Below are positions 1 to 64,000 of a stretch of 64,000 nt of DNA, piece by piece. Under the pieces are notes generated by a model that saw only the letters and a program-made list of their open reading frames with translations, was not told the DNA's origin and searched no databases. A program made the position numbers and the translations under genes. Each line of letters opens with the position of its first letter. Position 1 is the first letter of the stretch. Origin of the DNA: Actinopolyspora lacussalsi subsp. righensis. Its GTDB lineage: Bacteria; Actinomycetota; Actinomycetes; Mycobacteriales; Pseudonocardiaceae. The stretch spans positions 62,001 through 126,000 of the forward strand of contig NZ_FPAT01000013.1 in assembly GCF_900116555.1 (NCBI RefSeq). The letters run 5' to 3'.

Positions 1-1
1 C

Positions 2-553
2 GTCAACACGGTCGGAGGCCGCACCAGAAGCCGCGACGTGGAGTACCTGCGCGAGTTCACCGACGCGGCCGACTGGGCACACGCGATCGGGCTGCTCGAA
101 TCGGAGGAGCACGAGTACCTGCTGAGCCGCGCGGCGGAGGACCGGGCGGAAACGGACGGGGCGCTGGTGGAACTGCGCGAACAGCGCGAGGCGCTGCACA
201 CCTTCCTGCTCGCGGGGGTGGAGCGGGTTCGATGCGAGCGGGCCGTCCGGGACAGGGTCAAGGCCGACATCCTGACCGCGCAACGGGAGGCGGAACCCAC
301 GGAGCTGTTCCGCACCCGACATACCTGGGTGTTCGACACCGCTCGCCTCGGGCCGCGCCTGGTGGCCCACCGGACCGCGCTGGCGAGCGCGGAACTGCTG
401 CTGAGCGAGCAGCGGTCGCTGATCGGTGTGTGCGGCCGGTGCTCGTGGCTCTTCCTGGACCCCTCGCCGACCCGACGACGCCGGTGGTGCTCGATGGCGA
501 TCTGCGGCAACAGAGCCAAGGCCGAACGCCACCAGCGGGGCCGAAGCCGGTAA
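2..553 (+). CDS. CGNR zinc-finger (ABATE-domain) protein, 5' end outside window
   Basis: The frame is open from base 2 and begins with VNTVGGRT, a motif usually found near the N-terminus of ABATE/CGNR proteins, so the true start lies upstream. The C-terminus holds a treble-clef zinc finger of the CGNR type: CGRC, then about 16 residues later a WCS...CGNR segment followed by a basic tail. Family members are presumed stress-responsive transcription regulators binding DNA through the CGNR finger; the ligand is unknown. It converges on the transporter gene that follows, with one copy of the dispersed palindrome between the two stops. Family assignment is firm, function is not. Confidence 0.85.
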   Translation, partial: VNTVGGRTRSRDVEYLREFTDAADWAHAIGLLESEEHEYLLSRAAEDRAETDGALVELREQREALHTFLLAGVERVRCERAVRDRVKADILTAQREAEPTELFRTRHTWVFDTARLGPRLVAHRTALASAELLLSEQRSLIGVCGRCSWLFLDPSPTRRRRWCSMAICGNRAKAERHQRGRSR

Positions 554-576
554 CACCGCCCGGACGCCCGGCGCGG

Positions 577-594
577 CGATTTCGCGAGAAATCG
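577..594 (+). repeat. Dispersed palindrome, copy 1
   Basis: CGATTTC-GCGA-GAAATCG forms a 7-bp stem with a GCGA loop, flanked by GGCG and ACGCC as in other copies. It lies between two convergent stop codons. Confidence 0.85.
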
Positions 595-638
595 ACGCCC
601 CGGCCCCGATCAGACCCCCGGTGGGTCCCGGCTGTCGG

Positions 639-1766
639 TCAGAACAGCCCACCGCGGTAGCTGCCGTGTGCCGTGCGCACGGCCACGGTGAGCCACGCGA
701 GCACCAACAGCAGGTAGAGCGCCACGGCGACAACGGTGAACAGCAGCGAACCGGTGCGGGCGGCCAGGCCGCTGGTGCCGGTGACGACGGTGCCCACCGG
801 GAAGGTGAAGCTCCACCAGGTCAGCGCGAAGGGCAGCCCGGAACGGGCGGCGCGGACGGTGAGCGCGGCGGCCAGCGTCAGCCAGACGAGGGCGAATCCC
901 CAGGCGGCCACCCCGTAGAACAGACCGAGGGCGTCGGCGGCCGCCCCGTAGGGCGCCGGCAGGACGCTCCCGGCCGGACGGGCCAGCAGGTTGACCGCCG
1001 TGACGGACTGCCCGAGTGGGCCGAGCACGATCCACACCGTGGGTACGGTCGCGGCGGCACCGGTCTTGTGGCGCAGCAGGCGCTGCCAGAGCTGCGGAAC
1101 GATGAACAGCGTCGCGAACAGGCTGATGCCGAACATCGCGTAGCAGCCCAGCAGCATGGCCAGGCGGGGCTGTCCCGCCGGCAGGTGCTCGACGAGCAGT
1201 GCGCCGTTGGCGGCCGAGACCATGGGAGGAACCACGGGCATCAGCCAGCCGCCGAAGGCACTGTCACGCGTTATGTCGTGCGTGGTCATCATCCGGTAGG
1301 GGATCCACGCGGTGGTGAACAGCCCGAGAAGGGTTCCGGCCGTCCACAGTATCCAGTTCACGGTCAGTGCCGGGGCGAGCCCGATCCAGTCCCTGCCCAG
1401 CAGCAGGGTGCCCGCACCGACCGTCATCAGCGCCATCGGAGGAGCGCCCCAGAACTGGGCCATGACCGGATCGTGGGCGTGACCACGCGCCGTCCCGGTG
1501 TGGCGGGTCCAGTGCACCGCCCACGCGGCGCAGAGCGCGAGGAGCAGCAGCGCACCGAACGCCCAGACCACGGTGGCCGCGGCGCGCACCCCGGGCAACC
1601 ACACCGGCAGGGTCGCGGCGGCGTTGGCCACGATGCCGGTACCCATCACGGAGGCGAACCAGTTGGGACCGAGTCGGGCGAAGACCCGGGCCGGATGATC
1701 GAGTTCGCGCAACGGGACGAAGCGTCGCGACGTCGCGGGTTCCTCGGCGAGGGCGGTGCCGGTCAT
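639..1766 (-). CDS. TDT / SLAC1-family membrane transporter
   Basis: This 375-aa protein has about ten hydrophobic segments and the family's N-terminal signature LGPNWFASVMGTGIVA (about residue 32). The family includes TehA (tellurite resistance), Mae1 (malate) and the plant anion channel SLAC1, so anion or C4-dicarboxylate efflux at the cytoplasmic membrane is likely; the substrate cannot be read from sequence. It is divergent from a LysR regulator only about 70 bp away, the usual arrangement of a transporter and its own regulator. Length is normal for bacterial members. Confidence 0.85.
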   Translation of the reverse strand: MTGTALAEEPATSRRFVPLRELDHPARVFARLGPNWFASVMGTGIVANAAATLPVWLPGVRAAATVVWAFGALLLLALCAAWAVHWTRHTGTARGHAHDPVMAQFWGAPPMALMTVGAGTLLLGRDWIGLAPALTVNWILWTAGTLLGLFTTAWIPYRMMTTHDITRDSAFGGWLMPVVPPMVSAANGALLVEHLPAGQPRLAMLLGCYAMFGISLFATLFIVPQLWQRLLRHKTGAAATVPTVWIVLGPLGQSVTAVNLLARPAGSVLPAPYGAAADALGLFYGVAAWGFALVWLTLAAALTVRAARSGLPFALTWWSFTFPVGTVVTGTSGLAARTGSLLFTVVAVALYLLLVLAWLTVAVRTAHGSYRGGLF

Positions 1767-1836
1767 GCTTCCACCCTCGTTCGATTCGTCGCGGCCGAGT
1801 AGTCCCTCGTCGATTGGGAGTGCATAAGCTGTGCCT

Positions 1837-2757
1837 ATGTCTTCTCGGCCGTTACCCCGGTCGGTACGCGATCTGACCGGTTACGAGTTGCTGCTGAGCG
1901 TGGCCGAACTCGGCAGTATCGGGCAGGCGGCAGGCTCGCACGGCATGTCCCAACCCGCCGCCAGCGCGCGGCTGCGGCAGTTGGAGGCCGATGTCGGCAC
2001 CGCCCTGCTCGAACGTCGCGCGCGCGGAACCCGGCTGACCACGGCGGGAGAACTCGTGGCGAGCTGGGCGCAGGCCACTGTCGAAGCCGCCTCGGACCTG
2101 GCCGCGGGCATCGCCGCCCTGCGGGCCGATCACCACGGCCACGTCCGGATCGCGGCGAGCCTGACGGTGGCCGAGTACCTGTTGCCCCGCTGGTTGATCG
2201 CGCTGCGGGCCTCCGATCCGGAGACCGTTGTCGCGCTGGACTCGGGCAACTCGGCGGAGGTCGCGACGAGTGTGCTGGCCGGTACGGCCGACATCGGATT
2301 CGTCGAGAGCCCGGAAGTGGCGAGTGGACTGTCCGCGCGTGAGGTCGCCAGGGACGAACTGGCGCTGGTCGTCGCGCCGGCGCACCCCTGGGCCAACCGC
2401 CGACGTGAGCCGAGGGCCGACGAGCTGGCCGCCACCTCGTTGGTCAGCCGGGAACGCGGCTCCGGAACCCGCTGGGCGCTGGAACGGGCGCTGCGGGAAC
2501 ACGCCGGGCTCGAAACCGCCGAGCCACTGCTGGAGGTCTCCTCCACCACCGCGATCAAGGCGGCCGTGACCGGCGGGATCGGTCCCGCCGTACTCAGCGC
2601 CCGTGCCGTGAGCACCGAACTCGCCGCGGGAACGCTCGTGCGGCTCGGGGTCGCCGAACTCGATCTGACCCGGAGCCTGCGCGCGGTCTGGCCCGAAGGG
2701 ACGCCGCTACGCGGCCCGGCCCGCGATCTGCTCGCCATCGCACTCCGGGGGGAGTGA
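1837..2757 (+). CDS. LysR-family transcriptional regulator
   Basis: About 306 aa. A winged-helix HTH occupies residues ~15-75 (ELLLSVAELGSIGQAA...SQPAASARLRQLE...G..LLER), followed by a periplasmic-binding-protein-like effector domain that recurs to the C-terminus. It is divergent from the TDT transporter, which it presumably controls. I chose ATG 1837; an in-frame GTG at 1831 is also possible and neither has a clear ribosome-binding site. The effector is unknown. A dispersed palindrome sits 10 bp after its stop. Confidence 0.9.
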   Translation: MSSRPLPRSVRDLTGYELLLSVAELGSIGQAAGSHGMSQPAASARLRQLEADVGTALLERRARGTRLTTAGELVASWAQATVEAASDLAAGIAALRADHHGHVRIAASLTVAEYLLPRWLIALRASDPETVVALDSGNSAEVATSVLAGTADIGFVESPEVASGLSAREVARDELALVVAPAHPWANRRREPRADELAATSLVSRERGSGTRWALERALREHAGLETAEPLLEVSSTTAIKAAVTGGIGPAVLSARAVSTELAAGTLVRLGVAELDLTRSLRAVWPEGTPLRGPARDLLAIALRGE

Positions 2758-2766
2758 CACCGGCGG

Positions 2767-2790
2767 CGTCGATTTCGCGAGAAATCGACG
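2767..2790 (+). repeat. Dispersed palindrome, copy 2 (best copy)
   Basis: CGTCGATTTC and GAAATCGACG form a perfect 10-bp stem around a GCGA tetraloop. It follows the LysR stop and precedes the next gene on the same strand, so it could act as a terminator-like hairpin. Confidence 0.9.
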
Positions 2791-2823
2791 GCCGGGTGAG
2801 GGGACCGTAGCTGTGAGTACGCC

Positions 2824-3441
2824 GTGCCGGGAAGGATGTTCGGGGTGCACGACGCCTTCACGCTCATCCGCCGGGCTACCGAGCTGTTGCCGGAACACGC
2901 GCGGGCCGAGAACGGGGCACTCCCGGACGACGTTCGGGACTGTCAGCGGGCTGGGGACTGGGAACTGGCACTCGACCTGCTGCTGCGGATCGGCGAGTCA
3001 CATCCGGTCCCCGTCGACTTCTGGCGGATGCTCACCGAGAGCGCACGACAACTGAGGCTCACGGATACAGCCGCGTGGTGTGTGCTGCGCGATCACGAGA
3101 CGCGACACGGCACGGTCCGGGCACGGCTGAGCCTGCTGCCGACCAGTGAGGGCGGACGACGAACCCCGGTTCCCGGCGACGGACGACTCCGACCGCTTTG
3201 GAACATCGGTAACCGCGCTCCCGGAAGTGAGCGGCCTCTCAACGTCGCGGGGCTCTGGTCGGAAGGGCTCGCCGAACTGCCACCGGGGCACAGCGCCACG
3301 GTCCGGCTCGCCCCGCTCAGCCCGGAGCAGTGGCGGCACCTGGCCGCGGGCGACGCGATCACGATGCACGAGAGTCGACCGCCCGTCGGCGTCGCGAGGA
3401 TCATCGAGGTCACCTCGGCCGCCGTTTCCGGACACCGCTGA
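2824..3441 (+). CDS. Hypothetical protein with C-terminal beta-barrel-like segment
   Basis: A 205-aa protein from a GTG start (ATG 2836 is an alternative). The N-terminal half is helical (LALDLLLRIGESHPVPVDFW), the middle is basic and proline-rich, and the C-terminal ~70 residues (PLNVAGLWSEGLAELPPG... to GVARIIEV) look like the small beta-barrel domains seen at the end of EF-Tu-like proteins. It has no membrane segment and no catalytic motif I recognise. The reading frame is supported by actinobacterial codon bias and by its fit between the palindrome and the next operon. Function unknown. Confidence 0.6.
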   Translation: MPGRMFGVHDAFTLIRRATELLPEHARAENGALPDDVRDCQRAGDWELALDLLLRIGESHPVPVDFWRMLTESARQLRLTDTAAWCVLRDHETRHGTVRARLSLLPTSEGGRRTPVPGDGRLRPLWNIGNRAPGSERPLNVAGLWSEGLAELPPGHSATVRLAPLSPEQWRHLAAGDAITMHESRPPVGVARIIEVTSAAVSGHR

Positions 3442-3604
3442 CCGAACTCGACCGGACCCCGCCCGGAAATCGCCGGGCCGGTGTGACGTTGTCCACTTCC
3501 GGTGCGACTTCGGGCGCCCCCGGGAACCGAACGGCCCCTCCGGACGACGTGCACGGCGAACACGGTTCGTCCCACGACTCGACGGTCGAGAAACGGAAAC
3601 GGGC

Positions 3605-4282
3605 ATGCACGGTGAGATGGCGGCAATGCACATGCCACTTTTACCCATGTGGCTACGAATCGTGTGGGCACTGGCACTTTTCGTGGTGATCTTGGTGCAC
3701 GCCGGCCACCTGATCGCGATGTCCGGGCAACACCGCGCATGGCACGCGGGCCACACGGTCATGGCGGCGGGGATGGCCCTGATGTATCTGTTCCCCCGCA
3801 TGACGAACCCGGAGCTGTACCGGGTCGGGCTGGCCCTGTTCGTTCTCGTGACACTCACACAGGCCGCCATAACCGTCACTTTCCGCGTCCGCGAGGGTGC
3901 GCTCAACCCGCTGTGGTTCTTGTCCACGGTGGACATGGCGGCGATGTCCTACATGCTGCTGGCGCCGACGGCACGCCCGGACTGGCTGAACTGGGTGTTC
4001 GTGGTCTACCTGACCTGCCAGGCGGTGGCCTACGGCGTGGGAGCATGGGACCGACTTCCGGTGTTCAACCACCGGGTTCCGGCCACCGTCGCCACCACGT
4101 CCACCCCGGCGGCGGAACCCGTCCGGCAGCACGAGCACGGGGTGACACCGCTGACGGCCGAACCCGCGCCCGACCCCACGGCGGGGCCGGTGGTGGGGCT
4201 GGTCGCGCATTCCACCGTGGGAGTGCGGGTGACGCTGGCGGTGATGGCGGCGAGCATGGCCTACATGTTCGCGGTCATGTAG
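3605..4282 (+). CDS. DUF5134-type membrane protein
   Basis: Translation from ATG 3605 gives 225 aa with six or so hydrophobic segments, a His/Met-rich N-terminus (MHGEMAAMHM, HAGHLIAMSGQHRAWHAGH) and a Pro/Thr/Ala-rich loop before the last helix (MAASMAYMFAVM). Met and His clusters in membrane proteins often bind copper, and the gene is 15 bp upstream of a CtaG-like gene and a copper ATPase, so a part in copper handling or cytochrome oxidase assembly is a reasonable inference. The frame remains open far upstream, but the Met-rich start matches DUF5134 proteins as I know them. Confidence 0.75.
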   Translation: MHGEMAAMHMPLLPMWLRIVWALALFVVILVHAGHLIAMSGQHRAWHAGHTVMAAGMALMYLFPRMTNPELYRVGLALFVLVTLTQAAITVTFRVREGALNPLWFLSTVDMAAMSYMLLAPTARPDWLNWVFVVYLTCQAVAYGVGAWDRLPVFNHRVPATVATTSTPAAEPVRQHEHGVTPLTAEPAPDPTAGPVVGLVAHSTVGVRVTLAVMAASMAYMFAVM

Positions 4283-4297
4283 CGGAAAACGAGGAGG

Positions 4298-5455
4298 ATG
4301 TCGGCGGTGGATCCCCTGACCTGGTCGAACGCGCTGACCAGTTGGCAGCTCTCACCCTGGGACATACTCGTGGTGCTGCTGGCCGTGACCTACCTCGCGG
4401 GACTGCTCCGGTACCGACACCTCGGCCGCTGGCCGATCCGCCGCGCCGCGGCCTTCCTGGGCGGGCTGCTCGCACTGGTCGTGGCCGTCAACAGCGCGAT
4501 CGGCGTCTACAGCGAAGCCCTGACCTGGGTGCACATGGTCCAGCACCTGGTGCTGATCATGGCGGTGCCGATCCTGCTGATCGTGGGGCGTCCGCTGGAG
4601 CTCTGGGTCGCGGCGAGCGGAACCACCGCGTCACGGCGCCTGGAGAACGCGCTGCGAAGCGGAACCGTGAACGCGCTCACTCACCCGGCGACCTCTTTCG
4701 TGTATTACACCGTCGTGCTGGTGGTCACTCACCTGACGGTGTTCGCGCAGCTGCGACTGGAGCACGAGTGGCTGCGGCACTTCGAGATCGTGCTGTACCT
4801 GACCAGTGGTTACCTGCTCTTCCTTCCCGTTCTCGGCAGTGAACCGCTCCGGTGGCGGCGCTTCCCCCATCCGCTGCGCGTGGTGCTGCTGATGGCGGGA
4901 ATGCTGCCGGACACCCTGGTCGGTGTGGTGCTGATGATGGCTCCCAACCCCATCGCGCCGGGCTATCGCCTGGCCCGCCCCGACTGGGGACCGACGCTGC
5001 TGGACGACCAGCACCTCGCCGGAGCGATCATGTGGTTCTTCGGTGACGCCACCATGGCCGTGCTGGCGCTGATCACCGTCGGGGTGTGGCTGCGCTCGCG
5101 CGGCCCGGAAGCGGGCTTCGGCACGTGGTTGGAGTCCGCGCGCCGCAGCGCGCTGGCCCACACCGCCTCGGGGTCGGCCCCCGCGCTGCGCGACTCCGCC
5201 GATGTGGACGCCGACGAGCAGGCGCTGGCCGACTACAACGCCATGCTCGCCCGGCTGCACCAGGGCTCAGGATCACGACAGGGTTCGGGATCGCAACAGG
5301 GTTCGGGATCGCACCAGGGCACTGATTCATACCAGGGCACGGGGCCGCACTCCCCGGGCGGTTCCACCGGCGAGGCCGCCCCGGCGGATCCCGCCGCGGC
5401 CGAGTACGGCACCGGGAACACGTGGCACGACCGGCCGGAGCGGGGGAGCCGATGA
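4298..5455 (+). CDS. CtaG-like cytochrome c oxidase assembly protein (Caa3_CtaG)
   Basis: A 385-aa polytopic membrane protein with an AGG-AGG ribosome-binding site just before ATG 4298. The sequence matches the caa3-type CtaG family: HMVQHLVLIMAVPILLIVGRPLEL near residue 75 and GVVLMMAPNPIAPGY with conserved His/Met residues in the later helices. The family delivers copper to, or assembles, haem-copper oxidases. The cytoplasmic tail holds five 6-residue repeats (QGSGSx). Its stop overlaps the start of the copper ATPase (ATGA), which implies translational coupling and a shared copper theme. Confidence 0.85.
   Translation: MSAVDPLTWSNALTSWQLSPWDILVVLLAVTYLAGLLRYRHLGRWPIRRAAAFLGGLLALVVAVNSAIGVYSEALTWVHMVQHLVLIMAVPILLIVGRPLELWVAASGTTASRRLENALRSGTVNALTHPATSFVYYTVVLVVTHLTVFAQLRLEHEWLRHFEIVLYLTSGYLLFLPVLGSEPLRWRRFPHPLRVVLLMAGMLPDTLVGVVLMMAPNPIAPGYRLARPDWGPTLLDDQHLAGAIMWFFGDATMAVLALITVGVWLRSRGPEAGFGTWLESARRSALAHTASGSAPALRDSADVDADEQALADYNAMLARLHQGSGSRQGSGSQQGSGSHQGTDSYQGTGPHSPGGSTGEAAPADPAAAEYGTGNTWHDRPERGSR
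5261..5350 (+). repeat. Five 18-bp tandem repeats inside the CtaG-like gene
   Basis: Five in-frame 18-bp units each begin CAGGG and encode QGSGSx to QGTGPH; units two and three are almost identical and the last two have diverged. In-frame length keeps the tail readable if copy number changes. Confidence 0.85.
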
Positions 5456-7794
5456 CTTCGGTGGCACCGTCCGAGGAGTCGCACTCCGAGGGCTACTCGG
5501 TGGACCTGGCAGTCACGGGGATGACCTGCGCCGCGTGCGCGACGCGGGTGCAGCGCAAGCTCAACAAGCTCGACGGCGTGTCGGCCAGCGTCAATTACGC
5601 CACCGAGAAGGCCACCGTCGAGGCACCGAGCGGTGTGGCGGTGGAACGGTTGCTGCGGCAGGTCGAGACGGCGGGATACGGCGCGGAGGTGATCCGGCCC
5701 GACAGCCAGCAGGACGGTGACCCGGCCGACCGGGTCCGCTACCTGTGGCGCCGCCTGGTGGTGGCGCTGCTGTGCGGGGTGCCGCTGGCCGACCTGTCGA
5801 TCACGCTGGCCCTGACCCCCTCACTGCGGTTCCCGGGGTGGTCGTGGGTGTTGCTGGCTTTGACACTGCCGGTCGCCACCTGGTGTGCCTGGCCCTTCCA
5901 TCGCCAGGCCCTGGTGCAGGCCCGCCACGGAACCACCTCCATGGACACCCTGGTCTCCATCGGCATCCTGGTGTCCGCCTGCTGGTCGGGCTACACGATC
6001 TTCGCCTATCGAGGAACCACCGCCGGTGACCAGGGTCTGACGGGACTGCTGCTGGAACCCGCCGGATCGGTCTACCTGGACGTGGCCGCGGCGGTCACCA
6101 TTTTCATGCTCGCCGGACGGCTGCTCGAGGCCAAGGCCAAACAGCGGGCGGGCGGTGCGCTGCACGCGCTGGCCGCGCTCGGTGCCAAGGACGTCGCGGT
6201 GCTGGACCGGGACGGCAACGAGAGTCGGGTGCCGGTCGAGCGACTGCGGCGCGAGGACCACTTCACGGTCCGCCCCGGTGAGACCGTGGCCACCGACGGC
6301 GAGGTGCTGCGCGGGCACGGCACCGTGGACACCAGCGCGATGAGCGGCGAACCGGTCCCCGTCGAGGCTTCGGCGGGTGACGCGGTCGTGGGAGGCACCA
6401 TCCTCACGAGCGGCCGACTGGTGGTGCGGGCAACGCGCGTCGGCGAGGAGACCCAACTCGCCCGGCTGCGGGGGCTGGTCGAGCGGGCGCAGCACGACAA
6501 GGCCCGGACGCAGCGGCTGGCCGATCGGATCTCCGGCTGGTTCGTGCCCGCCGTCGGCGTGCTGGCCGCGCTTACCCTGCTGAGCTGGTGGCTGCTCGAC
6601 GCCCCTCCGGAGCGGGCATTCAGCGCCGCGCTGACCGTGCTGATCATCGCCTGTCCCTGTGCGCTGGGGCTGGCCACCCCCACCGCGCTGCTGGCGGCCA
6701 CGGGGCGCGGTGCGCAGCTGGGAATCTTCATCAAGGGGCACCGGGCCCTGGAGTCCGCCCGGGCGATCGACACCGTGGTGCTGGACAAGACCGGCACCCT
6801 GACCACCGGCAGGATGGCCGTGGTCGACCTGCGCACCACCGCGGACACCGACACCGCCACGGTACTGCGGCTCGCGGGCGCCGTGGAGGACGCCTGCGAA
6901 CACGCCGTGGCGCGGGCGATCAGCTCGCTGGCCGGGAACGAGCTCGGACAGCCGGAGCCGGTCACGGACTTCACCAGCCTCTCCGGACTGGGCGCGGCCG
7001 GGACGGTGGCGGGCCGTTCCGTGCTGGTGGGTTCGGCAAGGCTGCTGCGGGAGCGCGGCAGCGAACTGCCCGAGGAGCTCGAAGCCAGGCGTGTGGCGTG
7101 GGAGAGCCAGGGGCGCACCACGGTCGCCGTGGCTGTGGACGGCCAAGCGCGGGGGATCTTCGCCCTGACCGACACGGTAAAGCCCTCGGCGGCTCGCATG
7201 GTCGGTGAGCTGCACCGGCTCGGGCTGCGCACGGTGCTGCTCTCCGGTGACAACACCGCCACGGTGCGAGCGGTCGCCGAACGGGTGGGCATCGACGAGA
7301 CGCTGGCCGAGGTACTGCCCGCCGACAAGGCCGCCACCATCGCGGGACTGCGGGAGCAGGGCCGCACCGTGGCCATGGTCGGCGACGGGATCAACGACGC
7401 TCCCGCACTCGCCGGTGCCGATCTCGGGATCGCCGTCATCTCCGGTACCGATGTGGCGCTGGACGCGGCCGATCTGCTGCTCGTGCGGGACCGGCTGGAG
7501 GTCGTCCCCGAGTCGATCACGCTGGCCCGCCGGACGCTGCGCACCATCCGGGGCAATCTGGCCTGGGCCTTCGGCTACAACCTGGCCGCCCTTCCCCTGG
7601 CTGCTCTCGGACTGCTCAACCCGCTGATCGCCGCGGCGGCCATGGCGCTGTCCTCGCTGTTCGTGGTCACCAACAGCTTGCGACTGCGCAGGTTCGGCAC
7701 CGAATCGCCCCGCCGGGAAGCGACTCCGGAGGAATCTTCCACCGACGGCTCGCCGGTGGACGGAACCCGAGCCGGCAACGCGGCCACCCCGTAA
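5452..7794 (+). CDS. Copper-translocating P-type ATPase
   Basis: A 780-aa P1B-1 ATPase. An N-terminal heavy-metal domain carries GMTCAACATRV (residue ~23). Then come the A-domain TGE-equivalent (SGEPVPVEA), the transmembrane CPC motif ACPCALGLATPTALL (~400), the phosphorylation site DKTGTLT (~445), an HP dipeptide replaced by CEHAVA, and the hinge GDGINDAPAL (~644). CPC plus the Cys-x-x-Cys metal domain mark Cu(I) export or supply of copper to membrane enzymes. The start overlaps the stop of the CtaG-like gene. Length and motifs are intact. The usual SEHP motif reading CEHA is a mild oddity. Confidence 0.95.
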   Translation: MTSVAPSEESHSEGYSVDLAVTGMTCAACATRVQRKLNKLDGVSASVNYATEKATVEAPSGVAVERLLRQVETAGYGAEVIRPDSQQDGDPADRVRYLWRRLVVALLCGVPLADLSITLALTPSLRFPGWSWVLLALTLPVATWCAWPFHRQALVQARHGTTSMDTLVSIGILVSACWSGYTIFAYRGTTAGDQGLTGLLLEPAGSVYLDVAAAVTIFMLAGRLLEAKAKQRAGGALHALAALGAKDVAVLDRDGNESRVPVERLRREDHFTVRPGETVATDGEVLRGHGTVDTSAMSGEPVPVEASAGDAVVGGTILTSGRLVVRATRVGEETQLARLRGLVERAQHDKARTQRLADRISGWFVPAVGVLAALTLLSWWLLDAPPERAFSAALTVLIIACPCALGLATPTALLAATGRGAQLGIFIKGHRALESARAIDTVVLDKTGTLTTGRMAVVDLRTTADTDTATVLRLAGAVEDACEHAVARAISSLAGNELGQPEPVTDFTSLSGLGAAGTVAGRSVLVGSARLLRERGSELPEELEARRVAWESQGRTTVAVAVDGQARGIFALTDTVKPSAARMVGELHRLGLRTVLLSGDNTATVRAVAERVGIDETLAEVLPADKAATIAGLREQGRTVAMVGDGINDAPALAGADLGIAVISGTDVALDAADLLLVRDRLEVVPESITLARRTLRTIRGNLAWAFGYNLAALPLAALGLLNPLIAAAAMALSSLFVVTNSLRLRRFGTESPRREATPEESSTDGSPVDGTRAGNAATP

Positions 7795-7836
7795 CAGCGC
7801 AGCCGCCCAGTAGCGGGAACCCCGCTCGGGCCGTGT

Positions 7837-7854
7837 CGATTTCCCACGAAATCG
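7837..7854 (-). repeat. Dispersed palindrome, copy 3 (variant loop)
   Basis: On the minus strand the copy reads CGATTTC-GTGG-GAAATCG. It lies in the 286-bp gap (7795-8080) between the ATPase and clpB stops, where I see no gene. Confidence 0.8.
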
Positions 7855-8080
7855 CCGCGCCATCGACGCGGGGCGAACTCCAACCACCCTCGCAGGCAGA
7901 GCTCCGACCACCCTGGCCATCGGCACCGCCGCGGGTTCTCCGGTGCGGCTCTCGCGAGGACGCCCCCGACGTTGTGTAGATCGCTACCCGATGTCGGGGC
8001 ACCCGCGGCGAGAGCCGTGCCAGAGGTTCCGCAAAGCGACCATCCCGGCAGCCCAGCGGCGGCAGAACTCCGCGAGGAAC

Positions 8081-10663
<2,583 letters not shown>

Positions 10664-10773
10664 TCCTCACCTCTCTCGTAGCGGCTTCGTCGCCCCGGCG
10701 AGGGCATGTCTTCCCGCCATACCCCGAAGGCCGCCCGACGTAACAGCCGCACCACAGCGACTATGGAAACAAA

Positions 10774-10794
10774 GTTGAGCCTGTATGACTCAAC
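10774..10794 (-). promoter_or_regulatory. HAIR operator (HspR site) upstream of clpB
   Basis: GTTGAGC-N7-ACTCAAC matches the HspR-associated inverted repeat CTTGAGT-N7-ACTCAAG in 11 of 14 positions, with exact spacing. It lies 111 bp upstream of the clpB start codon. Confidence 0.85.
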
Positions 10795-10961
10795 TATACA
10801 GACACGACCCGACTCGCGTCATCCGCACTCGCCCGAAACGCTCGAACCGGGGGCCACCACGAATTCGGGGACGTCTCGCGCGAGAGGTCCCCCGAGGGCG
10901 ATCGATGTCACGAGCCCGACCTCACCGCGGGCTTCCCGACAACCTGATCGGAAAACTTCGA

Positions 10962-11777
10962 TCAGCCGAAGGCGGCGATGTGCTCCCGGGCCCACTGCCG
11001 GAAAGTACGCGCGGACCTTCCCGTGATCCGCCGAACCGTGTCCGGCAGCCCCGGATCCCCGCCATCCGTGGCGAGCATGTCCTCGACGATCCCGGCGGGC
11101 ATGTACTCCAGCATCCGTCGCCGGGCCTGTTCGGTGCTCAGCTCCACGAATTCGACGGGGCGCCCCAGTTCCTCTGCCAGCACGGCCACCCGCTGCGCGA
11201 CGGTGAGCTTCTCGGGCCCCGTCAGCGAGTGGATCCGCTGTTCATGGTCCGACTCGGTGAGCGCCCGAGCCGCGACCGCGGCGATGTCGGCGGGATCGAC
11301 GACCTGCGAGCCCTCCGGGTTCTCGTGGGCGTACACGCTGCCGTGCTCGGTGATCGAGGGGGTCCATCGGAACGCGTTGGACATGAACTCCCACGGCCGC
11401 AGCACTGTCCAGTCGAGCCCGCTGTCCCGCAGGGCCTTCTCCCCGGCCAGCGCCCCACTGCCGATGAAGGACTCCGGGTGCGTCTCGGCGAGCAGCGAGG
11501 AGACCAGCACCACCCGCCGCACTCCTGCCTCGGCGGCCCGGTGCAGTATCGCCGGAACGTCGCCGGGCGAACCGAGCAGGAAGAACCCAGTCACCCCCGC
11601 GAAGGCGTCCCGGAGCGAGTCCGGATCTTCGAGGTCACCGGATACGGCCTCGACCCCGTCGGGGAACTCCGCCCCGCCGGGATCACGGGTGGTCGCCCGC
11701 ACCGCGAATCCCGCCTCGTGCAGGTCACGTACCAGGCAGCGACCGATGTTGCCGGTCGCCGAAGTCACCAGGATCAT
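10962..11777 (-). CDS. NmrA-like NAD(P)-binding protein
   Basis: From ATG 11777 the protein is 271 aa. It begins with a Rossmann fold (ILVTSATGNIGRCLVRDL, a GxxGxxG variant) and follows the NmrA/SDR-atypical pattern: a short strand-turn SGDLEDP, VVLVSSLLAE, and a substrate region LRPWEFMSNAF. Such proteins either reduce quinones or sense NAD(P) redox state; the usual YxxxK catalytic pair is absent, so a reductase of the NmrA/QorB type or a sensor is most likely. A paralogue of the same family lies at 35013. It stands alone between clpB and the YceI gene. Confidence 0.8.
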   Translation of the reverse strand: MILVTSATGNIGRCLVRDLHEAGFAVRATTRDPGGAEFPDGVEAVSGDLEDPDSLRDAFAGVTGFFLLGSPGDVPAILHRAAEAGVRRVVLVSSLLAETHPESFIGSGALAGEKALRDSGLDWTVLRPWEFMSNAFRWTPSITEHGSVYAHENPEGSQVVDPADIAAVAARALTESDHEQRIHSLTGPEKLTVAQRVAVLAEELGRPVEFVELSTEQARRRMLEYMPAGIVEDMLATDGGDPGLPDTVRRITGRSARTFRQWAREHIAAFG

Positions 11778-11996
11778 GCGCTCTCCGAATCTCGTCCACG
11801 AAGCCAACAGGCGAAACCGCCGGGCACGGCGAACCCCGTCGGGAAACTCCGTCGGGAAACTCCGTCGGGAGTTCGCGCCCCGAGGGCGGCACGCGGACGA
11901 GTCTGGATCTTCCAGCGCACTCGAAGTCAACGATGCTCGGAGCACGGCGCCGCGCACCACCGCGCGGCGGGGCCCCTCGGGACGGAGCGACGGCAT

Positions 11997-12012
11997 TGTT
12001 TCGCGTGAAACA
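11997..12012. other. parS: Candidate parS site (ParB-binding)
   Basis: TGTTTCGCGTGAAACA differs in one base (G for A at position 7) from the canonical bacterial parS TGTTTCACGTGAAACA. It lies in the 267-bp intergenic region between the YceI gene stop and the NmrA-like gene start. parS sites cluster near oriC in actinobacteria, and neighbouring genes agree with an origin-proximal position. Confidence 0.6.
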
Positions 12013-12044
12013 TCATCCCGGAGACCGCGAGAGACCCGGCCCGC

Positions 12045-12905
12045 TCAGCTCGCGCCCTCGGCGAACACCGCCTGCACGTCGAGCTCGATCCGCAGCGTGG
12101 TGCCGATCGCGGCGATTCCGGTGCTCAGCGACTGGTTGAAGGTCATCGCGAAGTCCTCGCGCCGCAGGATGGTGCTCGCCGAGGCGGAGGCCCTGGTGCC
12201 GCCCCACGGGTCGGCCCCCACCCCGGTGAACCTGGTCTCCAACCGCACCGGACGGGTGACCCCGCACAGCGTCAGTTCGCCGTCGAGATCCCAGTGGTCG
12301 TGCCCGCGCGATATCCCGGTGGAGGTGAAGCCGATCCGGGGGTGGTTCGCGACGTCGAGGAAGTCACCGCTGCGCAGGTGCTCGTCGCGCTGCGCGTTTC
12401 CGGTGTCCACGGTCGCGGCGTCGATCCGGACGTCGACCGAGGAGGACTCCACCGGCCTGGCTATCCGGATCTCACCACCGAACTCGTTGAACCGACCGTG
12501 GATGCTGCTGATCCCCAGGTGCTTCGCGGTGGCGCGGATGGCGGAGTGCGCCGGATCGATGTGCCACAATCCGGGCTCGGGCAGCTCGTCACCGCCTCCC
12601 ACCGGGGAGAGCTCCACCCCGTCCAGCTCGACGACGTTGCCCTGCCGCACCATCGCGGTGCGCGCGAGCGGCTGGTGCCCCAGTGCCGTGACGATCGCCG
12701 TGTAGCGTCCCGACGGCAGCGCCTGCACCGTGGCTTCCCCCGCCGAGTCGGCGGGAGCGCGTCCCACCTGGGTCCCCGAGGCGTCGGTGACCGTGAGCAC
12801 CGCTTCCGGCAGCGGCCAACCACCGAGCGTGCGGGCCCGCACTGTGACCGCTCCGCTCGGTGCCGGATCGTGCCGTTCGCTGACCTCGCCCTGGCCGAGG
12901 CTCAT
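12045..12905 (-). CDS. YceI-like protein with N-terminal carboxypeptidase-regulatory-like domain
   Basis: A 286-aa protein in two parts. Residues ~20-105 form a transthyretin-like beta-sandwich (VRARTLGGWPLPEAVLTVTD...GRYTAIVTALGHQP). The rest is a YceI lipocalin-like barrel beginning LWHIDPAHSAIRATAKHLG and carrying SVDVRIDAATVDTGN and FTSTGI. YceI barrels bind isoprenoid or quinone-like lipids. No signal peptide is visible, so it may be cytoplasmic. The same extra domain occurs three times at the end of the neighbouring transporter, which suggests a shared envelope or stress role. Confidence 0.85.
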   Translation of the reverse strand: MSLGQGEVSERHDPAPSGAVTVRARTLGGWPLPEAVLTVTDASGTQVGRAPADSAGEATVQALPSGRYTAIVTALGHQPLARTAMVRQGNVVELDGVELSPVGGGDELPEPGLWHIDPAHSAIRATAKHLGISSIHGRFNEFGGEIRIARPVESSSVDVRIDAATVDTGNAQRDEHLRSGDFLDVANHPRIGFTSTGISRGHDHWDLDGELTLCGVTRPVRLETRFTGVGADPWGGTRASASASTILRREDFAMTFNQSLSTGIAAIGTTLRIELDVQAVFAEGAS

Positions 12906-13063
12906 CGGAGTGTCCTCCCCTGCGTGAAACCGCGGAGCCGGGAGTAGCCGGATCCGCCGGTCTGGTTCGAAGAATCGCGCCGTCGGTGAACGCGCGGTCG
13001 GTGAACGCGCCGTCGGCGATCGGCCCACGGGACCGGCCACCCGCGGCGGGCCGACCCCGCCCG

Positions 13064-15775
13064 CTACTCCAGGCCGAGGGCGATGTCGTGCTCGACGTGC
13101 TCGTCCCGCACGCTGAGGTTGTTCGCGGTCGGCGCGTAACCGGTGGCGATCACGGTGTAGTCGCCGTGCGAGAGGTCGGTGAACCGGTACTCCCCGTCCG
13201 GACCGGTGACCGTGGCCGCGACCACGCCGCCCGAGGCGTCCAGCAGGGTCACCTGAGCCTCCGGCACGGCGTGCCCGAGCCGGGCCGAGCGGATCACGCC
13301 GCGCACCTCGGCACCCGACTCCAGCGACACGTCCAGCGTGGCGCGCTGCCCCTCGGACAGCGCCACCTCGGTACTGGTGGGCTGGTATCCCTCGGCGGTG
13401 ACGGTCAGGGCGTAGGAACCGCCGACCAGATCGTTGAACTCGTAGCCGCCCCCACCGCCCGTGCGCGCGGCGGCCACCACGGAGCCGCGCACGTCGGTGA
13501 GCACCACCGTGGCGTCCGGCACCGGTACCGGACCACTGTGGACCATGCCGGACAGTCCACCACCGCCGGAGAGCTCGACGTCGTGGCGCACCGTGCGCCC
13601 GGATACCGCGACCATGGCCGCCGCGGGTTGATAGTCGTCGGCCGCGGCGATCAGCACATAGGTGCCGCCACCGGCGGGGTTCACCCGATAGTTTCCCTGG
13701 TCATCCGAGTGGGTGCGATCGACCTGATTTCCCACCGAGTCGGTGAGCGTGAGCACCACCCCCGACAGGGGGACCCCACCCGGACCTCGGACCACGCCGT
13801 ACACGGTGGGAGCACCGTCGTCCGGGTAGAGCGAACCGGCCAGACTGGCGCCGTTCGCGCCGTGCACGTTCGCTCCGAACCCGTTGTTCGACAATGCGGC
13901 TGACCTGCCACCCGTCGAGTTCTCCCCAAGGTTTTCCACAGACCTTTCCACAGAGTTGTCCACAGGGTCGACCGATGTGTTCACAGGGCGCTCCACTGCC
14001 TCCGATATGTGGCCTTCGCGGGTGATCGGCTGCGCCGAACTCGGTGAACCGGCCACCGATCCGTCACCACCACTCGACGAGTTATCCACAGATTTGCTCA
14101 AGTTCTCCACAGCCCGGTGCTTGCCGCCCTCCGCCGGTTGGTCGTGCTTCTCGACGGTGGTGCGCAGCGGCACCTCGCGAATGAACAGCACGGCGAGCAG
14201 CGTCACCACCGAGACGCAGGCGGTGATCAGGAACAGGTCCCCGATGGCCCTGCCGTAGGAGTCGTGCAGGATCGCCTCGATCGGGGCGGGCAGACTGTTG
14301 ATGTCCAGCGAGACGCTGCCGTTCCCGCCGCTCAGCGAGGGGGCCGGTCCGGGCAGTTCCGCCATCCCCTCCCGGGCGTACTCGCTGACCCTGCTGCCCA
14401 GCACGGCGCCGAGCACCGAGACCCCGGCGGACCCGCCGAGGGTGCGGAAGAAGGTCACCACCGAGGTGACCGAGCCCATGTCCTTGATATCGACGCTGTT
14501 CTGCACCGCGAGCACGAGGTTCTGCATCAGGGCGCCGACCCCGATTCCCATGAGGGCGAGGTAGACGTCCACGAGCGGCAGCGGCGTGTCCGAGTCGATC
14601 GTGCTCAGCAGTCCCATCCCCAGGGTCAGCACCAGACCGCCCCCGATCAGGAACGGTTTGATCTTGCCGGTGACCCGGGAGATGATCTGTCCGGTCACCG
14701 TCGAGGAGACGAACAGGCCGAGCACCATCGGCAGCGTCATCAGTCCTGCCTCGGTGGGGGTGTAGCCGCGCCCGAGCTGGAAGTACTGCGCGAGGAAGAC
14801 CGCACCGCCGAACATGGCCGTGCCGACGGCGACCATGGCGACGATCGCCAGCGAGACCGTGGGATTGCGGAACATTCCCAGCGGCACTATCGGCTCGCGA
14901 ACCCTGGTCTCCACGAACACCGCGAGTATCACGGCGAGCACACCGCCCGCCACGAACCCGAACGTGGCCCAGGAAAGCCAGTCGAACTGCTTGCCCGCCA
15001 ACGACACCCACGCCAGCAGCAGGCTCACTCCGCCGACGAGGAACAGCGCGCCGAACCAGTCGATGGAGACATCGCGCTTGATCACCGGCAACCGCAGGAC
15101 TCGTCCCAGCACCAGGAACGCGATCACCGCGATCGGCGCTGTCACCCAGAAACACCAGCGCCACCCGAGCGGCGAATCCACGATGAGTCCACCGACCAAC
15201 GGTCCACTGGTGGTGGCCACGGCGAAGGTGGCACCGATGTAGCCGGTGTAGCGACCGCGGTCGCGCGGCGCGACCATCGCGGCGAGCACCACCTGGATCA
15301 ACGCCTGCATCCCGCCCATACCGATGCCCTGGATGGCGCGGAAACCGATGAGCATCCCCATCGACTGCGAGAAACCGCCGAGCACCGAACCGATCGTGAA
15401 GATGGTGATCGAGAGCTGGTACAGCAGTTTCTTGCTGAACAGGTCCGAGAGCTTGCCCCAGATCGGGGTGGTGGCCGTGGAGGTCAGCAGCATGGCCGTG
15501 ACCACCCAGGTGTACTGGCCCTGCGTACCGTTGAGCTCCGCGGTGATCCTGGGCAGCGCGTTGGACACGATCGTGGAGCTCAGGATCGCCACCAGCAGGG
15601 CCAGCAGCAGCCCGGTCAGTGCCTTGAGCACCTGGCGGTGCGTCATCGGGCCGCCGAGTCCTCCCTGGTCACCGGCGCCGGTGGACGAGGTGTCCCGCGC
15701 TGGGGCCCGGCCGTCGGCGGCATCGCCGGACGAAGCGAGCCCCGACCCGGCTCCCGCGACGTTCGAGGTGCTCAT
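13064..15775 (-). CDS. DHA2-family MFS drug exporter with three C-terminal beta-sandwich domains
   Basis: A 903-aa fusion. Residues ~45-560 form a 14-helix EmrB/QacA-type exporter (ITAELNGTQGQYTWVVTAMLL, GRALQGIG-like AIQGIGMGGM, GPLVGGLIVD). A hydrophilic linker with SVEN/SVDN/SVER repeats (about 570-660) follows, then three carboxypeptidase-regulatory-like domains, each with a YxVxAxGYQP-type strand. The last ~270 residues are unusual for an MFS pump and are likely cytoplasmic. The start codon overlaps the stop of the upstream marR (ATGA). The linker is dense in DnaA-box-like sequence at the DNA level. Exported substrate unknown. Confidence 0.92.
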   Translation of the reverse strand: MSTSNVAGAGSGLASSGDAADGRAPARDTSSTGAGDQGGLGGPMTHRQVLKALTGLLLALLVAILSSTIVSNALPRITAELNGTQGQYTWVVTAMLLTSTATTPIWGKLSDLFSKKLLYQLSITIFTIGSVLGGFSQSMGMLIGFRAIQGIGMGGMQALIQVVLAAMVAPRDRGRYTGYIGATFAVATTSGPLVGGLIVDSPLGWRWCFWVTAPIAVIAFLVLGRVLRLPVIKRDVSIDWFGALFLVGGVSLLLAWVSLAGKQFDWLSWATFGFVAGGVLAVILAVFVETRVREPIVPLGMFRNPTVSLAIVAMVAVGTAMFGGAVFLAQYFQLGRGYTPTEAGLMTLPMVLGLFVSSTVTGQIISRVTGKIKPFLIGGGLVLTLGMGLLSTIDSDTPLPLVDVYLALMGIGVGALMQNLVLAVQNSVDIKDMGSVTSVVTFFRTLGGSAGVSVLGAVLGSRVSEYAREGMAELPGPAPSLSGGNGSVSLDINSLPAPIEAILHDSYGRAIGDLFLITACVSVVTLLAVLFIREVPLRTTVEKHDQPAEGGKHRAVENLSKSVDNSSSGGDGSVAGSPSSAQPITREGHISEAVERPVNTSVDPVDNSVERSVENLGENSTGGRSAALSNNGFGANVHGANGASLAGSLYPDDGAPTVYGVVRGPGGVPLSGVVLTLTDSVGNQVDRTHSDDQGNYRVNPAGGGTYVLIAAADDYQPAAAMVAVSGRTVRHDVELSGGGGLSGMVHSGPVPVPDATVVLTDVRGSVVAAARTGGGGGYEFNDLVGGSYALTVTAEGYQPTSTEVALSEGQRATLDVSLESGAEVRGVIRSARLGHAVPEAQVTLLDASGGVVAATVTGPDGEYRFTDLSHGDYTVIATGYAPTANNLSVRDEHVEHDIALGLE
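13932..14111. repeat. Cluster of DnaA-box-like 9-mers within the MFS linker
   Basis: Five 9-mers of the form TTnTCCACA or close: TTTTCCACA (13932), CTTTCCACA (13944), TTGTCCACA (13956), TTATCCACA (14082) and TTCTCCACA (14103). The first three are spaced exactly 12 bp. TTGTCCACA and TTATCCACA are perfect DnaA boxes. On the coding strand they spell repeated SV[D/E]N-type residues, so a purely protein-level origin is possible. Confidence 0.6.
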
Positions 15776-16281
15776 CGATTTCCTTCCTCGGCCGTGCCTT
15801 CCGGGGTCGCGAGGTCTTCCGGGGTCGCGAGCAGCTGTCTGGAAGCGCTCAGCAAGTCGTCCGAAAGGGCGCGGAGCAGTTCGTCCAGTTCGGCGAGCCG
15901 ACTCTCGTCCCAGTCGTCGAGCACCGCCTCGCTGAGCCAGCGCGCCTTCTGCCGCTCGCGCTCCTCGAGTGCGGCCCGCCCCCGCTCGGTGGCTCGCAGC
16001 AACGAGACCCTGCGGTCGGTCGGATCGGGTCTGCGCTCGATCAGCCCCTCCTGTTCGAGCTGAGCGAGCTGTCTGCTCACCACTGAGGTGTCCACGACCC
16101 GGTGGTGCGCCAGATCGGAGGCCCTCGACTCGCCACCGTGGACCAGCTCGGACAACAGACCGGTCCCCGACGTGCTCAGTTCGTTGCCGTGCTGCGCCCG
16201 CTGCAGCGCGAGCTGCCTCATCCCCAGCAACTTGCGGAGCGGTTCCAGCAACCGCTCGCAGGATTCGAAGTGCGATCCCAT
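15772..16281 (-). CDS. MarR-family regulator of the MFS exporter
   Basis: A 169-aa MarR protein: a helix-rich dimerisation region, then a winged HTH (SELVHGGESRASDLAHHRVVDTSVVSRQLAQLEQEGLIERR) with the conserved wing DRRVSLLRATERGRA. It is the first gene of a two-gene operon with the exporter; the stop TGA overlaps the exporter's ATG. A perfect 8-3-8 palindrome 12 bp upstream of its start is almost certainly its own operator, so autorepression relieved by a drug-like ligand is expected. Confidence 0.93.
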   Translation of the reverse strand: MGSHFESCERLLEPLRKLLGMRQLALQRAQHGNELSTSGTGLLSELVHGGESRASDLAHHRVVDTSVVSRQLAQLEQEGLIERRPDPTDRRVSLLRATERGRAALEERERQKARWLSEAVLDDWDESRLAELDELLRALSDDLLSASRQLLATPEDLATPEGTAEEGNR

Positions 16282-16293
16282 CGGGCATTCCTT

Positions 16294-16312
16294 TGGTTGG
16301 TACAACCAACCA
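16294..16312. promoter_or_regulatory. MarR operator: perfect 8-3-8 palindrome
   Basis: TGGTTGGT-ACA-ACCAACCA lies immediately upstream of the marR start at 16281. A second palindrome AAGGATCCTT follows at 16314-16323 and may overlap the promoter. Confidence 0.8.
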
Positions 16313-16452
16313 TAAGGATCCTTAGTTTCAGTAAGCAACTTGATTGACGGGGTGGAGAGGGAGGTCACACTCGAAGTGCGCGACCGAACCGCGGCAGTCC
16401 TCGGAAGGGACGGTCGAACGACCATCCGATACGGTGAGGCGAGGAAGCTGGG

Positions 16453-16947
16453 TCAGTACATCGCGTTGAGCTTGCCGAGCAGTCTCGCGAACTGGTGCAG
16501 ATCGTCGTTGGACCACTGCACGAAGTCCTCCCGCAGATGGCGGGAACGACGCTGCCGCGCCCCGTCCAGTCGTTGCCTGCCGGACTCGGAGAGCTGGATC
16601 AGCCTGGCCCTGCCGTCCTGGGGGTCGGGGGCGCGGCGCAGCAGATCCAACCGCTCCAGGTTGGCTATCTGCCTGCTGACGGTGGACTTGTCCAGACCGA
16701 TGCGCTCGGCCATCTCGATGGCGCGCATGGAACCAGCGTCGGCGACCATGAGCAACAGGCTGTAGGAGGCGGGGTCGAGCTCGGGGTGGACCTCGGCGGC
16801 CACCTCCAACGACATCTTGCGGGCACGGCGGAACATCATGGCGAGTTCACGCTCGACCTCGGCAGCCGCCTGTTCGCGCTCGGCACCGGCCGAACCCCAC
16901 GACTCGGAGGCCACCTCGCCTGCCCCGTCCGGAATGTCCTCGGTCAC
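16453..16947 (-). CDS. MarR-family regulator
   Basis: A 164-aa MarR protein beginning at GTG 16947, chosen because GGGAGG precedes it; the open frame upstream runs through a dispersed palindrome and is unlikely to be coding. The winged HTH is clear (AIEMAERIGLDKSTVSRQIANLERLDLLRRAPDPQDGRARLIQLSESGRQ). It is transcribed in the same direction as the MarR-MFS pair about 170 bp downstream, but the palindromic operator and the gap argue for separate promoters. Ligand and targets are unknown. Confidence 0.9.
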   Translation of the reverse strand: MTEDIPDGAGEVASESWGSAGAEREQAAAEVERELAMMFRRARKMSLEVAAEVHPELDPASYSLLLMVADAGSMRAIEMAERIGLDKSTVSRQIANLERLDLLRRAPDPQDGRARLIQLSESGRQRLDGARQRRSRHLREDFVQWSNDDLHQFARLLGKLNAMY

Positions 16948-17039
16948 GAGCTCGCCCTCCCATCGCCGACATCCCCAGTGTGACGGTGTCGTACCACGCG
17001 CGGGCAGGCGGTCCTTCGACCGGAATCGCACCCTCTTAC

Positions 17040-17060
17040 ATTTCGCGAGAAATCGACGCC
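17040..17060 (+). repeat. Dispersed palindrome, copy 4
   Basis: ATTTC-GCGA-GAAAT followed by CGACGCC, in the gap between two minus-strand genes, only 60 bp from copy 5. Confidence 0.85.
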
Positions 17061-17112
17061 CAGCGTTTACGCCCAGCGTTGACACCCAGCGCGACGGCGC
17101 GGTCCCGGCGAT

Positions 17113-17134
17113 GTCAATTTCTCGCGAAATCGCC
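17113..17134 (-). repeat. Dispersed palindrome, copy 5 (inverted)
   Basis: The minus strand reads GGCGATTTC-GCGA-GAAATTGAC. Copies 4 and 5 lie in opposite orientation about 50 bp apart and could pair with each other to form a larger cruciform. Confidence 0.85.
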
Positions 17135-17175
17135 GCGCCACCGGCGCCGCCGGGCGAACCGAGCCGACATCTGGC

Positions 17176-18072
17176 TCAGTCGTGCTGGGGCTGCGTTTCG
17201 TGCCAGGGGCGCGCCGTTCCCTTCGCCGCGAAGTAGTCCCCGCCCTTGCGCTTGACGTCGTCGGTCCCCCACGAGCGTTCCCGCGACACGGGGGCCATTC
17301 GCGGGATGTGCTTGCGGCAGTGGATGTAGGCCTCCTCGACCTGCACGACCACCCAACGTTCCGGTTTGCGGCCGCGTTCGAAATCCGAGCGGAGCCCGGG
17401 GTGGATGGCTCTGAGGTCGGAATCCTCCAGGATCCTGGCCTTGCCGTTGACGTGCAGCCCGATCAACTCGTCGACGAAATCGATCAGCAGGATACCGACG
17501 TGCGGGTTCTCGCTGATGTTTCCCAGACTCGCCATGACTCCGTTGCCCCGGTACTCGGGATAGGCCACGTGGCGATCCCCCAGCACCTCGATGAATCCCT
17601 TGGGGCCTGCCCGGAGGCTGGAGTCGCACTCGCCGTGTCCGTCCGCGGTGGCGATGAAGGCCATGCTCATCGAGACGATGAACTCCTTCATCCGCTCGTT
17701 GAGGTGATCGAGCACCTGGTCGTTGTAGAACTTGTGGGCACGGCGCTCGGTCTCGTAGGCGCTCTGCAGCAGGTGCTCACCCGCCGAGCCGGGCATGGCG
17801 CTCCGCTCGTTCGGCGCGAAGGGATCCTCCGGCCGCCGCGATTCGGCCGTGGAGTCCGAAGTGGACTGAAAGGGGCGAACGGGACGCAGTCGGGGCCGCG
17901 TCGGACCGTCGTCGTAGCGGCTCTGCCCACCGGAGGACGACTCGGTGTGCGTCCGATCGGAGACGCTCGGTGACGAATCCGCGAGTTCGAGCTCCAACAG
18001 ATCCGCCGTCGCCATGCCGGTGGGACGGCGGGATTCGGGGGAAGGTAACCAGTCCGCGATCACGCGCCTCAC
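17176..18072 (-). CDS. Pyridoxamine 5'-phosphate oxidase-like (FMN split-barrel) protein
   Basis: Up to 298 aa. The first ~95 residues are low-complexity (Ser/Arg/Pro) and the true start may be further in, for example at the Met of MPGSAGEHLLQ. The rest is a PPOX-type flavin-binding barrel: MAFIATADGHGECDSSLRAGPKGFIEVL, VAYPEYRGNGVMASLGNISENPHVGILLIDF and HVNGKARIL. Many members reduce small molecules with FMN or F420. It is divergent from a globin-reductase gene across 231 bp, a pairing consistent with nitric-oxide or redox stress handling, though that is inference. Confidence 0.8.
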   Translation of the reverse strand: MRRVIADWLPSPESRRPTGMATADLLELELADSSPSVSDRTHTESSSGGQSRYDDGPTRPRLRPVRPFQSTSDSTAESRRPEDPFAPNERSAMPGSAGEHLLQSAYETERRAHKFYNDQVLDHLNERMKEFIVSMSMAFIATADGHGECDSSLRAGPKGFIEVLGDRHVAYPEYRGNGVMASLGNISENPHVGILLIDFVDELIGLHVNGKARILEDSDLRAIHPGLRSDFERGRKPERWVVVQVEEAYIHCRKHIPRMAPVSRERSWGTDDVKRKGGDYFAAKGTARPWHETQPQHD

Positions 18073-18229
18073 CGTGTCACGCCGCGATATGGATGCAAGT
18101 GGGTCAAAACGGATTGAACACGAGTGTGTGAGCTCTCATGACGATGAGTATTAAACAACCACTCGAAGGTGGCATCAAGGGTCACACAAGCCCAAAAAGG
18201 GGTTAGAGTTTCGGACAGTCGGGGGACAT

Positions 18230-18257
18230 GTATACGGATACCAGGTATACGGACACC
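18230..18257. promoter_or_regulatory. Direct repeat upstream of the globin-reductase gene
   Basis: GTATACGGATACC at 18230 and GTATACGGACACC at 18245 have a 15-bp period and end 46 bp before the ATG. This is a plausible activator or repressor site; I do not recognise the cognate regulator. Confidence 0.5.
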
Positions 18258-18303
18258 GTGCCGGACCGACACGGCCGCCTATGTGGAGAGAATCGCCCGA
18301 ACC

Positions 18304-19485
18304 ATGACAGCCAACGCCGCTTTACACCCCGAGCGCCCCGGCGGTTCAGCTGATCGCGAGCGCCCGACCGACGTGAACGACACGGTTCGGCTGATCCGGG
18401 ACAGCTGGGCCGTGGTGGAACCGCAAGCCGAGGACGTGTCGCGGTTCTTCTACAGCATGCTGTTCAGTCTGGCTCCCGCCACCCGGGAACTGTTCCCGGT
18501 GAACATGGAAGTGCAGCGGAGCAGGCTGCTGCGTGCGCTGGTGCACGTGGTGCAGATGGTGGACCGGCCGGACGAGCTCACCCCGTTCCTGCAGCAGCTC
18601 GGCAGGGACCATCGCAAGTTCGGCGTGGTCGCCGAGCACTACGAGGCGGTCGGGACCGCGCTGCTGGCAGCGATCAAGAAGTACGCGGGCGACGCCTGGA
18701 ACGATGCCGTGGAACGGGCGTGGGGCGAGGCCTACGCGGTGATGGCCACGACCATGACCGACGCGGCATCCAAGGACGACGGTCCCGCCTGGTACAACGG
18801 CGAGGTCGTACAGCACGAACGGCTGAGCTGGGACGTCGCCATGGTGCGCATCAGACCGGAACATCCCGTGCCGTATCAGCCGGGCCAGTACGTCAGCGTC
18901 GAGGTGCCGCAGCGCCCCAGGCTGTGGCGCTACCTGTCACCGGCCAACCCACCCTCCGATGACGGCACGATGGAGTTCCACGTACGTGCCGTGCCGACGG
19001 GTTGGGTGAGCCGCGCCATCGTGGGACACGCCCAGCTCGGCGACCAGTGGCGCATGGGCTCACCGATGGGCAGGCTCGGCGTGGATCGTGACTCCGAGCG
19101 CGACGTGGTTATGCTCGCGGGCGGCACCGGGCTGGCGCCGATGCGGTCGATCATCCAGGACCTGGCGCAGTACGGCAACAACCCCGAGGTTCACCTGTTC
19201 TACGGGGGAAGAACCCGGGACGACCTGTACGAGCTGCGCAACCTGCGGCAGGTCGCCATGAGCAACCCGTGGCTGAAGGTGATCCCGGTGCTGGAGAACG
19301 ATCCCTCCGCCCAGGGAGCCGAGCACGGCACGCTGGCGGAGGCCGTGACCCGCTACGGCGCGTGGCAGGATCACGACGTGCTGGTCAGCGGCTCGCCGGA
19401 AATGATCCGGAACACGGTCTCCGGCATGATGGTGGCGGGCACCCCGCTGGAACGGATCCACTACGATCCGTTCACTCTGGACTGA
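18304..19485 (+). CDS. Globin-ferredoxin/FAD reductase fusion (flavohaemoglobin-like)
   Basis: A 393-aa two-domain protein. Residues ~20-155 are a globin with proximal-His motif GRDHRKFG (H103). Residues ~160-390 are an FAD/NAD-binding reductase: YQPGQYVSVEVP, RLWRYLSPAN in place of RxYS, the NAD-binding GGTGLAPMRSII and a C-terminal VSGSPEMI. Flavohaemoglobins oxidise nitric oxide to nitrate. The start ATG 18304 opens exactly where the globin N-terminus is expected. A direct repeat upstream may be its control site, and the PPOX gene is divergent. Confidence 0.92.
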   Translation: MTANAALHPERPGGSADRERPTDVNDTVRLIRDSWAVVEPQAEDVSRFFYSMLFSLAPATRELFPVNMEVQRSRLLRALVHVVQMVDRPDELTPFLQQLGRDHRKFGVVAEHYEAVGTALLAAIKKYAGDAWNDAVERAWGEAYAVMATTMTDAASKDDGPAWYNGEVVQHERLSWDVAMVRIRPEHPVPYQPGQYVSVEVPQRPRLWRYLSPANPPSDDGTMEFHVRAVPTGWVSRAIVGHAQLGDQWRMGSPMGRLGVDRDSERDVVMLAGGTGLAPMRSIIQDLAQYGNNPEVHLFYGGRTRDDLYELRNLRQVAMSNPWLKVIPVLENDPSAQGAEHGTLAEAVTRYGAWQDHDVLVSGSPEMIRNTVSGMMVAGTPLERIHYDPFTLD

Positions 19486-19562
19486 GTGCTCGCGGGATTC
19501 CCAGGACGCGGCGGCGGATGATCCACCGACCCGTTGTCGGGGGTCGGTGCGAGAGTGCGCGC

Positions 19563-20327
19563 ATGTCCGGAATCGAACGACAACGCGAGCGCGTCCGACA
19601 CACCCTGACCGAACACGTGGGCACCACCGAGGCCGAACGCATCACGGCCCAGGCCGCCACCTCCGTCGCACTCAGCACCGACAGCGAAGCGGGAGCACCA
19701 CTGGGGGTCTCCCGCTTCGGCGGCGACGCACTACTACCACCGGACACGACGTGGCCGGAACACGAATCGAGAGCACTCGAACTGCTCGCCGTGCTCGACC
19801 TCACCACCATCGCACCACTCAACCCCGAACTACCACTGCCGCGGCACGGGGCACTCAACCTGTTCTACGTCGAGAACCTGCTGTCCAGCGACTCGGTGGC
19901 GGCGGGCGAATACGAGAGCTGTCGGGTCGTACTCGCCGACCCGGAAACGGCGGTGCGGAGCACTCCTCCCAGGAGCGTGCAGCGTCATCGTGAACGGGCG
20001 CTGTACGGAAAAACCGTCCTCACCATTCCCGATCCGTTCGAGGACGAGCGGGATGGCGGTGAAGTGAGCGAGAAGTACGTGGACGCGTACGAGGAGATAC
20101 ACGGCATGGACAACCAGCAGGATCACTTGATCGGCGGTTGGCCGAACCTGGTGCAGGGGTCCGTGTTCTCCCCTTCCGGCGAGGACCTCCTGCTGGCCCA
20201 GCTGGATACCGACGACCGGATGGACTGGTGTTGGGGGGACATGGGCAGCCTGTACTTCACCATCGGCGAGCAGGATCTGAAAGCGGGCGAGTTCAGCCGT
20301 GCCGAGGTGTTCATGCAGTGCTCCTGA
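19563..20327 (+). CDS. DUF1963 / YwqG-like protein
   Basis: A 254-aa soluble protein with the DUF1963 pattern: SRFGGDALLPPDTTWP, LELLAVLDLTTIAPLNPELPLP (FxxQxDL-type), ALNLFYVEN, HLIGGWPNLVQG and LLLAQLDTDDRMDWCWGDMGSLYFTI. The family's role is unknown. It follows the globin gene by 77 bp on the same strand, so it may be co-transcribed. It ends at a strong hairpin shared with the convergent hspR operon. Confidence 0.85.
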   Translation: MSGIERQRERVRHTLTEHVGTTEAERITAQAATSVALSTDSEAGAPLGVSRFGGDALLPPDTTWPEHESRALELLAVLDLTTIAPLNPELPLPRHGALNLFYVENLLSSDSVAAGEYESCRVVLADPETAVRSTPPRSVQRHRERALYGKTVLTIPDPFEDERDGGEVSEKYVDAYEEIHGMDNQQDHLIGGWPNLVQGSVFSPSGEDLLLAQLDTDDRMDWCWGDMGSLYFTIGEQDLKAGEFSRAEVFMQCS

Positions 20328-20332
20328 CGGCC

Positions 20333-20367
20333 TCGCGGCTCGGTGAGCTTACCGAGGCGAGCCGCGA
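20333..20367. terminator. Bidirectional hairpin between DUF1963 and hspR genes
   Basis: TCGCGGCTCG and CGAGCCGCGA form a perfect 10-bp stem with a 15-base loop between convergent stops. No U-tract, as is common in high-GC actinobacteria. Confidence 0.7.
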
Positions 20368-20394
20368 AACCGTCAGCCGCGAGGTCCTCGACGG

Positions 20395-20859
20395 TCAGCG
20401 CCTGCGCCGCTCCGGCTTCCAGACCACCAGCGCCGTCTCCTGCCGCACCGGCACCAGGTCGCGCCGGTAGGAGGCGTGCACCCGCGCGGCCGCCTGCTCG
20501 GCGGCCGCGTAGGCAGCGGCGACCTCCTCGGAGAGTTCCTTGATCTTGTCGCGCAGTGCGTCGACCTGATTCTCCAACTCGATGATGCGCTTGATGCCCG
20601 CGAGGTTCACGCCCTCCTCCTGGGAGAGCCGCTGCACCTCGCGGAGCACCGCGATGTCGCGCGCGGAGTAACGCCGACCACCCGCGGGGGTCCGGCCCGG
20701 CGAAACCAGGCCGAGCCGGTCGTAGCTGCGCAGCGTCTGGGCGTGCAGCCCGGACAGCTCCGCTGCCACGGATATCACGAAAACCGGGGTGTCCTCGGAC
20801 GCACCTGGCGGGAATCCGGCCATACCGCCGGATTCCGCTGGAGACTCACGCGCGGTCAT
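20395..20859 (-). CDS. hspR: HspR, MerR-family heat-shock repressor
   Basis: A 154-aa MerR-type protein with [46 protein letters not shown] and a C-terminal coiled coil ([22 protein letters not shown]). HspR binds HAIR sites and represses the dnaK operon and clpB, using DnaK as co-repressor. It is the last gene of the dnaK operon; its start overlaps the dnaJ stop (ATGA). HAIR sites are visible upstream of dnaK and clpB in this window, which confirms the assignment. Confidence 0.96.
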
Positions 20860-22052
20860 TCCGCCCTCCGGACCAGCTCGTTCAGCTCGGCTCTGGGGTC
20901 GTGCTGCTCCGTCGCCTCCGCGTAGGACCGCAACGCCTCGGCGGCCTTGCCGTCCAACTTGTTCGGAACGGCTACCTGCAACGTCACCAGCAGATCCCCG
21001 CTGCTGCCGTCCTTCCTGCCGATGCCCTTGCCGCGCACCCGGAGGGTACGGCCGCTGTTGGTGCCCGCGGGCACCTTCACGGACACCTTGCTCTCCAGGG
21101 TCGGCACGGTCAACGTAGCGCCCAACGCCAGTTCGGGGAAGGTCACCGGCACGGTGATCGTGAGATCGTGCCCCGACCTGCCGAACACCTGGTGCGAATT
21201 GACGTGCACGACGACGTAGAGGTCGCCCGAGTTGCCACCGTTGCGGCCGGGCTCACCCTGATGCGCCAACCGGATTCGCTGCCCGTCGGAGACGCCCTGC
21301 GGGATCCGCACGGTCAGCGTCCTGGTCCTGGTGCTGACGCCCTCGCCGCGGCACTCCTGGCAGGGGTTGTCGACGACCCTGCCACGACCGCGGCAGTCCG
21401 GGCACGGCTCGCTGAACGCGAACGCGCCCTGGTTGCGGGTGACCGCCCCCTGCCCCGAGCAGGTCGAGCACTTCCGGGGGCTGGTGCCCGGCCGGGCACC
21501 GGAGCCGTGGCAGGTGGAGCACGTGGTGGGACTGGAAAGGCGCAACGGGACGGTCGCGCCCTTCACCGCCTCGGTGAAGTCGATGCGGACCTCGGTCTCC
21601 ACATCGGACCCTCTGCTCGCTCTGCTGGCCGTGCCGGCACCACCTCTGCGGTTGCCGAACAGCCCACCGAACAGATCGCCGATCCCGCCACCGGCCTGGC
21701 CACCGGGGCCACCGAACAGGTCACCGACGTCGAAGCCGGGGCCACCAGCACCACCGGGCTGGCCACCGAAGCCGCCGCCGAAACCGCCGAAGCCACCCTG
21801 GCCGCCGCCTCCGGAGGCGAACAGCCTGCGGGCCTCGTCGTACTGTTTGCGTTTCTCCGGATCGGAGAGCACGCCGTAGGCCTCGGAGACGGCCTTGAAC
21901 TTGTTCTCGGCCTTGGTGTCCCCCGGGTTGGCGTCGGGATGGTTCTCCCTGGCCAGCTTCCGGTACGCCTTCTTGATGTCGTCGGCCGAAGCGTCGGAGG
22001 AGACGCCCAGTTCGGCGTAGAAATCCTTGTCCAGCCATTCCCTGGCACTCAC
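20856..22052 (-). CDS. dnaJ: Chaperone DnaJ
   Basis: A 398-aa type I DnaJ. J-domain with HPD ([12 protein letters not shown]), a Gly/Phe-rich stretch ([15 protein letters not shown]), four zinc-binding CxxCxGxG repeats ([32 protein letters not shown]), and a C-terminal substrate domain. Start is GTG 22052, preceded by AAGGAGG; the frame extends 14 codons upstream but without a ribosome-binding site. It delivers unfolded clients to DnaK and stimulates its ATPase. Confidence 0.96.
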
Positions 22053-22190
22053 CGGACGCCCCTCCTTCCGTCTCGATCCGTTGACGTGCGCCACGACGGT
22101 TCACCGGAAAGCGGTGAACCTCCTCGCGAGAACGCGGGTGCGAGCCCGTAACGGTTACTGAACACGGCGGTTCCTAAGCAGTCTCGTGAA

Positions 22191-22936
22191 TCAGCCTTGT
22201 TCGGATGTCTCGCCCTGCGATTCCGGCTCGGCACCGTTCCCGTCGGGCTCGTAGTCGGTGACTCCGACCATCGCCGGACGCAGCACCCGCTCACCGAAGC
22301 GGTAACCACGGCGCAGCACCGTCGTCACCGTGGGCCCGGAGACCTCGGCGGAGGTCTCGTGCTGGACCGCCTCGTGCACGCTCGGGTCGAACTCGTCGCC
22401 CTCCTGGCCGAAGCCCTCCAGTCCGGCGTCGGCCAGCGCGGCGTTGAGCTTGTCCGCGACGGCCTTGAACGGGCCGGTGAGATCGCCGTGCGACTCGGCG
22501 CGCTCGAGATCGTCCAGCACGGTGAGCAGTGACTCCGCCACGGACGCCTTCGCGTTGTTGATCACCGAGTCCCGGTCGCGCTCGACGCGCTTGCGGTAGT
22601 TGGCGTACTCGGCCTGCACACGCTTGACGTCCGCGGTGAGTTCCTCCACCTGCCGACGCAGCTCGGTCTCCGCGTCCGAAGTGGGTGCCTCGGCCTCCGC
22701 CGCGGTTTCCACCGCGTCGGCCTCGGCCGCCACCTTGGCCAGCTCGTCGTCCAACGATCCGGACATGCTGTCGGTCACCTCACCGGCATCCGACTGGCTG
22801 TCGTCCGAGGACCGGAGATCGCCCGTTTCCGGGTCGATCCTGCGCCGGTCCCGCACCACGACGGGCTCCTGCTCGCCTTCGTCCTGTGCGCCGGAGGCCT
22901 GCTGCGGCCCCCGGTCCTGTTCTGGCTTGTTCGGAG

Positions 22937-22940
<4 letters not shown>
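22191..22940 (-). CDS. grpE: Nucleotide exchange factor GrpE
   Basis: A 249-aa GrpE. An acidic disordered N-terminus (about 1-85) precedes the long helix ([26 protein letters not shown]) and beta-domain ([40 protein letters not shown]). It starts at GTG 22940, overlapping the dnaK stop (GTGA). It releases ADP from DnaK. The N-terminal acidic extension is longer than in E. coli but typical of actinobacteria. A 138-bp gap separates it from dnaJ. Confidence 0.96.
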
Positions 22941-24805
<1,865 letters not shown>

Positions 24806-24851
24806 TGAAGTCTCCTCCAGCGTATTGGTTCTCTGCTTAGGACTTATAACT

Positions 24852-24872
24852 CCTGAGCCCTACTGACTCAAG
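24852..24872 (-). promoter_or_regulatory. HAIR operator 1 upstream of dnaK
   Basis: CCTGAGC-N7-ACTCAAG: the right half is perfect, the left half matches the HspR consensus in five of seven bases. Confidence 0.7.
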
Positions 24873-24907
24873 TAGTACTCGAACCGAATCCGATCCGTCA
24901 AACCAGC

Positions 24908-24928
24908 TTTGAGTCGTAGCGGCTCAAG
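24908..24928 (-). promoter_or_regulatory. HAIR operator 2 upstream of dnaK
   Basis: TTTGAGT-N7-GCTCAAG matches CTTGAGT-N7-ACTCAAG in 12 of 14 positions with exact spacing. Confidence 0.85.
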
Positions 24929-25368
24929 GTTCCTGCCCGAGCAACGCGTGACCAGCCACGAGTGTTCCCGAGAACCCCGTCGTGACGGGTGTGATTCGTG
25001 TCGCCGGGGCGGCTCTCGCGGCGGCCCCCGCAGCCGGGGCGGCAGGAACACCGGGCGCTATCCCGTTTCCGACGAATCGACGAGCCGACGCCGGACGACC
25101 CGACGAGCCGGGAGGCTGTTCCGCGAACGGCACCGACGGGCACTCGCCTGCCCGGGGGTCTGCCCCAGGGGGTCACCTGCCCGCGGGGCTGACGGGACCG
25201 GACCGGCCACGTCCGGGGGATGCCCAGCTACCCGAGCGGGCAATCACTCCCCCGGGAGCACGCGGACGGTCCCCGAGGACACGCGGGTGCCCCGGGAACA
25301 ACGGGCGCCCCCGGGAGGAAACAGCCCCTCCGGCAGGGAGCGGGTGGAGTTACGACGAGTCGGCTCGC
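24929..25368. other. Intergenic region without recognisable gene
   Basis: About 440 bp of very GC-rich sequence between the dnaK control region and the DUF4097 gene stop. It contains several runs of CCCGGGG-type short palindromes but no frame with protein-like composition on either strand. Confidence 0.6.
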
Positions 25369-26151
25369 TCAGGAGCTCTCGACCTCGATGGAGCCGCTGC
25401 CGGTGGAAAGCCGCAGCGAGCGTTCGGCGTCGGCGTCCCGGGCGACCTCGATGTCGGTGGAGCCACTGCCGGTGTCGGCACGGACGCTGTAGCTGTTCGC
25501 GGGAACGGTGAGTTCGATGCCGCCGGAACCGGTGTCGGCACGCACCGAACGCGGATCGGACAGCTCCAGCGAGATCCCGCCCGAGCTGGTCCGCGTCGTG
25601 ACGTCGGCGGAGTCGATGCCCTCCCCCTCTATTTGTCCACTGCCGGTCGATACGTTGACGGGGCCGCCGATGTCGGTGAGTTCGATACCGCCGGAACCGG
25701 TCTCGGCACGCACCTCCCCGTCGATGCCGCGCAGCTCCAGCGCCCCCGAGCCCACCCGCACGTCGGTCGAGGACATCCCGGTGACCTCCAGCGAACCGGA
25801 ACCGAGTCCGCCGGTCACCGGAACGCGTCGGGGCAGCGTCACCTCGTACTCGACGTCGCAGCCCCAGCCGCAATCGGTCTCGAGCACGAGCCTGCCGTCG
25901 TCGACCCGGTAATTCGTCTCGGAGTTCCGCCCCCAGCCGCCCCACCAGCCGTCGCGTTCCTCGCGGACCCTCGGTTCGGCACCGGCCTCGTAGTTGATCT
26001 TCACCGCGCCCGGGCCCGAACGCAGCTCCACGGCCGACACACCGGAGGGCGAGCCGGTCCGGGTGTCCGAGGGACCTCCCCAGGAGAGCACGGCTCCACC
26101 CAGCAGAACCAGTACGGCGCCACCCACCGCGAGTCCCGTGCGCATCGTCAT
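25369..26151 (-). CDS. DUF4097-family beta-helix protein
   Basis: About 260 aa from ATG 26151. An N-terminal hydrophobic segment (LAVGGAVLVLLGGAVLSW) probably anchors it in the membrane or acts as an uncleaved signal. The remainder is a repetitive beta-structure: the unit [G-S-G-x-I-E-L/V-T] recurs about ten times (TGSGGIELTDIGG, GSGQIEGEGIDS, TGSGSTDIEVARD), characteristic of DUF4097. Such proteins sit in membrane-stress operons with DUF1707 proteins, one of which occurs at 31487. Exact role unknown. Confidence 0.8.
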   Translation of the reverse strand: MTMRTGLAVGGAVLVLLGGAVLSWGGPSDTRTGSPSGVSAVELRSGPGAVKINYEAGAEPRVREERDGWWGGWGRNSETNYRVDDGRLVLETDCGWGCDVEYEVTLPRRVPVTGGLGSGSLEVTGMSSTDVRVGSGALELRGIDGEVRAETGSGGIELTDIGGPVNVSTGSGQIEGEGIDSADVTTRTSSGGISLELSDPRSVRADTGSGGIELTVPANSYSVRADTGSGSTDIEVARDADAERSLRLSTGSGSIEVESS

Positions 26152-26322
26152 CACTCCGATCTCGGGGGCTTGGATCTCAGGGGCTTGCCCGGTCACCCGA
26201 CGAGGTCAAATTACCGCCGACCGCGGCGGCAGGGTATCGGTGATTTACCCGGAACGGCCCCGGAGACTCCGAAAGTGCGAATCCGGGGCACCCACCCGTC
26301 GGAGTCCGGAGCGGTTCCGGAA

Positions 26323-26373
26323 CCCGACGGACAGCCTCGACGGACAGCCCTGACGGACAGCCCTGACGGACAG
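26323..26373. repeat. Four 13-bp tandem repeats upstream of hisG
   Basis: Four units of CCCTGACGGACAG (first 12 bp, second with one substitution) lie between the DUF4097 and hisG start regions, in the divergent intergenic space. Confidence 0.85.
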
Positions 26374-26466
26374 CGGAGCCCGTGGGGCGGGATGCGCCGG
26401 AACCCCGTCGGGGAGGCAACCATTAGAATCGTTCCCGGAGGCCATACGCCGTATTGAGGATGCCTG

Positions 26467-27333
26467 ATGTTGCGCGTCGCCGTCCCGAACAAGGGATCGC
26501 TGCACGGTCCGACCACCCAGCTACTCGAGGAGGCGGGCTACCGGCTTCATCGCGAGCATCGCGCCCTGTTCGCCGAGGACAGGGGCAACAACGTGCGATT
26601 CATCTTCTGGCGGGCCAGCGACATCGCGCGCAACGTGGGCGCCGGGGTGCTCGACGTCGGTATCACCGGGCAGGACCTGCTGGCGGGCGCGGGCACGGCG
26701 GAGAGCACCACCGAACTGCTGCGGCTCGGATTCGGCAGCTCCCGGTTCTACTTCGCGGTCGCCAACGACGGTCCGATCACCTCGGTTCCCGAGTTGGACG
26801 GCAAACGGGTGGCAACCTCGTTCCCGAAACTCGCCGAGCAGGCGGCGGCGCGGCACGGCATCCGCATCGAGCCGGTCGAACTGGACGGGGCCGTGGAGAC
26901 CGCCGTGGAACTCGGGCTGGCCGACGCGATCGCCGACGTGGTCGAGACGGGCTCCTCGCTGCGCGCGGCGGGGCTGACAACCCTCGGCGAACCGATCCTG
27001 CGCTCGCAGGCGGTGCTGGTTCGCGGCGCGGGCGCCTCCCTGGGTGAGGAGCGCGAGCACGCCGTCGAGGTGCTGGGGCAACGGCTGCGAGGAGTGCTCG
27101 ACGCCCGTTCCTACGTGGTGATGGACTACAACTGTCCGGATTCGGCACTGGAGACGGCGACGGCGATCACGCCGGGCAAGGAGTCGCCCACCATCTCCAG
27201 CCTCACCGAACCCGGCTGGGTAGCGGTACGGGCGATGGTGCCCAGAGCGGACGTGCAGGACGTGATGGACAAGCTCGCCGAGGTGGGGGCCACCGAGATC
27301 CTGGTGACACGGCTGGAGGCCTGCAGGCTCTGA
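26467..27333 (+). CDS. hisG: ATP phosphoribosyltransferase (long form)
   Basis: A 288-aa long-form HisG: catalytic domains beginning LRVAVPNKGSLHGPTTQLLEEAGY with GVLDVGITGQDLL and the PRPP loop LADAIADVVETGSSLRAAGL, then a C-terminal ACT-like regulatory domain (PTISSLTEPGWVAVRAMVPRADVQDVMDKLAEVGATEILVTRLEACRL) that mediates histidine feedback. It catalyses the first step of histidine synthesis. The usual partner hisE is not immediately upstream here; upstream lies a divergent DUF4097 gene and a 13-bp tandem repeat. A TAGAAT at 26424 could be a -10 box. Confidence 0.96.
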   Translation: MLRVAVPNKGSLHGPTTQLLEEAGYRLHREHRALFAEDRGNNVRFIFWRASDIARNVGAGVLDVGITGQDLLAGAGTAESTTELLRLGFGSSRFYFAVANDGPITSVPELDGKRVATSFPKLAEQAAARHGIRIEPVELDGAVETAVELGLADAIADVVETGSSLRAAGLTTLGEPILRSQAVLVRGAGASLGEEREHAVEVLGQRLRGVLDARSYVVMDYNCPDSALETATAITPGKESPTISSLTEPGWVAVRAMVPRADVQDVMDKLAEVGATEILVTRLEACRL

Positions 27334-27348
27334 CCTGACTCGTCGAGT

Positions 27349-27380
27349 CGGATGGGGTTCGCGGTGCTGAATCCCATCCG
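27349..27380 (+). terminator. Hairpin downstream of hisG
   Basis: CGGATGGGGTT and AATCCCATCCG pair over 11 bp with one G-U, 16 bp after the hisG stop. Confidence 0.65.
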
Positions 27381-27630
27381 GCTCCGCTTCGGGGACAGGG
27401 ACGTGAGTAGATGGTCGCGCGTTCTTCTCCCGCGATGCGTTCGACTCGCGGCACCAGGAGCACTCGGATCGTTCGGCCCGAACGACCTGGTCAAACACGC
27501 TCGTCAGGGTCGTCGAGCTCAGAAATCTCCGACGCGGCGGACAACCGCTTGCCGAACGTTCCGGACAGGGGCGTACCAGTGCGGCCCCGACCCCGATGTT
27601 CAGCAGGGTTCCCACCGAGGCAGATTTTTG

Positions 27631-27659
27631 TTGACAGATACATTGATGTGCATACAATT
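27631..27659 (+). promoter_or_regulatory. Promoter with MarR-like operator in the spacer
   Basis: TTGACA (27631-27636) and TACAAT (27653-27658) are separated by 16 bp. Read on the minus strand the spacer and -10 contain TTGTATGCACAT-CA-ATGTAT, closely matching the palindromic site in front of marR at 29839. This suggests one regulator for both promoters. Confidence 0.7.
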
Positions 27660-27701
27660 TAAATGCAAGTTCATGGTCCGCCGGGAAACGAGGAGCCGAC
27701 G

Positions 27702-28301
27702 ATGGCCACGATGGATGTCTACTTCGACTACGTATGCCCGTTCTGCCTACTGGCCAAGGAGGACATCACCACTGTCGCCGCCGAGTACGGCGTCGACATC
27801 GAATGGCACCCGTTCGAACTTCGCCCCTACCCTGCCGAGACGCTCCGGCCGGAAGACGACTACCTGCCCGCGATCTGGCAGCGTGCGGTCTACCCGATGG
27901 CCCGACGCGAGGGTGTGGAGATCACACTGCCCTCGATCTCGCCGCAGCCCTACAGTCACACCGCGTTCGAGGGATACCAGTACGCCCGCGAACACGGGCT
28001 CGGGCAGGACTACAACGACCGGGTGCTGCGTGCCTTCTTCCAACGGGATCTCGATATCGGACGTATCGACGTCCTGACCGAGCTCGCCGCGGAACTCGGG
28101 TTGGACAGCACGGAATTCGGTCGGGCTCTCACCGACCGGCGCTACGCCGAAACCCACCGGAAGGCGCTGGAGCACGCCCGCGACGAAGTGGGAATCACCG
28201 CTGTCCCGACCGTGATCATCGGCGAGCACCGGATCAACGGCGTACCCGACAAGGAGCGGTTGCGCACGGCCCTGTCCAGCACGCTCAGTGCCACTTCCTG
28301 A
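27702..28301 (+). CDS. DsbA-family (FrnE-like) thiol oxidoreductase
   Basis: A 199-aa thioredoxin-fold protein with active-site CPFC in VYFDYVCPFCLLAKEDI (residue ~12), a helical insertion and the cis-Pro loop AVPTVIIGEHRINGVPD. FrnE/2-hydroxychromene-isomerase-like DsbA proteins act in the cytoplasm on disulfides or as glutathione/mycothiol-dependent isomerases. I took ATG 27702 with GAGGAG upstream; an in-frame ATG 27663 would overlap the promoter. First gene of the SMR-deaminase cluster, under a putative MarR operator. Confidence 0.85.
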   Translation: MATMDVYFDYVCPFCLLAKEDITTVAAEYGVDIEWHPFELRPYPAETLRPEDDYLPAIWQRAVYPMARREGVEITLPSISPQPYSHTAFEGYQYAREHGLGQDYNDRVLRAFFQRDLDIGRIDVLTELAAELGLDSTEFGRALTDRRYAETHRKALEHARDEVGITAVPTVIIGEHRINGVPDKERLRTALSSTLSATS

Positions 28302-28375
28302 CCCCACGTCCCCACGCGGACCAGAACGCCGACAGCAACGGCCATCCGTCTCACGTAACGAAAAGAGGAATCGTC

Positions 28376-28696
28376 ATGGCATGGGTTTATCTCGCGATCG
28401 CCACGGTCTTCGAAATCGCCTTCGCGTTGTGTGCCAACGCCTCACAGGGATTCACCCGCCTGGGATATTCCATTCTCACTCTCGTCATCGGCGCGGGAGG
28501 AACCTTCTTCCTGAGCATGGCGCTGATCAGCATCGACGTCGGGGTCGGCTACGCCATCTGGACCGGTCTGGGCTCGGTCGGGATCGTGCTGCTCGGCACC
28601 GTGTTGTTCAAGGAACGCCTGGACTGGCGCAAACTCCTGGGCATCGCCACCGTCATCGTCGGTGTGGTGGGCCTGGAACTCAGCGGATCCGCCTGA
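28376..28696 (+). CDS. SMR-family efflux protein (pair member 1)
   Basis: A 106-aa four-helix small multidrug resistance protein. Conserved membrane Glu is in TVFEIAFALCANASQGF (residue ~13), followed by VGVGYAIWTGLGSVGIVLLGTVLF. The SMR fold antiports cations such as quaternary ammonium or guanidinium. A second, dissimilar SMR gene follows 53 bp later, so the two may form a hetero-oligomer as in EbrAB or YkkCD. AAGAGGAA precedes the start. Confidence 0.92.
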   Translation: MAWVYLAIATVFEIAFALCANASQGFTRLGYSILTLVIGAGGTFFLSMALISIDVGVGYAIWTGLGSVGIVLLGTVLFKERLDWRKLLGIATVIVGVVGLELSGSA

Positions 28697-28749
28697 CGAG
28701 ATTTCAGAACCGACCGACAATCCACGAACGAGTAATGGGACGTGAGAAA

Positions 28750-29163
28750 ATGACCGCGACAACAACGCATTCCGAAACCACCCCGGCCGCCACGTCATCC
28801 GGTAGTGCCCGACCCTGGATCGTCCTGCTGATCGCCGGGCTCTTCGAGATCGGCTACGCCGTGAGCACCGGCGGCAGCCAGGGATTCACCAAGTTGAACT
28901 GGTCGATCTCCGCGGGCGTGTTCTTCCTGCTGACCGTCTTCACACTCACGCTGGCGCTCAAAAGCATCGACGTCGGTATCGGTTACGCGATCTGGGCGGG
29001 TATCGGCTCCTCCGGGGCAACGGTGGTCAGTGCCTTCCTGTTCGACCAAGCACTGACACCGACGCGGATCCTGTGGCTCGCCGTGATCATCGCGGGCGTC
29101 GTCGGGCTCAAGCTGGCTTCCAGCCCCAAGCTCGCCGAAACCTCCGAACCCGCCCCCGCGTGA
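28750..29163 (+). CDS. SMR-family efflux protein (pair member 2)
   Basis: About 137 aa with a Thr/Ser-rich N-terminal extension of ~22 residues before the four helices. The conserved Glu lies in AGLFEIGYAVSTGGSQGF, and IGYAIWAGIGSSGATVVSAFLF matches the family. An in-frame ATG at 28735 would add five residues. It pairs with the preceding SMR gene, and both are followed by a deaminase gene. Substrate cannot be read from sequence. Confidence 0.9.
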   Translation: MTATTTHSETTPAATSSGSARPWIVLLIAGLFEIGYAVSTGGSQGFTKLNWSISAGVFFLLTVFTLTLALKSIDVGIGYAIWAGIGSSGATVVSAFLFDQALTPTRILWLAVIIAGVVGLKLASSPKLAETSEPAPA

Positions 29164-29196
29164 CCTCCAGCGCACCACACCGACGAGGAGGGCACC

Positions 29197-29712
29197 ATGC
29201 CCACCACAACGCTGGATGCCGACCAGCTCACCGACTACGTCCACCAAGCCGTCGAGCTGTCCCTGGCCAACGTGCACGACGGCGGAGTGCCGTTCGCGGC
29301 GCTGGTCGTCGACCCCGAACACGGCATCGTCGGCTCCGGAGTCAACCGGGTCATGGCCGATCGCGACCCCTTGGCCCACGCCGAGGTCGTGGCACTACGC
29401 GACGCGTGCGGCTCCCGGAACCGCTTCCGGCCGGCCGGATGCGTGCTCATCGCCTCCGGCGAACCCTGCGCCCTGTGCTACACCAGCGCCCTGTACTCCA
29501 ACATCACCCACGTGGTCTCCGCCGTCGATCGCCACGAAGCGGCCCGGAACGGCTTCAACTACCTCGATTCCTACGACCTGTTCGCGAAACCGCCGGAGAA
29601 GTGGCAGGGGTTGTCGACCCGACACTGGTCCGTCGACAACGCCCTGACTCCCTTCACCGCTTGGCGCGAGCTACACATGGGGGACCAAGCCCCGGAACGA
29701 CGGTGGAAATGA
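29197..29712 (+). CDS. Nucleoside/guanine deaminase-like protein (CDA fold)
   Basis: A 171-aa cytidine-deaminase-superfamily enzyme. Zinc and proton-shuttle residues are in LAHAEVVAL (HAE, ~65) and PCALC (~90). The N-terminus VHDGGVPFAALVVDP and a C-terminal helix pair resemble guanine deaminase GuaD rather than tRNA deaminase TadA. It ends a gene run with two SMR transporters. A link to export of an amine- or guanidine-type product is attractive but unproven. GAGGAG precedes ATG 29197. Confidence 0.88.
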   Translation: MPTTTLDADQLTDYVHQAVELSLANVHDGGVPFAALVVDPEHGIVGSGVNRVMADRDPLAHAEVVALRDACGSRNRFRPAGCVLIASGEPCALCYTSALYSNITHVVSAVDRHEAARNGFNYLDSYDLFAKPPEKWQGLSTRHWSVDNALTPFTAWRELHMGDQAPERRWK

Positions 29713-29820
29713 TCCCGTATGAGCAAACCACGGCTCCGAAAGACATGCCCGTTCACGCGACACGCCGCAACCCTCGGCGAGGCGGGCGGCGAAACGAATC
29801 CGGGTAATTGTTCACCGTTG

Positions 29821-29853
29821 TTGGATAACTGGTTGTATGTACATATCATGTAC
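29821..29853 (+). promoter_or_regulatory. marR promoter with palindromic operator over the -10
   Basis: TTGGAT (29821) and TATCAT (29844) are 17 bp apart. GTACAT-ATC-ATGTAC (29839-29853) is a perfect palindrome covering the -10 box, a layout expected for autorepression. Confidence 0.75.
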
Positions 29854-29953
29854 TATTAACGGTGATGGGTGCTTGTCCGGAACATGACAAGTGCCGCCGG
29901 GAGCCGGGAGGTGAACAGCACCTCCCGGCTCCCGGCAGCGAAAGGAGTGGGTC

Positions 29954-30442
29954 ATGACCGAAGCGCAGCAGGAGGGCTTCAGCCCCGCCACGACCCCGCT
30001 ACGAGGGCTCTCCGTCGAGGGAAAGCAGTGGACCCGCCTGGTCGCACTGCACGCACAGGTCGACGGGCTGATCGAAAAGGCACTGCACCGGCACTGCGCT
30101 CTCGGCCTGTCCGAGTTCCTCGCGCTCGCGGCGTGCGCCGCGAGCGACGACGGCGAGATGCGAATGCAGGAACTGACCGAGGCGGTCTACCTGAACCAGA
30201 GCTCCGTCAGTCGCCTCGTCGCCCGGTTGGAACGTTCCGGACTGACCGAGCGTCGGTTGTGCGAACTCGACCGCCGAGGTGTCTACACCGGTATCACCGA
30301 ACACGGCCTCAAGACCCTCGGCGAGGCCGTCCCCGTCTACGAGAACGCGCTGGCCGAGGCGATGGCTCACGCGGAGCTGGATCCGGAACTCAAACCGATC
30401 CTTCACGCGCTGCGCTCGCAGCGGAGCGGGCAAGGCGAGTAA
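29954..30442 (+). CDS. MarR-family regulator of the SMR cluster
   Basis: A 162-aa MarR protein with winged HTH (MRMQELTEAVYLNQSSVSRLVARLERSGLTERRLCELDRRGVYTGITEHG). AAAGGAG stands before ATG 29954. Its promoter contains a palindrome and a related site lies in the promoter of the DsbA-SMR-SMR-deaminase run, so it probably represses both. It converges on a TetR gene that controls a third SMR. Confidence 0.9.
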   Translation: MTEAQQEGFSPATTPLRGLSVEGKQWTRLVALHAQVDGLIEKALHRHCALGLSEFLALAACAASDDGEMRMQELTEAVYLNQSSVSRLVARLERSGLTERRLCELDRRGVYTGITEHGLKTLGEAVPVYENALAEAMAHAELDPELKPILHALRSQRSGQGE

Positions 30443-30457
30443 CCGCTTCTCCGGACG

Positions 30458-31045
30458 TCAGCGCTCGGGAACCAGGTGGGCCAGCGCCGGGCGGAACTCC
30501 TCGGGGCCGGGCGGTTCCTCGGCGATCAGGGCCTGCATCAGCAGCCCGTCGATGGCGGCGGGCAGCGCGCGTACCGCGCCGGTGTCGCTCGTCCCCGTGT
30601 CGTGCACGTATCCGGTGGCCACCTCGATCCAGCGGCGGGCGGCCGGGCGCAGCGCGGGCCTGCGTGCGGCGAGCAGGTAGAGCTCGTACTCGGCCAGTGT
30701 CCGGCCGCGCTGCTCCCGGACCATGCGGGAGAGCATCTCGGCGGTGGCGGTGACCCACCCTTCGGGGTCGTCGACCACGTGTTCGGTGAGTTCGCGCAAC
30801 TCGGAGATCATCGTCTCGCAGCTCTCCAGCAGGGCCGCGATCAGCACCCCGTCGATGCTCTCGAAGTAGTAGACGACCGAAGCCGGTGGCACGGCCGCCT
30901 CCCGAGCGATGTTGCGGTGACTGACCCCCGCGATGCCGTCCCGCTCGATCACGCGCAGGGTGGCGTCGATGATCGCCCTGCGTCTGCGCTCGCCCTTGGC
31001 GCGACGCCCGTCGGAGTGCTCGGTCGGATTGCCGTCGTGGGTCAA
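30458..31045 (-). CDS. TetR-family regulator
   Basis: A 195-aa TetR protein. The HTH is typical (RRRAIIDATLRVIERDGIAGVSHRNIAREAAVPPASVVYYFESIDGVLIAAL). The ligand-binding domain contains Trp/Arg-rich helices. Its start overlaps the stop of the upstream SMR gene (ATGA), so transporter and regulator form one operon. Its ligand is probably a cationic compound pumped by that SMR. Confidence 0.93.
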   Translation of the reverse strand: MTHDGNPTEHSDGRRAKGERRRRAIIDATLRVIERDGIAGVSHRNIAREAAVPPASVVYYFESIDGVLIAALLESCETMISELRELTEHVVDDPEGWVTATAEMLSRMVREQRGRTLAEYELYLLAARRPALRPAARRWIEVATGYVHDTGTSDTGAVRALPAAIDGLLMQALIAEEPPGPEEFRPALAHLVPER

Positions 31046-31365
31046 TGCGCGCCTCCCGCCTCCAGCGCGACCACACCACCGATGATCAGCAGGATCCCCG
31101 CGATCTGGGTCAGGGTCATGGTCTCGTTCAGGAACAACGCGCCGATCAGCACCACGAGTGCCACTCCCGCGGCCGACCAGATGGCGTAGGCGACCCCGAC
31201 GGGGATGCCCATCTTGAGCACGTTCGCCAGCGCCACGAACGCGGAGCCGTACCCGAGCACCACCAGCACCAGGGGAAGCGGCCTGCTCAGCCCGTCGACG
31301 AACCGCAGCGATATGGTGCCGATCACTTCCGACAGGATCGCCGCCACCAACACGATGTAGGCCAA
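31042..31365 (-). CDS. SMR-family efflux protein (third)
   Basis: A 107-aa classical SMR: catalytic Glu in VAAILSEVIGTISLRF (residue ~13), GVAYAIWSAAGVALVVLIGALFLNE and a fourth helix IAGILLIIGGVVALEAGG. This closely follows the EmrE/QacE pattern, unlike the two-gene SMR pair nearby. It is transcribed with its TetR repressor. The upstream region 31366-31486 is relatively AT-rich (TATATTAAAGAAG on the minus strand) and probably holds the promoter. Confidence 0.93.
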   Translation of the reverse strand: MAYIVLVAAILSEVIGTISLRFVDGLSRPLPLVLVVLGYGSAFVALANVLKMGIPVGVAYAIWSAAGVALVVLIGALFLNETMTLTQIAGILLIIGGVVALEAGGAH

Positions 31366-31486
31366 CTGACCTCCGAACTCCCGTACGGATCGTCGCGGCT
31401 ACCGCGAACCGCCCGAAATTTGAACGACTGTACTACTTCTTTAATATACCGCCGCCGATCCGGAGTGTCGATGTGTCCGTTCAGGG

Positions 31487-31990
31487 CTACCGACCGCCGC
31501 GCTTTTCCTCACCGGAGCCGAAGATCATCGAGGACAGCAGGATCACGGCCCAGATGCCCATCGGAAAGATCGGCCAGAAGAAGTTGGGGCCACCGGACGC
31601 GATCGAGGTGATCAGCCAGATACCGACGAGCACGAAGGAGGTCCCCGCCCAGTCCCGCCACTCGGCGCCCCGGCTCCGGGGCTGCCCGCGTTTCCGTCCG
31701 GCCGGTCGCTCGCCCTCGTCCTCCTCGGTTTCCGGAGCTACCGAGCGCGTCCGCCGAGCGGGCTCGGAGGGGGTCGGAAGATCCCGCGTCAGCGGTTCCA
31801 GCTCGGCGCGGGCCACCGCCGCGTAGGCCTGCCCGACCCGCTCGTCGAACTCGGCCATGTCGAGCCTGCCCTCGTTCATCGCGAGGCGCAGTCGCTCGGC
31901 GACCGCCTCCCGCTCGGCGTCCGAGGCGCGCACTCCCCGCTCGTTCGGGCCGCTCGCATCCGGGCCACTCGCTTCTGGTCCGGACATCAC
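31487..31990 (-). CDS. DUF1707 / 2TM membrane protein
   Basis: A 167-aa protein. Its N-terminal domain reads VRASDAEREAVAERLRLAMNEGRLDMAEFDERVGQAYAA, the DUF1707 signature. A basic linker is followed by two hydrophobic segments (GTSFVLVGIWLITSIA, FFWPIFPMGIWAVILLSSMI). DUF1707 proteins are common in actinobacteria, often near envelope-stress or sortase-like genes; function is unknown. Confidence 0.88.
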   Translation of the reverse strand: MMSGPEASGPDASGPNERGVRASDAEREAVAERLRLAMNEGRLDMAEFDERVGQAYAAVARAELEPLTRDLPTPSEPARRTRSVAPETEEDEGERPAGRKRGQPRSRGAEWRDWAGTSFVLVGIWLITSIASGGPNFFWPIFPMGIWAVILLSSMIFGSGEEKRGGR

Positions 31991-32505
31991 GCCTCCCGAC
32001 TGGCCGTTCCCGAGGTCTCACCACGCGGCGCGGTGATCACACCCCGGCGCGGTATCCGAAAATGATACCGAAGCACCGGTCATGACGGGGCCGTTTCACC
32101 CCAACGGCGCCACCGGACCGCACCACGATGGTTCCGACTGGATCGATCAAAGCCGGACTCGGGCCACGAGAGTGGCGAAAATCGCACCCGCCATGACCTC
32201 GACCCATTCGGGCTCGACAGCGCCGTCGCGCCGCCACCGCGGCCTCGGTCGGCACGGCCCCGACGAGCGGCGAAGAGTCAAGCACACCCACGCTGCGCAG
32301 CGCGAACAGCACAGCGTAGCGTTCTGTTACGCTTCCCCGGATTCCGCGCTGACGGCAAGCGGACGACCCCACGCCCGGCTAGTCTTTCGTGTCGCCGTCT
32401 CGCACAATCACCGACTGTTCCCACCACGAGCGACGCCCCTATGGTTACCGACGAGTAATAGAGGCTAAGCTCAGCGTCCAAACCCGCGAACAGGAGGCCA
32501 CGAGC
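31991..32505. other. Intergenic region, no convincing gene
   Basis: 515 bp between the DUF1707 start and etfD. Short frames exist on both strands but have shadow-like Arg/Pro/Gly composition. It probably contains two divergent promoters; I cannot fix their elements. Confidence 0.5.
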
Positions 32506-34764
32506 ATGGTAGCCCTGCAGCTCGTCCTGGGCCTGATCTGTCTTGCCGTGACCGCGGTCGCGGTGGTCATGGTGGTCAGGACCGTTCGACGGATGGTGCG
32601 ATCCATCCGGCTCGGACAACCGGATCCGAACCGCAAGGGGCCGTTCGGTACCCGATTCTCCAACATGCTCAAGGAAGTCCTCGGGCACACCAGGATGCTC
32701 AAGTGGAGCCACGTAGGAGTGGCCCACTGGTTCGTCATGCTGGGCTTCGGCGGACTCAGCCTGAGCGTGCTGGTCGCCTACGGCGAAGTCTTCCACGCCC
32801 CGTTCGAGATCCCGTGGCTGGGATCGTTCGGCCCCTGGAACCTGATCGTCGAGATCCTGGGCGTGACCACCATCCTCGGCGGCATCTGGCTCAGCGCCAT
32901 ACGTCAGCTCAACCACCCGCGCCGCGCGGGCAGGGTCTCCCGGTTCGCGGGCTCCAACTTCTGGCAGGCCTACTTCGTCGAAGCCGTGGTGGTGCTGGAA
33001 GGCGTGGGCATCATGGGCCTGCGCTCGTTCAAGGTCTCCTCCGACCTGTTCCACGCCCCGGTGTGGTCGGCACCGGTGAGCTTCGCGCTGGGCAGCATAC
33101 TGCCCGCCAGCGCGTTCGCGGTCTCGCTGTTCGCCGCGTTCAAGATCCTCTCGGCGATGATCTGGGTCATCGTCATCGCCTCGAACATCACCATGGGCGT
33201 GGCCTGGCACCGGTTCACCGCGTTCTTCAACATCTACTTCAAGCGCGATCCCGAGCGCACCGCGCTGGGCGCGCTGAAGCCGATGATGAGCAACGGCGCC
33301 CCGATCGACTTCGAGGAGGCCGAACCGGACAGCGACACCTTCGGGGCAGGCCAGGTGGAGGACTTCTCCTGGAAGGGCTGGCTGGACTTCACCACCTGCA
33401 CCGAGTGCGGGCGTTGCCAGTCGCAGTGCCCGGCCTGGAACACGGCCAAGCCGCTGTCGCCGAAGATGCTGATCACCAGCCTGCGCGACCACGCCTACGC
33501 CAAGGCGCCCTACCTGCTGGAGGGCGGCAAGAAGGACCCGATGACCGGTGAGGAGGCAGGCATCACCGGTGACGACGCGGACGAGCGTATGGGCAAGATC
33601 GACGCCCTCGCGCTGGCCGAGTCGGAGAAACCGCTGGTGGGCGGCCCCGAGGAAGCCGGGATCATCGACCCCGAGGTGCTGTGGGCCTGCACCAGCTGCG
33701 GTGCCTGCGTCGAGCAGTGCCCGGTGGACATCGAGCACGTCGACCACATCGTCGACATGCGGCGCTACCAGGTGATGATCGAGTCGAACTTCCCCACCGA
33801 GCTGGGCGGGATGTTCAAGAACCTGGAGAACAAGGGCAACCCGTGGGGCCAGAACAACAAGGACCGGCTGGCCTGGGCCAAGGACCTCGACTTCGAGGTC
33901 CCGGTCTTCGACGGTGAACTCGACGAGGACGTCGAGTACCTGTTCTGGGTCGGTTGCGCGGGCGCGTTCGAGGACCGCGCGAAGAAGACCACGCAGGCGG
34001 TCGCCGAACTGCTGCACATCGCGGGCGTGAAGTACACCGTGCTCGGCCCGGACGAGGGCTGCACCGGTGACCCGGCGCGACGCGCGGGCAACGAGTTCCT
34101 GTTCCAGACGCTGGCCGAGCAGAACGTGGAAACGCTGAACTCGGTGTTCGAGAACCGCGAGCCCGGCAAGCGCAAGATCGTCGCCACCTGCGCGCACTGC
34201 TTCAACAGCCTGGCCAACGAGTACGGCCAGCTGGGCGGCAACTACGAGGTGGTGCACCACACGCAGCTGCTCAACCGGCTGGTGCGGGAGAAGCGGCTGG
34301 TCCCGGTGGCCCCGGTCACCGAGGACGTCACCTACCACGACCCGTGCTACATCGGCAGGCACAACAAGGTCTACGAACCTCCGCGTGACCTGGTCAACGC
34401 CTCGGGCGCCTCGTTCCGCGAGATGCCCCGCCACGCCGACCGCGCGATGTGCTGCGGCGCGGGCGGCGCCCGGATGTGGATGGAGGAGCGCACCGGCAAG
34501 CGGATCAACCTCGACCGGGTGGACGAGGCACTGGGCACCGCCTCGTCGAAGGTCGCCACCGGCTGCCCGTTCTGCAAGGTCATGCTCACCGACGGGATGA
34601 CCACGCGGCAGAACGAGCAGGTCGCCTCGGAGAACGTCGAGGTCGTCGACGTGGCGCAGCTGCTGCTGCAGTCGGTCAAGCGCGGCACCGACGGTGACGG
34701 TTCCGGCGGTGACGAGGCCCAGGACTCGGACGACGTCGCGGCGAGCGCCGAGTCCAGCGGCTGA
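32506..34764 (+). CDS. etfD: Membrane Fe-S oxidoreductase, EtfD-like
   Basis: A 752-aa protein. About six N-terminal helices (residues 1-240) resemble the haem-binding NarI/HdrE-type domain. Two 4Fe-4S motifs follow, CTECGRCQSQCP (~297) and CTSCGACVEQCP (~396), then two CCG domains with CAHCFN (~563) and CCGAGGARMW (~649). This is the architecture of M. tuberculosis Rv0338c (EtfD), which passes electrons from the electron-transfer flavoprotein EtfBA, and hence fatty-acid oxidation, to menaquinone. AGGAGG precedes ATG 32506. It is monocistronic and ends at a strong hairpin. Confidence 0.88.
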   Translation: MVALQLVLGLICLAVTAVAVVMVVRTVRRMVRSIRLGQPDPNRKGPFGTRFSNMLKEVLGHTRMLKWSHVGVAHWFVMLGFGGLSLSVLVAYGEVFHAPFEIPWLGSFGPWNLIVEILGVTTILGGIWLSAIRQLNHPRRAGRVSRFAGSNFWQAYFVEAVVVLEGVGIMGLRSFKVSSDLFHAPVWSAPVSFALGSILPASAFAVSLFAAFKILSAMIWVIVIASNITMGVAWHRFTAFFNIYFKRDPERTALGALKPMMSNGAPIDFEEAEPDSDTFGAGQVEDFSWKGWLDFTTCTECGRCQSQCPAWNTAKPLSPKMLITSLRDHAYAKAPYLLEGGKKDPMTGEEAGITGDDADERMGKIDALALAESEKPLVGGPEEAGIIDPEVLWACTSCGACVEQCPVDIEHVDHIVDMRRYQVMIESNFPTELGGMFKNLENKGNPWGQNNKDRLAWAKDLDFEVPVFDGELDEDVEYLFWVGCAGAFEDRAKKTTQAVAELLHIAGVKYTVLGPDEGCTGDPARRAGNEFLFQTLAEQNVETLNSVFENREPGKRKIVATCAHCFNSLANEYGQLGGNYEVVHHTQLLNRLVREKRLVPVAPVTEDVTYHDPCYIGRHNKVYEPPRDLVNASGASFREMPRHADRAMCCGAGGARMWMEERTGKRINLDRVDEALGTASSKVATGCPFCKVMLTDGMTTRQNEQVASENVEVVDVAQLLLQSVKRGTDGDGSGGDEAQDSDDVAASAESSG

Positions 34765-34842
34765 CCGAGGCCGTACTGCCCCTGCGGGGGGTGACGTTCC
34801 CCGCTCGGGCACGACTTCCCGGCCAGGGGCTGTCGTTCGGTG

Positions 34843-34880
34843 AACGGGGCCGGATTCCCATTCGGGAGTCCGGCCCCGTT
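34843..34880 (+). terminator. Hairpin downstream of etfD
   Basis: AACGGGGCCGGA and TCCGGCCCCGTT form a perfect 12-bp stem with a 14-base loop, ending in TTT. Confidence 0.8.
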
Positions 34881-34911
34881 TCGTGAGCGGGCCCCGTCCC
34901 TCCCCGCGTAC

Positions 34912-34927
34912 ATTTCGCGAGAAATCG
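34912..34927 (+). repeat. Dispersed palindrome, copy 6
   Basis: ATTTC-GCGA-GAAAT followed by CGACGCC, 32 bp after the etfD terminator and before the next plus-strand gene. Confidence 0.85.
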
Positions 34928-35012
34928 ACGCCGCCCCGCGAAAGCCGTCGTTGTCGGTCCCACCGGGCATACTCCGCCGCGGAATCGCTGTCCAGCAGTC
35001 CCGGAGGTGCCC

Positions 35013-35882
35013 ATGACCACTGTCGTAACCACTCCCACGGGAAAGATCGGCTCCCGCGTGGTGCGCGTACTCGTCCAGGCGGGGGTTCGACCGAGGGTGC
35101 TGCTGCGTGAACCCGGCAACCTCGACCGGGCGACCCGCGAGCTGGTCGAGGTCCACCGTTGTGACCAGGGGGATGCCGAAGCGGTGGTTCGGGCCACACG
35201 GGGAGCCGAACGCCTGCTCTGGATCAACCCGCCGGACTCGGACGACGACCCGATCGCGGGCCATGCGCGTATGGGGGCCAACGCCGCCCGAGCCGTCACC
35301 GAGAACGGCATCGGCAGAACGGTGTTCGTCAGCAGCATCGGTGCCGAGAAGGGCTCCGGAGTCGGCGAGATCGACGGGCTCGCGCGGGCGGAACGGTCGT
35401 TGAACGAAACCGGTGCGAGTGTGTCGCAGCTGCGGTGCGGTTACTTCTTCACCAACCTGCTCACGCAGGCTGATGAGATCCGTGCCGGAGTGCTGCGAAC
35501 ACCGTGGCCGCTCGACTTCCCGATGGCGTGGGTCGATCCACGGGACATCGGCGAGGTCGCGGCCGCCAGGTTGCTGTCGGACGCATGGTCCGGACAGCGG
35601 GTGCGGGCCGTGCACGGCCCCGAGGACCTGACCTTCTCGCAGGTGGCCGGGATACTGGGAGAGGTGCTGGGACACGACGTGGTTCCCGAACGGATCTCCG
35701 ACGACCGGCTCCGCGCCTCGCTGTCGGCGGTGGGACTGTCCGAGCGACGGATCGAGGGAATCGTCGGCATGTCGGCGGGGATGCGCGAGAACTTCACGCC
35801 CGAGCAGCGGCGTGATCCGGTCACCACCACGCCGACCACACTCGGATCCTGGGCCTGGGAGAACCTCCGCCCGAGGCCGTAG
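35013..35882 (+). CDS. NmrA-like NAD(P)-binding protein
   Basis: A 289-aa atypical SDR. It starts TTVVTTPTGKIGSRVVRVLVQAG with the glycine motif of the NmrA family, continues with WINPPDSDDD, RTVFVSSIGAEKG and LRCGYFFTNLL, and lacks the YxxxK catalytic pair. It is a paralogue of the protein at 10962. GGAGG is correctly spaced for ATG 35013. It may be an NAD(P)H-dependent quinone/azo-type reductase or a redox sensor; I cannot choose. It sits between two dispersed palindromes. Confidence 0.82.
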   Translation: MTTVVTTPTGKIGSRVVRVLVQAGVRPRVLLREPGNLDRATRELVEVHRCDQGDAEAVVRATRGAERLLWINPPDSDDDPIAGHARMGANAARAVTENGIGRTVFVSSIGAEKGSGVGEIDGLARAERSLNETGASVSQLRCGYFFTNLLTQADEIRAGVLRTPWPLDFPMAWVDPRDIGEVAAARLLSDAWSGQRVRAVHGPEDLTFSQVAGILGEVLGHDVVPERISDDRLRASLSAVGLSERRIEGIVGMSAGMRENFTPEQRRDPVTTTPTTLGSWAWENLRPRP

Positions 35883-35960
35883 CCCCCACGGCGATCCCGG
35901 CCGAGCGGTCGGATGCCCGTCGCCGGAAACGACCTCCCGGGTTCGCCCGGCGTTCCGCAC

Positions 35961-35978
35961 GTTTCGCGGGAAATCGAC
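35961..35978 (+). repeat. Dispersed palindrome, copy 7 (variant)
   Basis: TTTC-GCGG-GAAA followed by TCGAC: loop GCGG rather than GCGA and one outer pair lost. Confidence 0.65.
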
Positions 35979-35992
35979 CACGGGCACCGGAG

Positions 35993-36232
35993 GTGTCGGT
36001 AACGTCTCTTGTGGTGGCGCCGGGTGACCGCTCCCCGAGGCGGTTCCAGCGGTCCGGATCACGACGCGGCGGACCGGACACCGGCTCCGTGCCGGACACC
36101 CCGTGGGATCCCGAGCTCGCGGCGGCCGTGCGGGAGCACGGGGTGGCCGTCCCCGAGGAGCGGGTGGCCGAGACGCTGCTGGACGAGCTGGCAGGAAAAG
36201 CCGTGTCGCTGCCGCCCTCCCCGATGGGGTGA
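35993..36232 (+). CDS. Possible small protein, 79 aa
   Basis: The C-terminal 45 residues (DPELAAAVREHGVAVPEERVAETLLDELAGKAVSLP) look like a genuine amphipathic helical protein, while the N-terminal 30 are Arg/Gly/Pro-rich. It precedes the Uma2 gene by 51 bp and could be an accessory. An internal start is possible. Coding status uncertain. Confidence 0.35.
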   Translation: MSVTSLVVAPGDRSPRRFQRSGSRRGGPDTGSVPDTPWDPELAAAVREHGVAVPEERVAETLLDELAGKAVSLPPSPMG

Positions 36233-36283
36233 AAGATCGTCGCGCTACCCCACACCGTCGACCGCTCGCGGCAGGCTCGGGGT

Positions 36284-36922
36284 ATGAGTACCGTGGTGGC
36301 CGAAGGGGTGATACCTGTGGCCGCACCTGCCCGCGACACCGGCGCGTTCGACCCACTCGTCGAGCTGCGCGGCGTGTGGACCCCCGATCTCGCCGACCGG
36401 TACCTGCCGATTCCCGGAATGCCACCGGTGAAGTACGAGTGCCAGGACGGACACCTGATCGTGAGCCCCTACGAAGGTTCGGCCAACACATACGCCGCTT
36501 ACCGAATGCTTACCCTCATGGAACCCCCGGCCAGAGAATTGGGGTGCCGAGTTTACCCGACGCTGAACGTTCAGCTGGGCATCAATCGCTGGATCCAGCC
36601 CGATTTCGCGGTTCTGAACGAACCCGCGCGGGGACGGATATGGATACCTGGCACTCGGGCGCTACTCGTCGGCGAGTGCGTCTCGCCGTCCAGCCGCGTG
36701 GCCGACCGGATCGACAAACCCGCCATGTGCGCCGAGGCGGGCATCGAGTACTTCATGCGGGTGGAGGTCTCCTACACCAAGAACCACGCCGAGATCACAC
36801 TGCTCCGGCTCGGTGACCACGGCGACTACGAGGTGCACGCCAAGGCGCTGGCGGGTGACACCTTCGAGACGCGGGAGCCGTTCCCGCTCCGGTTCGATCC
36901 CGCCGAACTGCTGGAGGACTGA
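36284..36922 (+). CDS. Uma2-family (DUF820) putative endonuclease
   Basis: A 212-aa protein with the Uma2 PD-(D/E)XK-like core: VKYECQDGHLIVSPYEGSANTYAAY, WIQPDFAVL (PD motif, ~105) and ALLVGECVSPSSRVADRIDKPAMCAEAGIEYFMRVE (E-x-x-S form instead of E-x-K). Uma2 proteins are very common in actinobacteria and cyanobacteria, often as mobile or toxin-like genes; activity is untested for most. It lies next to a Scr1-type regulator pair. Confidence 0.85.
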   Translation: MSTVVAEGVIPVAAPARDTGAFDPLVELRGVWTPDLADRYLPIPGMPPVKYECQDGHLIVSPYEGSANTYAAYRMLTLMEPPARELGCRVYPTLNVQLGINRWIQPDFAVLNEPARGRIWIPGTRALLVGECVSPSSRVADRIDKPAMCAEAGIEYFMRVEVSYTKNHAEITLLRLGDHGDYEVHAKALAGDTFETREPFPLRFDPAELLED

Positions 36923-36972
36923 GGCGGCGAGCGGAAAACCCGCCACCGCTGCGGTTCTCAGCGCAGCGGTTC

Positions 36973-37167
36973 TCAGCGCAGGCTGGCGAGGAAGGACGCC
37001 CAAGCTCGCTGATCGAAGGCGAGCACCGCCCCGTCCGGCACCTTGGAGTCCCGCACCGCCACGGCGGGCCCCGCGAAGGCGACCTCGACGCAGTTCCCCC
37101 CAGCACCGTTGTTGCCGCTGCGACTACTCTTCCGCCATCCATCGTTGGAGACGTCCACCGTCGACAT
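36973..37167 (-). CDS. DUF397 protein
   Basis: A 64-aa protein with the DUF397 core: WRKSSRSGNNGAGGNCVEVAFAGPAVAVRDSKVPDGAVLAFDQRAWASFLASLR. DUF397 proteins pair with XRE/DUF5753 regulators; here that gene stops 9 bp upstream. The pair acts in development or as a Scr1-Scr2-like toxin-antitoxin system. Confidence 0.93.
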   Translation of the reverse strand: MSTVDVSNDGWRKSSRSGNNGAGGNCVEVAFAGPAVAVRDSKVPDGAVLAFDQRAWASFLASLR

Positions 37168-37176
37168 GGCGCCTCC

Positions 37177-38010
37177 TCACAGCTTCTCAGCGACTTTCTT
37201 GATCAGCTTCACGGACTCTTGGAAGTCTAGTGCGCTCGACCGTAGATCCTCAAACAGGAGTCTACCGGCCCTGACCTCGGATGCCTTCTCCACGTGCAGC
37301 GAGCCCGTCGGGTACTCGACGTAGAGCACTTCCGGATCGGCCGGTTCGGCGAACTCCAGAAGCGTGAACGCACCGTTCATCGCACAGTGTGCACCGCTTC
37401 CCAGCGGCAGAACCTGCAACTCGACAGTGGGCATCTCCGCGCATTCGGCAAGGTGAACCACCTGTTCGTACATCACTCTCCGTTCCCCGACAGTCCGCCA
37501 GAGAGCCGCTTCGTCCACCACAGCACGGAGTTCGAGCGGATTCTCGACATCGGTCAAACGTTGCCGCCGAATCATTCGAACAGCGAGATCGTTGCGGATC
37601 TGCTCCGGTGATGCGCCGATGCGACCACTCTGGAAAAGCGCTCGCGCGTAGTCTTCGGTCTGCAACAAACCGGGCACAGTCGTCACCTGAAAGTCCCGAA
37701 CGAAGCACGCCTCGGTCTCCAGGTCCACGTAGCCGCGATCCTCCACGCCGTAGGCCCGCCACCAGCCGCGTTCCCTGGCGGCTCTGGCCAGGTCCAGCAG
37801 TTCGGGGTCCCGGATGTCGTAGAGGTCCATCATGGATCTGGCCTCGTGCACCGAGGTGATCACATCGCCGTTCTCCTTGCGGCTCAGCGCGCTGGTGGAC
37901 ATGTCCAGCTCGCAGGCCGCGTGCTCCTGAGTCAGCCCGGCCCGCTCCCGCAGATACCGGATCCTGCGTGCGAGCCTGCGGCGCCGGAACGTGGGGCTGG
38001 TGCGAACCAC
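37177..38010 (-). CDS. XRE regulator with DUF5753 (Scr1-like)
   Basis: A 277-aa protein from GTG 38010. The N-terminal HTH (LARRIRYLRERAGLTQEHAACELDMSTSALSRKENGD) precedes the DUF5753 domain (ERGWWRAYG, VPGLLQTEDYARALF, RRQRL, ALWRTVGERRVMYEQVVHLAE and FTLLEFAEPADPEVLYVEY). These regulators control the following DUF397 gene and, in Streptomyces, influence development and antibiotic synthesis. Confidence 0.94.
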   Translation of the reverse strand: MVRTSPTFRRRRLARRIRYLRERAGLTQEHAACELDMSTSALSRKENGDVITSVHEARSMMDLYDIRDPELLDLARAARERGWWRAYGVEDRGYVDLETEACFVRDFQVTTVPGLLQTEDYARALFQSGRIGASPEQIRNDLAVRMIRRQRLTDVENPLELRAVVDEAALWRTVGERRVMYEQVVHLAECAEMPTVELQVLPLGSGAHCAMNGAFTLLEFAEPADPEVLYVEYPTGSLHVEKASEVRAGRLLFEDLRSSALDFQESVKLIKKVAEKL

Positions 38011-38172
38011 CGCAAAAGACCTCCCCGACCACGGTCGTGACCCACACCATGATCCCAGCGGGAATCCGTGAGCGGGATTCCCGCATCCGGTGATCCCGCC
38101 GAAGCTTCTCCCGGTGGGCGATTCCCGTTCGGACAGTGCTCGGTGAAACGGCTAACTTTCGAGGAGGTTCAC

Positions 38173-38382
38173 GTGATCCCGAACGTTTTCGGCCTCGCCC
38201 GGCAGGACGACACCGGCACCCCCGACCCGGATTCGGTGCTGCTGTGGGGAATGGAAACCGCCGAGGGCGCGGTCCTGTACTGGCAGGAGGGCGGTCGCAG
38301 CCAGTTCGCGGTGTTCGAGAACGCCGATCGCGCGGCCGAACGGTTCGGCCCGCTGTTCGACCTGGTGCTCTACCGGCCGTGA
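38173..38382 (+). CDS. Small conserved-looking protein, 69 aa
   Basis: GAGGAGG ends 5 bp before GTG 38173, a strong start signal. The product (MIPNVFGLARQDDTGTP..., LLWGMETAEGAVLYWQEGGRSQFAVFENADRAAERFGPLFDLVLYRP) has a regular beta/alpha composition. No family recognised. A dispersed palindrome follows 20 bp after the stop. Confidence 0.65.
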   Translation: MIPNVFGLARQDDTGTPDPDSVLLWGMETAEGAVLYWQEGGRSQFAVFENADRAAERFGPLFDLVLYRP

Positions 38383-38401
38383 CTACCACCCCACCGTCCG
38401 G

Positions 38402-38419
38402 CGATTTCGCGAGAAATCG
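38402..38419 (+). repeat. Dispersed palindrome, copy 8
   Basis: CGATTTC-GCGA-GAAATCG with flanking GG and ACGCCC, between convergent stops. Confidence 0.88.
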
Positions 38420-38454
38420 ACGCCCGGTCCGCACGGCGCCGTCGGCCACCGGAC

Positions 38455-39315
38455 TCAGGAGTCCCGGTCCACCGCCGCCGTGTGCCGCAGGATCGCCTCG
38501 GCCAGCGGTTCGAGCACCGCGCTGCTGAGCGCGTGCCCCATGCCGGGAACGGTGATCCGGTGGCTGCCCGCGATCACCGCCTCCAGGTGCTCGGCGTGCG
38601 GTGGTGGGTTGACCGGATCCGCCGGAGCCTCGATGACCAGTGTCGGGGTCGTCACCGCACTCAGCTCGGCCGCACGGTCGAGGCCGCCGACCTCGGCCCG
38701 GGCGTGTGCGGTGTCGGCGACGTGGGTTCCGGAGTGCTCGGCCAGGCGCTGCTCCAGGTCTCGGAACTCCTCGGGATCGAACGGCAGTACGTCGCCGTTG
38801 AGCATCCGCCAGTGCTCGACGCGCCAGGCGAGCTCATCGGCTGGATCCCGCTGCTCCCCCATCCGCTGCCACAGGCTCAGGATTCGAGGGTCGGGCCCCG
38901 GCAGCTCACCGGACTCGGGGGCTGCTCCGCCGAGCGCGGAGGTCGCGAAGACGGTCGCGCTGCGCAACCGCTCCGGGTGGTCGAGCAGCAGCAGCTGAAC
39001 CAGGACGCCGCCCAGCGACATGCCCACCACGTGTGCGCTGTCGACATCGAGAGCGTCGAGCACCGCCACCGCGTCCTCCGCCAGATCCGCGATCGTGTAC
39101 GGAGCGACGTCGAAGGCCCGCGACGATCGCCCGGTGTCACGGTGGTCGTAGCGGATCACCCGGTACCTGCTCGTCAGACGCTCCACGAACGACTCGGGCC
39201 AGGCCATACCGCTGTAGTTCGCCCCCATGATCAGCAGCAGCGGCGGGGCATCCGCATCACCCCGCTCCTCCACCCAGAGCTCGTAGTCCGGGCCGACCGT
39301 CACCGTGTGCCGCAT
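38455..39315 (-). CDS. Alpha/beta hydrolase
   Basis: A 286-aa hydrolase. Oxyanion-hole region LLLIMGANYSGMAWP, nucleophile elbow VVGMSLGGVLVQLL (Ser about 97), and late His in VPGMGHALSSAVLEPLAEAIL. The fold and sequence resemble RdmC-type methylesterases and related small-molecule esterases. Substrate unknown. It is divergent from an ECF sigma factor gene, with a dispersed palindrome between the two starts. Confidence 0.88.
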   Translation of the reverse strand: MRHTVTVGPDYELWVEERGDADAPPLLLIMGANYSGMAWPESFVERLTSRYRVIRYDHRDTGRSSRAFDVAPYTIADLAEDAVAVLDALDVDSAHVVGMSLGGVLVQLLLLDHPERLRSATVFATSALGGAAPESGELPGPDPRILSLWQRMGEQRDPADELAWRVEHWRMLNGDVLPFDPEEFRDLEQRLAEHSGTHVADTAHARAEVGGLDRAAELSAVTTPTLVIEAPADPVNPPPHAEHLEAVIAGSHRITVPGMGHALSSAVLEPLAEAILRHTAAVDRDS

Positions 39316-39389
39316 GGCAGAAAACCTACGAGGCCGAGTCGGGGCTGTCCACGGAATTTCCCCGCCACGCCGCCACCCCACCACAACGA

Positions 39390-39407
39390 CGATTTCACGA
39401 GAAATCG
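39390..39407 (+). repeat. Dispersed palindrome, copy 9
   Basis: CGATTTC-ACGA-GAAATCG; loop first base changed. It lies between divergent starts, so it cannot be a terminator for either gene here. Confidence 0.8.
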
Positions 39408-39484
39408 ACGCCGGGCGGTAACGCCGACGAGTCGCGCGACACGGAGAGGGCGTAAACGACATCCAGCGACTAGGCGGGATTGAT

Positions 39485-40057
39485 GTGGGATCTGTCGACC
39501 AACGGGGAGTCGCGTGGTTCACCGCTGTCTACGAGGAGCACTACGACGCCGTCCGCCGATACGTGCTGCGCAGGCTGCGCGATCCGAGCGCCTCGGAGGA
39601 ACTCACCCAGGAAGTCTTCGTGATCACCTGGCGGCGTCGCACCCGGGCACCGGAACACTGCTTGCCCTGGCTGTACGGCATCGCACGCCGCGTACTGGCC
39701 AACGACCGCCGAGCGGGCCGGACGAGACCCGCCTTGGTGAGTCTTCCCGGCGACGACGTGCTGCGCGACCGGCGGGAGGACCCGGCGCGCGGGGCACAGC
39801 ACGTCGACGTGCACCGAGCGATGGACGCGCTTTCCGAGACCGACCGGGAGATTCTCCGGCTGGTGGGTTGGGAGGGCCTCGACGTCGGCGACGCGGCCCG
39901 AGTGCTGGGCCGCGCGCGGGGAACGGTACGGGTTCGGCTGTTCCGCGCGCGACGACGGTTGGCGAAAGCCCTGGAAAACCCCGCTTCGGACCGGGAAAAC
40001 GGCGCTTCAGCTCCCTCCCCGGCAGTTATCGAACCATTGGAGGAGTCCCATGCGTGA
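39485..40057 (+). CDS. ECF-type RNA polymerase sigma factor
   Basis: A 190-aa sigma-70 family protein: region 2 with HYDAVRRYVLRRLRDPSASEELTQEVFVITWRRR, and region 4 with LSETDREILRLVGWEGLDVGDAARVLGRARGTVRVRLFRARRRL. Start is GTG 39485. Its end overlaps the next gene by 8 bp, which encodes a single-pass membrane protein that plausibly acts as its anti-sigma partner. The regulon is unknown. Confidence 0.92.
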   Translation: MGSVDQRGVAWFTAVYEEHYDAVRRYVLRRLRDPSASEELTQEVFVITWRRRTRAPEHCLPWLYGIARRVLANDRRAGRTRPALVSLPGDDVLRDRREDPARGAQHVDVHRAMDALSETDREILRLVGWEGLDVGDAARVLGRARGTVRVRLFRARRRLAKALENPASDRENGASAPSPAVIEPLEESHA

Positions 40058-41078
40058 CGTCGATGCCGTCCGCGAACTCGTCGGCCACGCCGACCCGACC
40101 AAAAGCACCGAGTCCGGTCCGGAACGGCCCCGCGCAGCGGATCTGATCGCACGGGCGGAACTGCGCGAGCACGCCGGAACCGAATCCACATCGCCCGAGT
40201 CACCCACCCGCCGAGGCGGGAAACCGCGCCGTCTCGTAGTGGTGGCGGCGTCGATCCTGGCAGCCGCGCTACTCGGCAGCGTTCCGCTGTTGAGCGGCAC
40301 GACGGCCGTATCCGAGCAGAGCCCGCCCGAGGTCGGGCCGGTGCGCGAAGCCACCGAACTCGGTGCGGACGTTTCCGGGCGAGCGGCCACCAACGAGCTG
40401 CTCAACAGGGCGGACGGGTTGGAGACCGCACCCTACGAAACCGCCGAGGGCGAGTTCGGCTACATCCGCACCCACGAGTGGTCCGGGTCGCTGTGCTCCT
40501 CGGAGGTGGAGCACTGCGCGCACTACCCGCGGCAGCGGGAGACCTGGTTGCGGGAGCCGGCCGTGGGAACAACGCGGACTGTTCCGCGGCCACCCGAATT
40601 CGGTTCCGACTCGGACCGGAACTTCTGGAAGCGGCAGAGCGGCTGGAGCGGACATCGCAGGACTCGCGAGGAACGGATCGGCCCGAACAGTGTCCATTTG
40701 GCGCGGTGCGTTCCCGAACGGGCCGAAAGGGTCGCGGAGTGCCTGAACGTGCGGGGGAACGACTCCCGGGACGTGTTCCGGAGCGCCGTATCGCTGTTCA
40801 AACACGAGCTGCTTCCCCGCGACGTCCGTGCGGAGCTGCTGCGGGTGCTCGCCCGCACTCCTGGCGTGCGCTTCCGGGGTGAGAGCGAGGTGCGCGGCGA
40901 TCCGGTGTTCGCGGTGGGGCTCACCAGCTCGGCGTCCGTCGGCGAGGTTTCCGAGGTGCTGCTGTTCGACAGCACGACCGGGGTGCTGCGCTCGTTCGAG
41001 AATCTCAACCTGGACCGGGGCGAACTGACCGGTTACGTGGTCTTCGAGGAGTACGGGCGGACGAACACGCGGGGCTGA
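40050..41078 (+). CDS. CU044_5270-like membrane protein, probable partner of the sigma factor
   Basis: A 342-aa protein with a cytoplasmic N-terminus (~70 residues), one transmembrane helix (LVVVAASILAAALLGSVPLLSG) and a large exported domain. The layout matches the CU044_5270 family found after ECF sigma genes. It overlaps the sigma gene, implying coupling. A classical zinc-binding anti-sigma motif (HxxxCxxC) is not present, so an anti-sigma role is inference from context. It ends before two strong hairpins. Confidence 0.8.
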   Translation: MRDVDAVRELVGHADPTKSTESGPERPRAADLIARAELREHAGTESTSPESPTRRGGKPRRLVVVAASILAAALLGSVPLLSGTTAVSEQSPPEVGPVREATELGADVSGRAATNELLNRADGLETAPYETAEGEFGYIRTHEWSGSLCSSEVEHCAHYPRQRETWLREPAVGTTRTVPRPPEFGSDSDRNFWKRQSGWSGHRRTREERIGPNSVHLARCVPERAERVAECLNVRGNDSRDVFRSAVSLFKHELLPRDVRAELLRVLARTPGVRFRGESEVRGDPVFAVGLTSSASVGEVSEVLLFDSTTGVLRSFENLNLDRGELTGYVVFEEYGRTNTRG

Positions 41079-41112
41079 GCCAACTCGCGGAGTCCACCCA
41101 CGGATACGTAGC

Positions 41113-41140
41113 GAGGGGCGTCGTCCACACGACGCCCCTC
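41113..41140. terminator. Hairpin between convergent genes (1)
   Basis: GAGGGGCGTCG and CGACGCCCCTC form a perfect 11-bp stem around a 6-base loop. Confidence 0.85.
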
Positions 41141-41180
41141 CCGGTGATGCACCGAAGCGGACAGCCCCTACCGGAGCGAG

Positions 41181-41204
41181 GGCCGGCGGGAGATCCCGCC
41201 GGCC
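41181..41204. terminator. Hairpin between convergent genes (2)
   Basis: GGCCGGCGGG and CCCGCCGGCC pair perfectly around AGAT, placed 33 bp from the sugar porter stop; likely its terminator. Confidence 0.8.
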
Positions 41205-41236
41205 GAGTACTCCGTAGGTCGAACGGCTGACCTCGA

Positions 41237-42643
41237 TCAGCTGGTGCCCATCTCCTCCAGGGAACGACCCTTCGTCTCCTTGAGGTAGCGCACCACGAAG
41301 AACAGCGAGATCAGGGCGAACGCCGCGTAGATGAAGTAGGTGACCGGCAGGTTCCAGGCCTGCATGCTCGGGAAGGTCACCGTGACCAGCCAGTTGGCGA
41401 TCCAGTTGGTCGCCGTGCCGAGGGCCAGCGCGGCGGCGCGGATGCGCGACGGGAACATCTCGCCGAGCAGCACCCACATCACGACACCCCAGGATGCCGC
41501 GAAGAAGAACACGAAGGCACTCGCCGAGACCAGCGCGAGGGCACCCCACTCGAAGGGCAGCGTGGTCTCGCCGTCGACGACGTTGGCGTAGCTGAACGCC
41601 CAGCCGGTCAGTGTCAGCGCGATGGTCATGCCCAGGGAACCGACGACCAGCAGCGGCTTGCGGCCGATCTTGTCGACCAGCGCGATCGCGACGATCGTAC
41701 CGATGATGTTCACGATGGAGGTGAACAGACTCAGCAGCAGCGAGTTGCTCTCCTCGACGCCGACGGACTGCCACAGCGTGGAGGAGTAGTAGAAGATCAC
41801 GTTGATGCCGACGAACTGCTGCAGCGCGGCGATCGCCATACCCACCCAGACGATGGGCAGCACGCCGAACTTGCCGCGCAGGTCGCTGAGCCTGGTCTTG
41901 CGCTCGCCACCGAGCGCGTTCCTGATCTCCTCGATCTTGATGTCCGCGTCCTCGGACTCGATGCGCTGCAACACCCCACGAGCCTGGTCGATCCTGCCCG
42001 CACGGACGAGGAACCGCGGGGATTCCGGGATGACCGAGGCGAGCACGAGATAGATCAACGCGGGAACGGCCTCGACGGCCAGCATCCACTGCCAGGTGTC
42101 CAGCGGGCCGAGCTGAGCCGAGGCACTGCCACCCGCCGAGGAGGCGAGCGCGTAGTTGACCAGCTGGGAAACCGCGATACCCAGCACGATCGCGAGTTGT
42201 TGTAGCGAACCGAGCCTGCCGCGATACGCGGCGGGCGCGACCTCCGCGATGTAAGCGGGGCCGATCATCGAGGCGATACCGACGGCGACACCACCGACTA
42301 TTCGCCACCAGGCGAGGTCCCAGACCGTGAAGGGCAGCGCCGAACCGATGGCACTGATGATGAACAGCACGGCCGCCACCTGCATCACCCTGGTGCGCCC
42401 GATCCGGTCGGCTATGCCACCGGCTATGGCCGCACCGAGTGCCGATCCGAGCAGCGCCGCGGCGACGGTGACACCGGTCAGTGCCGCGCCGACGCCGAAG
42501 TTCTCCTGGATGGCTCCCACCGCACCGTTGATGACCGAGGTGTCATAGCCGAACAGGAAGCCTCCCAGGGCTGCCGCCCCGGCAATCATCACCACGTGCG
42601 CAAGGTGATCGGTGGAACGACCTCTCGTCTGATCTACCGACAT
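41237..42643 (-). CDS. MFS sugar:proton symporter (sugar porter family)
   Basis: A 468-aa 12-helix transporter of the sugar porter family: GGFLFGYDTSVINGA near the start, the loop motif DRIGRTR, PESPRFLV (~215), QQFVGINVIFYYSSTLW and the C-terminal VRYLKETKGRSLEEM. Closest in type to XylE/GalP and the actinobacterial glucose permease GlcP. Substrate is a hexose or pentose. It is monocistronic, with hairpins downstream and an 8-bp inverted repeat about 30 bp upstream of the start. Confidence 0.95.
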   Translation of the reverse strand: MSVDQTRGRSTDHLAHVVMIAGAAALGGFLFGYDTSVINGAVGAIQENFGVGAALTGVTVAAALLGSALGAAIAGGIADRIGRTRVMQVAAVLFIISAIGSALPFTVWDLAWWRIVGGVAVGIASMIGPAYIAEVAPAAYRGRLGSLQQLAIVLGIAVSQLVNYALASSAGGSASAQLGPLDTWQWMLAVEAVPALIYLVLASVIPESPRFLVRAGRIDQARGVLQRIESEDADIKIEEIRNALGGERKTRLSDLRGKFGVLPIVWVGMAIAALQQFVGINVIFYYSSTLWQSVGVEESNSLLLSLFTSIVNIIGTIVAIALVDKIGRKPLLVVGSLGMTIALTLTGWAFSYANVVDGETTLPFEWGALALVSASAFVFFFAASWGVVMWVLLGEMFPSRIRAAALALGTATNWIANWLVTVTFPSMQAWNLPVTYFIYAAFALISLFFVVRYLKETKGRSLEEMGTS

Positions 42644-42669
42644 CGAAGTACTCCTGAGCCCCCGATCGC

Positions 42670-42691
42670 CGATGTGCCATGTCGCACATCG
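42670..42691. promoter_or_regulatory. Inverted repeat upstream of the sugar porter
   Basis: CGATGTGC-N6-GCACATCG is a perfect 8-bp inverted repeat 27 bp upstream of the start codon, a plausible sugar-responsive repressor site. Confidence 0.5.
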
Positions 42692-42851
42692 CTCGTTAAC
42701 GACGGGTTACGCGACAACGTAAGTCACATTCGGCCCACTTGACTTCCACGATTCAGCGTGACGCTCGCCACTGTGACGGGTTCAGATGCACACCGTTTCT
42801 GAATCGAAGCGAGCTGCGTCTGACCTGGTAACGAAAGGGTCTCGATCGGGA

Positions 42852-43433
42852 TCAGCGGCTGGTGTCGACCCTGCCGAAGTTGAGATGCGCGCGCGAGGGC
42901 GTGGGGCCGCGCTGGCCCTGGTACCGGGAACCGGCCGCCTTGCTGCCGTAGGGGTGTTCGGCCGGACTGGAGAGGCGGAACAGGCAGAGCTGGCCGATCT
43001 TCATGCCCGGCCAGAGGGTGATGGGCAGGTTCGCGACGTTGGACAGCTCCAACGTGATGTGCCCGCTGAAGCCGGGATCGATGAATCCGGCGGTGGAGTG
43101 GGTGAGCAGGCCGAGCCTGCCCAGGGAGGACTTGCCCTCCAGGCGGCCCGCCAGGTCGTCGGGAAGGCGAACCGTCTCGTAGGTGGAGCCGAGCACGAAC
43201 TCGCCCGGATGGAGGACGAACGCGTCGTCGTCGGAGTGCTCGACCAGCGAAGTCAGGTCGTCCTGCTGCAGCGAGGGGTCGATGTGGGTGTACTTGGAAT
43301 TGTCGAAGACCCGGAAGAACCGGTCCAGCCGAACGTCGATGCTCGACGGCTGGATCAGCGCGTCGTCGAACGGATCGAGTTCGAGGCGGCCCTCGTCGAG
43401 CTCTTTACGCAGGTCGCGGTCACTGAGCAACAC
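42852..43433 (-). CDS. dcd: dCTP deaminase
   Basis: A 193-aa trimeric dUTPase-fold enzyme with the Dcd/dCTP-deaminase signature: [70 protein letters not shown] and a C-terminal [14 protein letters not shown]. It converts dCTP to dUTP (or directly to dUMP in bifunctional actinobacterial forms). It is divergent from the tRNA-Gly gene 80 bp away, a stable chromosomal neighbour of the island. Confidence 0.96.
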
Positions 43434-43513
43434 GGAAACAGCGTATCGGGTGGGTGGGTGAACATCGCCGTTGGCCGCCGTGCTAGGCTTAATTACGTCG
43501 CATTGAGGGCGAT

Positions 43514-43587
43514 GCGGGTGTAGTTCAATGGCAGAACATCAGCTTCCCAAGCTGAGAACGCGGGTTCGATCCCCGTCACCCGCTCCA
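43514..43587 (+). tRNA. tRNA-Gly (anticodon CCC)
   Basis: Acceptor stem GCGGGTG pairs with CACCCGC, the D-arm holds TAGTTCAATGGCAGAAC, the anticodon loop TTCCCAA gives CCC, the T-arm is GGGTTCGATCCCC, and the 3' end is TCCA. It is intact. Its 3' half from the anticodon loop is the left copy of the island's 60-bp direct repeat. Confidence 0.95.
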
Positions 43588-43603
43588 ACGGTGAAGGCCC
43601 AGG
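43544..43603 (+). repeat. Island attachment-site repeat, left copy
   Basis: 60 bp from the anticodon loop of tRNA-Gly through the start of its terminator are identical to 55490-55549. Integration into the 3' half of a tRNA gene that leaves the tRNA intact at one end is the classic outcome for tyrosine-recombinase elements. Confidence 0.9.
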
Positions 43604-43637
43604 CCAGGAACTTCCGGGTTCCGCCTGGGCCTTTTTC
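43594..43637 (+). terminator. tRNA-Gly terminator
   Basis: AAGGCCCAGGC and GCCTGGGCCTT form an 11-bp stem followed by TTTTT, a textbook intrinsic terminator. A nearly identical copy occurs at 55540-55583. Confidence 0.92.
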
Positions 43638-43725
43638 GTGCGCGAAGGTTGGCGGCCTGCGGCAGCAAGAACCGGCATGGTGCAGCTCCGTGGCGAAGCT
43701 CGTCTCGACTGGTCCGGGAGCGGCT

Positions 43726-44097
43726 TCAGTCCGCGAGGGCCGAGGACTCCGGCCGCACCACGAACTCGGATACCGCTGTATCCACGGTTTCCTTGAGCCG
43801 CAACAGGTTGGTACGGCTCATCGTGAGCACGATCGGGGTTCGCGCGCCGATGTAGAGATCGGCGAGGTTGAACCGGCGCCACGTCTCACCAATCAACGAG
43901 GTGCGATCGACGATCAACAACCGCTTGGCGCGGTCCAGCGGGAACGCCACACCTTCGAGCTGCTGCTTCGCGGCGGGACGCGTTGTCGCCGTCACCTCGG
44001 AACATCGACAGGGCTGGGGCGTCGTCGCGCCCGCTCCCGGATCCGTTTCGTCCGGCCGTCCCGGAACGGACTCAGTGGACTCTCGCCTCAAAGACAA
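43726..44097 (-). CDS. Hypothetical island protein, 123 aa
   Basis: The C-terminal half (RLLIVDRTSLIGETWRRFNLADLYIGARTPIVLTMSRTNLLRLKETVDTAVSEFVVRPESS) is regular and protein-like; the N-terminal half is basic and rich in Arg/Thr. Its last ~35 codons recur, about 75% identical at protein level, at 55674-55786 beyond the right attachment repeat, so it is an island-end gene. No family recognised. Confidence 0.55.
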   Translation of the reverse strand: MSLRRESTESVPGRPDETDPGAGATTPQPCRCSEVTATTRPAAKQQLEGVAFPLDRAKRLLIVDRTSLIGETWRRFNLADLYIGARTPIVLTMSRTNLLRLKETVDTAVSEFVVRPESSALAD

Positions 44098-44378
44098 TGA
44101 CGCCTCCGCTCAACAACTACGCTTTCCGCTCGTGCTTCCCGTTGCCCGGCGATCGGGCGGAGCCATCCTGAGACCAGCGCTTCCGCGAACCACTCGCTGA
44201 GTGCCATCACCTCGCGCACTTGGTGGGTGAGGTCGTTCACCAGCCGATTCCGTTCGGGATCACTCTCTCCCAGGAGAGGCGGCGTCGATCGCCGAACCGT
44301 ACGAACTCGCTCCACCAAATCTTCCAGCTCTTGCTCTCGAACCTTCGCCTCCGGGCGAGAAGAGCGCTCTTCTGACAT
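44088..44378 (-). CDS. Small hypothetical island protein
   Basis: About 96 aa from Met at 44378 (MSEERSSRPEAKVREQELEDLVERVRTVRRS...), rich in charged residues and probably helical. It is divergent from the GntR gene across a region with repeated CTGGCTAG boxes, so it is likely under that regulator. It overlaps the next minus-strand gene by 10 bp. Not recognised. Confidence 0.5.
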   Translation of the reverse strand: MSEERSSRPEAKVREQELEDLVERVRTVRRSTPPLLGESDPERNRLVNDLTHQVREVMALSEWFAEALVSGWLRPIAGQREARAESVVVERRRHCL

Positions 44379-44427
44379 CAGGCAACCCCGTTCGGAAGCT
44401 GTGCAGCTACTCAATCAACATGAACAA

Positions 44428-44463
44428 GCTAGCTAACCTGGCTAGCCATGTCAATCTGGCTAG
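44428..44463. promoter_or_regulatory. Putative GntR operator array
   Basis: GCTAGC occurs at 44428 and 44441 with a 7-bp spacer, and CTGGCTAG repeats at 44438 and 44456 (18-bp period), in the divergent space between the small island gene and the GntR gene. Confidence 0.6.
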
Positions 44464-44496
44464 GTACTAGACGGGGTTGAGCTCTAACCTGAGCAC

Positions 44497-45339
44497 ATGA
44501 GCCTTGATCCCGACGATCCTCGCCCGCCTTATGTGCAGGTAGCGAGCGCGCTTCGAGCGGCGATCCTCACGCGGACCTATCAGCCAGGGGACCGGCTGCC
44601 CTCCGGCGCCGAGCTGGGCAGACAATACGGCGTCGCTCGCATGACGGCGCAGCAGGCTCTACGGGTACTGCGCGAGGAAGGGCTGGTCACCTCGCGGCAG
44701 GGAAGCGGCGTGTTCGTGCGGGAGCGCACCGAACGGCCGGTCGGGCTGCGCCCACACATCGAACGCGCCTTCGAAGCCGAGCACATCTCGATCGACTTCG
44801 CCGGGTTCTCCGGCGAGACACTGCACGGCGCGCTCCAGGAACCGCTGGACAAGATCCGGGTGGGGCGGCTGACGCCGCAGTCGCTGCGGATTCGGATGCT
44901 GTTGCCGGACACACGGAACCCGATGCCGCTGCCCTGCAAAGTCGACGGTTTGGAGGACAGCCCGGCTTTCCGCGCACGGGCCGACGGCATCATGCGCAGG
45001 CACACCCAGGCGATCATGGCTTCGGTGCGAGAGCTCGGCTCGTTCGGTCTGGTGCCGGAGACTTCCGCCGAGGTACGGCTGCATCCGACCGCGCCGCTGT
45101 TCAAGCTCTACGTGCTGAACAACTCCGAGATCTTCTTCGGTTTCTACCCGGTTCGCGAGCACGTCGTTGCGCTGGAAGGAGAGGACACACCGGTCTACGA
45201 CCTCATGGGCAAGGACGCGACGCTGTTCCAACACGCCGCGGACGCGGACGAGGAGTTGACCGGCAGCCAGTACGTCAAGCAGTCGCAACTGTGGTTCGAG
45301 TCGATGTGGGCCACCGTCAGCCGCGAGATCCAACCATGA
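44497..45339 (+). CDS. GntR-family regulator (HutC/KorSA-like)
   Basis: A 280-aa GntR protein. HTH PPYVQVASALRAAILTRTYQPGDRLPSGAELGRQYGVARMTAQQALRVLREEGLVTSRQGSGVFV, followed by a UTRA-like domain. GntR proteins of this size control transfer and replication genes on actinomycete integrative elements (KorSA type) and sit near the att site, as here. It overlaps the following HAD gene (ATGA). A repeated box upstream is probably its operator. Confidence 0.85.
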   Translation: MSLDPDDPRPPYVQVASALRAAILTRTYQPGDRLPSGAELGRQYGVARMTAQQALRVLREEGLVTSRQGSGVFVRERTERPVGLRPHIERAFEAEHISIDFAGFSGETLHGALQEPLDKIRVGRLTPQSLRIRMLLPDTRNPMPLPCKVDGLEDSPAFRARADGIMRRHTQAIMASVRELGSFGLVPETSAEVRLHPTAPLFKLYVLNNSEIFFGFYPVREHVVALEGEDTPVYDLMGKDATLFQHAADADEELTGSQYVKQSQLWFESMWATVSREIQP

Positions 45340-46028
45340 GTGAGCACGGCACCGACCAGCAGCGGTTGCGCGAGATCCTCGCGGCGACCTCGTGCGTCAT
45401 GCTCGACTTCGACGGACCCCTCTGCGCCGTATTCGCGGATCTGGGAGCTTCGACGGTTGCCGCCCGCGCGCTCGATGCGATCCGGCAAGCCGGGTATGCC
45501 GACGTCGCGCGGCGGTGCGAAACGAGTGATCCGTTGGATCTACTGGAATCGATCGCCGCCGAGTACCCCGAACTCGTGCCGGATGTCGATGCGGTGGTCA
45601 GCGATGCCGAGAACGAAGCCGTTTCCAACGCGGCCTCGACGCCGGGAGTTGTCGAGCTGATCGAACGCTGCCACGCTTCCGGGCGGTCGCTGTGCATCGT
45701 CAGCAACAATGCCGAATCCGCCGTGCGTGCCTATCTGGCAGAGTACGGGCTTACCCGCAAGGTGGATGCCATCGCGGCACGTCGACCGGACGACGCCGCT
45801 CACCTGAAGCCGGATACGCGGCTCCTACGGCGTGTGGCCGAAGCAACCGGGAGCAGCCCCGCCGCCTGCACGCTCATCGGGGACTCTCCGAGCGACATCA
45901 AGGCCGCGCACGCCTTCGGCGCCCACGCGATCGGCTACGCGAACAAACCCGGCAAGTTTGTGAAGCTCACCAACGCCGGGGCCGACACCGTGGCAGAAAA
46001 ACTGGAACTCATCACGAGTGAGCTGTAG
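45336..46028 (+). CDS. HAD-family hydrolase
   Basis: A 230-aa HAD phosphatase: motif I VMLDFDGPLC, motif II CIVSNN, motif III HLKPDTRLL, and motif IV TLIGDSPSDIKAAHAFGAHAIGYAN. Its start overlaps the GntR stop. GntR-HAD pairs occur repeatedly on actinomycete mobile elements; the substrate is unknown and could be a nucleotide or sugar phosphate. Confidence 0.9.
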   Translation: MSEHGTDQQRLREILAATSCVMLDFDGPLCAVFADLGASTVAARALDAIRQAGYADVARRCETSDPLDLLESIAAEYPELVPDVDAVVSDAENEAVSNAASTPGVVELIERCHASGRSLCIVSNNAESAVRAYLAEYGLTRKVDAIAARRPDDAAHLKPDTRLLRRVAEATGSSPAACTLIGDSPSDIKAAHAFGAHAIGYANKPGKFVKLTNAGADTVAEKLELITSEL

Positions 46029-46613
46029 TAGCCGAGCAGCATGGCGTTCACCCGCACAGTTGGACACAACGTTTGAAAGCCTGGGTACACGATGATCGAC
46101 AAGGTCGCATGGATCAGACTCGAGAAAAGCCTTTCGATTTGCAGCCCGCGTGTAAGTCACACGTCCTCACCCCGTCAGGTCAGGAACGATCAGCCCCAGC
46201 CAAGGGAGCAAGCCTGTTACCAGAGAGCCCCTCGACCTCCGCGATTGCCCCATGCCCAGACGCATCGGACGAGGAGCCACCGCACACAGCATTGGGACGA
46301 AGCCCCTACGTGGTAGCTGCCTCAGCGCATACTCCTCCGCCGAGAGTAGATGCTAAGGGAACCGGCTGCTCTGACGCACCAGCCCGGAGCTCTCATCAGG
46401 ACTCATCTTGACAGCCATGGTGAAGACCAAGATCAAATAGTCCGCTGACCAGCATCGATACTGCTCGGCGATCGCGCCTCACGCGGCCCGAGGTCACTGG
46501 CCTGGAACGATGTCGTGGCCTCCACGTATGCTCTGCTGAGGTCGGTCGAAATGCCTCGACAGCTGGCATCGACCCCTAGAGGCATGATTAGTCACGTGTT
46601 GTGAACTGGAGTA
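46029..46613. other. Gap between HAD and methyltransferase genes
   Basis: 585 bp with no convincing gene. Base composition falls from ~65% to ~55% GC here, marking the border between the GntR/HAD module and the AT-richer restriction module. It must hold the promoter of the methyltransferase operon. Confidence 0.5.
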
Positions 46614-47675
46614 ATGGTGGACGACCAGCAACCCGCAATGGAGGCGCCTTTGAACACTACTGGCCAGGACGCATCCGGTACCTCCGTCCGCCCCCCTGGA
46701 CGCGCGTCCATCGCCAACGGCCAACTCAAGGACACGCCAGCGAACCGCGCCCTACATCCTACCGTCACACCAGATTCCATCTTCAGCGCACCTTCCTTGA
46801 TAGACCATGCCTACTATGCCGACACAAAAGCTGTCATCTTCAACGAAGACATTCGAACTGGGCTTCGTCGGCTCCGTGACTCCAACCTAATGGTGGATTG
46901 CATAGTCACCTCGCCTCCTTATTACGGACAACGTGACTATGGCATCGACGGCCAGCTCGGGCTTGAAAGTCACCCCAAGGACTTTATAGACAACCTGTCA
47001 GAAATATTCTCGCTATGCTGGGATGTACTAAACGAAACTGGGTCACTTTGGATCAATATTGGAGACACCTATTGGAGCGGAAAAGGGGCCCATAAAAGCG
47101 GCGAGACAAAGCAAGGAGCCCGCCGCTTCGGTCTAAGGCCACAAGACCGCCCCGGTGACGGAGGCTGGGCCCGACCTAAACAGCAGCTCCTAGTTCCGCA
47201 CCGATTGGCGATAGCTCTGCAAGATGCCGGATGGTTGGTCCGCAACGATAATGTGTGGGTAAAATCGAACCCAGTACCTGACCAAGTTAGAGATCGATGC
47301 TCTGTTTCGCATGAATACATATTTCATCTCACAAAGAGCAGATGGTACTATTTTGATCGGACAGATGTTGGACGTACACAGAAATCCGGTCGGGTTCTAC
47401 CCCCTCTGGACACGTGGGCAGCAAAACCTTCGTCTGGTGCAGGAAAGCACCGTGCTGCCTTCTCCGAAGAACTGGTAAGGATTCCAATCTTAACTACCAC
47501 TCCACCTGGCGGAATTGTCCTCGACCCATTTAATGGTTCCGGCACTTCCATGAGTTTCGCACGAAAGCAGGGTTATCGATCAATAGGAATCGAACTAAAC
47601 AAAGAGTACTGCGAACACGCCGTATCCCATATGAAAAACCTAGACTCCGAAGACACGTTAGACCTGGAGATATAG
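46614..47675 (+). CDS. DNA methyltransferase, beta class (N4-cytosine or N6-adenine)
   Basis: A 353-aa amino-methyltransferase. Catalytic motif TSPPYYGQRDY (~100) comes before the AdoMet-binding motif DPFNGSGTSMSFARKQGYRSIGIELNKEY (~305), the beta order. TSPPY is the form usual in N4-cytosine enzymes, though some adenine enzymes share it. DVLNETGSLWINIGDTY and DNVWVKSNPVPDQVRDRCSVSHEYIFHLTK are conserved family blocks. It starts a four-gene operon with an McrBC-like nuclease pair and should protect the host genome. Codon usage is clearly AT-richer than the chromosome. Confidence 0.93.
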   Translation: MVDDQQPAMEAPLNTTGQDASGTSVRPPGRASIANGQLKDTPANRALHPTVTPDSIFSAPSLIDHAYYADTKAVIFNEDIRTGLRRLRDSNLMVDCIVTSPPYYGQRDYGIDGQLGLESHPKDFIDNLSEIFSLCWDVLNETGSLWINIGDTYWSGKGAHKSGETKQGARRFGLRPQDRPGDGGWARPKQQLLVPHRLAIALQDAGWLVRNDNVWVKSNPVPDQVRDRCSVSHEYIFHLTKSRWYYFDRTDVGRTQKSGRVLPPLDTWAAKPSSGAGKHRAAFSEELVRIPILTTTPPGGIVLDPFNGSGTSMSFARKQGYRSIGIELNKEYCEHAVSHMKNLDSEDTLDLEI

Positions 47676-48350
47676 ATGCCTCTATATATCGCCAAACATA
47701 GTTTGAAGAAAGCTGTCGATAGACTCGGAACCAGCGCAGCCTCGGCGAATCTCGGTGACTATTTAATCTTCAAACGTGCACTTCAAAACAGAATCGCAGA
47801 AGCGCGCTACTCAGCACAACCCGCACCAGAAACTGTTGTCACCGGCACAAGATCATCCCACTACACTACCGCCATAAACGAATTTGCGCTTTGGGTTATT
47901 GATATCCCTCCATCGGACGTTGATAACCCATACTTCATCCCGTTCGGATCAACACGAGACAAGACTCGAGGATACCGGTCGGCAAAGTTCCCTTCAAATG
48001 GTTCCTCTGACACTGTCAGCCGATGGCAGCAACGAAGTAGAGCCCCGCTCCTCTCAGTCCCAAATACAAAACCCAAGGAGTATTACTTCGCAAATCCCAA
48101 AGCACACGATCTCGAATCATTTTTTATGCCTAGCGCGTCATCAGACTCTAGCGAAAATAAACCACAAATACTCGATTCAGCAATTTGGTGGTTTCGATCT
48201 ACAGATCTATATACCATATTTGATCACAATCCAACAGATGAGGAAGTTACTAACAAGTTCATCGATGACACAGGACTCAACGATAATGAAATTCGAGCGC
48301 TTTTTTCTTCAGACACTCCATTAGTTCATTTGGGGTATGACCCATCATGA
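47676..48350 (+). CDS. Unrecognised 224-aa protein of the restriction operon
   Basis: The ATG follows the methyltransferase stop with no gap, and its end lies 22 bp before the McrB-like start, so it is an integral operon member. The sequence has an N-terminal basic helical part (KHSLKKAVDRLG...FKRALQNRIAEARYSAQPAPETVVTG), aromatic-rich middle strands (FALWVIDIPPSDVDNPYFIPFGS) and an acidic end. No nuclease motif or HTH is evident. Since the McrB-like protein lacks a long N-terminal DNA-binding domain, this may supply target recognition. That is inference; no family is recognised. Confidence 0.8.
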   Translation: MPLYIAKHSLKKAVDRLGTSAASANLGDYLIFKRALQNRIAEARYSAQPAPETVVTGTRSSHYTTAINEFALWVIDIPPSDVDNPYFIPFGSTRDKTRGYRSAKFPSNGSSDTVSRWQQRSRAPLLSVPNTKPKEYYFANPKAHDLESFFMPSASSDSSENKPQILDSAIWWFRSTDLYTIFDHNPTDEEVTNKFIDDTGLNDNEIRALFSSDTPLVHLGYDPS

Positions 48351-48372
48351 CAGTGCGCTTAGGGAGACCCAC

Positions 48373-49584
48373 ATGACGGTCGTTTATGCCGACCAACCGG
48401 CTGCACCTGAAGACTATCTGCCACCGGCGCCACAGTCCCAGCATTCAACGAAGCCGAAGCAACTATTAGAAGCCACTCTACAACGATACAGCGAAGGTAT
48501 CGATCACGTAGTCGACTACTTGTCAAAAATTGGATTCGTCTTCGAACCGTGGCAAGTGTCGGCATTTGTTACCGCAGTTCGGACAAAGCCATTCGTAATT
48601 CTAGCGGGTATATCCGGCACTGGCAAGACACAGCTCACTAAGCTGGTTGCCAACGCGACCGGAAGTAGGTGCTACACGATCCCAGTTCGTCCAGACTGGA
48701 ATGACAGTAGCGATCTACTCGGCTTTGAACGAATCGATGGATCTTTTCAGCCAGGACCTCTTCTGCGGATAGCACGCGAAGCAACCGATGACCCGCACAC
48801 GCAATACTTTGTGGTTCTCGATGAGATGAATTTAGCCCGCGTAGAATACTACATGGCCGAGGTTCTCAGCACACTCGAGGATCGTTCCTGGGAGGAGGGG
48901 AGAACTATTTCTTCATCGTTTTTCCCTCATCTTGCAGGAGGGGAATACGATGTCTGGAGCTCCGTCGGTCTGCCTGGCAACCTGTGCCTAGTTGGGTCTG
49001 TCAACATGGATGAGACCACACACGGGTTCTCAAAAAAGGTACTGGACCGATCTTTTGTTATTGAGTTTTCAAAAATCGACTTGTCCTCCATCCCTCAGGC
49101 AGTCACAGAGCCTGCACAGGCTAAACGCTGGGCGTCTCAAGACTGGTGTCCACGCGCGGTGTCGCTTGCTCAGCATCCCCTCGTGTCACATCCTGATGTT
49201 CCGTCTATAATTGAAACCTTAATACACGTGAATTCACTTCTTGAGCCTGCTCAGTTGCAGTTTGGATATCGAGTTCGCGACGAAATTATTATGTTTTGTC
49301 TTGCAGCAAACGATTGTTCTGAATCGTTCTCAACAAGTGATTCAGGTGCAGTTGACCCACTAGACCTAGCTATTGCCATGAAGGTCTTGCCTAGAATACA
49401 AGGCGCTGGCACGACTGTGCGCAAAGTACTTGATAACCTACGCTCCTGGGCCTCGCCAGGCATTGACGACCCTGCCGGTAGCACTACAGATACTAGCGAG
49501 CCAGGGTTTCCATTCTGCAGTGACCGTATTGAATTGATGCTGCGTCGACTTCACGAAACCGGATTTACCAACTATTGGCTCTGA
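48373..49584 (+). CDS. McrB-like AAA+ GTPase/ATPase
   Basis: A 403-aa AAA+ protein with the McrB pattern: Walker A GISGTGKTQLTK (~78), a long insert with PVRPDWNDSSDLLGF, Walker B YFVVLDEMNLARVEYY (~149) and VGSVNMDETTHGFSKKVLDRSFVIEF (~205-230), the McrB sensor-1/Arg region. Only ~70 residues precede Walker A, so the DUF3578-like methyl-DNA-binding domain of E. coli McrB is missing. I chose ATG 48373 with AGGGAG upstream over ATG 48337, which overlaps the previous gene. It should form the ring motor driving the McrC-like nuclease. Confidence 0.92.
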   Translation: MTVVYADQPAAPEDYLPPAPQSQHSTKPKQLLEATLQRYSEGIDHVVDYLSKIGFVFEPWQVSAFVTAVRTKPFVILAGISGTGKTQLTKLVANATGSRCYTIPVRPDWNDSSDLLGFERIDGSFQPGPLLRIAREATDDPHTQYFVVLDEMNLARVEYYMAEVLSTLEDRSWEEGRTISSSFFPHLAGGEYDVWSSVGLPGNLCLVGSVNMDETTHGFSKKVLDRSFVIEFSKIDLSSIPQAVTEPAQAKRWASQDWCPRAVSLAQHPLVSHPDVPSIIETLIHVNSLLEPAQLQFGYRVRDEIIMFCLAANDCSESFSTSDSGAVDPLDLAIAMKVLPRIQGAGTTVRKVLDNLRSWASPGIDDPAGSTTDTSEPGFPFCSDRIELMLRRLHETGFTNYWL

Positions 49585-49588
49585 ACAT

Positions 49589-51430
49589 ATGCCTACTACT
49601 CATATTCTACATATATCTGCGCCCTTTGTCGAATTCGAACTGCGAGGTCCGACACACTCCGATATTACTTCCGTAGAGCGCCTATCCGGGCCGGTCACAC
49701 AACTTCATGTCGATTCCTCAACGGGTTCTGCCGATGTAGTCGTCCTTGGTGAAACTGCGGCGACTGACCCTGGTGCCAGCAAACTCTTTACTGGTCCACC
49801 GCTATTTGAAGACACCACCTATCGTATCAGGGCAAAATCAAAAATTGCTGGCCAGCTACCGCAGCTCGTGCACCGTGACCCTCAATTACTTCGAAACATC
49901 GACACTTTTTCGGACGATCTGACGTCCATGGGTACAATCAACTTTAATCGCCAAGTTGGGGTTTCAAGACTAGATGTCCAGGTCGGGCACGAGATGCTTC
50001 GAATCACGTTGGAGATATTCCCAACAAAGATCGATTATGCAACTGACTACCAGACTATGGTAACGGACGTAGCATCAACAGTAAGATCGCTTGCTCTGGA
50101 GTATCTCCGTGCCACATATCGTACAGGTACTGCGTATGATACGGACGATACTAGCTCGCTTGATTGGCTTACTCTCGTCCGGAATGAGATCGATACAATC
50201 GAGCGAGCAATTCACTATATCAATACTCATCCAGAACGTACGCTAGTACACGAAATTGCAAACACACCCATAAGTCGCATCCGGAAGGCCGACTCTGCGG
50301 TAAGAAGAGCTATAATCAAGGGATCAGGTCGTGGTCCCAGTATCCCCGTCTCAGCAGTAGGCCAGGTGCGTAGTGTTCTGCCATCCGTACAGAATACCGA
50401 AACTGCCGATACGAACGAGCATAGATGGATCCGACTTAACCTCCTGCTCATCATTGATCGACTATCGGAAATACATCGTCATCTCCTCACAGAGGTTCAG
50501 CAGCACCAGAAAGACAGTAACACTGTCTCCGTTCGCCGCGCAAAAGAGGAGAGCGAAGTCGCGGAATTCCTCCATCGCGTCAATCTCCTTGTCGACCTTC
50601 CAATATTCGCTGGGATTAATAAGCACCCGCCGCCTGGATTCTCATCATTGGCGCTGCACAATTCGACCGGCTATGGAGATGCCTATAGGGCGATCACGGC
50701 ACTTCGACTCGGTCTTTCCACAAACGGAACAGGAATTGACTTGTCCGTAATGGATGTTCACGAGCTTTACGAAACGTGGTGCTTTATCGAAGTTGTACGG
50801 ATAATTCTTAGCAAGACAGGAACTCAAGGGGATCTGTCAGAACTCCTAGCAGTGGAAGAATCAGGGATCCGCATCCGTCTAGCACACGGGAAACGCAGCT
50901 CGGTAGCATGTGAGTTTTCGCATATCAATCTAGAAGTGACTTACAATCAACGGTATCCAACATTGACCGGTGAGCAACGGCCAGATATCGTCCTTCGCAT
51001 TCAACATAGGACATGGCCAGAATTGGTTATTCTTCTCGATGCAAAGTATCGCCTAGATAATTCCCAGTCCTACAGGCAGCAATTCGATTGCGTTGGGCCC
51101 CCTGTTAAAGCAATTAATGCCTTGCATCGATATCGCGACGCGATAGTAGTCGGACCCCCTGGGGAGCAGGGCCGGCCAGTCGTTAAGGGCGCAGCGTTGT
51201 TTCCAATGTCACGTGAAGAATCGAAAGACTTTCAGGGATCGCGTCTTCAGCGCGCGCTAGAGCACCTAGGTATTGGCGCCCTCCCTTTTCTGCCCGGAAA
51301 CACCAACTTCCTCGAAGAGTGGCTGGATCAATTAATTCAGCTCCCTCCTGAGGAACTAGCTGTACCAGGTCTTCCTCATATTGGACTGCAGGAAGTCAGT
51401 CGTCGTACAAAGCTTACGGGCGGTGGCTGA
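49589..51430 (+). CDS. McrC-like DUF2357 PD-(D/E)XK endonuclease
   Basis: A 613-aa protein starting 4 bp after the McrB-like stop. The N-terminal half is a DUF2357-type region; near residue 460-490 RPDIVLRI...ELVILLDAKYRLD provides the PD...DxK nuclease core, and HRYRDAIV follows as in McrC/DUF2357 nucleases. The ELYETWCFIEVVRIIL helix (~395) is a family hallmark. It is the likely cutting subunit activated by the McrB-like motor. It ends 76 bp before an insertion sequence. GC is near 50%. Confidence 0.88.
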   Translation: MPTTHILHISAPFVEFELRGPTHSDITSVERLSGPVTQLHVDSSTGSADVVVLGETAATDPGASKLFTGPPLFEDTTYRIRAKSKIAGQLPQLVHRDPQLLRNIDTFSDDLTSMGTINFNRQVGVSRLDVQVGHEMLRITLEIFPTKIDYATDYQTMVTDVASTVRSLALEYLRATYRTGTAYDTDDTSSLDWLTLVRNEIDTIERAIHYINTHPERTLVHEIANTPISRIRKADSAVRRAIIKGSGRGPSIPVSAVGQVRSVLPSVQNTETADTNEHRWIRLNLLLIIDRLSEIHRHLLTEVQQHQKDSNTVSVRRAKEESEVAEFLHRVNLLVDLPIFAGINKHPPPGFSSLALHNSTGYGDAYRAITALRLGLSTNGTGIDLSVMDVHELYETWCFIEVVRIILSKTGTQGDLSELLAVEESGIRIRLAHGKRSSVACEFSHINLEVTYNQRYPTLTGEQRPDIVLRIQHRTWPELVILLDAKYRLDNSQSYRQQFDCVGPPVKAINALHRYRDAIVVGPPGEQGRPVVKGAALFPMSREESKDFQGSRLQRALEHLGIGALPFLPGNTNFLEEWLDQLIQLPPEELAVPGLPHIGLQEVSRRTKLTGGG

Positions 51431-51506
51431 CGAGAGTACGTTACGATCCACTATGTCGTGCTTCGTGATATATAGTCGAGACAGTCGAATTCATGGCAAG
51501 TCAGGT

Positions 51507-52485
51507 ATTGAGGTGATCTCAGCGAGTTTTAGGTCGTTGGGTGTTCGAGTTGGGTGAGAACGAGTGCGGCTTGGAGGATGGGGCCGATCTTTCTGGGGCT
51601 GGCGGTGATGTGTCCCATGGCGCGCCATCGCTGTGTGAGCAGGGCGAAGCCGCGTTCGCCCAGGCTGCGGAGTCCACGGAGCAGGGCGTTGTAGGCGCGG
51701 TTGTCGGCGTCGAGGACCTGGGTGACGGGTGGTTGTTTGATGGGGGTGTGCACGCCGATGCCGGTGCCGTCGTAGCCACCATCGGCTAGGGTCGGCAGCC
51801 CGTGAGCTGCGGCTGCGTACAACGCGGGAAGCACGTGTTCGTGGGCTGCGGTCAGGTCGTGGGTCGAGTCGGGTTCCTCGTCGGAGACCCACAGTGGAAA
51901 TCCGTTGGGCGCTGACAGGGCCTGAATCGTGTCACCGTGCTCGCCGGTCTTGCCGGAGTAGGACAGGTCGATGGTTGTTCCCTGAACGCTGGTGGTTTTC
52001 TCGGCGAGACGATCGGTGGTGACCACCGTGCCGTCGAGGATGACGGAGGCATGGCCGTCCTCGTGGGCCTGCTGCAGCGCCTGATGGAGATCCGGGGCCT
52101 GGTCAGCGAGTACGGTGATGACCTCATCGACATACCGATACGCCGTGGCCCGCGAGACCTGGTGATCACGACCCAGCTTGTCCGGATTGGTGTGGTCGCG
52201 AAGCCACCGTAGTCCCAGCACAGCCTGCCAAAAGCAGGAAAGCGCCCGCGTGTGGGCACGGGTACCGCGGCGCCGGCGTTCAGCGTGCAGCAGCCACGCC
52301 AGATGACCGGCAAGGTCACGCGACACATCGAGGATGGCAGTATGAGCAATCACGGAGAGCCTTTGGTCGTCGGGCCTGATCTTGTGGCGAGACCAGCCCT
52401 ACCAGGGGCTTTCCGCCTTCCTTCCAGCGCATCCGCACGCAACCGCCACATGCGCCTGCTTCTACCTCGCTGAGATCACCTCAAT
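51507..52485 (-). mobile_element. IS5-like insertion sequence, intact (979 bp)
   Basis: ATTGAGGTGATCTCAGCGAG at the left end is perfectly inverted at 52466-52485. GGT flanks both ends (51504-51506 and 52486-52488) as a 3-bp target duplication. Inside is one intact transposase gene. GC returns to ~63% within the element, unlike the AT-rich genes on both sides. Confidence 0.9.
51529..52353 (-). CDS. IS5-family (DDE_Tnp_4) transposase
   Basis: A 274-aa DDE transposase. HTH region VSRATAYRYVDEVITVLADQ, catalytic Asp in HASVILDGTVV, second Asp in LPTLADGGYDGTGIG and the Glu in RSLGERGFALLTQRW. Length and motif spacing look complete, so the element is probably active or recently active. It lies on the strand opposite to the defence genes. 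Confidence 0.92.
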   Translation of the reverse strand: MIAHTAILDVSRDLAGHLAWLLHAERRRRGTRAHTRALSCFWQAVLGLRWLRDHTNPDKLGRDHQVSRATAYRYVDEVITVLADQAPDLHQALQQAHEDGHASVILDGTVVTTDRLAEKTTSVQGTTIDLSYSGKTGEHGDTIQALSAPNGFPLWVSDEEPDSTHDLTAAHEHVLPALYAAAAHGLPTLADGGYDGTGIGVHTPIKQPPVTQVLDADNRAYNALLRGLRSLGERGFALLTQRWRAMGHITASPRKIGPILQAALVLTQLEHPTT

Positions 52486-52777
52486 GGTTCCATTCATGGA
52501 TAGTATCTGACAAGGAGACCACTATCTACCGTCTTCTCAGGATGATCTCGATCAGTAACCATACCACGACATCTCTCACAGCATGCTCCCAATCAAAACG
52601 GATCTTATCCCGAGCGGGGACCTGGTACGACGAAGAACTCGATCGATCATCTGCCTCCAAACTCGACTAATCGGCCCCAGCTCCGTCTAATAACCACCGA
52701 CAAGTCGCACAGATCAACTCAGCGCGTCATCGATCACGTATCTAATCGATCACTACTACCAGAGTTTCTGAGTTACT

Positions 52778-54316
52778 ATGGTGGAATTAGCACCCAACCT
52801 CCAACTCAAGACCACAGGAGTCAAGTTGTCGGAATATCGAAGCGAATTTCGCGAAAGTGAGCTACAGAATCTCGAAAACAAAGTATCACGTTCCGACTAC
52901 GGAAAATACCTTAAAAAAGTAACCCTTAAGCAAATCAGGGGTTTTACCAACCGCGAGGTTACTTTTGATTTTCCTGTAACCGCTCTAATCGGCCCAAACG
53001 GAGGCGGAAAAAGTACTATACTGGGCGCTGCCGCTCTTCCATATAAGGCGGTGAAGCCTGGAACATTCTTTGCCAAGAGCGGGAAATATGATTCCTCCAT
53101 GAAAGACTGGACCATAGAATATGAACTAATCGACAAGCAATTGATGGCCGGCATCCATGTACAAAGGACAGCACGTTTTCCACAAGCACGTTGGGATCGT
53201 AAATCAACTGAACGTGACGTCATTATATTCGGAGTTTCACGTACTATTCCAGCAAACGAACGCAAAGATCTTACCAATAATGCCATAGGTAATTATTTTG
53301 CGGCGGATTCGGAGGTTTCCCTTGCCGAACCAGTCACGACTGCCGTTCAAAAAATCCTCGGAAAGAGCGTGGATGAATACAGCAAACTTCACGTAGATGC
53401 AACTGGAAAAGTGTCCATGTTTGCTGGTAAGGACACGAACGGGGAACGCTATTCCGAATTCCACTTCGGTGCAGGCGAGGCGAGCGTTATTAGAATCGTG
53501 TCCGCCATCGAAGAAGCTGATAAAAACACCCTGATCCTTATCGAAGAAATCGAAAACGGGCTGCATCCGGTCGCAACCAAACACATGGTCGAATATCTCG
53601 TCGAAGTAGCCGAGAAAAAGTCCGCGCAAATCATATTTACGACGCATTCCAATGATGCGCTGGTTCCACTCCCATCGTCAGCAATTTGGACTGCCTACAA
53701 CGGGGAAGTAAATCAAGGCCGACTTGACATAAACACTCTACGCGCAATTACGGGGCAAGTATCAGCAACCCTTGCGATTTTTGTGGAAGATACGTTCGCT
53801 AAAAAACTCGTGAGTACGGCCCTGCGGCATTATGGCGGGGTGGAAATGGACGCGATAGAGATCCATGCTGTAGGCGGGGCCGAACGAGCTATTAAAATCA
53901 GCGAGGGCCACAACGCGACACCTTCCACTAAATATCCTTCTATTTGCATACTTGATGGCGACAAGAAGAATCAAGAAAATCCGGCAAGCAACATTTATAC
54001 TTTGCCAGGAGATAACCATCCGGAACTACACATACTTCATCGTGTCATCGACAATATCGAGCACAATATCGCGTTGTTGACGGTATCCATGCAATTTCCT
54101 TTGTCAAAACAATCTTTCGTAGAAACTGTGATACAACAAAGAGCATCAACAAATCGCGACATTCACTTGATTTTTCAGCAAATAGGCGCTGATTTGAGTT
54201 TCACTTCCGAACAGGTTGTTGCGGGAGCATTCTTGAGCGTATGGGCTCAAGAAAACCCAGCCGAACTGTCGGAACTAATAGCTCCGTTCGCGCAACTCCT
54301 TCCCGGTTCCAAGTAA
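52778..54316 (+). CDS. OLD-like ATPase with Toprim domain
   Basis: A 512-aa protein. ABC-type ATPase head: FDFPVTALIGPNGGGKSTILGAA (Walker A, ~72), signature-like FHFGAGEAS (~228), Walker B NTLILIEEIENGLHP (~250) and the H-loop IFTTHSNDAL (~287). A Toprim module follows: IFVEDTFAKKLV (Glu ~334), AVGGAERAIK and ICILDGDKK (DGD ~391). This is the class 1 OLD/GajA-like arrangement of phage-defence nucleases. It is ~48% GC and stands alone: no UvrD-like helicase partner of the Gabija type follows, so it is a solo OLD-like protein. Confidence 0.85.
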   Translation: MVELAPNLQLKTTGVKLSEYRSEFRESELQNLENKVSRSDYGKYLKKVTLKQIRGFTNREVTFDFPVTALIGPNGGGKSTILGAAALPYKAVKPGTFFAKSGKYDSSMKDWTIEYELIDKQLMAGIHVQRTARFPQARWDRKSTERDVIIFGVSRTIPANERKDLTNNAIGNYFAADSEVSLAEPVTTAVQKILGKSVDEYSKLHVDATGKVSMFAGKDTNGERYSEFHFGAGEASVIRIVSAIEEADKNTLILIEEIENGLHPVATKHMVEYLVEVAEKKSAQIIFTTHSNDALVPLPSSAIWTAYNGEVNQGRLDINTLRAITGQVSATLAIFVEDTFAKKLVSTALRHYGGVEMDAIEIHAVGGAERAIKISEGHNATPSTKYPSICILDGDKKNQENPASNIYTLPGDNHPELHILHRVIDNIEHNIALLTVSMQFPLSKQSFVETVIQQRASTNRDIHLIFQQIGADLSFTSEQVVAGAFLSVWAQENPAELSELIAPFAQLLPGSK

Positions 54317-54346
54317 AATTGCCGAATTTGGCTCTACAGGATCAAG

Positions 54347-54369
54347 GCGCGCCGCCTGCGGCGGCGCGC
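54347..54369. terminator. Hairpin downstream of the OLD-like gene
   Basis: GCGCGCCGCC and GGCGGCGCGC form a perfect 10-bp stem with a TGC loop, 31 bp after the stop. The rest of the 370-bp gap to the HNH gene stop shows no gene. Confidence 0.75.
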
Positions 54370-54602
54370 TCCGGGACGACTTGTCATGGCGCTTGCGCGT
54401 GCGGCCTGGCGGCCGTTCGCGCGCCAGCCAGCCGCCCGGAGAAGCGGGACTCGACGCAGGACTAGAACGAACCCCATGCACGATCGGGCGCTGTCGCACA
54501 TTCCCTCTGTATCGATCGCCGTGTCTGCCGCAGCCGTGTACCGCTGAGCCCGGCGATCGCTGCCGCGACTGTGGACATCGGGGGCTCGCTGCGCGAGCCG
54601 CG

Positions 54603-54622
54603 CTGACCACAGCCTTGCCACA
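54603..54622. repeat. 20-bp direct repeat, left copy
   Basis: CTGACCACAGCCTTGCCACA recurs exactly at 55796-55815, flanking the HNH gene and the right attachment repeat. Confidence 0.85.
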
Positions 54623-54686
54623 GATCCGCGTCCGTACTAAAATCATGCGTTACCTGTTTAGGCAAGCTTATCCAAACTAGGCACCA

Positions 54687-55412
54687 CTAGTTCGTGTCTG
54701 CCTGCCTATGTGCTGCAATTGCCTGCCGTGTAATGTGCTCCCAAGTTCCCTCAGCTATTCCGACACCAAAATGTGTCGATATATCCATGTCGTTCATAAC
54801 TGAACAGATCAGCCCCTTCAGATACTCCATGCCTTCACTTTCGAATATCGCCATAAGACCCTTTAACTCCTCCTCTGACAACTTAGTCAAGGCTCTGACG
54901 TACTTAGCCCCTGGACCCGTGTATTCACGCAATTCCGGCTCTTTCCCTGTAGAAATAGCAAAGAGAACAGCCAAAGAGCCACTGCGTGGATGTTTTGCGA
55001 CCCATGACCAAAAAATATCTGACTCGGAAGTGTCTGGGGATTGCTCATGGCATCTCTTACACAAGATTGCGAAATTTTGAGGATCATTAGATCCGCCTAG
55101 TGACCAAGGAACAACATGTGCACGCTGAAGGTTTTTGGTTGATATCTTCTTCTTGATCTCTTTCTTGTAATGATCAAGCGGACAATATCCGCACGCGAAG
55201 CATTCAGGTTCACCAGCGTCCATCAACGGGATCTGATCGAAGCCAGGTAGCTTCCTAGCCTCCCAATACGTTGCGATAGTTTCCATACTCGGCATCACGG
55301 CACGACTGGCTCGCATGAGCTCTCCAACGGCTCGAGATCGACTTTGCGCATCCAAGCTACCGAGCAGGTACGACAGGTGAGCACTCCGCCTGCTGGGCCA
55401 CACGCGGGCCAT
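54687..55412 (-). CDS. HNH endonuclease
   Basis: A 241-aa protein with an HNH module: CFACGYCPLD (zinc Cys pair, ~73), QRAHVVPWSLGGSNDPQNFAILCKRCHEQSPD (~95-125) giving His, Asn and the second Cys pair. The flanking N- and C-terminal helical parts are unrecognised. At about 47% GC it is foreign-looking. It is transcribed toward the OLD-like gene and starts only 78 bp from the attachment repeat, a position where integrative elements carry integration or defence genes. Confidence 0.88.
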   Translation of the reverse strand: MARVWPSRRSAHLSYLLGSLDAQSRSRAVGELMRASRAVMPSMETIATYWEARKLPGFDQIPLMDAGEPECFACGYCPLDHYKKEIKKKISTKNLQRAHVVPWSLGGSNDPQNFAILCKRCHEQSPDTSESDIFWSWVAKHPRSGSLAVLFAISTGKEPELREYTGPGAKYVRALTKLSEEELKGLMAIFESEGMEYLKGLICSVMNDMDISTHFGVGIAEGTWEHITRQAIAAHRQADTN

Positions 55413-55489
55413 TAAGGGCGGTCAATGACGGTCACCACAGACCACCTTGCGCCCCAGGGCAGCAGCCGTGCGCGGAGACGAGTATCGGA

Positions 55490-55549
55490 TTCCCAAGCTG
55501 AGAACGCGGGTTCGATCCCCGTCACCCGCTCCAACGGTGAAGGCCCAGG
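55490..55549 (+). repeat. Island attachment-site repeat, right copy
   Basis: 60 bp identical to 43544-43603. The 5' half of the tRNA is absent, so this is a displaced tRNA 3' fragment, marking the right end of an 11.9-kb island. Similarity continues at about 80-85% to 55786. Confidence 0.9.
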
Positions 55550-55673
55550 GCAGGAACTTCCGAGTTCCGCCTGGGCCTTTTTCGTGCGCGGGGTTGGCGG
55601 CCTGCGGCAGCGGGGTGCCGGTGCAGGGCGGCTCCGTGCCGAGGATGGTCCGCCGATCCACCGGAAGCGGCTT

Positions 55674-55786
55674 TCAGTCCGCGAAGCCCGAGGACTCCGA
55701 CCGCACCGCGAGCTCGGACACCGCAACATCGATGGTTCCCTTGAACCGCAGCAGGTTGGGGCGGCTCATCGTGAGCACGATCGGGG
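55674..55786 (-). pseudogene. 3' fragment homologous to the gene at 43726
   Basis: Reads PIVLTMSRPNLLRFKGTIDVAVSELAVRSESSGFAD then stop, matching the end of the left gene. Upstream coding sequence is missing, cut at the 20-bp direct repeat at 55796. Confidence 0.75.
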
Positions 55787-55795
55787 CGAACCGCT

Positions 55796-55815
55796 CTGAC
55801 CACAGCCTTGCCACA
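55796..55815. repeat. 20-bp direct repeat, right copy
   Basis: Exact repeat of 54603-54622, adjoining the truncated gene fragment; it marks a deletion or insertion junction. Confidence 0.85.
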
Positions 55816-55844
55816 CATCAACCGTGTCACCAACCGGGATCTCG

Positions 55845-56162
55845 CTACGGGTGACGGGCTCGGTTGTCGCAGTCCTTACAGCGTTGATTCGCCCGGAGCT
55901 CGACGTTGGCGCCGGCGTTCGCGGCGATGACGTCGCCGTTCCCGAGGCGCTCCCAGGCACGCGGAACGTCGCGGATCTCTCCCCAGTCGGAGTAATCGGG
56001 ATGGTCACCCTTGTGGAAGCAGCCGGGAAGATGCGCCATCCCCGCCGGGCTGATGAGGATCAGAGCAGGCGCGGGCTGCCCAGCGGGCTTGGGTTTCCGA
56101 GTGTGTTCGCACTGCCCGACAGGCAGATCGCATCGCTCGCAGCGAGACTCACCAGACGACAT
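55845..56162 (-). CDS. Small Cys-rich protein (mobile-element type)
   Basis: 105 aa from Met at 56162: ESRCERCDLPVGQCEHTRKPKPAG supplies two Cys pairs and a His, and the end CKDCDN supplies another pair, suggesting a zinc ribbon. HLPGCFHKGDHPDYSDWGEI is conserved-looking. Proteins with the CERCDLPxxQCEH start are frequent on actinomycete phages and integrative elements. It lies just outside the right attachment repeat, so it may be left over from another insertion. Confidence 0.65.
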   Translation of the reverse strand: MSSGESRCERCDLPVGQCEHTRKPKPAGQPAPALILISPAGMAHLPGCFHKGDHPDYSDWGEIRDVPRAWERLGNGDVIAANAGANVELRANQRCKDCDNRARHP

Positions 56163-56250
56163 GGCCCCATACTGCGCTTCCAGGCATGACCTTGTGTGCC
56201 ATTCGCGATGATCTGCCCCATCAATACCGGATTCGCCGTGAACTTCCGGG

Positions 56251-56354
56251 CCACGCACGGGCCACTAAGCTCGCTCGCCCCCGGTCAATGACGCTCAGAC
56301 CGGGCCGTCTCGCACCGCAGGACAAGAGCCATGCGCGGACACGAGTATCGGCTT
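56251..56354. repeat. Degenerate second copy of the island's right-end sequence
   Basis: This stretch aligns with 55398-55489 (start of the HNH gene through GAGTATCGG). It includes GTGGCCCGTGCGTGGCCC, matching the HNH start codons, followed by an early stop, and ends GAGTATCGGCTTGCCAA, similar to the attachment core start. Confidence 0.65.
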
Positions 56355-56403
56355 GCCAACCAAGGAGCTAAAGACACTGCCTCACTGACGTGCCGAATAC
56401 GGC

Positions 56404-57447
56404 TCAGCCGTATTCGGCGAACAGGCGTCCGTTCACGCCGTCGACCGTCATGAAGCCGCCGTAGGGGACGATCCACTGTGGTCTGGTATGCCCGAAGGGC
56501 GGACCGACCACGACGACCGCGTCCGGGCTGTAGGCGTGCACCACGGAAACCGCGGTGTCGCGCTGCTCCGCTCGGTTCTCCCGCCGCTGCTCGGCCGTGG
56601 GCCGCACGTTGAAGTTGGAGGCCGGCGGACGGGCGACGACTACCGCGTCAACCGCACGCAGGATCCCGCGTTCCCCGAGAGAACGGAGGATCCAACCGAA
56701 CTCCCGCGCCGCGATCAATTCCTCCGACGTCTCCAAAAGCAGCACACCGCCGTCGAGTACGGCCGGATCAACCGGAAAACGCCCGGCCGTGAGGAGCCAC
56801 TGCAGCACCTCGACGCACCCGCCCCACGTCCTGCCGGTGCGGGATTCGGCAGGACCGGCCCAGGTCCAGGGCTCGGTCGGCTCGCGCTCGCCGAATTCGT
56901 CGAGTGCGCGGGGATCGTTCCAGTCGTGCCCGATGTCCTCGGACTCACCCGGCTCGGTGAGCTCGATGCGTTCGCCGGTGAGGAGCGCGGCCCGCAGCGA
57001 CCGCTCGTGGACCGGATCGACGTGCGGTCCCGGCCCCAGCTGAACCTGGGTCGAGCCGCCGTAGTAGCCGGGCACCCCCAGCGTCCAGAGCCGATTCAGC
57101 AGGTTCGTGTTGTCGCTGTACCCGAGAAAGGGTTTGGGATCGTTGGCGACGAGTTCGGTATCCAGGTGCGGCACGACCGTGATCTGGTCCTCCCCACCAC
57201 TCGTGGTCAGCACCGCCCGGATCTCCGGATCGGCGAAGGCAGCGTTGAGGTCCGCCGCGCGTTCGCGCGCGGTGGCGTCGAGCTTCCGAGTGGTCGGAAA
57301 CTCGACGGGCACGAGACCCGTGATGTCCCGCAGCCGTCGCAACGCCTGCTCGTGCACGGCGGAACCGACCGCGGGAGCAGCGAAGGACGGCGACAGCACA
57401 GCGATCCTGTCGCCGGGCCGGGCCTTCCGAGGGTGGACGAACTCCAT
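56404..57447 (-). CDS. LD-carboxypeptidase / S66-family peptidase (MccF-like)
   Basis: A 347-aa S66 peptidase. ARPGDRIAVLSPS starts the N-terminal domain, IRAVLTTSGGEDQITVVPHLD includes the nucleophile region, PFLGYSDNTNLLNRL is the family signature, and the C-terminal domain has GGCVEVLQWLL, LLLETSEE and GPPFGHTRPQWIVPYGG. Members cut L,D-bonds in peptidoglycan stems or inactivate microcin C-like antibiotics. Start ATG 57447 was preferred over an upstream Met at 57486 because the family begins close to ARPGD. Confidence 0.9.
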   Translation of the reverse strand: MEFVHPRKARPGDRIAVLSPSFAAPAVGSAVHEQALRRLRDITGLVPVEFPTTRKLDATARERAADLNAAFADPEIRAVLTTSGGEDQITVVPHLDTELVANDPKPFLGYSDNTNLLNRLWTLGVPGYYGGSTQVQLGPGPHVDPVHERSLRAALLTGERIELTEPGESEDIGHDWNDPRALDEFGEREPTEPWTWAGPAESRTGRTWGGCVEVLQWLLTAGRFPVDPAVLDGGVLLLETSEELIAAREFGWILRSLGERGILRAVDAVVVARPPASNFNVRPTAEQRRENRAEQRDTAVSVVHAYSPDAVVVVGPPFGHTRPQWIVPYGGFMTVDGVNGRLFAEYG

Positions 57448-57608
57448 GTGACCGACCCTAGGAGTGCTGTCACCTCGTTTCGACATTGGATGTGCCGCGG
57501 GTACGCATCAGGACGAGTCGATCAGCCTTGATTGAGTACGCTTTCCTTACCGATCCAGCCGTGCTGTCACCGCTCCACGAGGTAGCCGGGAGGTCATCAG
57601 CGGACAAG

Positions 57609-58874
57609 TCACCGAGATCGGCTGATCGTTCGCGGCAGTTGTCGGCCGGGTTCCGTCCGGAGAAACCATCCTGCGGATACGAAAACCAGGGTACCGACGA
57701 AGGTGATCAGGTAGGCGTTCCCGTAAACCACCTCGAATCCGTGCCAAGGCGGAAACGTACTGATACCGAGGACAGGGAAGTGGCTGTCGAGCCCCAGGAT
57801 GATGTGCACCGGCCACGCGAAAGTCAGCACTCCCAGTACAGCGCACACCGATTTCGGCGCGTACAGCAATGCCAGAATCATGAGAGGGCCGAGCCATACC
57901 CAGTGGTGACTCCACGAGAACGGCGACACAGTGGTCGTGGTGAGACCGCACAACGTCAGTCCGAGCAGGACCTCGCCTCGGTTGTGTATCGCTGTCGCCA
58001 AGGCCAGACCGACGACGACTGCGATACCGGCCAGACCGAGCCACAACAGCACCCGAAGATCCCCACCCCCCAGCAGTCGAGCTACCGCACCGTTGATCGA
58101 CAGGTTTCCCCGCCCGGCGGTGGCACCGAACCTGGAGTTGTCGGCGAAAACTCCCGACCAGTAACGCAACGAATCATGCGGTGCCACCAGAAACCCAAGC
58201 CCGATCGTCGCCGCCGTCGCTCCTCCCGCACGAGCGGCCATGCCGAATCGCCGCGTGCACACCAGGTACACGATGAACAGTCCGGGCGTGAGTTTGATCC
58301 CCGTCGCGATACCAACGGCAACTCCAGCACTCCGGTGCTCACCGACAAGATCGAAGAGAATAATGGCCAACAACAACAGATTGATCTGCCCGAGCCACAT
58401 CGTCCACGTCAGCGGCTCCACCAAGAACACCAATGCGACGACGGCAACCGTCGCTCGACGACGTTCGCGAATGCTCGCGGCATTCGCGTGTCGTAGGAAC
58501 CCGCGAACCACCGTGACGAGCAGGATCATGTGCGCTGGTATGACGAGGGCGCGGCACAGCCACGTCGGCACAAACGCCAGCGGAGTGAAGACTATCGCCG
58601 CGAATGGCGGGTAGGTGAACGGATACGCCCCGGTGAGCGCGGGCAGATCGGATTCGTACAGCGGTTCACCGTTGAGCAGGGCGGCACCACCAGCTCGATA
58701 CACGGTCACGTCGAGGAAATCCCCCAACACCGGGGTCCCGGTCAGCATCCACTGCAGCAACGTGGGAGCGGCGAACGCGGTGAACGCGACCGCTGCCACC
58801 GCAGGCATGTGGTTCGACAGCCACGAGACGCGGTTGGTTCCCGTTGGTGCTTCTTCCGTGTTAACGAACTTCAA
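57609..58874 (-). CDS. GT87-family (DUF2029) polyprenyl-phosphate mannosyltransferase-like protein
   Basis: A 421-aa protein with ~10 hydrophobic segments. The first loop holds the Asp of the GT-C fold (LGDFLDVTVYRAGGAALLNGEPLYE), with TYPPFAAIVFTPLAFVP and AGVAVGIATGIKLTPGLFIVYL typical of GT87. Members add mannose or arabinose from polyprenyl-phosphate donors to lipoglycans on the outer face of the membrane. It lies just left of an IS remnant. Confidence 0.88.
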   Translation of the reverse strand: MKFVNTEEAPTGTNRVSWLSNHMPAVAAVAFTAFAAPTLLQWMLTGTPVLGDFLDVTVYRAGGAALLNGEPLYESDLPALTGAYPFTYPPFAAIVFTPLAFVPTWLCRALVIPAHMILLVTVVRGFLRHANAASIRERRRATVAVVALVFLVEPLTWTMWLGQINLLLLAIILFDLVGEHRSAGVAVGIATGIKLTPGLFIVYLVCTRRFGMAARAGGATAATIGLGFLVAPHDSLRYWSGVFADNSRFGATAGRGNLSINGAVARLLGGGDLRVLLWLGLAGIAVVVGLALATAIHNRGEVLLGLTLCGLTTTTVSPFSWSHHWVWLGPLMILALLYAPKSVCAVLGVLTFAWPVHIILGLDSHFPVLGISTFPPWHGFEVVYGNAYLITFVGTLVFVSAGWFLRTEPGRQLPRTISRSR

Positions 58875-59068
58875 TCATACACTTTCGTAGTGTGGATGCC
58901 GATTACTCAACACGAGCACACCAATTATCCCACATCCCGACGGGAAAAATTTTCAGCGATCCCGGACGGCGCCGAGAACTACGGGGATCATTATTCGGAA
59001 TCCGCTATGGCATAAATAATTCGACCACCAGATGAAGAAATTTTTGCTTTTCCGGTCTGTCTTAGATC

Positions 59069-59356
59069 TTGAGAGGACCCCGCCGAGACAGAACCGCCAA
59101 ACTGCAAGCCGAGAAAGACTGCGACGACACGCTGTTACGGTGGCTTTGGCAGCGAGAAATCACACTCCGTATAGCCCGTACCGGGATCGAACCCCGCCAC
59201 ACGCTCGGCCACCACCGATGGATCATCGAACGCAGCCTGGCTTTACTCTCAGAATACCGCCGCCTGACCCAACGCTACGAAAGCACAGCCAACCATCGCG
59301 CCGTCTTTCCCGCTCTCGCCGCCGCCCCTAACCTGCTACGAAAACACCTCGCATGA
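59069..59356 (+). pseudogene. C-terminal fragment of an IS5-family transposase
   Basis: Codes for KLQAEKDCDDTLLRWLW...IARTGIEPRHTLGHHRWIIERSLALLSEYRRLTQRYESTANHRAVF, the final third of an IS5 (IS1381-type) transposase including the catalytic Glu in WIIER. No N-terminal part or inverted repeats found. It differs from the transposase at 51529. Confidence 0.85.
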
Positions 59357-59375
59357 GACACCCTCTTAACAGCAC

Positions 59376-59909
59376 TCAGTTGGCGAGCGTCCGCATCGCG
59401 GCCTCCGCGAACCGACGAGCCGTGGTGCAGGTCGACGGATCCTCATCGCTGTAGGACTGCTCAACCCTGACCCGTAATGACTGCCCACCGGCCACATCCA
59501 CGTAGATCCAGCACTTGTGCTCCGGATCCGGGCGATCGCTGTCGAACCACACCTTGACCGCACGAAAACCCTGAATCCGGAAAACCTCCTCGGACCTCGC
59601 ATCCTCATCAGAAGGATCAATCCACCGATCGATCCCTTGGTTCGTTATCGTGCTGACGTAAATGGTATTCCCGGTGGTGATGCCGTAGAAACAGGTATTC
59701 CCTTCCGTTTCTATCGCCCCGGGAACGGAATCGAGTTTCTGCGATTCCTGGCCTATCCGCATCCCTTGCACCGATTCCCTGTTGATCAGGTCGCACGGCT
59801 TCACGTCACTCACCGACAACTCCCTGGGACGATCCGACGAACCACACGCCGAGACCGCCCCCAACCCCACCAACAGCACGGCAGTAACCCGTAACGCCCG
59901 CCCGATCAT
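59376..59909 (-). CDS. DUF3558-like lipoprotein, copy B
   Basis: A 177-aa lipoprotein: signal peptide ALRVTAVLLVGLGAVSAC with lipobox VSAC, then SDVKPCDLINRESVQGM and a C-terminal DPSTCTTARRFAEAAMRTLAN. DUF3558-type proteins are envelope lipoproteins of unknown role. It is about 60% identical to the next gene and results from a tandem duplication; the 92 bp upstream is a truncated copy of another gene. An intact frame suggests it is still used. Confidence 0.88.
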   Translation of the reverse strand: MIGRALRVTAVLLVGLGAVSACGSSDRPRELSVSDVKPCDLINRESVQGMRIGQESQKLDSVPGAIETEGNTCFYGITTGNTIYVSTITNQGIDRWIDPSDEDARSEEVFRIQGFRAVKVWFDSDRPDPEHKCWIYVDVAGGQSLRVRVEQSYSDEDPSTCTTARRFAEAAMRTLAN

Positions 59910-59998
59910 CCGTAATACCTCAGCTTCAACTCGGTCGTCCTCGCCTGGTAATCCCGCACCAATCGGGTAGCCGCCTCGACCACCCGCGCGGCGAACTC
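59906..59998 (-). pseudogene. Duplicated 3' end of the 60540 gene
   Basis: About 90 bp match the last codons of the gene at 60540-61028 (AARVVEAATRLVRDYQARTTELKLRYYG then TGA), overlapping the lipoprotein ATG in the same ATGA way. No start, so not an independent gene. Confidence 0.85.
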
Positions 59999-60009
59999 AC
60001 ATACCGAAC

Positions 60010-60543
60010 TCAAGCGGCGAGCGACTGCATCGCGGCCTCCGCGAACCGACGAGCCGTGGTGCACGTAGACGGATCCTCATCAGTGAAGGACTCGTCTACT
60101 TGGACTCGCAGCGACTTGCCAGCGGCCACATCCACGTAGATCCTGCACTTGTGATCCGGATTCGGGCTCTCACCGTCGAACCACACCTTGACCGTACGAA
60201 AACCTTGAATCCGGGAAACCTCTTTCGATTTCGAGCGGTCGAACGGCCCATCGCCACTCCACCGACCGATACCGTGGTTCGTTACCACGCTGAGCCACAC
60301 ATTGCTTCTATCGTAGGGAGAGAAATAGCAGGTACTTCCTTCTGTATCAACCTCAGCAACCGCGTCACGCGACTGAGGTTGTGCACGTACCTGAAGTCGC
60401 TCTCTGGCTGACTGTGAGATCAGCTCACACGGCTTCACGTCACTCACCGACAATTCTTTGGGGCGGTCCGACGAACCACACGCCGAGATCACACCCAAAC
60501 CCGCCAACAGCACGGCAGTAACCCGTAACGCCCGCCCGATCAT
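60010..60543 (-). CDS. DUF3558-like lipoprotein, copy A
   Basis: A 177-aa lipoprotein with signal ALRVTAVLLAGLGVISAC (lipobox ISAC), SVSDVKPCELISQSARERLQ and EDPSTCTTARRFAEAAMQSLAA. Two Cys besides the lipidated one could form a disulfide. Its ATG overlaps the upstream stop (ATGA), so it is translationally coupled to the WXG-associated gene at 60540. It is the ancestral-position copy of the tandem pair. Confidence 0.88.
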   Translation of the reverse strand: MIGRALRVTAVLLAGLGVISACGSSDRPKELSVSDVKPCELISQSARERLQVRAQPQSRDAVAEVDTEGSTCYFSPYDRSNVWLSVVTNHGIGRWSGDGPFDRSKSKEVSRIQGFRTVKVWFDGESPNPDHKCRIYVDVAAGKSLRVQVDESFTDEDPSTCTTARRFAEAAMQSLAA

Positions 60544-61028
60544 CCGTAATACCTCAGCTTCAGCTCCGTCGTCCTCGCCTGGTAATCCTGCACCAATCGG
60601 GTAGCCGCCTCGACCACCCGCGCGGCGAACTCCTCCTCCCGCAGTTCACGCAGGCTGCCGCGCTTGATCCGCGCGGTGAACTCGTCCATCCCCACGGCCG
60701 ACAACGCGAAGCGGCCGTCACTCGACTCACCGTAGGACTCCACCGCGCGGGACTCCGCCTGGAAATCGGAGTCGTGCTGATCACGCGGCTCGGTGTCCAG
60801 GTTGGTCCAGCTGATCGCGTCCTGATACTGCCGCTGCCACCCGGCGTAGAGCAGCCGCGCCATACTCGCCAACGCCCGCTCCAGGGCGCGCTCGTCGGCG
60901 AACTCGTACACGCTCTCGCCGAACGAGAGCGAGAACTCGCTACGGTTGCGCAACTCGGCGTGAATGTCCATCCCCGGGGCACTCGCCCGCACCCGGATGC
61001 TGTCCAGCCGCTCGGCCAGCTCACCCAC
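60540..61028 (-). CDS. ESX/WXG-associated hypothetical protein
   Basis: About 162 aa from GTG 61028, chosen because AGGAGG stands 10 bp upstream; GTG 61037 is too close to it. The sequence (AELRNRSEFSLSFGESVYEFADERALERALASMARLLYAGWQRQYQDAI) has a beta-strand N-terminus and long helices, resembling the small YbaB-like companions of WXG proteins. It lies between a large WXG-like protein and two lipoproteins in one operon. Function unknown. Confidence 0.75.
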   Translation of the reverse strand: MGELAERLDSIRVRASAPGMDIHAELRNRSEFSLSFGESVYEFADERALERALASMARLLYAGWQRQYQDAISWTNLDTEPRDQHDSDFQAESRAVESYGESSDGRFALSAVGMDEFTARIKRGSLRELREEEFAARVVEAATRLVQDYQARTTELKLRYYG

Positions 61029-61042
61029 TGCTCTCACTCCTC

Positions 61043-61954
61043 CTAGTCGTGGCCGCCGACGCCCTGGTCGCTGGTGAGAACGCTGCCCGACATGCCCGCG
61101 AGCTTCGGCCGCGCCGAGACGAACGGGGAATCCGCCTTGTTCTGCCGATCGACCTCACCGGCGTAATCGTTCAGCGCCTTGGTGATCTCGCCCTGATCCT
61201 TGCGAATTTCTTCGTTGAGCTCGTCGATCCCCTCCTTCATGGAGTTGATGACCTGCTCCGCTGTGCCGCCGTTCTTCTTCACCGCTTTCACACCCTTCTG
61301 CGCCGCACCTCCCACGGCCGAGGCCGCGCCCACCGCCGCGAAGGCCACCGAGGCACCACCGGTGAACGGGATGGCCCCGATCGCCGCGACCGCGCTGGCC
61401 ACCGACAACGTGAACTCAAGATCGCTCTTGCTACAGCTGGCCACGTTGTCCAGCGCATTGAGAGTCTGATCAGCGATGTGGACTATGTCCGTTCGCGTTT
61501 TATCCCAAACCTCCTGATCCGCCTCGACCGCACCTTTCATAATCCCCAGCACCAGGAACTGGTTGCTCGCGATGGCGGGAAACGGGTCGAGGAAGTTGGC
61601 CTTGAACGCGTGGGCGGCCATCCCGCTCCAGTCGTTCAGATCATCGGCCGCCGTCTCGATCGACCGCAGGTCCTCGTTCGCACCGATGGAGTCCCCGCTG
61701 ATGGGGTCCCTCATCTGCGCACCGTTCGACAGAGAGCTCATGGCACCGTGCAGCTGATCGATGATCCCCTGGTAGTTCCCCGGATCCGGAATTCGGGTGA
61801 ACGGCTCGAACAGGGGTGTCGCGCAGTCCTGGTACTTCTCCTTGATCCTGCCGTAGTCGGGTCTGCCACCGTACTGGGCCAGCTGGCGGTATTCCGCGTC
61901 GACGGCGCCTTCCTCGATCTCTTTCGCCTTGGACATCAGCTCGTCGAAACTCAT
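61043..61954 (-). CDS. WXG/LXG-like secreted or membrane-associated protein
   Basis: A 303-aa protein. Helical N-terminal part (SFDELMSKAKEIEEGAVDAEYRQLAQ), a central helical hairpin region (NDWSGMAAHAFKANFLDPFPAIASNQ, with W-S-G close to the WXG turn), then a hydrophobic Ala/Gly segment (AVAAIGAIPFTGGASVAFAAVGAASAVGGAAQ) and an acidic coiled-coil end. This resembles substrates of type VII secretion. The start overlaps the upstream stop (ATGA). No toxin domain is recognised. Confidence 0.75.
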   Translation of the reverse strand: MSFDELMSKAKEIEEGAVDAEYRQLAQYGGRPDYGRIKEKYQDCATPLFEPFTRIPDPGNYQGIIDQLHGAMSSLSNGAQMRDPISGDSIGANEDLRSIETAADDLNDWSGMAAHAFKANFLDPFPAIASNQFLVLGIMKGAVEADQEVWDKTRTDIVHIADQTLNALDNVASCSKSDLEFTLSVASAVAAIGAIPFTGGASVAFAAVGAASAVGGAAQKGVKAVKKNGGTAEQVINSMKEGIDELNEEIRKDQGEITKALNDYAGEVDRQNKADSPFVSARPKLAGMSGSVLTSDQGVGGHD

Positions 61955-62325
61955 GAGTCCCCCTCCGGCTTCGGGGTGCCCTGCTCCTCCATCAACCGAT
62001 CCAGCTCGTCCGAAACTCCTTGATCGGCCTCCGCGTACATCCGCACCGTTTCGTGCAGCGCGTCCGCGGTCTCGTCCAGGCTGGTTTTGGTCGACTTCAG
62101 CACACCGGTGATCGCGCCGTGCAGCTGGCCGTACGCCTGGGCCATCGAACCGCCCGAGCCCTGGAACTGCTCCGGCACGCCGGACAAGCCGTTCACCGCG
62201 CCCTGTGCGTCCTCGCACTGGCCGAGCGCCTTGTCGTAGACCCCGGACACCGTGGGCAGGTAGTCCTTGGCGACCTTCTCCAGGCGGTACAGGTCGACGC
62301 CGAAACCCGATCCGCTGTCCGTCAT
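61951..62325 (-). CDS. WXG100/EspB-like small helical protein
   Basis: A 124-aa helical protein (VDLYRLEKVAKDYLPTVSGVYDKALGQCEDAQ...SMAQAYGQLHGAITGVLKSTKTSLDETADALHETVRMYAEADQGVSDELD) with the length and helix-turn-helix pattern of WXG100-like ESX-secretion-associated proteins. First gene of the operon. The core ESX genes (EccC, EccD) are not in this window, so secretion by them is inference. Confidence 0.78.
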   Translation of the reverse strand: MTDSGSGFGVDLYRLEKVAKDYLPTVSGVYDKALGQCEDAQGAVNGLSGVPEQFQGSGGSMAQAYGQLHGAITGVLKSTKTSLDETADALHETVRMYAEADQGVSDELDRLMEEQGTPKPEGDS

Positions 62326-62549
62326 GTTCGCTCCTCGTATCGGCTACAACCAGGGCAAGCTACCAGCCGACCGGGCGCTGCCCGGCCCATTCGCGGAACT
62401 CAGCCCGAAACCCAGCCGAGCAATGGAAGCTGGCAGTACACAGCGGAACGTGCCGGTAACTCACATCGGACAACAGCCGTACCTATCCGTGCGAATCGAA
62501 GGTACGAACACTGGACTTGGACAGTGCTCGAAGTTCTAGGCTGCGAAGT

Positions 62550-63518
62550 ATGCGGACTTCCGGAACGACGCCGCGAGTGAGCCGGGAAGAGCTGGGATGG
62601 CAGGGCTTCGGGGCGATGCGACTGCGTGACGCGGCGGCCGAGGACCCCGATCGCGATCCGGTCGCCGTGATCGACGCGGCGCTCGACGCGGGGATCACGC
62701 TGCTGGACGCCGCCGACGCCTACGAGAACGAGGAACTGGTCGGCCGGGCGATCCGGCCCCGTCGTGACGAGGTCGTGCTGGCGAGCAAGTTCGGACTGGT
62801 GTGGGACGACGCGATCGCGGGCGGCTTCGACGTGCGGGCCGACCCCGAATACGTGCGGCAGGCGAGTGAGGCGATCTTGCGGTGACTCGGCGTCGAGACG
62901 ATCGACCTCTACTACCCGCACCACCGCAGCGACCGGGTTCCGATCGAGGAGACCGTCGGGGCGGTCACCGAGCTGATCGAGCAGGGCAAGGTACGAGCCC
63001 TCGGATTGTCCAATATGACCGAAGCGGATCTGCGTCGGGCGCACGCGGTGCATCCCGTCGCGGCGTTGCAGGAGCAGTGGTCGCTGGCCAACCGCGACTT
63101 CGAGCGGCGACTGCTTCCCACCGCCGCCGAGCTCGGGATTCCGGTGGTGGCCCACTCGCCCAACGGCCACGGGCTGCTGCACCGGAACGGCGAGGCCGCC
63201 GAACCGGGGATCGAGGACACACGCGCCGCCCTGGACGAGATCGCCGAGGAGCACGGCACCACGGCGGGTCAGGTGGCGCTGGCCTGGGTGCACCACCGGG
63301 AGCGGGTGCACGGCGTGCCGGTGGTCCCGCTACCGGGAACCACCAGTGTCAGCCACCTCCACATGAACACAGCGGCGGCGGAGCTGAGCCTTTCCGGGGA
63401 GGAACTGCGGCGGTTGGATGCCCCGCCCCGGCCCGGCGATTTCGCGAGAAATCGACGCCCCGGTGACAACGACCGACCGTCGCGCTTCACGACCCACGAC
63501 ATCCGACGAGAGGGCTGA
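62550..63518 (+). pseudogene. Aldo/keto reductase interrupted by an in-frame TGA
   Basis: The frame reads as a continuous aldo/keto reductase except for TGA at 62883-62885: residues before it include LLDAADAYENEELVGRAI (Asp/Tyr catalytic pair) and VLASKFGLV (Lys); those after it begin LGVETIDLYYPHH (catalytic His) and run to GTTSVSHLHMNTAAAELSLSGEELRRLDAP. CGG-TGA-CTC would be read RRL if the stop were CGA, a single C-to-T change. The 3' end carries a dispersed palindrome, giving a tail GDFARNRR not seen in the family. Probably inactive, unless read-through or a sequencing error. Confidence 0.88.
63437..63454 (+). repeat. Dispersed palindrome, copy 10 (inside reductase 3' end)
   Basis: CGATTTC-GCGA-GAAATCG with flanking GG and ACGCCCC, identical to copies 1 and 8, here within the coding frame of the interrupted reductase. 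Confidence 0.9.
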
Positions 63519-63519
63519 A

Positions 63520-64000
63520 TTGTCGAGACCACCGAACAGCGGGATCACCGTGTCCGCGGCAGACGTCGAAGCGCCGGAAAGCGTGGTTCTGCTGCGCGAG
63601 TACTTCGCGGAGATGACCGCCCGCTATATCGGTAGGAAGCCCACCGACTCCGAGGTCGAATCGGCGATCGCCGAGGATCCGAGCGTCGACCTTTCGGGCG
63701 ATACCGGACGCTTCCTCGTAGCGCGCGAGAACGGACGCGCGGTGGGCTGTGTCGGTCTCCGGCACCACGACGAGCACACCGGAGAACTCACCAGGATGTT
63801 CGTGGTCGAGCCGAGCAGGAGGCAAGGCTTGGGCGTGTCGCTGCTGCGCGCCGCCGAGCGGACCGCCGTGGACCTGGGTATGCGGGCGATCCGGCTCGAC
63901 ACTCGCGGCGACCTGGTGGAAGCCCGGAAACTCTACGCGGCCAACGGCTACGAGGAGATCGAACCGTACTCCGACGCGCTGTACGCGGACCACTGGTTCG
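63520..64000 (+). CDS. GNAT-family acetyltransferase, 3' end outside window
   Basis: An open frame from TTG 63520 (AGAGGG upstream) or GTG 63550. It contains the GNAT core: GRAVGCVGLRHHDEHTGELTRMFVVEPSRRQGLGVSLLRAAERTAVDLGMRAIRLDTRGDLVEARKLYAANGYEEI, with acetyl-CoA motif RRQGLG. The frame is still open at base 64000. It probably acetylates a small amine. It starts 1 bp after the interrupted reductase stop and could have been co-transcribed with it. Confidence 0.85.
   Translation, partial: MSRPPNSGITVSAADVEAPESVVLLREYFAEMTARYIGRKPTDSEVESAIAEDPSVDLSGDTGRFLVARENGRAVGCVGLRHHDEHTGELTRMFVVEPSRRQGLGVSLLRAAERTAVDLGMRAIRLDTRGDLVEARKLYAANGYEEIEPYSDALYADHWF

What the first reader, a model, noticed from the sequence alone, without database searches (positions are those of the whole stretch)
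46614..51430. Methyltransferase - 224-aa protein - McrB-like - McrC-like operon: candidate new restriction architecture
E. coli McrBC has no methyltransferase and recognises DNA by an N-terminal domain of McrB. Here the AAA+ protein lacks that domain, a beta-class methyltransferase heads the operon, and a 224-aa protein of no recognised family stands between them. LlaI/LlaJI-type systems couple methyltransferases to McrBC-like motors, so the closest known relatives are there, but a separate recognition subunit would be new. AT-rich composition and island context support recent acquisition for phage defence.
Basis: partly seen in the sequence, partly recalled or inferred. Interest (0 to 1): 0.85.

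Follow-up and report, generated by a model that had tools for sequence, protein, structure and literature searches.

The report
Restriction operon with detached DNA-reader subunit
A bacterial restriction operon, probably anti-phage, keeps its likely DNA-reading part as a separate small protein, and relatives of that part are fused to two unrelated cutting machines while staying beside the same kind of protective methylase, which suggests a plug-in recognition module.

Summary
The four-gene operon is real: β-class N4/N6 methyltransferase (MTase), 224-aa protein, McrB-like AAA+, DUF2357/PD-(D/E)xK McrC-like nuclease, on a low-GC island flanked by direct repeats at a tRNA-Gly gene. A methylase beside McrBC-like genes is not new (LlaJI, PcaI; a methylase-linked NxD McrB branch is noted in print). 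New here is the 224-aa protein. [quoted passage not shown] The separate gene is thus a detached domain, and splitting or fusion recurred. Eleven of 39 genome loci of the same MTase clade carry a distant homologue (hhalign 98.5%; 20 shuffled controls ≤0.5%) at the front of a Septu PtuA ATPase, followed by PtuB, instead of McrBC. It was not detected in 62 more distant MTase loci. So the domain travels with one MTase clade and plugs into two unrelated engines. Most likely it reads the site that the MTase protects; DNA binding is inferred, not shown. AlphaFold2 is confident (pLDDT 92), without a Foldseek match in PDB. New variant of a known kind.

The parts
46614..47675 (+). beta-class DNA methyltransferase (predicted N4-cytosine or N6-adenine), 353 aa; motif IV TSPPY at 46908-46922, SAM motif DPFNGSGT at 47523-47546
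   Evidence: PF01555 E 2e-42; motifs
47676..48350 (+). 224-aa protein: stand-alone version of the N-terminal (probable recognition) domain of the McrB-like protein
   Evidence: no known family; homologous to the N-terminus of fused McrB-like proteins and of PtuA-like proteins; AF2 pLDDT 92.1
47985..48014 (+). codons of KFPSNGSSDT, a well conserved polar stretch of the domain; candidate DNA-contact loop (inference)
   Evidence: pattern written after seeing the alignments: 32 of 33 type-A and 10 of 11 type-B domains, 0 of 50 control sequences
48337..49584 (+). McrB-like AAA+ NTPase, 415 aa (alternative start 48373); Walker A 48607-48630, Walker B 48811-48831, NxD-type signature NMDE 49003-49014; DYLPPAP at 48412-48432 corresponds to the linker of fused relatives
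49589..51430 (+). McrC-like nuclease subunit, DUF2357 + PD-(D/E)xK, 613 aa; catalytic region RPDIV 50978-50992 and LLDAKYR 51032-51052
   Evidence: PF09823 E 4e-44, PF04411 E 3e-31
43514..43587 (+). tRNA-Gly(CCC), probable integration site of the island
43538..43644 (.). left direct repeat (3' part of tRNA-Gly and downstream)
   Evidence: 107 nt, 96% to 55484-55590
55484..55590 (.). right direct repeat

Best explanation
This is a self/non-self restriction-modification operon of LlaJI type. The MTase marks a specific site in host DNA (inferred). The 224-aa protein is the detached N-terminal reader domain of the McrB-like motor: it binds the MTase's site when unmethylated and docks on the AAA+ ring (inferred). 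The AAA+ protein assembles and translocates on NTP hydrolysis (inferred from family), and the DUF2357/PD-(D/E)xK subunit cuts DNA (inferred from family and intact motifs). In most relatives found, reader and motor are one chain; here and in several other actinobacteria the chain is split at the interdomain linker, with the two genes overlapping or nearly so. Shown: gene content, homology of the 224-aa protein to the N-terminal domain of fused McrB-like proteins and of a Septu PtuA subtype, co-occurrence with one MTase clade, recurrent split/fusion on the trees. Not shown: DNA binding, the site, cleavage, phage defence.
For: Fused homologues in Rhizobium, Sinorhizobium and Thauera plasmids and in 21 of 26 type-A genome loci; separate in 5 of 26, in two near-identical M. 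abscessus plasmids and here. The domain (type A or B) is directly behind the MTase in 37 of 39 genome loci of the MTase clade (the others: L058 ends inside the MTase, L025 no partner); not detected in 62 more distant MTase loci, some of them on short contigs. MTase-stop to domain-start distance -32 to +56 nt, median +4, over 43 loci, starts set by alignment. The domain fronts a Septu PtuA in 10 loci and is a separate gene before it in L038: hhalign 98.5%, P 2.7e-15, 180 columns; 20 column shuffles <=0.5%; unrelated proteins <=3.4%. So MTase and reader are what the two engines have in common. Split junctions overlap by 4 bp (GTGA or ATGA) in L015, L016, L022 and, if TTG is the start, L017, arguing against frameshift errors. 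In LlaJI, R1 (McrB-like, unique N-terminal half) is the specificity subunit (PMC1459862 abstract).
Against: No DNA-binding fold was recognised: Foldseek found nothing at E<=0.001 in PDB or BFVD, nor in PDB for the type-B domain. P0002 is acidic (pI 6.0; the type-A family ranges 4.8-9.4). The domain diverges faster than the MTase: P0002 is 22-48% identical to other type-A domains and 18% over hhalign columns to type B, whereas the MTases stay 54-71% identical to P0001; a reader of one fixed site might be expected to be conserved. Three MTase-clade loci lack it without an obvious assembly reason (L025, L097, L098).
Confidence: 0.7

Rival explanations
1. Docking adapter: the 224-aa domain does not read DNA but binds the MTase protein, so that the MTase's own target-recognition region directs the McrB or PtuA engine to its sites.
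For: Explains why the domain follows one MTase clade through two unrelated engines and why no DNA-binding fold is seen.
Against: In LlaJI the McrB-like subunit alone sets specificity (PMC1459862 abstract). A divergent homologue (L133) sits on an NxxD-type McrB whose neighbouring MTase is antisense; but that MTase is of the same Pfam family, so this is only weak evidence.
Confidence: 0.15
2. Modification-dependent (Type IV-like) system: it attacks DNA methylated by foreign enzymes, and the MTase is a bystander or regulator.
For: E. coli McrBC is of this kind; AAA+ and DUF2357 parts are McrBC-like.
Against: MTase contiguous with the domain in 37 of 39 loci and kept when the engine differs; published MTase-linked McrBC-like systems (LlaJI, PcaI) restrict unmethylated DNA.
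Confidence: 0.06
3. The split is a decayed or misassembled McrB gene, and the operon is inactive.
For: In the M. abscessus plasmids reader and motor lie in one frame, separated by a single stop; L038 (type B) likewise has an in-frame stop.
Against: On the AAA+ tree the best topology needs 4 changes and one split clade is rejected (AU p 0.019).
Confidence: 0.05
4. Chance neighbour or regulator with no part in restriction.
For: No known family.
Against: It is fused to the motor in 21 of 26 type-A genome relatives.
Confidence: 0.02

Closest known systems
LlaJI (Lactococcus plasmid; M1, M2, R1, R2)
   Same: MTase genes beside a McrB-like GTPase subunit with its own N-terminal half and a PD-(D/E)xK subunit; R1 is the specificity subunit, unmethylated DNA is restricted (PMC1459862 abstract).
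   Different: Two m5C MTases; recognition part fused. N-terminal parts of four other McrB-like proteins, taken as single sequences and including a Lactococcus plasmid one (L010, not verified to be LlaJI), show no relation to the 224-aa family.
PcaI (M.PcaI, PcaIA, PcaIB)
   Same: MTase + AAA+ GTPase + DUF2357 nuclease, restricts unmethylated DNA (PMC8989522 passages).
   Different: Dcm-homologous MTase for CCNGG; DNA-binding region fused to PcaIA.
NxD-branch, methyltransferase-associated McrBC systems (Bell et al. 2024)
   Same: P0003 carries NMDE, an NxD signature followed by E, as that branch usually does (PMC11090510 section 7).
   Different: The paper names the methylase association but leaves it to a forthcoming publication; the parts I saw (12 passages and section 7) describe no separate reader gene and no link to Septu.
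Septu, PADLOC PtuA model PDLC00270 + PtuB PDLC00348
   Same: In 10 of 11 type-B loci the ~620-aa protein matches PDLC00270 over its full length, in L038 the separate ATPase matches its positions 202-627; the HNH protein of L033 matches PDLC00348 (E 4e-66). The first ~200 aa are homologous to P0002.
   Different: Engine is an ABC/SMC-type ATPase + HNH, not McrBC; not present in the window.
XcyI/Pac25I restriction-modification
   Same: Pac25I-annotated MTase (L011) 38% identical to P0001.
   Different: Partner is annotated as an XcyI-family restriction enzyme, unrelated to the 224-aa family (hhalign 0.2%, single sequence).

Membership tests
LlaJI-type restriction-modification | cognate MTase gene(s) in the operon | tested here: met
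LlaJI-type restriction-modification | McrB-like NTPase plus DUF2357/PD-(D/E)xK subunit | tested here: met
LlaJI-type restriction-modification | N-terminal recognition region fused to the McrB-like subunit | tested here: not met
   separate gene in the window; fused in 21 of 26 type-A genome relatives
LlaJI-type restriction-modification | restricts unmethylated, spares methylated DNA | not testable with these tools
   needs bench work
E. coli-type McrBC (Type IV) | known modified-base N-terminal domain on McrB, no cognate MTase | tested here: not met
   no Pfam domain on P0002 or on any of 28 members of its family, none N-terminal to the AAA part of P0003; MTase present
NxD-branch McrB | NxD signature, usually followed by E or D | tested here: met
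   NMDE at P0003 223-226
NxD-branch McrB | placement in the McrB tree of Bell et al. | not tested
   their alignment was not at hand
Septu (type-B relatives, not the window) | PtuA + PtuB | tested here: met
   PtuA PDLC00270 in 11 of 11 type-B loci; PtuB against PADLOC only for L033, the other 10 by a session HMM built from nine of the eleven
Type I restriction-modification (separate specificity subunit HsdS) | HsdS/HsdM/HsdR homologues | tested here: not met
   no such family among the rows for the four proteins; the resemblance is only in having a separate reader

The most novel reading that the evidence does not exclude
A portable DNA-reader module, specific for the site of one β-class MTase clade and with no recognised fold, has been plugged into two unrelated defence engines, McrBC and Septu, and in actinobacteria works as a free-standing specificity subunit of an NTP-dependent restriction enzyme. 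If so, some Septu systems are restriction-like systems gated by methylation, and engines can be exchanged under a constant MTase-reader pair.
Probability: 0.5. Interest if true: 0.82.

Novelty: new variant of a known kind. Interest (0 to 1): 0.63.

Tried and rejected
Known DNA-binding fold for the 224-aa protein: none by profile against PDB sequences (best E 0.08, potassium-channel fragments, taken as chance) or Foldseek. No match does not prove a new fold; the second aligner was not available.

Site of the MTase: 38% identity to an annotated Pac25I methylase and a nearly fully methylated CCCGGG motif in the X. euvesicatoria strain of PMC8025778 (passages) are a lead only; nothing ties that motif to this clade.

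Weak genome hits discarded: G070 (E 0.01, stop inside) and G678 (E 7e-5, a 70-aa frame with a stop, among housekeeping-like genes named by eye). G450 was kept as a divergent member (L133).

Single-domain queries: P0002, the L030 domain and alignment A6 gave no relative in viral contigs; P0002 gave none in phages; the L033 and L133 domains gave none in plasmids.

In print: searches listed no paper that, as far as titles, abstract starts and the passages I opened show, joins this domain, McrBC and Septu. The library holds open-licence papers only, and most listed papers were not opened.

The AAA model was built with wrongly framed members and was replaced; one search failed on a file name and was repeated.
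Full report
1. Observation. The operon is as described: MTase 46614-47675, 224-aa protein 47676-48350, McrB-like AAA+ 48337-49584, McrC-like 49589-51430, all on the + strand. Family scans identify genes 1, 3 and 4 and leave gene 2 without any hit (Pfam and NCBIfam to E 1, PADLOC to E 0.1). PADLOC's candidate model PDC-M26A matches gene 3, best stretch 37-184 to profile 285-433 of 724. Expected motifs of genes 1, 3 and 4 are present.

2. Setting. The genes have 45-53% GC against 68% for window 1-43500. A 107-nt repeat (96%) and a 114-nt repeat (86%), each spaced about 11.95 kb, flank the region; the left 107-nt copy overlaps tRNA-Gly(CCC) at 43514-43587. Searching seven genomes of the same genus, one of them the same species, with window 43000-56500 gave matches to the flanks and repeats, in some to the GntR/HAD stretch and in some to the transposase stretch, but none within 46.13-51.5 kb, where the operon lies (40 candidates per genome were scored, fewer than the first look found). 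P0002 also had no match in these seven. The site thus looks like a hotspot with changing cargo. The genome has one match to the AAA+ protein, itself.

3. What the 224-aa protein is. tblastn against 72,556 plasmid records found five records (E<=0.01). In two near-identical M. abscessus plasmids the order is MTase, separate reader ORF, AAA+, antisense ORF, DUF2357. In two Sinorhizobium and one Rhizobium plasmid, and in a Thauera plasmid found through the MTase, the P0002 relative is the N-terminal ~200 aa of a 671- or 672-aa protein whose C-terminal part is the AAA+ domain (alignment). The 224-aa protein is therefore the N-terminal domain of this McrB family as a gene of its own.

4. Census. A genome scan with the MTase alignment found 177 relatives, of which only the best 80 were kept (L015-L094); a viral scan gave 25. 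The 26 type-A readers had all been hit by an HMM of six sequences before they were added to the model. Of four viral loci at 54% or more, L096 is type A, L095 is cut by the contig end, L097 and L098 have no reader. In the 62 loci with more distant MTases (L052-L056, L059-L094, L099-L119; some on short contigs) no reader was detected. The system looks rare: P0002 matched credibly only its own genome among 397 of the order, and profile A5 its own and one divergent case among 396 of the phylum; in both searches only up to seven candidates per genome were scored in the rows shown, so misses are possible.

5. Second engine. In 10 of the 11 type-B loci the gene after the MTase encodes a 619-623-aa protein, in L038 two proteins; a ~210-aa HNH-like protein follows. 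All 11 match PADLOC PtuA PDLC00270, ten over its full length and L038's separate ATPase at 202-627; a second PtuA model without the N-terminal part, PDLC00307 (424 positions), matches the ten from residue 214-217 on. L033's HNH protein matches PtuB PDLC00348 (E 4e-66); Pfam sees AAA_21/AAA_15 in the L033 ATPase. The first ~200 aa align with the P0002 family over 180 columns (hhalign 98.5%, P 2.7e-15 for the single comparison). Controls: 20 column-shuffled versions 0.0-0.5%; PtuA core, PtuB, AAA+, McrC, MTase, XcyI, N-termini of four other McrB-like proteins and a GmrSD-like protein at most 3.4%. The type-A HMM by itself also hits 8 of 11 type-B loci, E 5e-5 to 7e-9. AlphaFold2 of the type-B domain (pLDDT 80.5, with weak stretches) and of P0002 (pLDDT 92.1, pTM 0.89) show a similar order of helices in the N-terminal and C-terminal thirds; this was compared by eye only. 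A stretch [K/R/...]-aromatic/His-x-[S/T]-[N/T/S/A]-G-x(2-3)-[T/K] recurs in 32 of 33 type-A and 10 of 11 type-B domains and in none of 50 control sequences, but the pattern was written, with loose first positions, after seeing the alignments.

6. Beyond the clade. It is followed by a McrC-like gene of the other Pfam family, PF10117 (E 3e-20), and an antisense N6_N4_Mtase gene (E 3e-39). So the domain family is wider than this clade.

7. Evolution. On the AAA+ tree (31 rows) the seven split rows need 4 changes, and holding them as one clade is rejected (AU p 0.019), though starred branches alone force only one change. On the MTase tree (49 rows, rooted on L052-L056) starred branches force at least 4 changes for the split label; type-B MTases lie inside a clade that also holds 15 type-A ones, mostly proteobacterial (99/98), as one group with weak support (60/78). 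The simplest reading is repeated fission or fusion and one exchange of engine under a kept MTase-reader pair. Long branches are present, so details are uncertain.

8. Mechanism. Junctions of split pairs overlap by 4 bp in L015, L016 and L022, in L017 if TTG is the start (otherwise +5); L004 has 0 nt, L057 +26 nt, the window -14 or +22 nt depending on the start. In six of seven split loci the motor begins near a [D/E/N]YLP motif (L017 has DWRP); fused plasmid proteins carry a YLP or YLN at the corresponding linker. This fits translational coupling of two chains that work as one. In LlaJI the McrB-like subunit alone determines specificity (PMC1459862, abstract and outline seen), and PcaI, a methylase + AAA+ + DUF2357 system, restricts unmethylated DNA (PMC8989522, passages). 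Hence the model: MTase protects, 224-aa protein reads, AAA+ moves, McrC-like subunit cuts. DNA binding and the site are inferred. That TSPPY suggests N4-cytosine is a recalled rule from no call. One listed abstract says that a Septu cuts tRNA-Tyr (PMC13096335, listing), so type B may be an abortive response triggered by unmethylated DNA (speculation).

9. Novelty. Methylase-linked McrBC-like systems are known, and the NxD branch to which P0003's NMDE points is named as methylase-associated in PMC11090510 (passages and section 7), with details left to a later paper. I found no text on a separate reader gene or on a reader shared with Septu in the searches named under Tried and rejected. PADLOC's PtuA model PDLC00270 already spans the type-B reader region without naming it. 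New variant of a known kind; the shared module is the interesting part.

Noticed in passing
window 52778-54316 (+) and 54690-55412 (-): Neighbouring ATPase matches PADLOC candidate HEC-04 over nearly its full length (E 5e-216), and next to it lies an HNH protein (HNH_5); the island carries a second candidate defence gene.
   Followed up: partly
window 43514-55819: Probable tRNA-Gly integration hotspot: genus relatives carry other sequence between copies of the same repeats. No integrase among the operon and the seven further ORFs scanned with Pfam; smaller ORFs were mostly not scanned.
   Followed up: partly
L052, L053, L055, L056: MTases of the nearest outgroup (47-49% identical) lie near a ~600-aa GmrSD_N protein (with HNH in three; L055's GmrSD_N match is below Pfam's cut-off), a third kind of partner for this MTase superfamily; no such gene was scanned in L054.
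   Followed up: partly
L133 853-2370, 2367-3614, 3626-4888: Divergent reader on an NxxD-type McrB with a PF10117-type McrC and antisense MTase.
   Followed up: partly
L005, L006, L007 upstream of the MTase: HigA-annotated HTH gene directly before the MTase in the three rhizobial plasmids, perhaps a controller gene; two small ORFs upstream of the window's MTase have no Pfam match.
   Followed up: partly
   Followed up: partly
L012 2418-7849: Caballeronia plasmid with annotated very-short-patch-repair nuclease, cytosine MTase, AAA+ and DUF2357 genes: a LlaJI/PcaI-like set with an unrelated N-terminal part.
   Followed up: no
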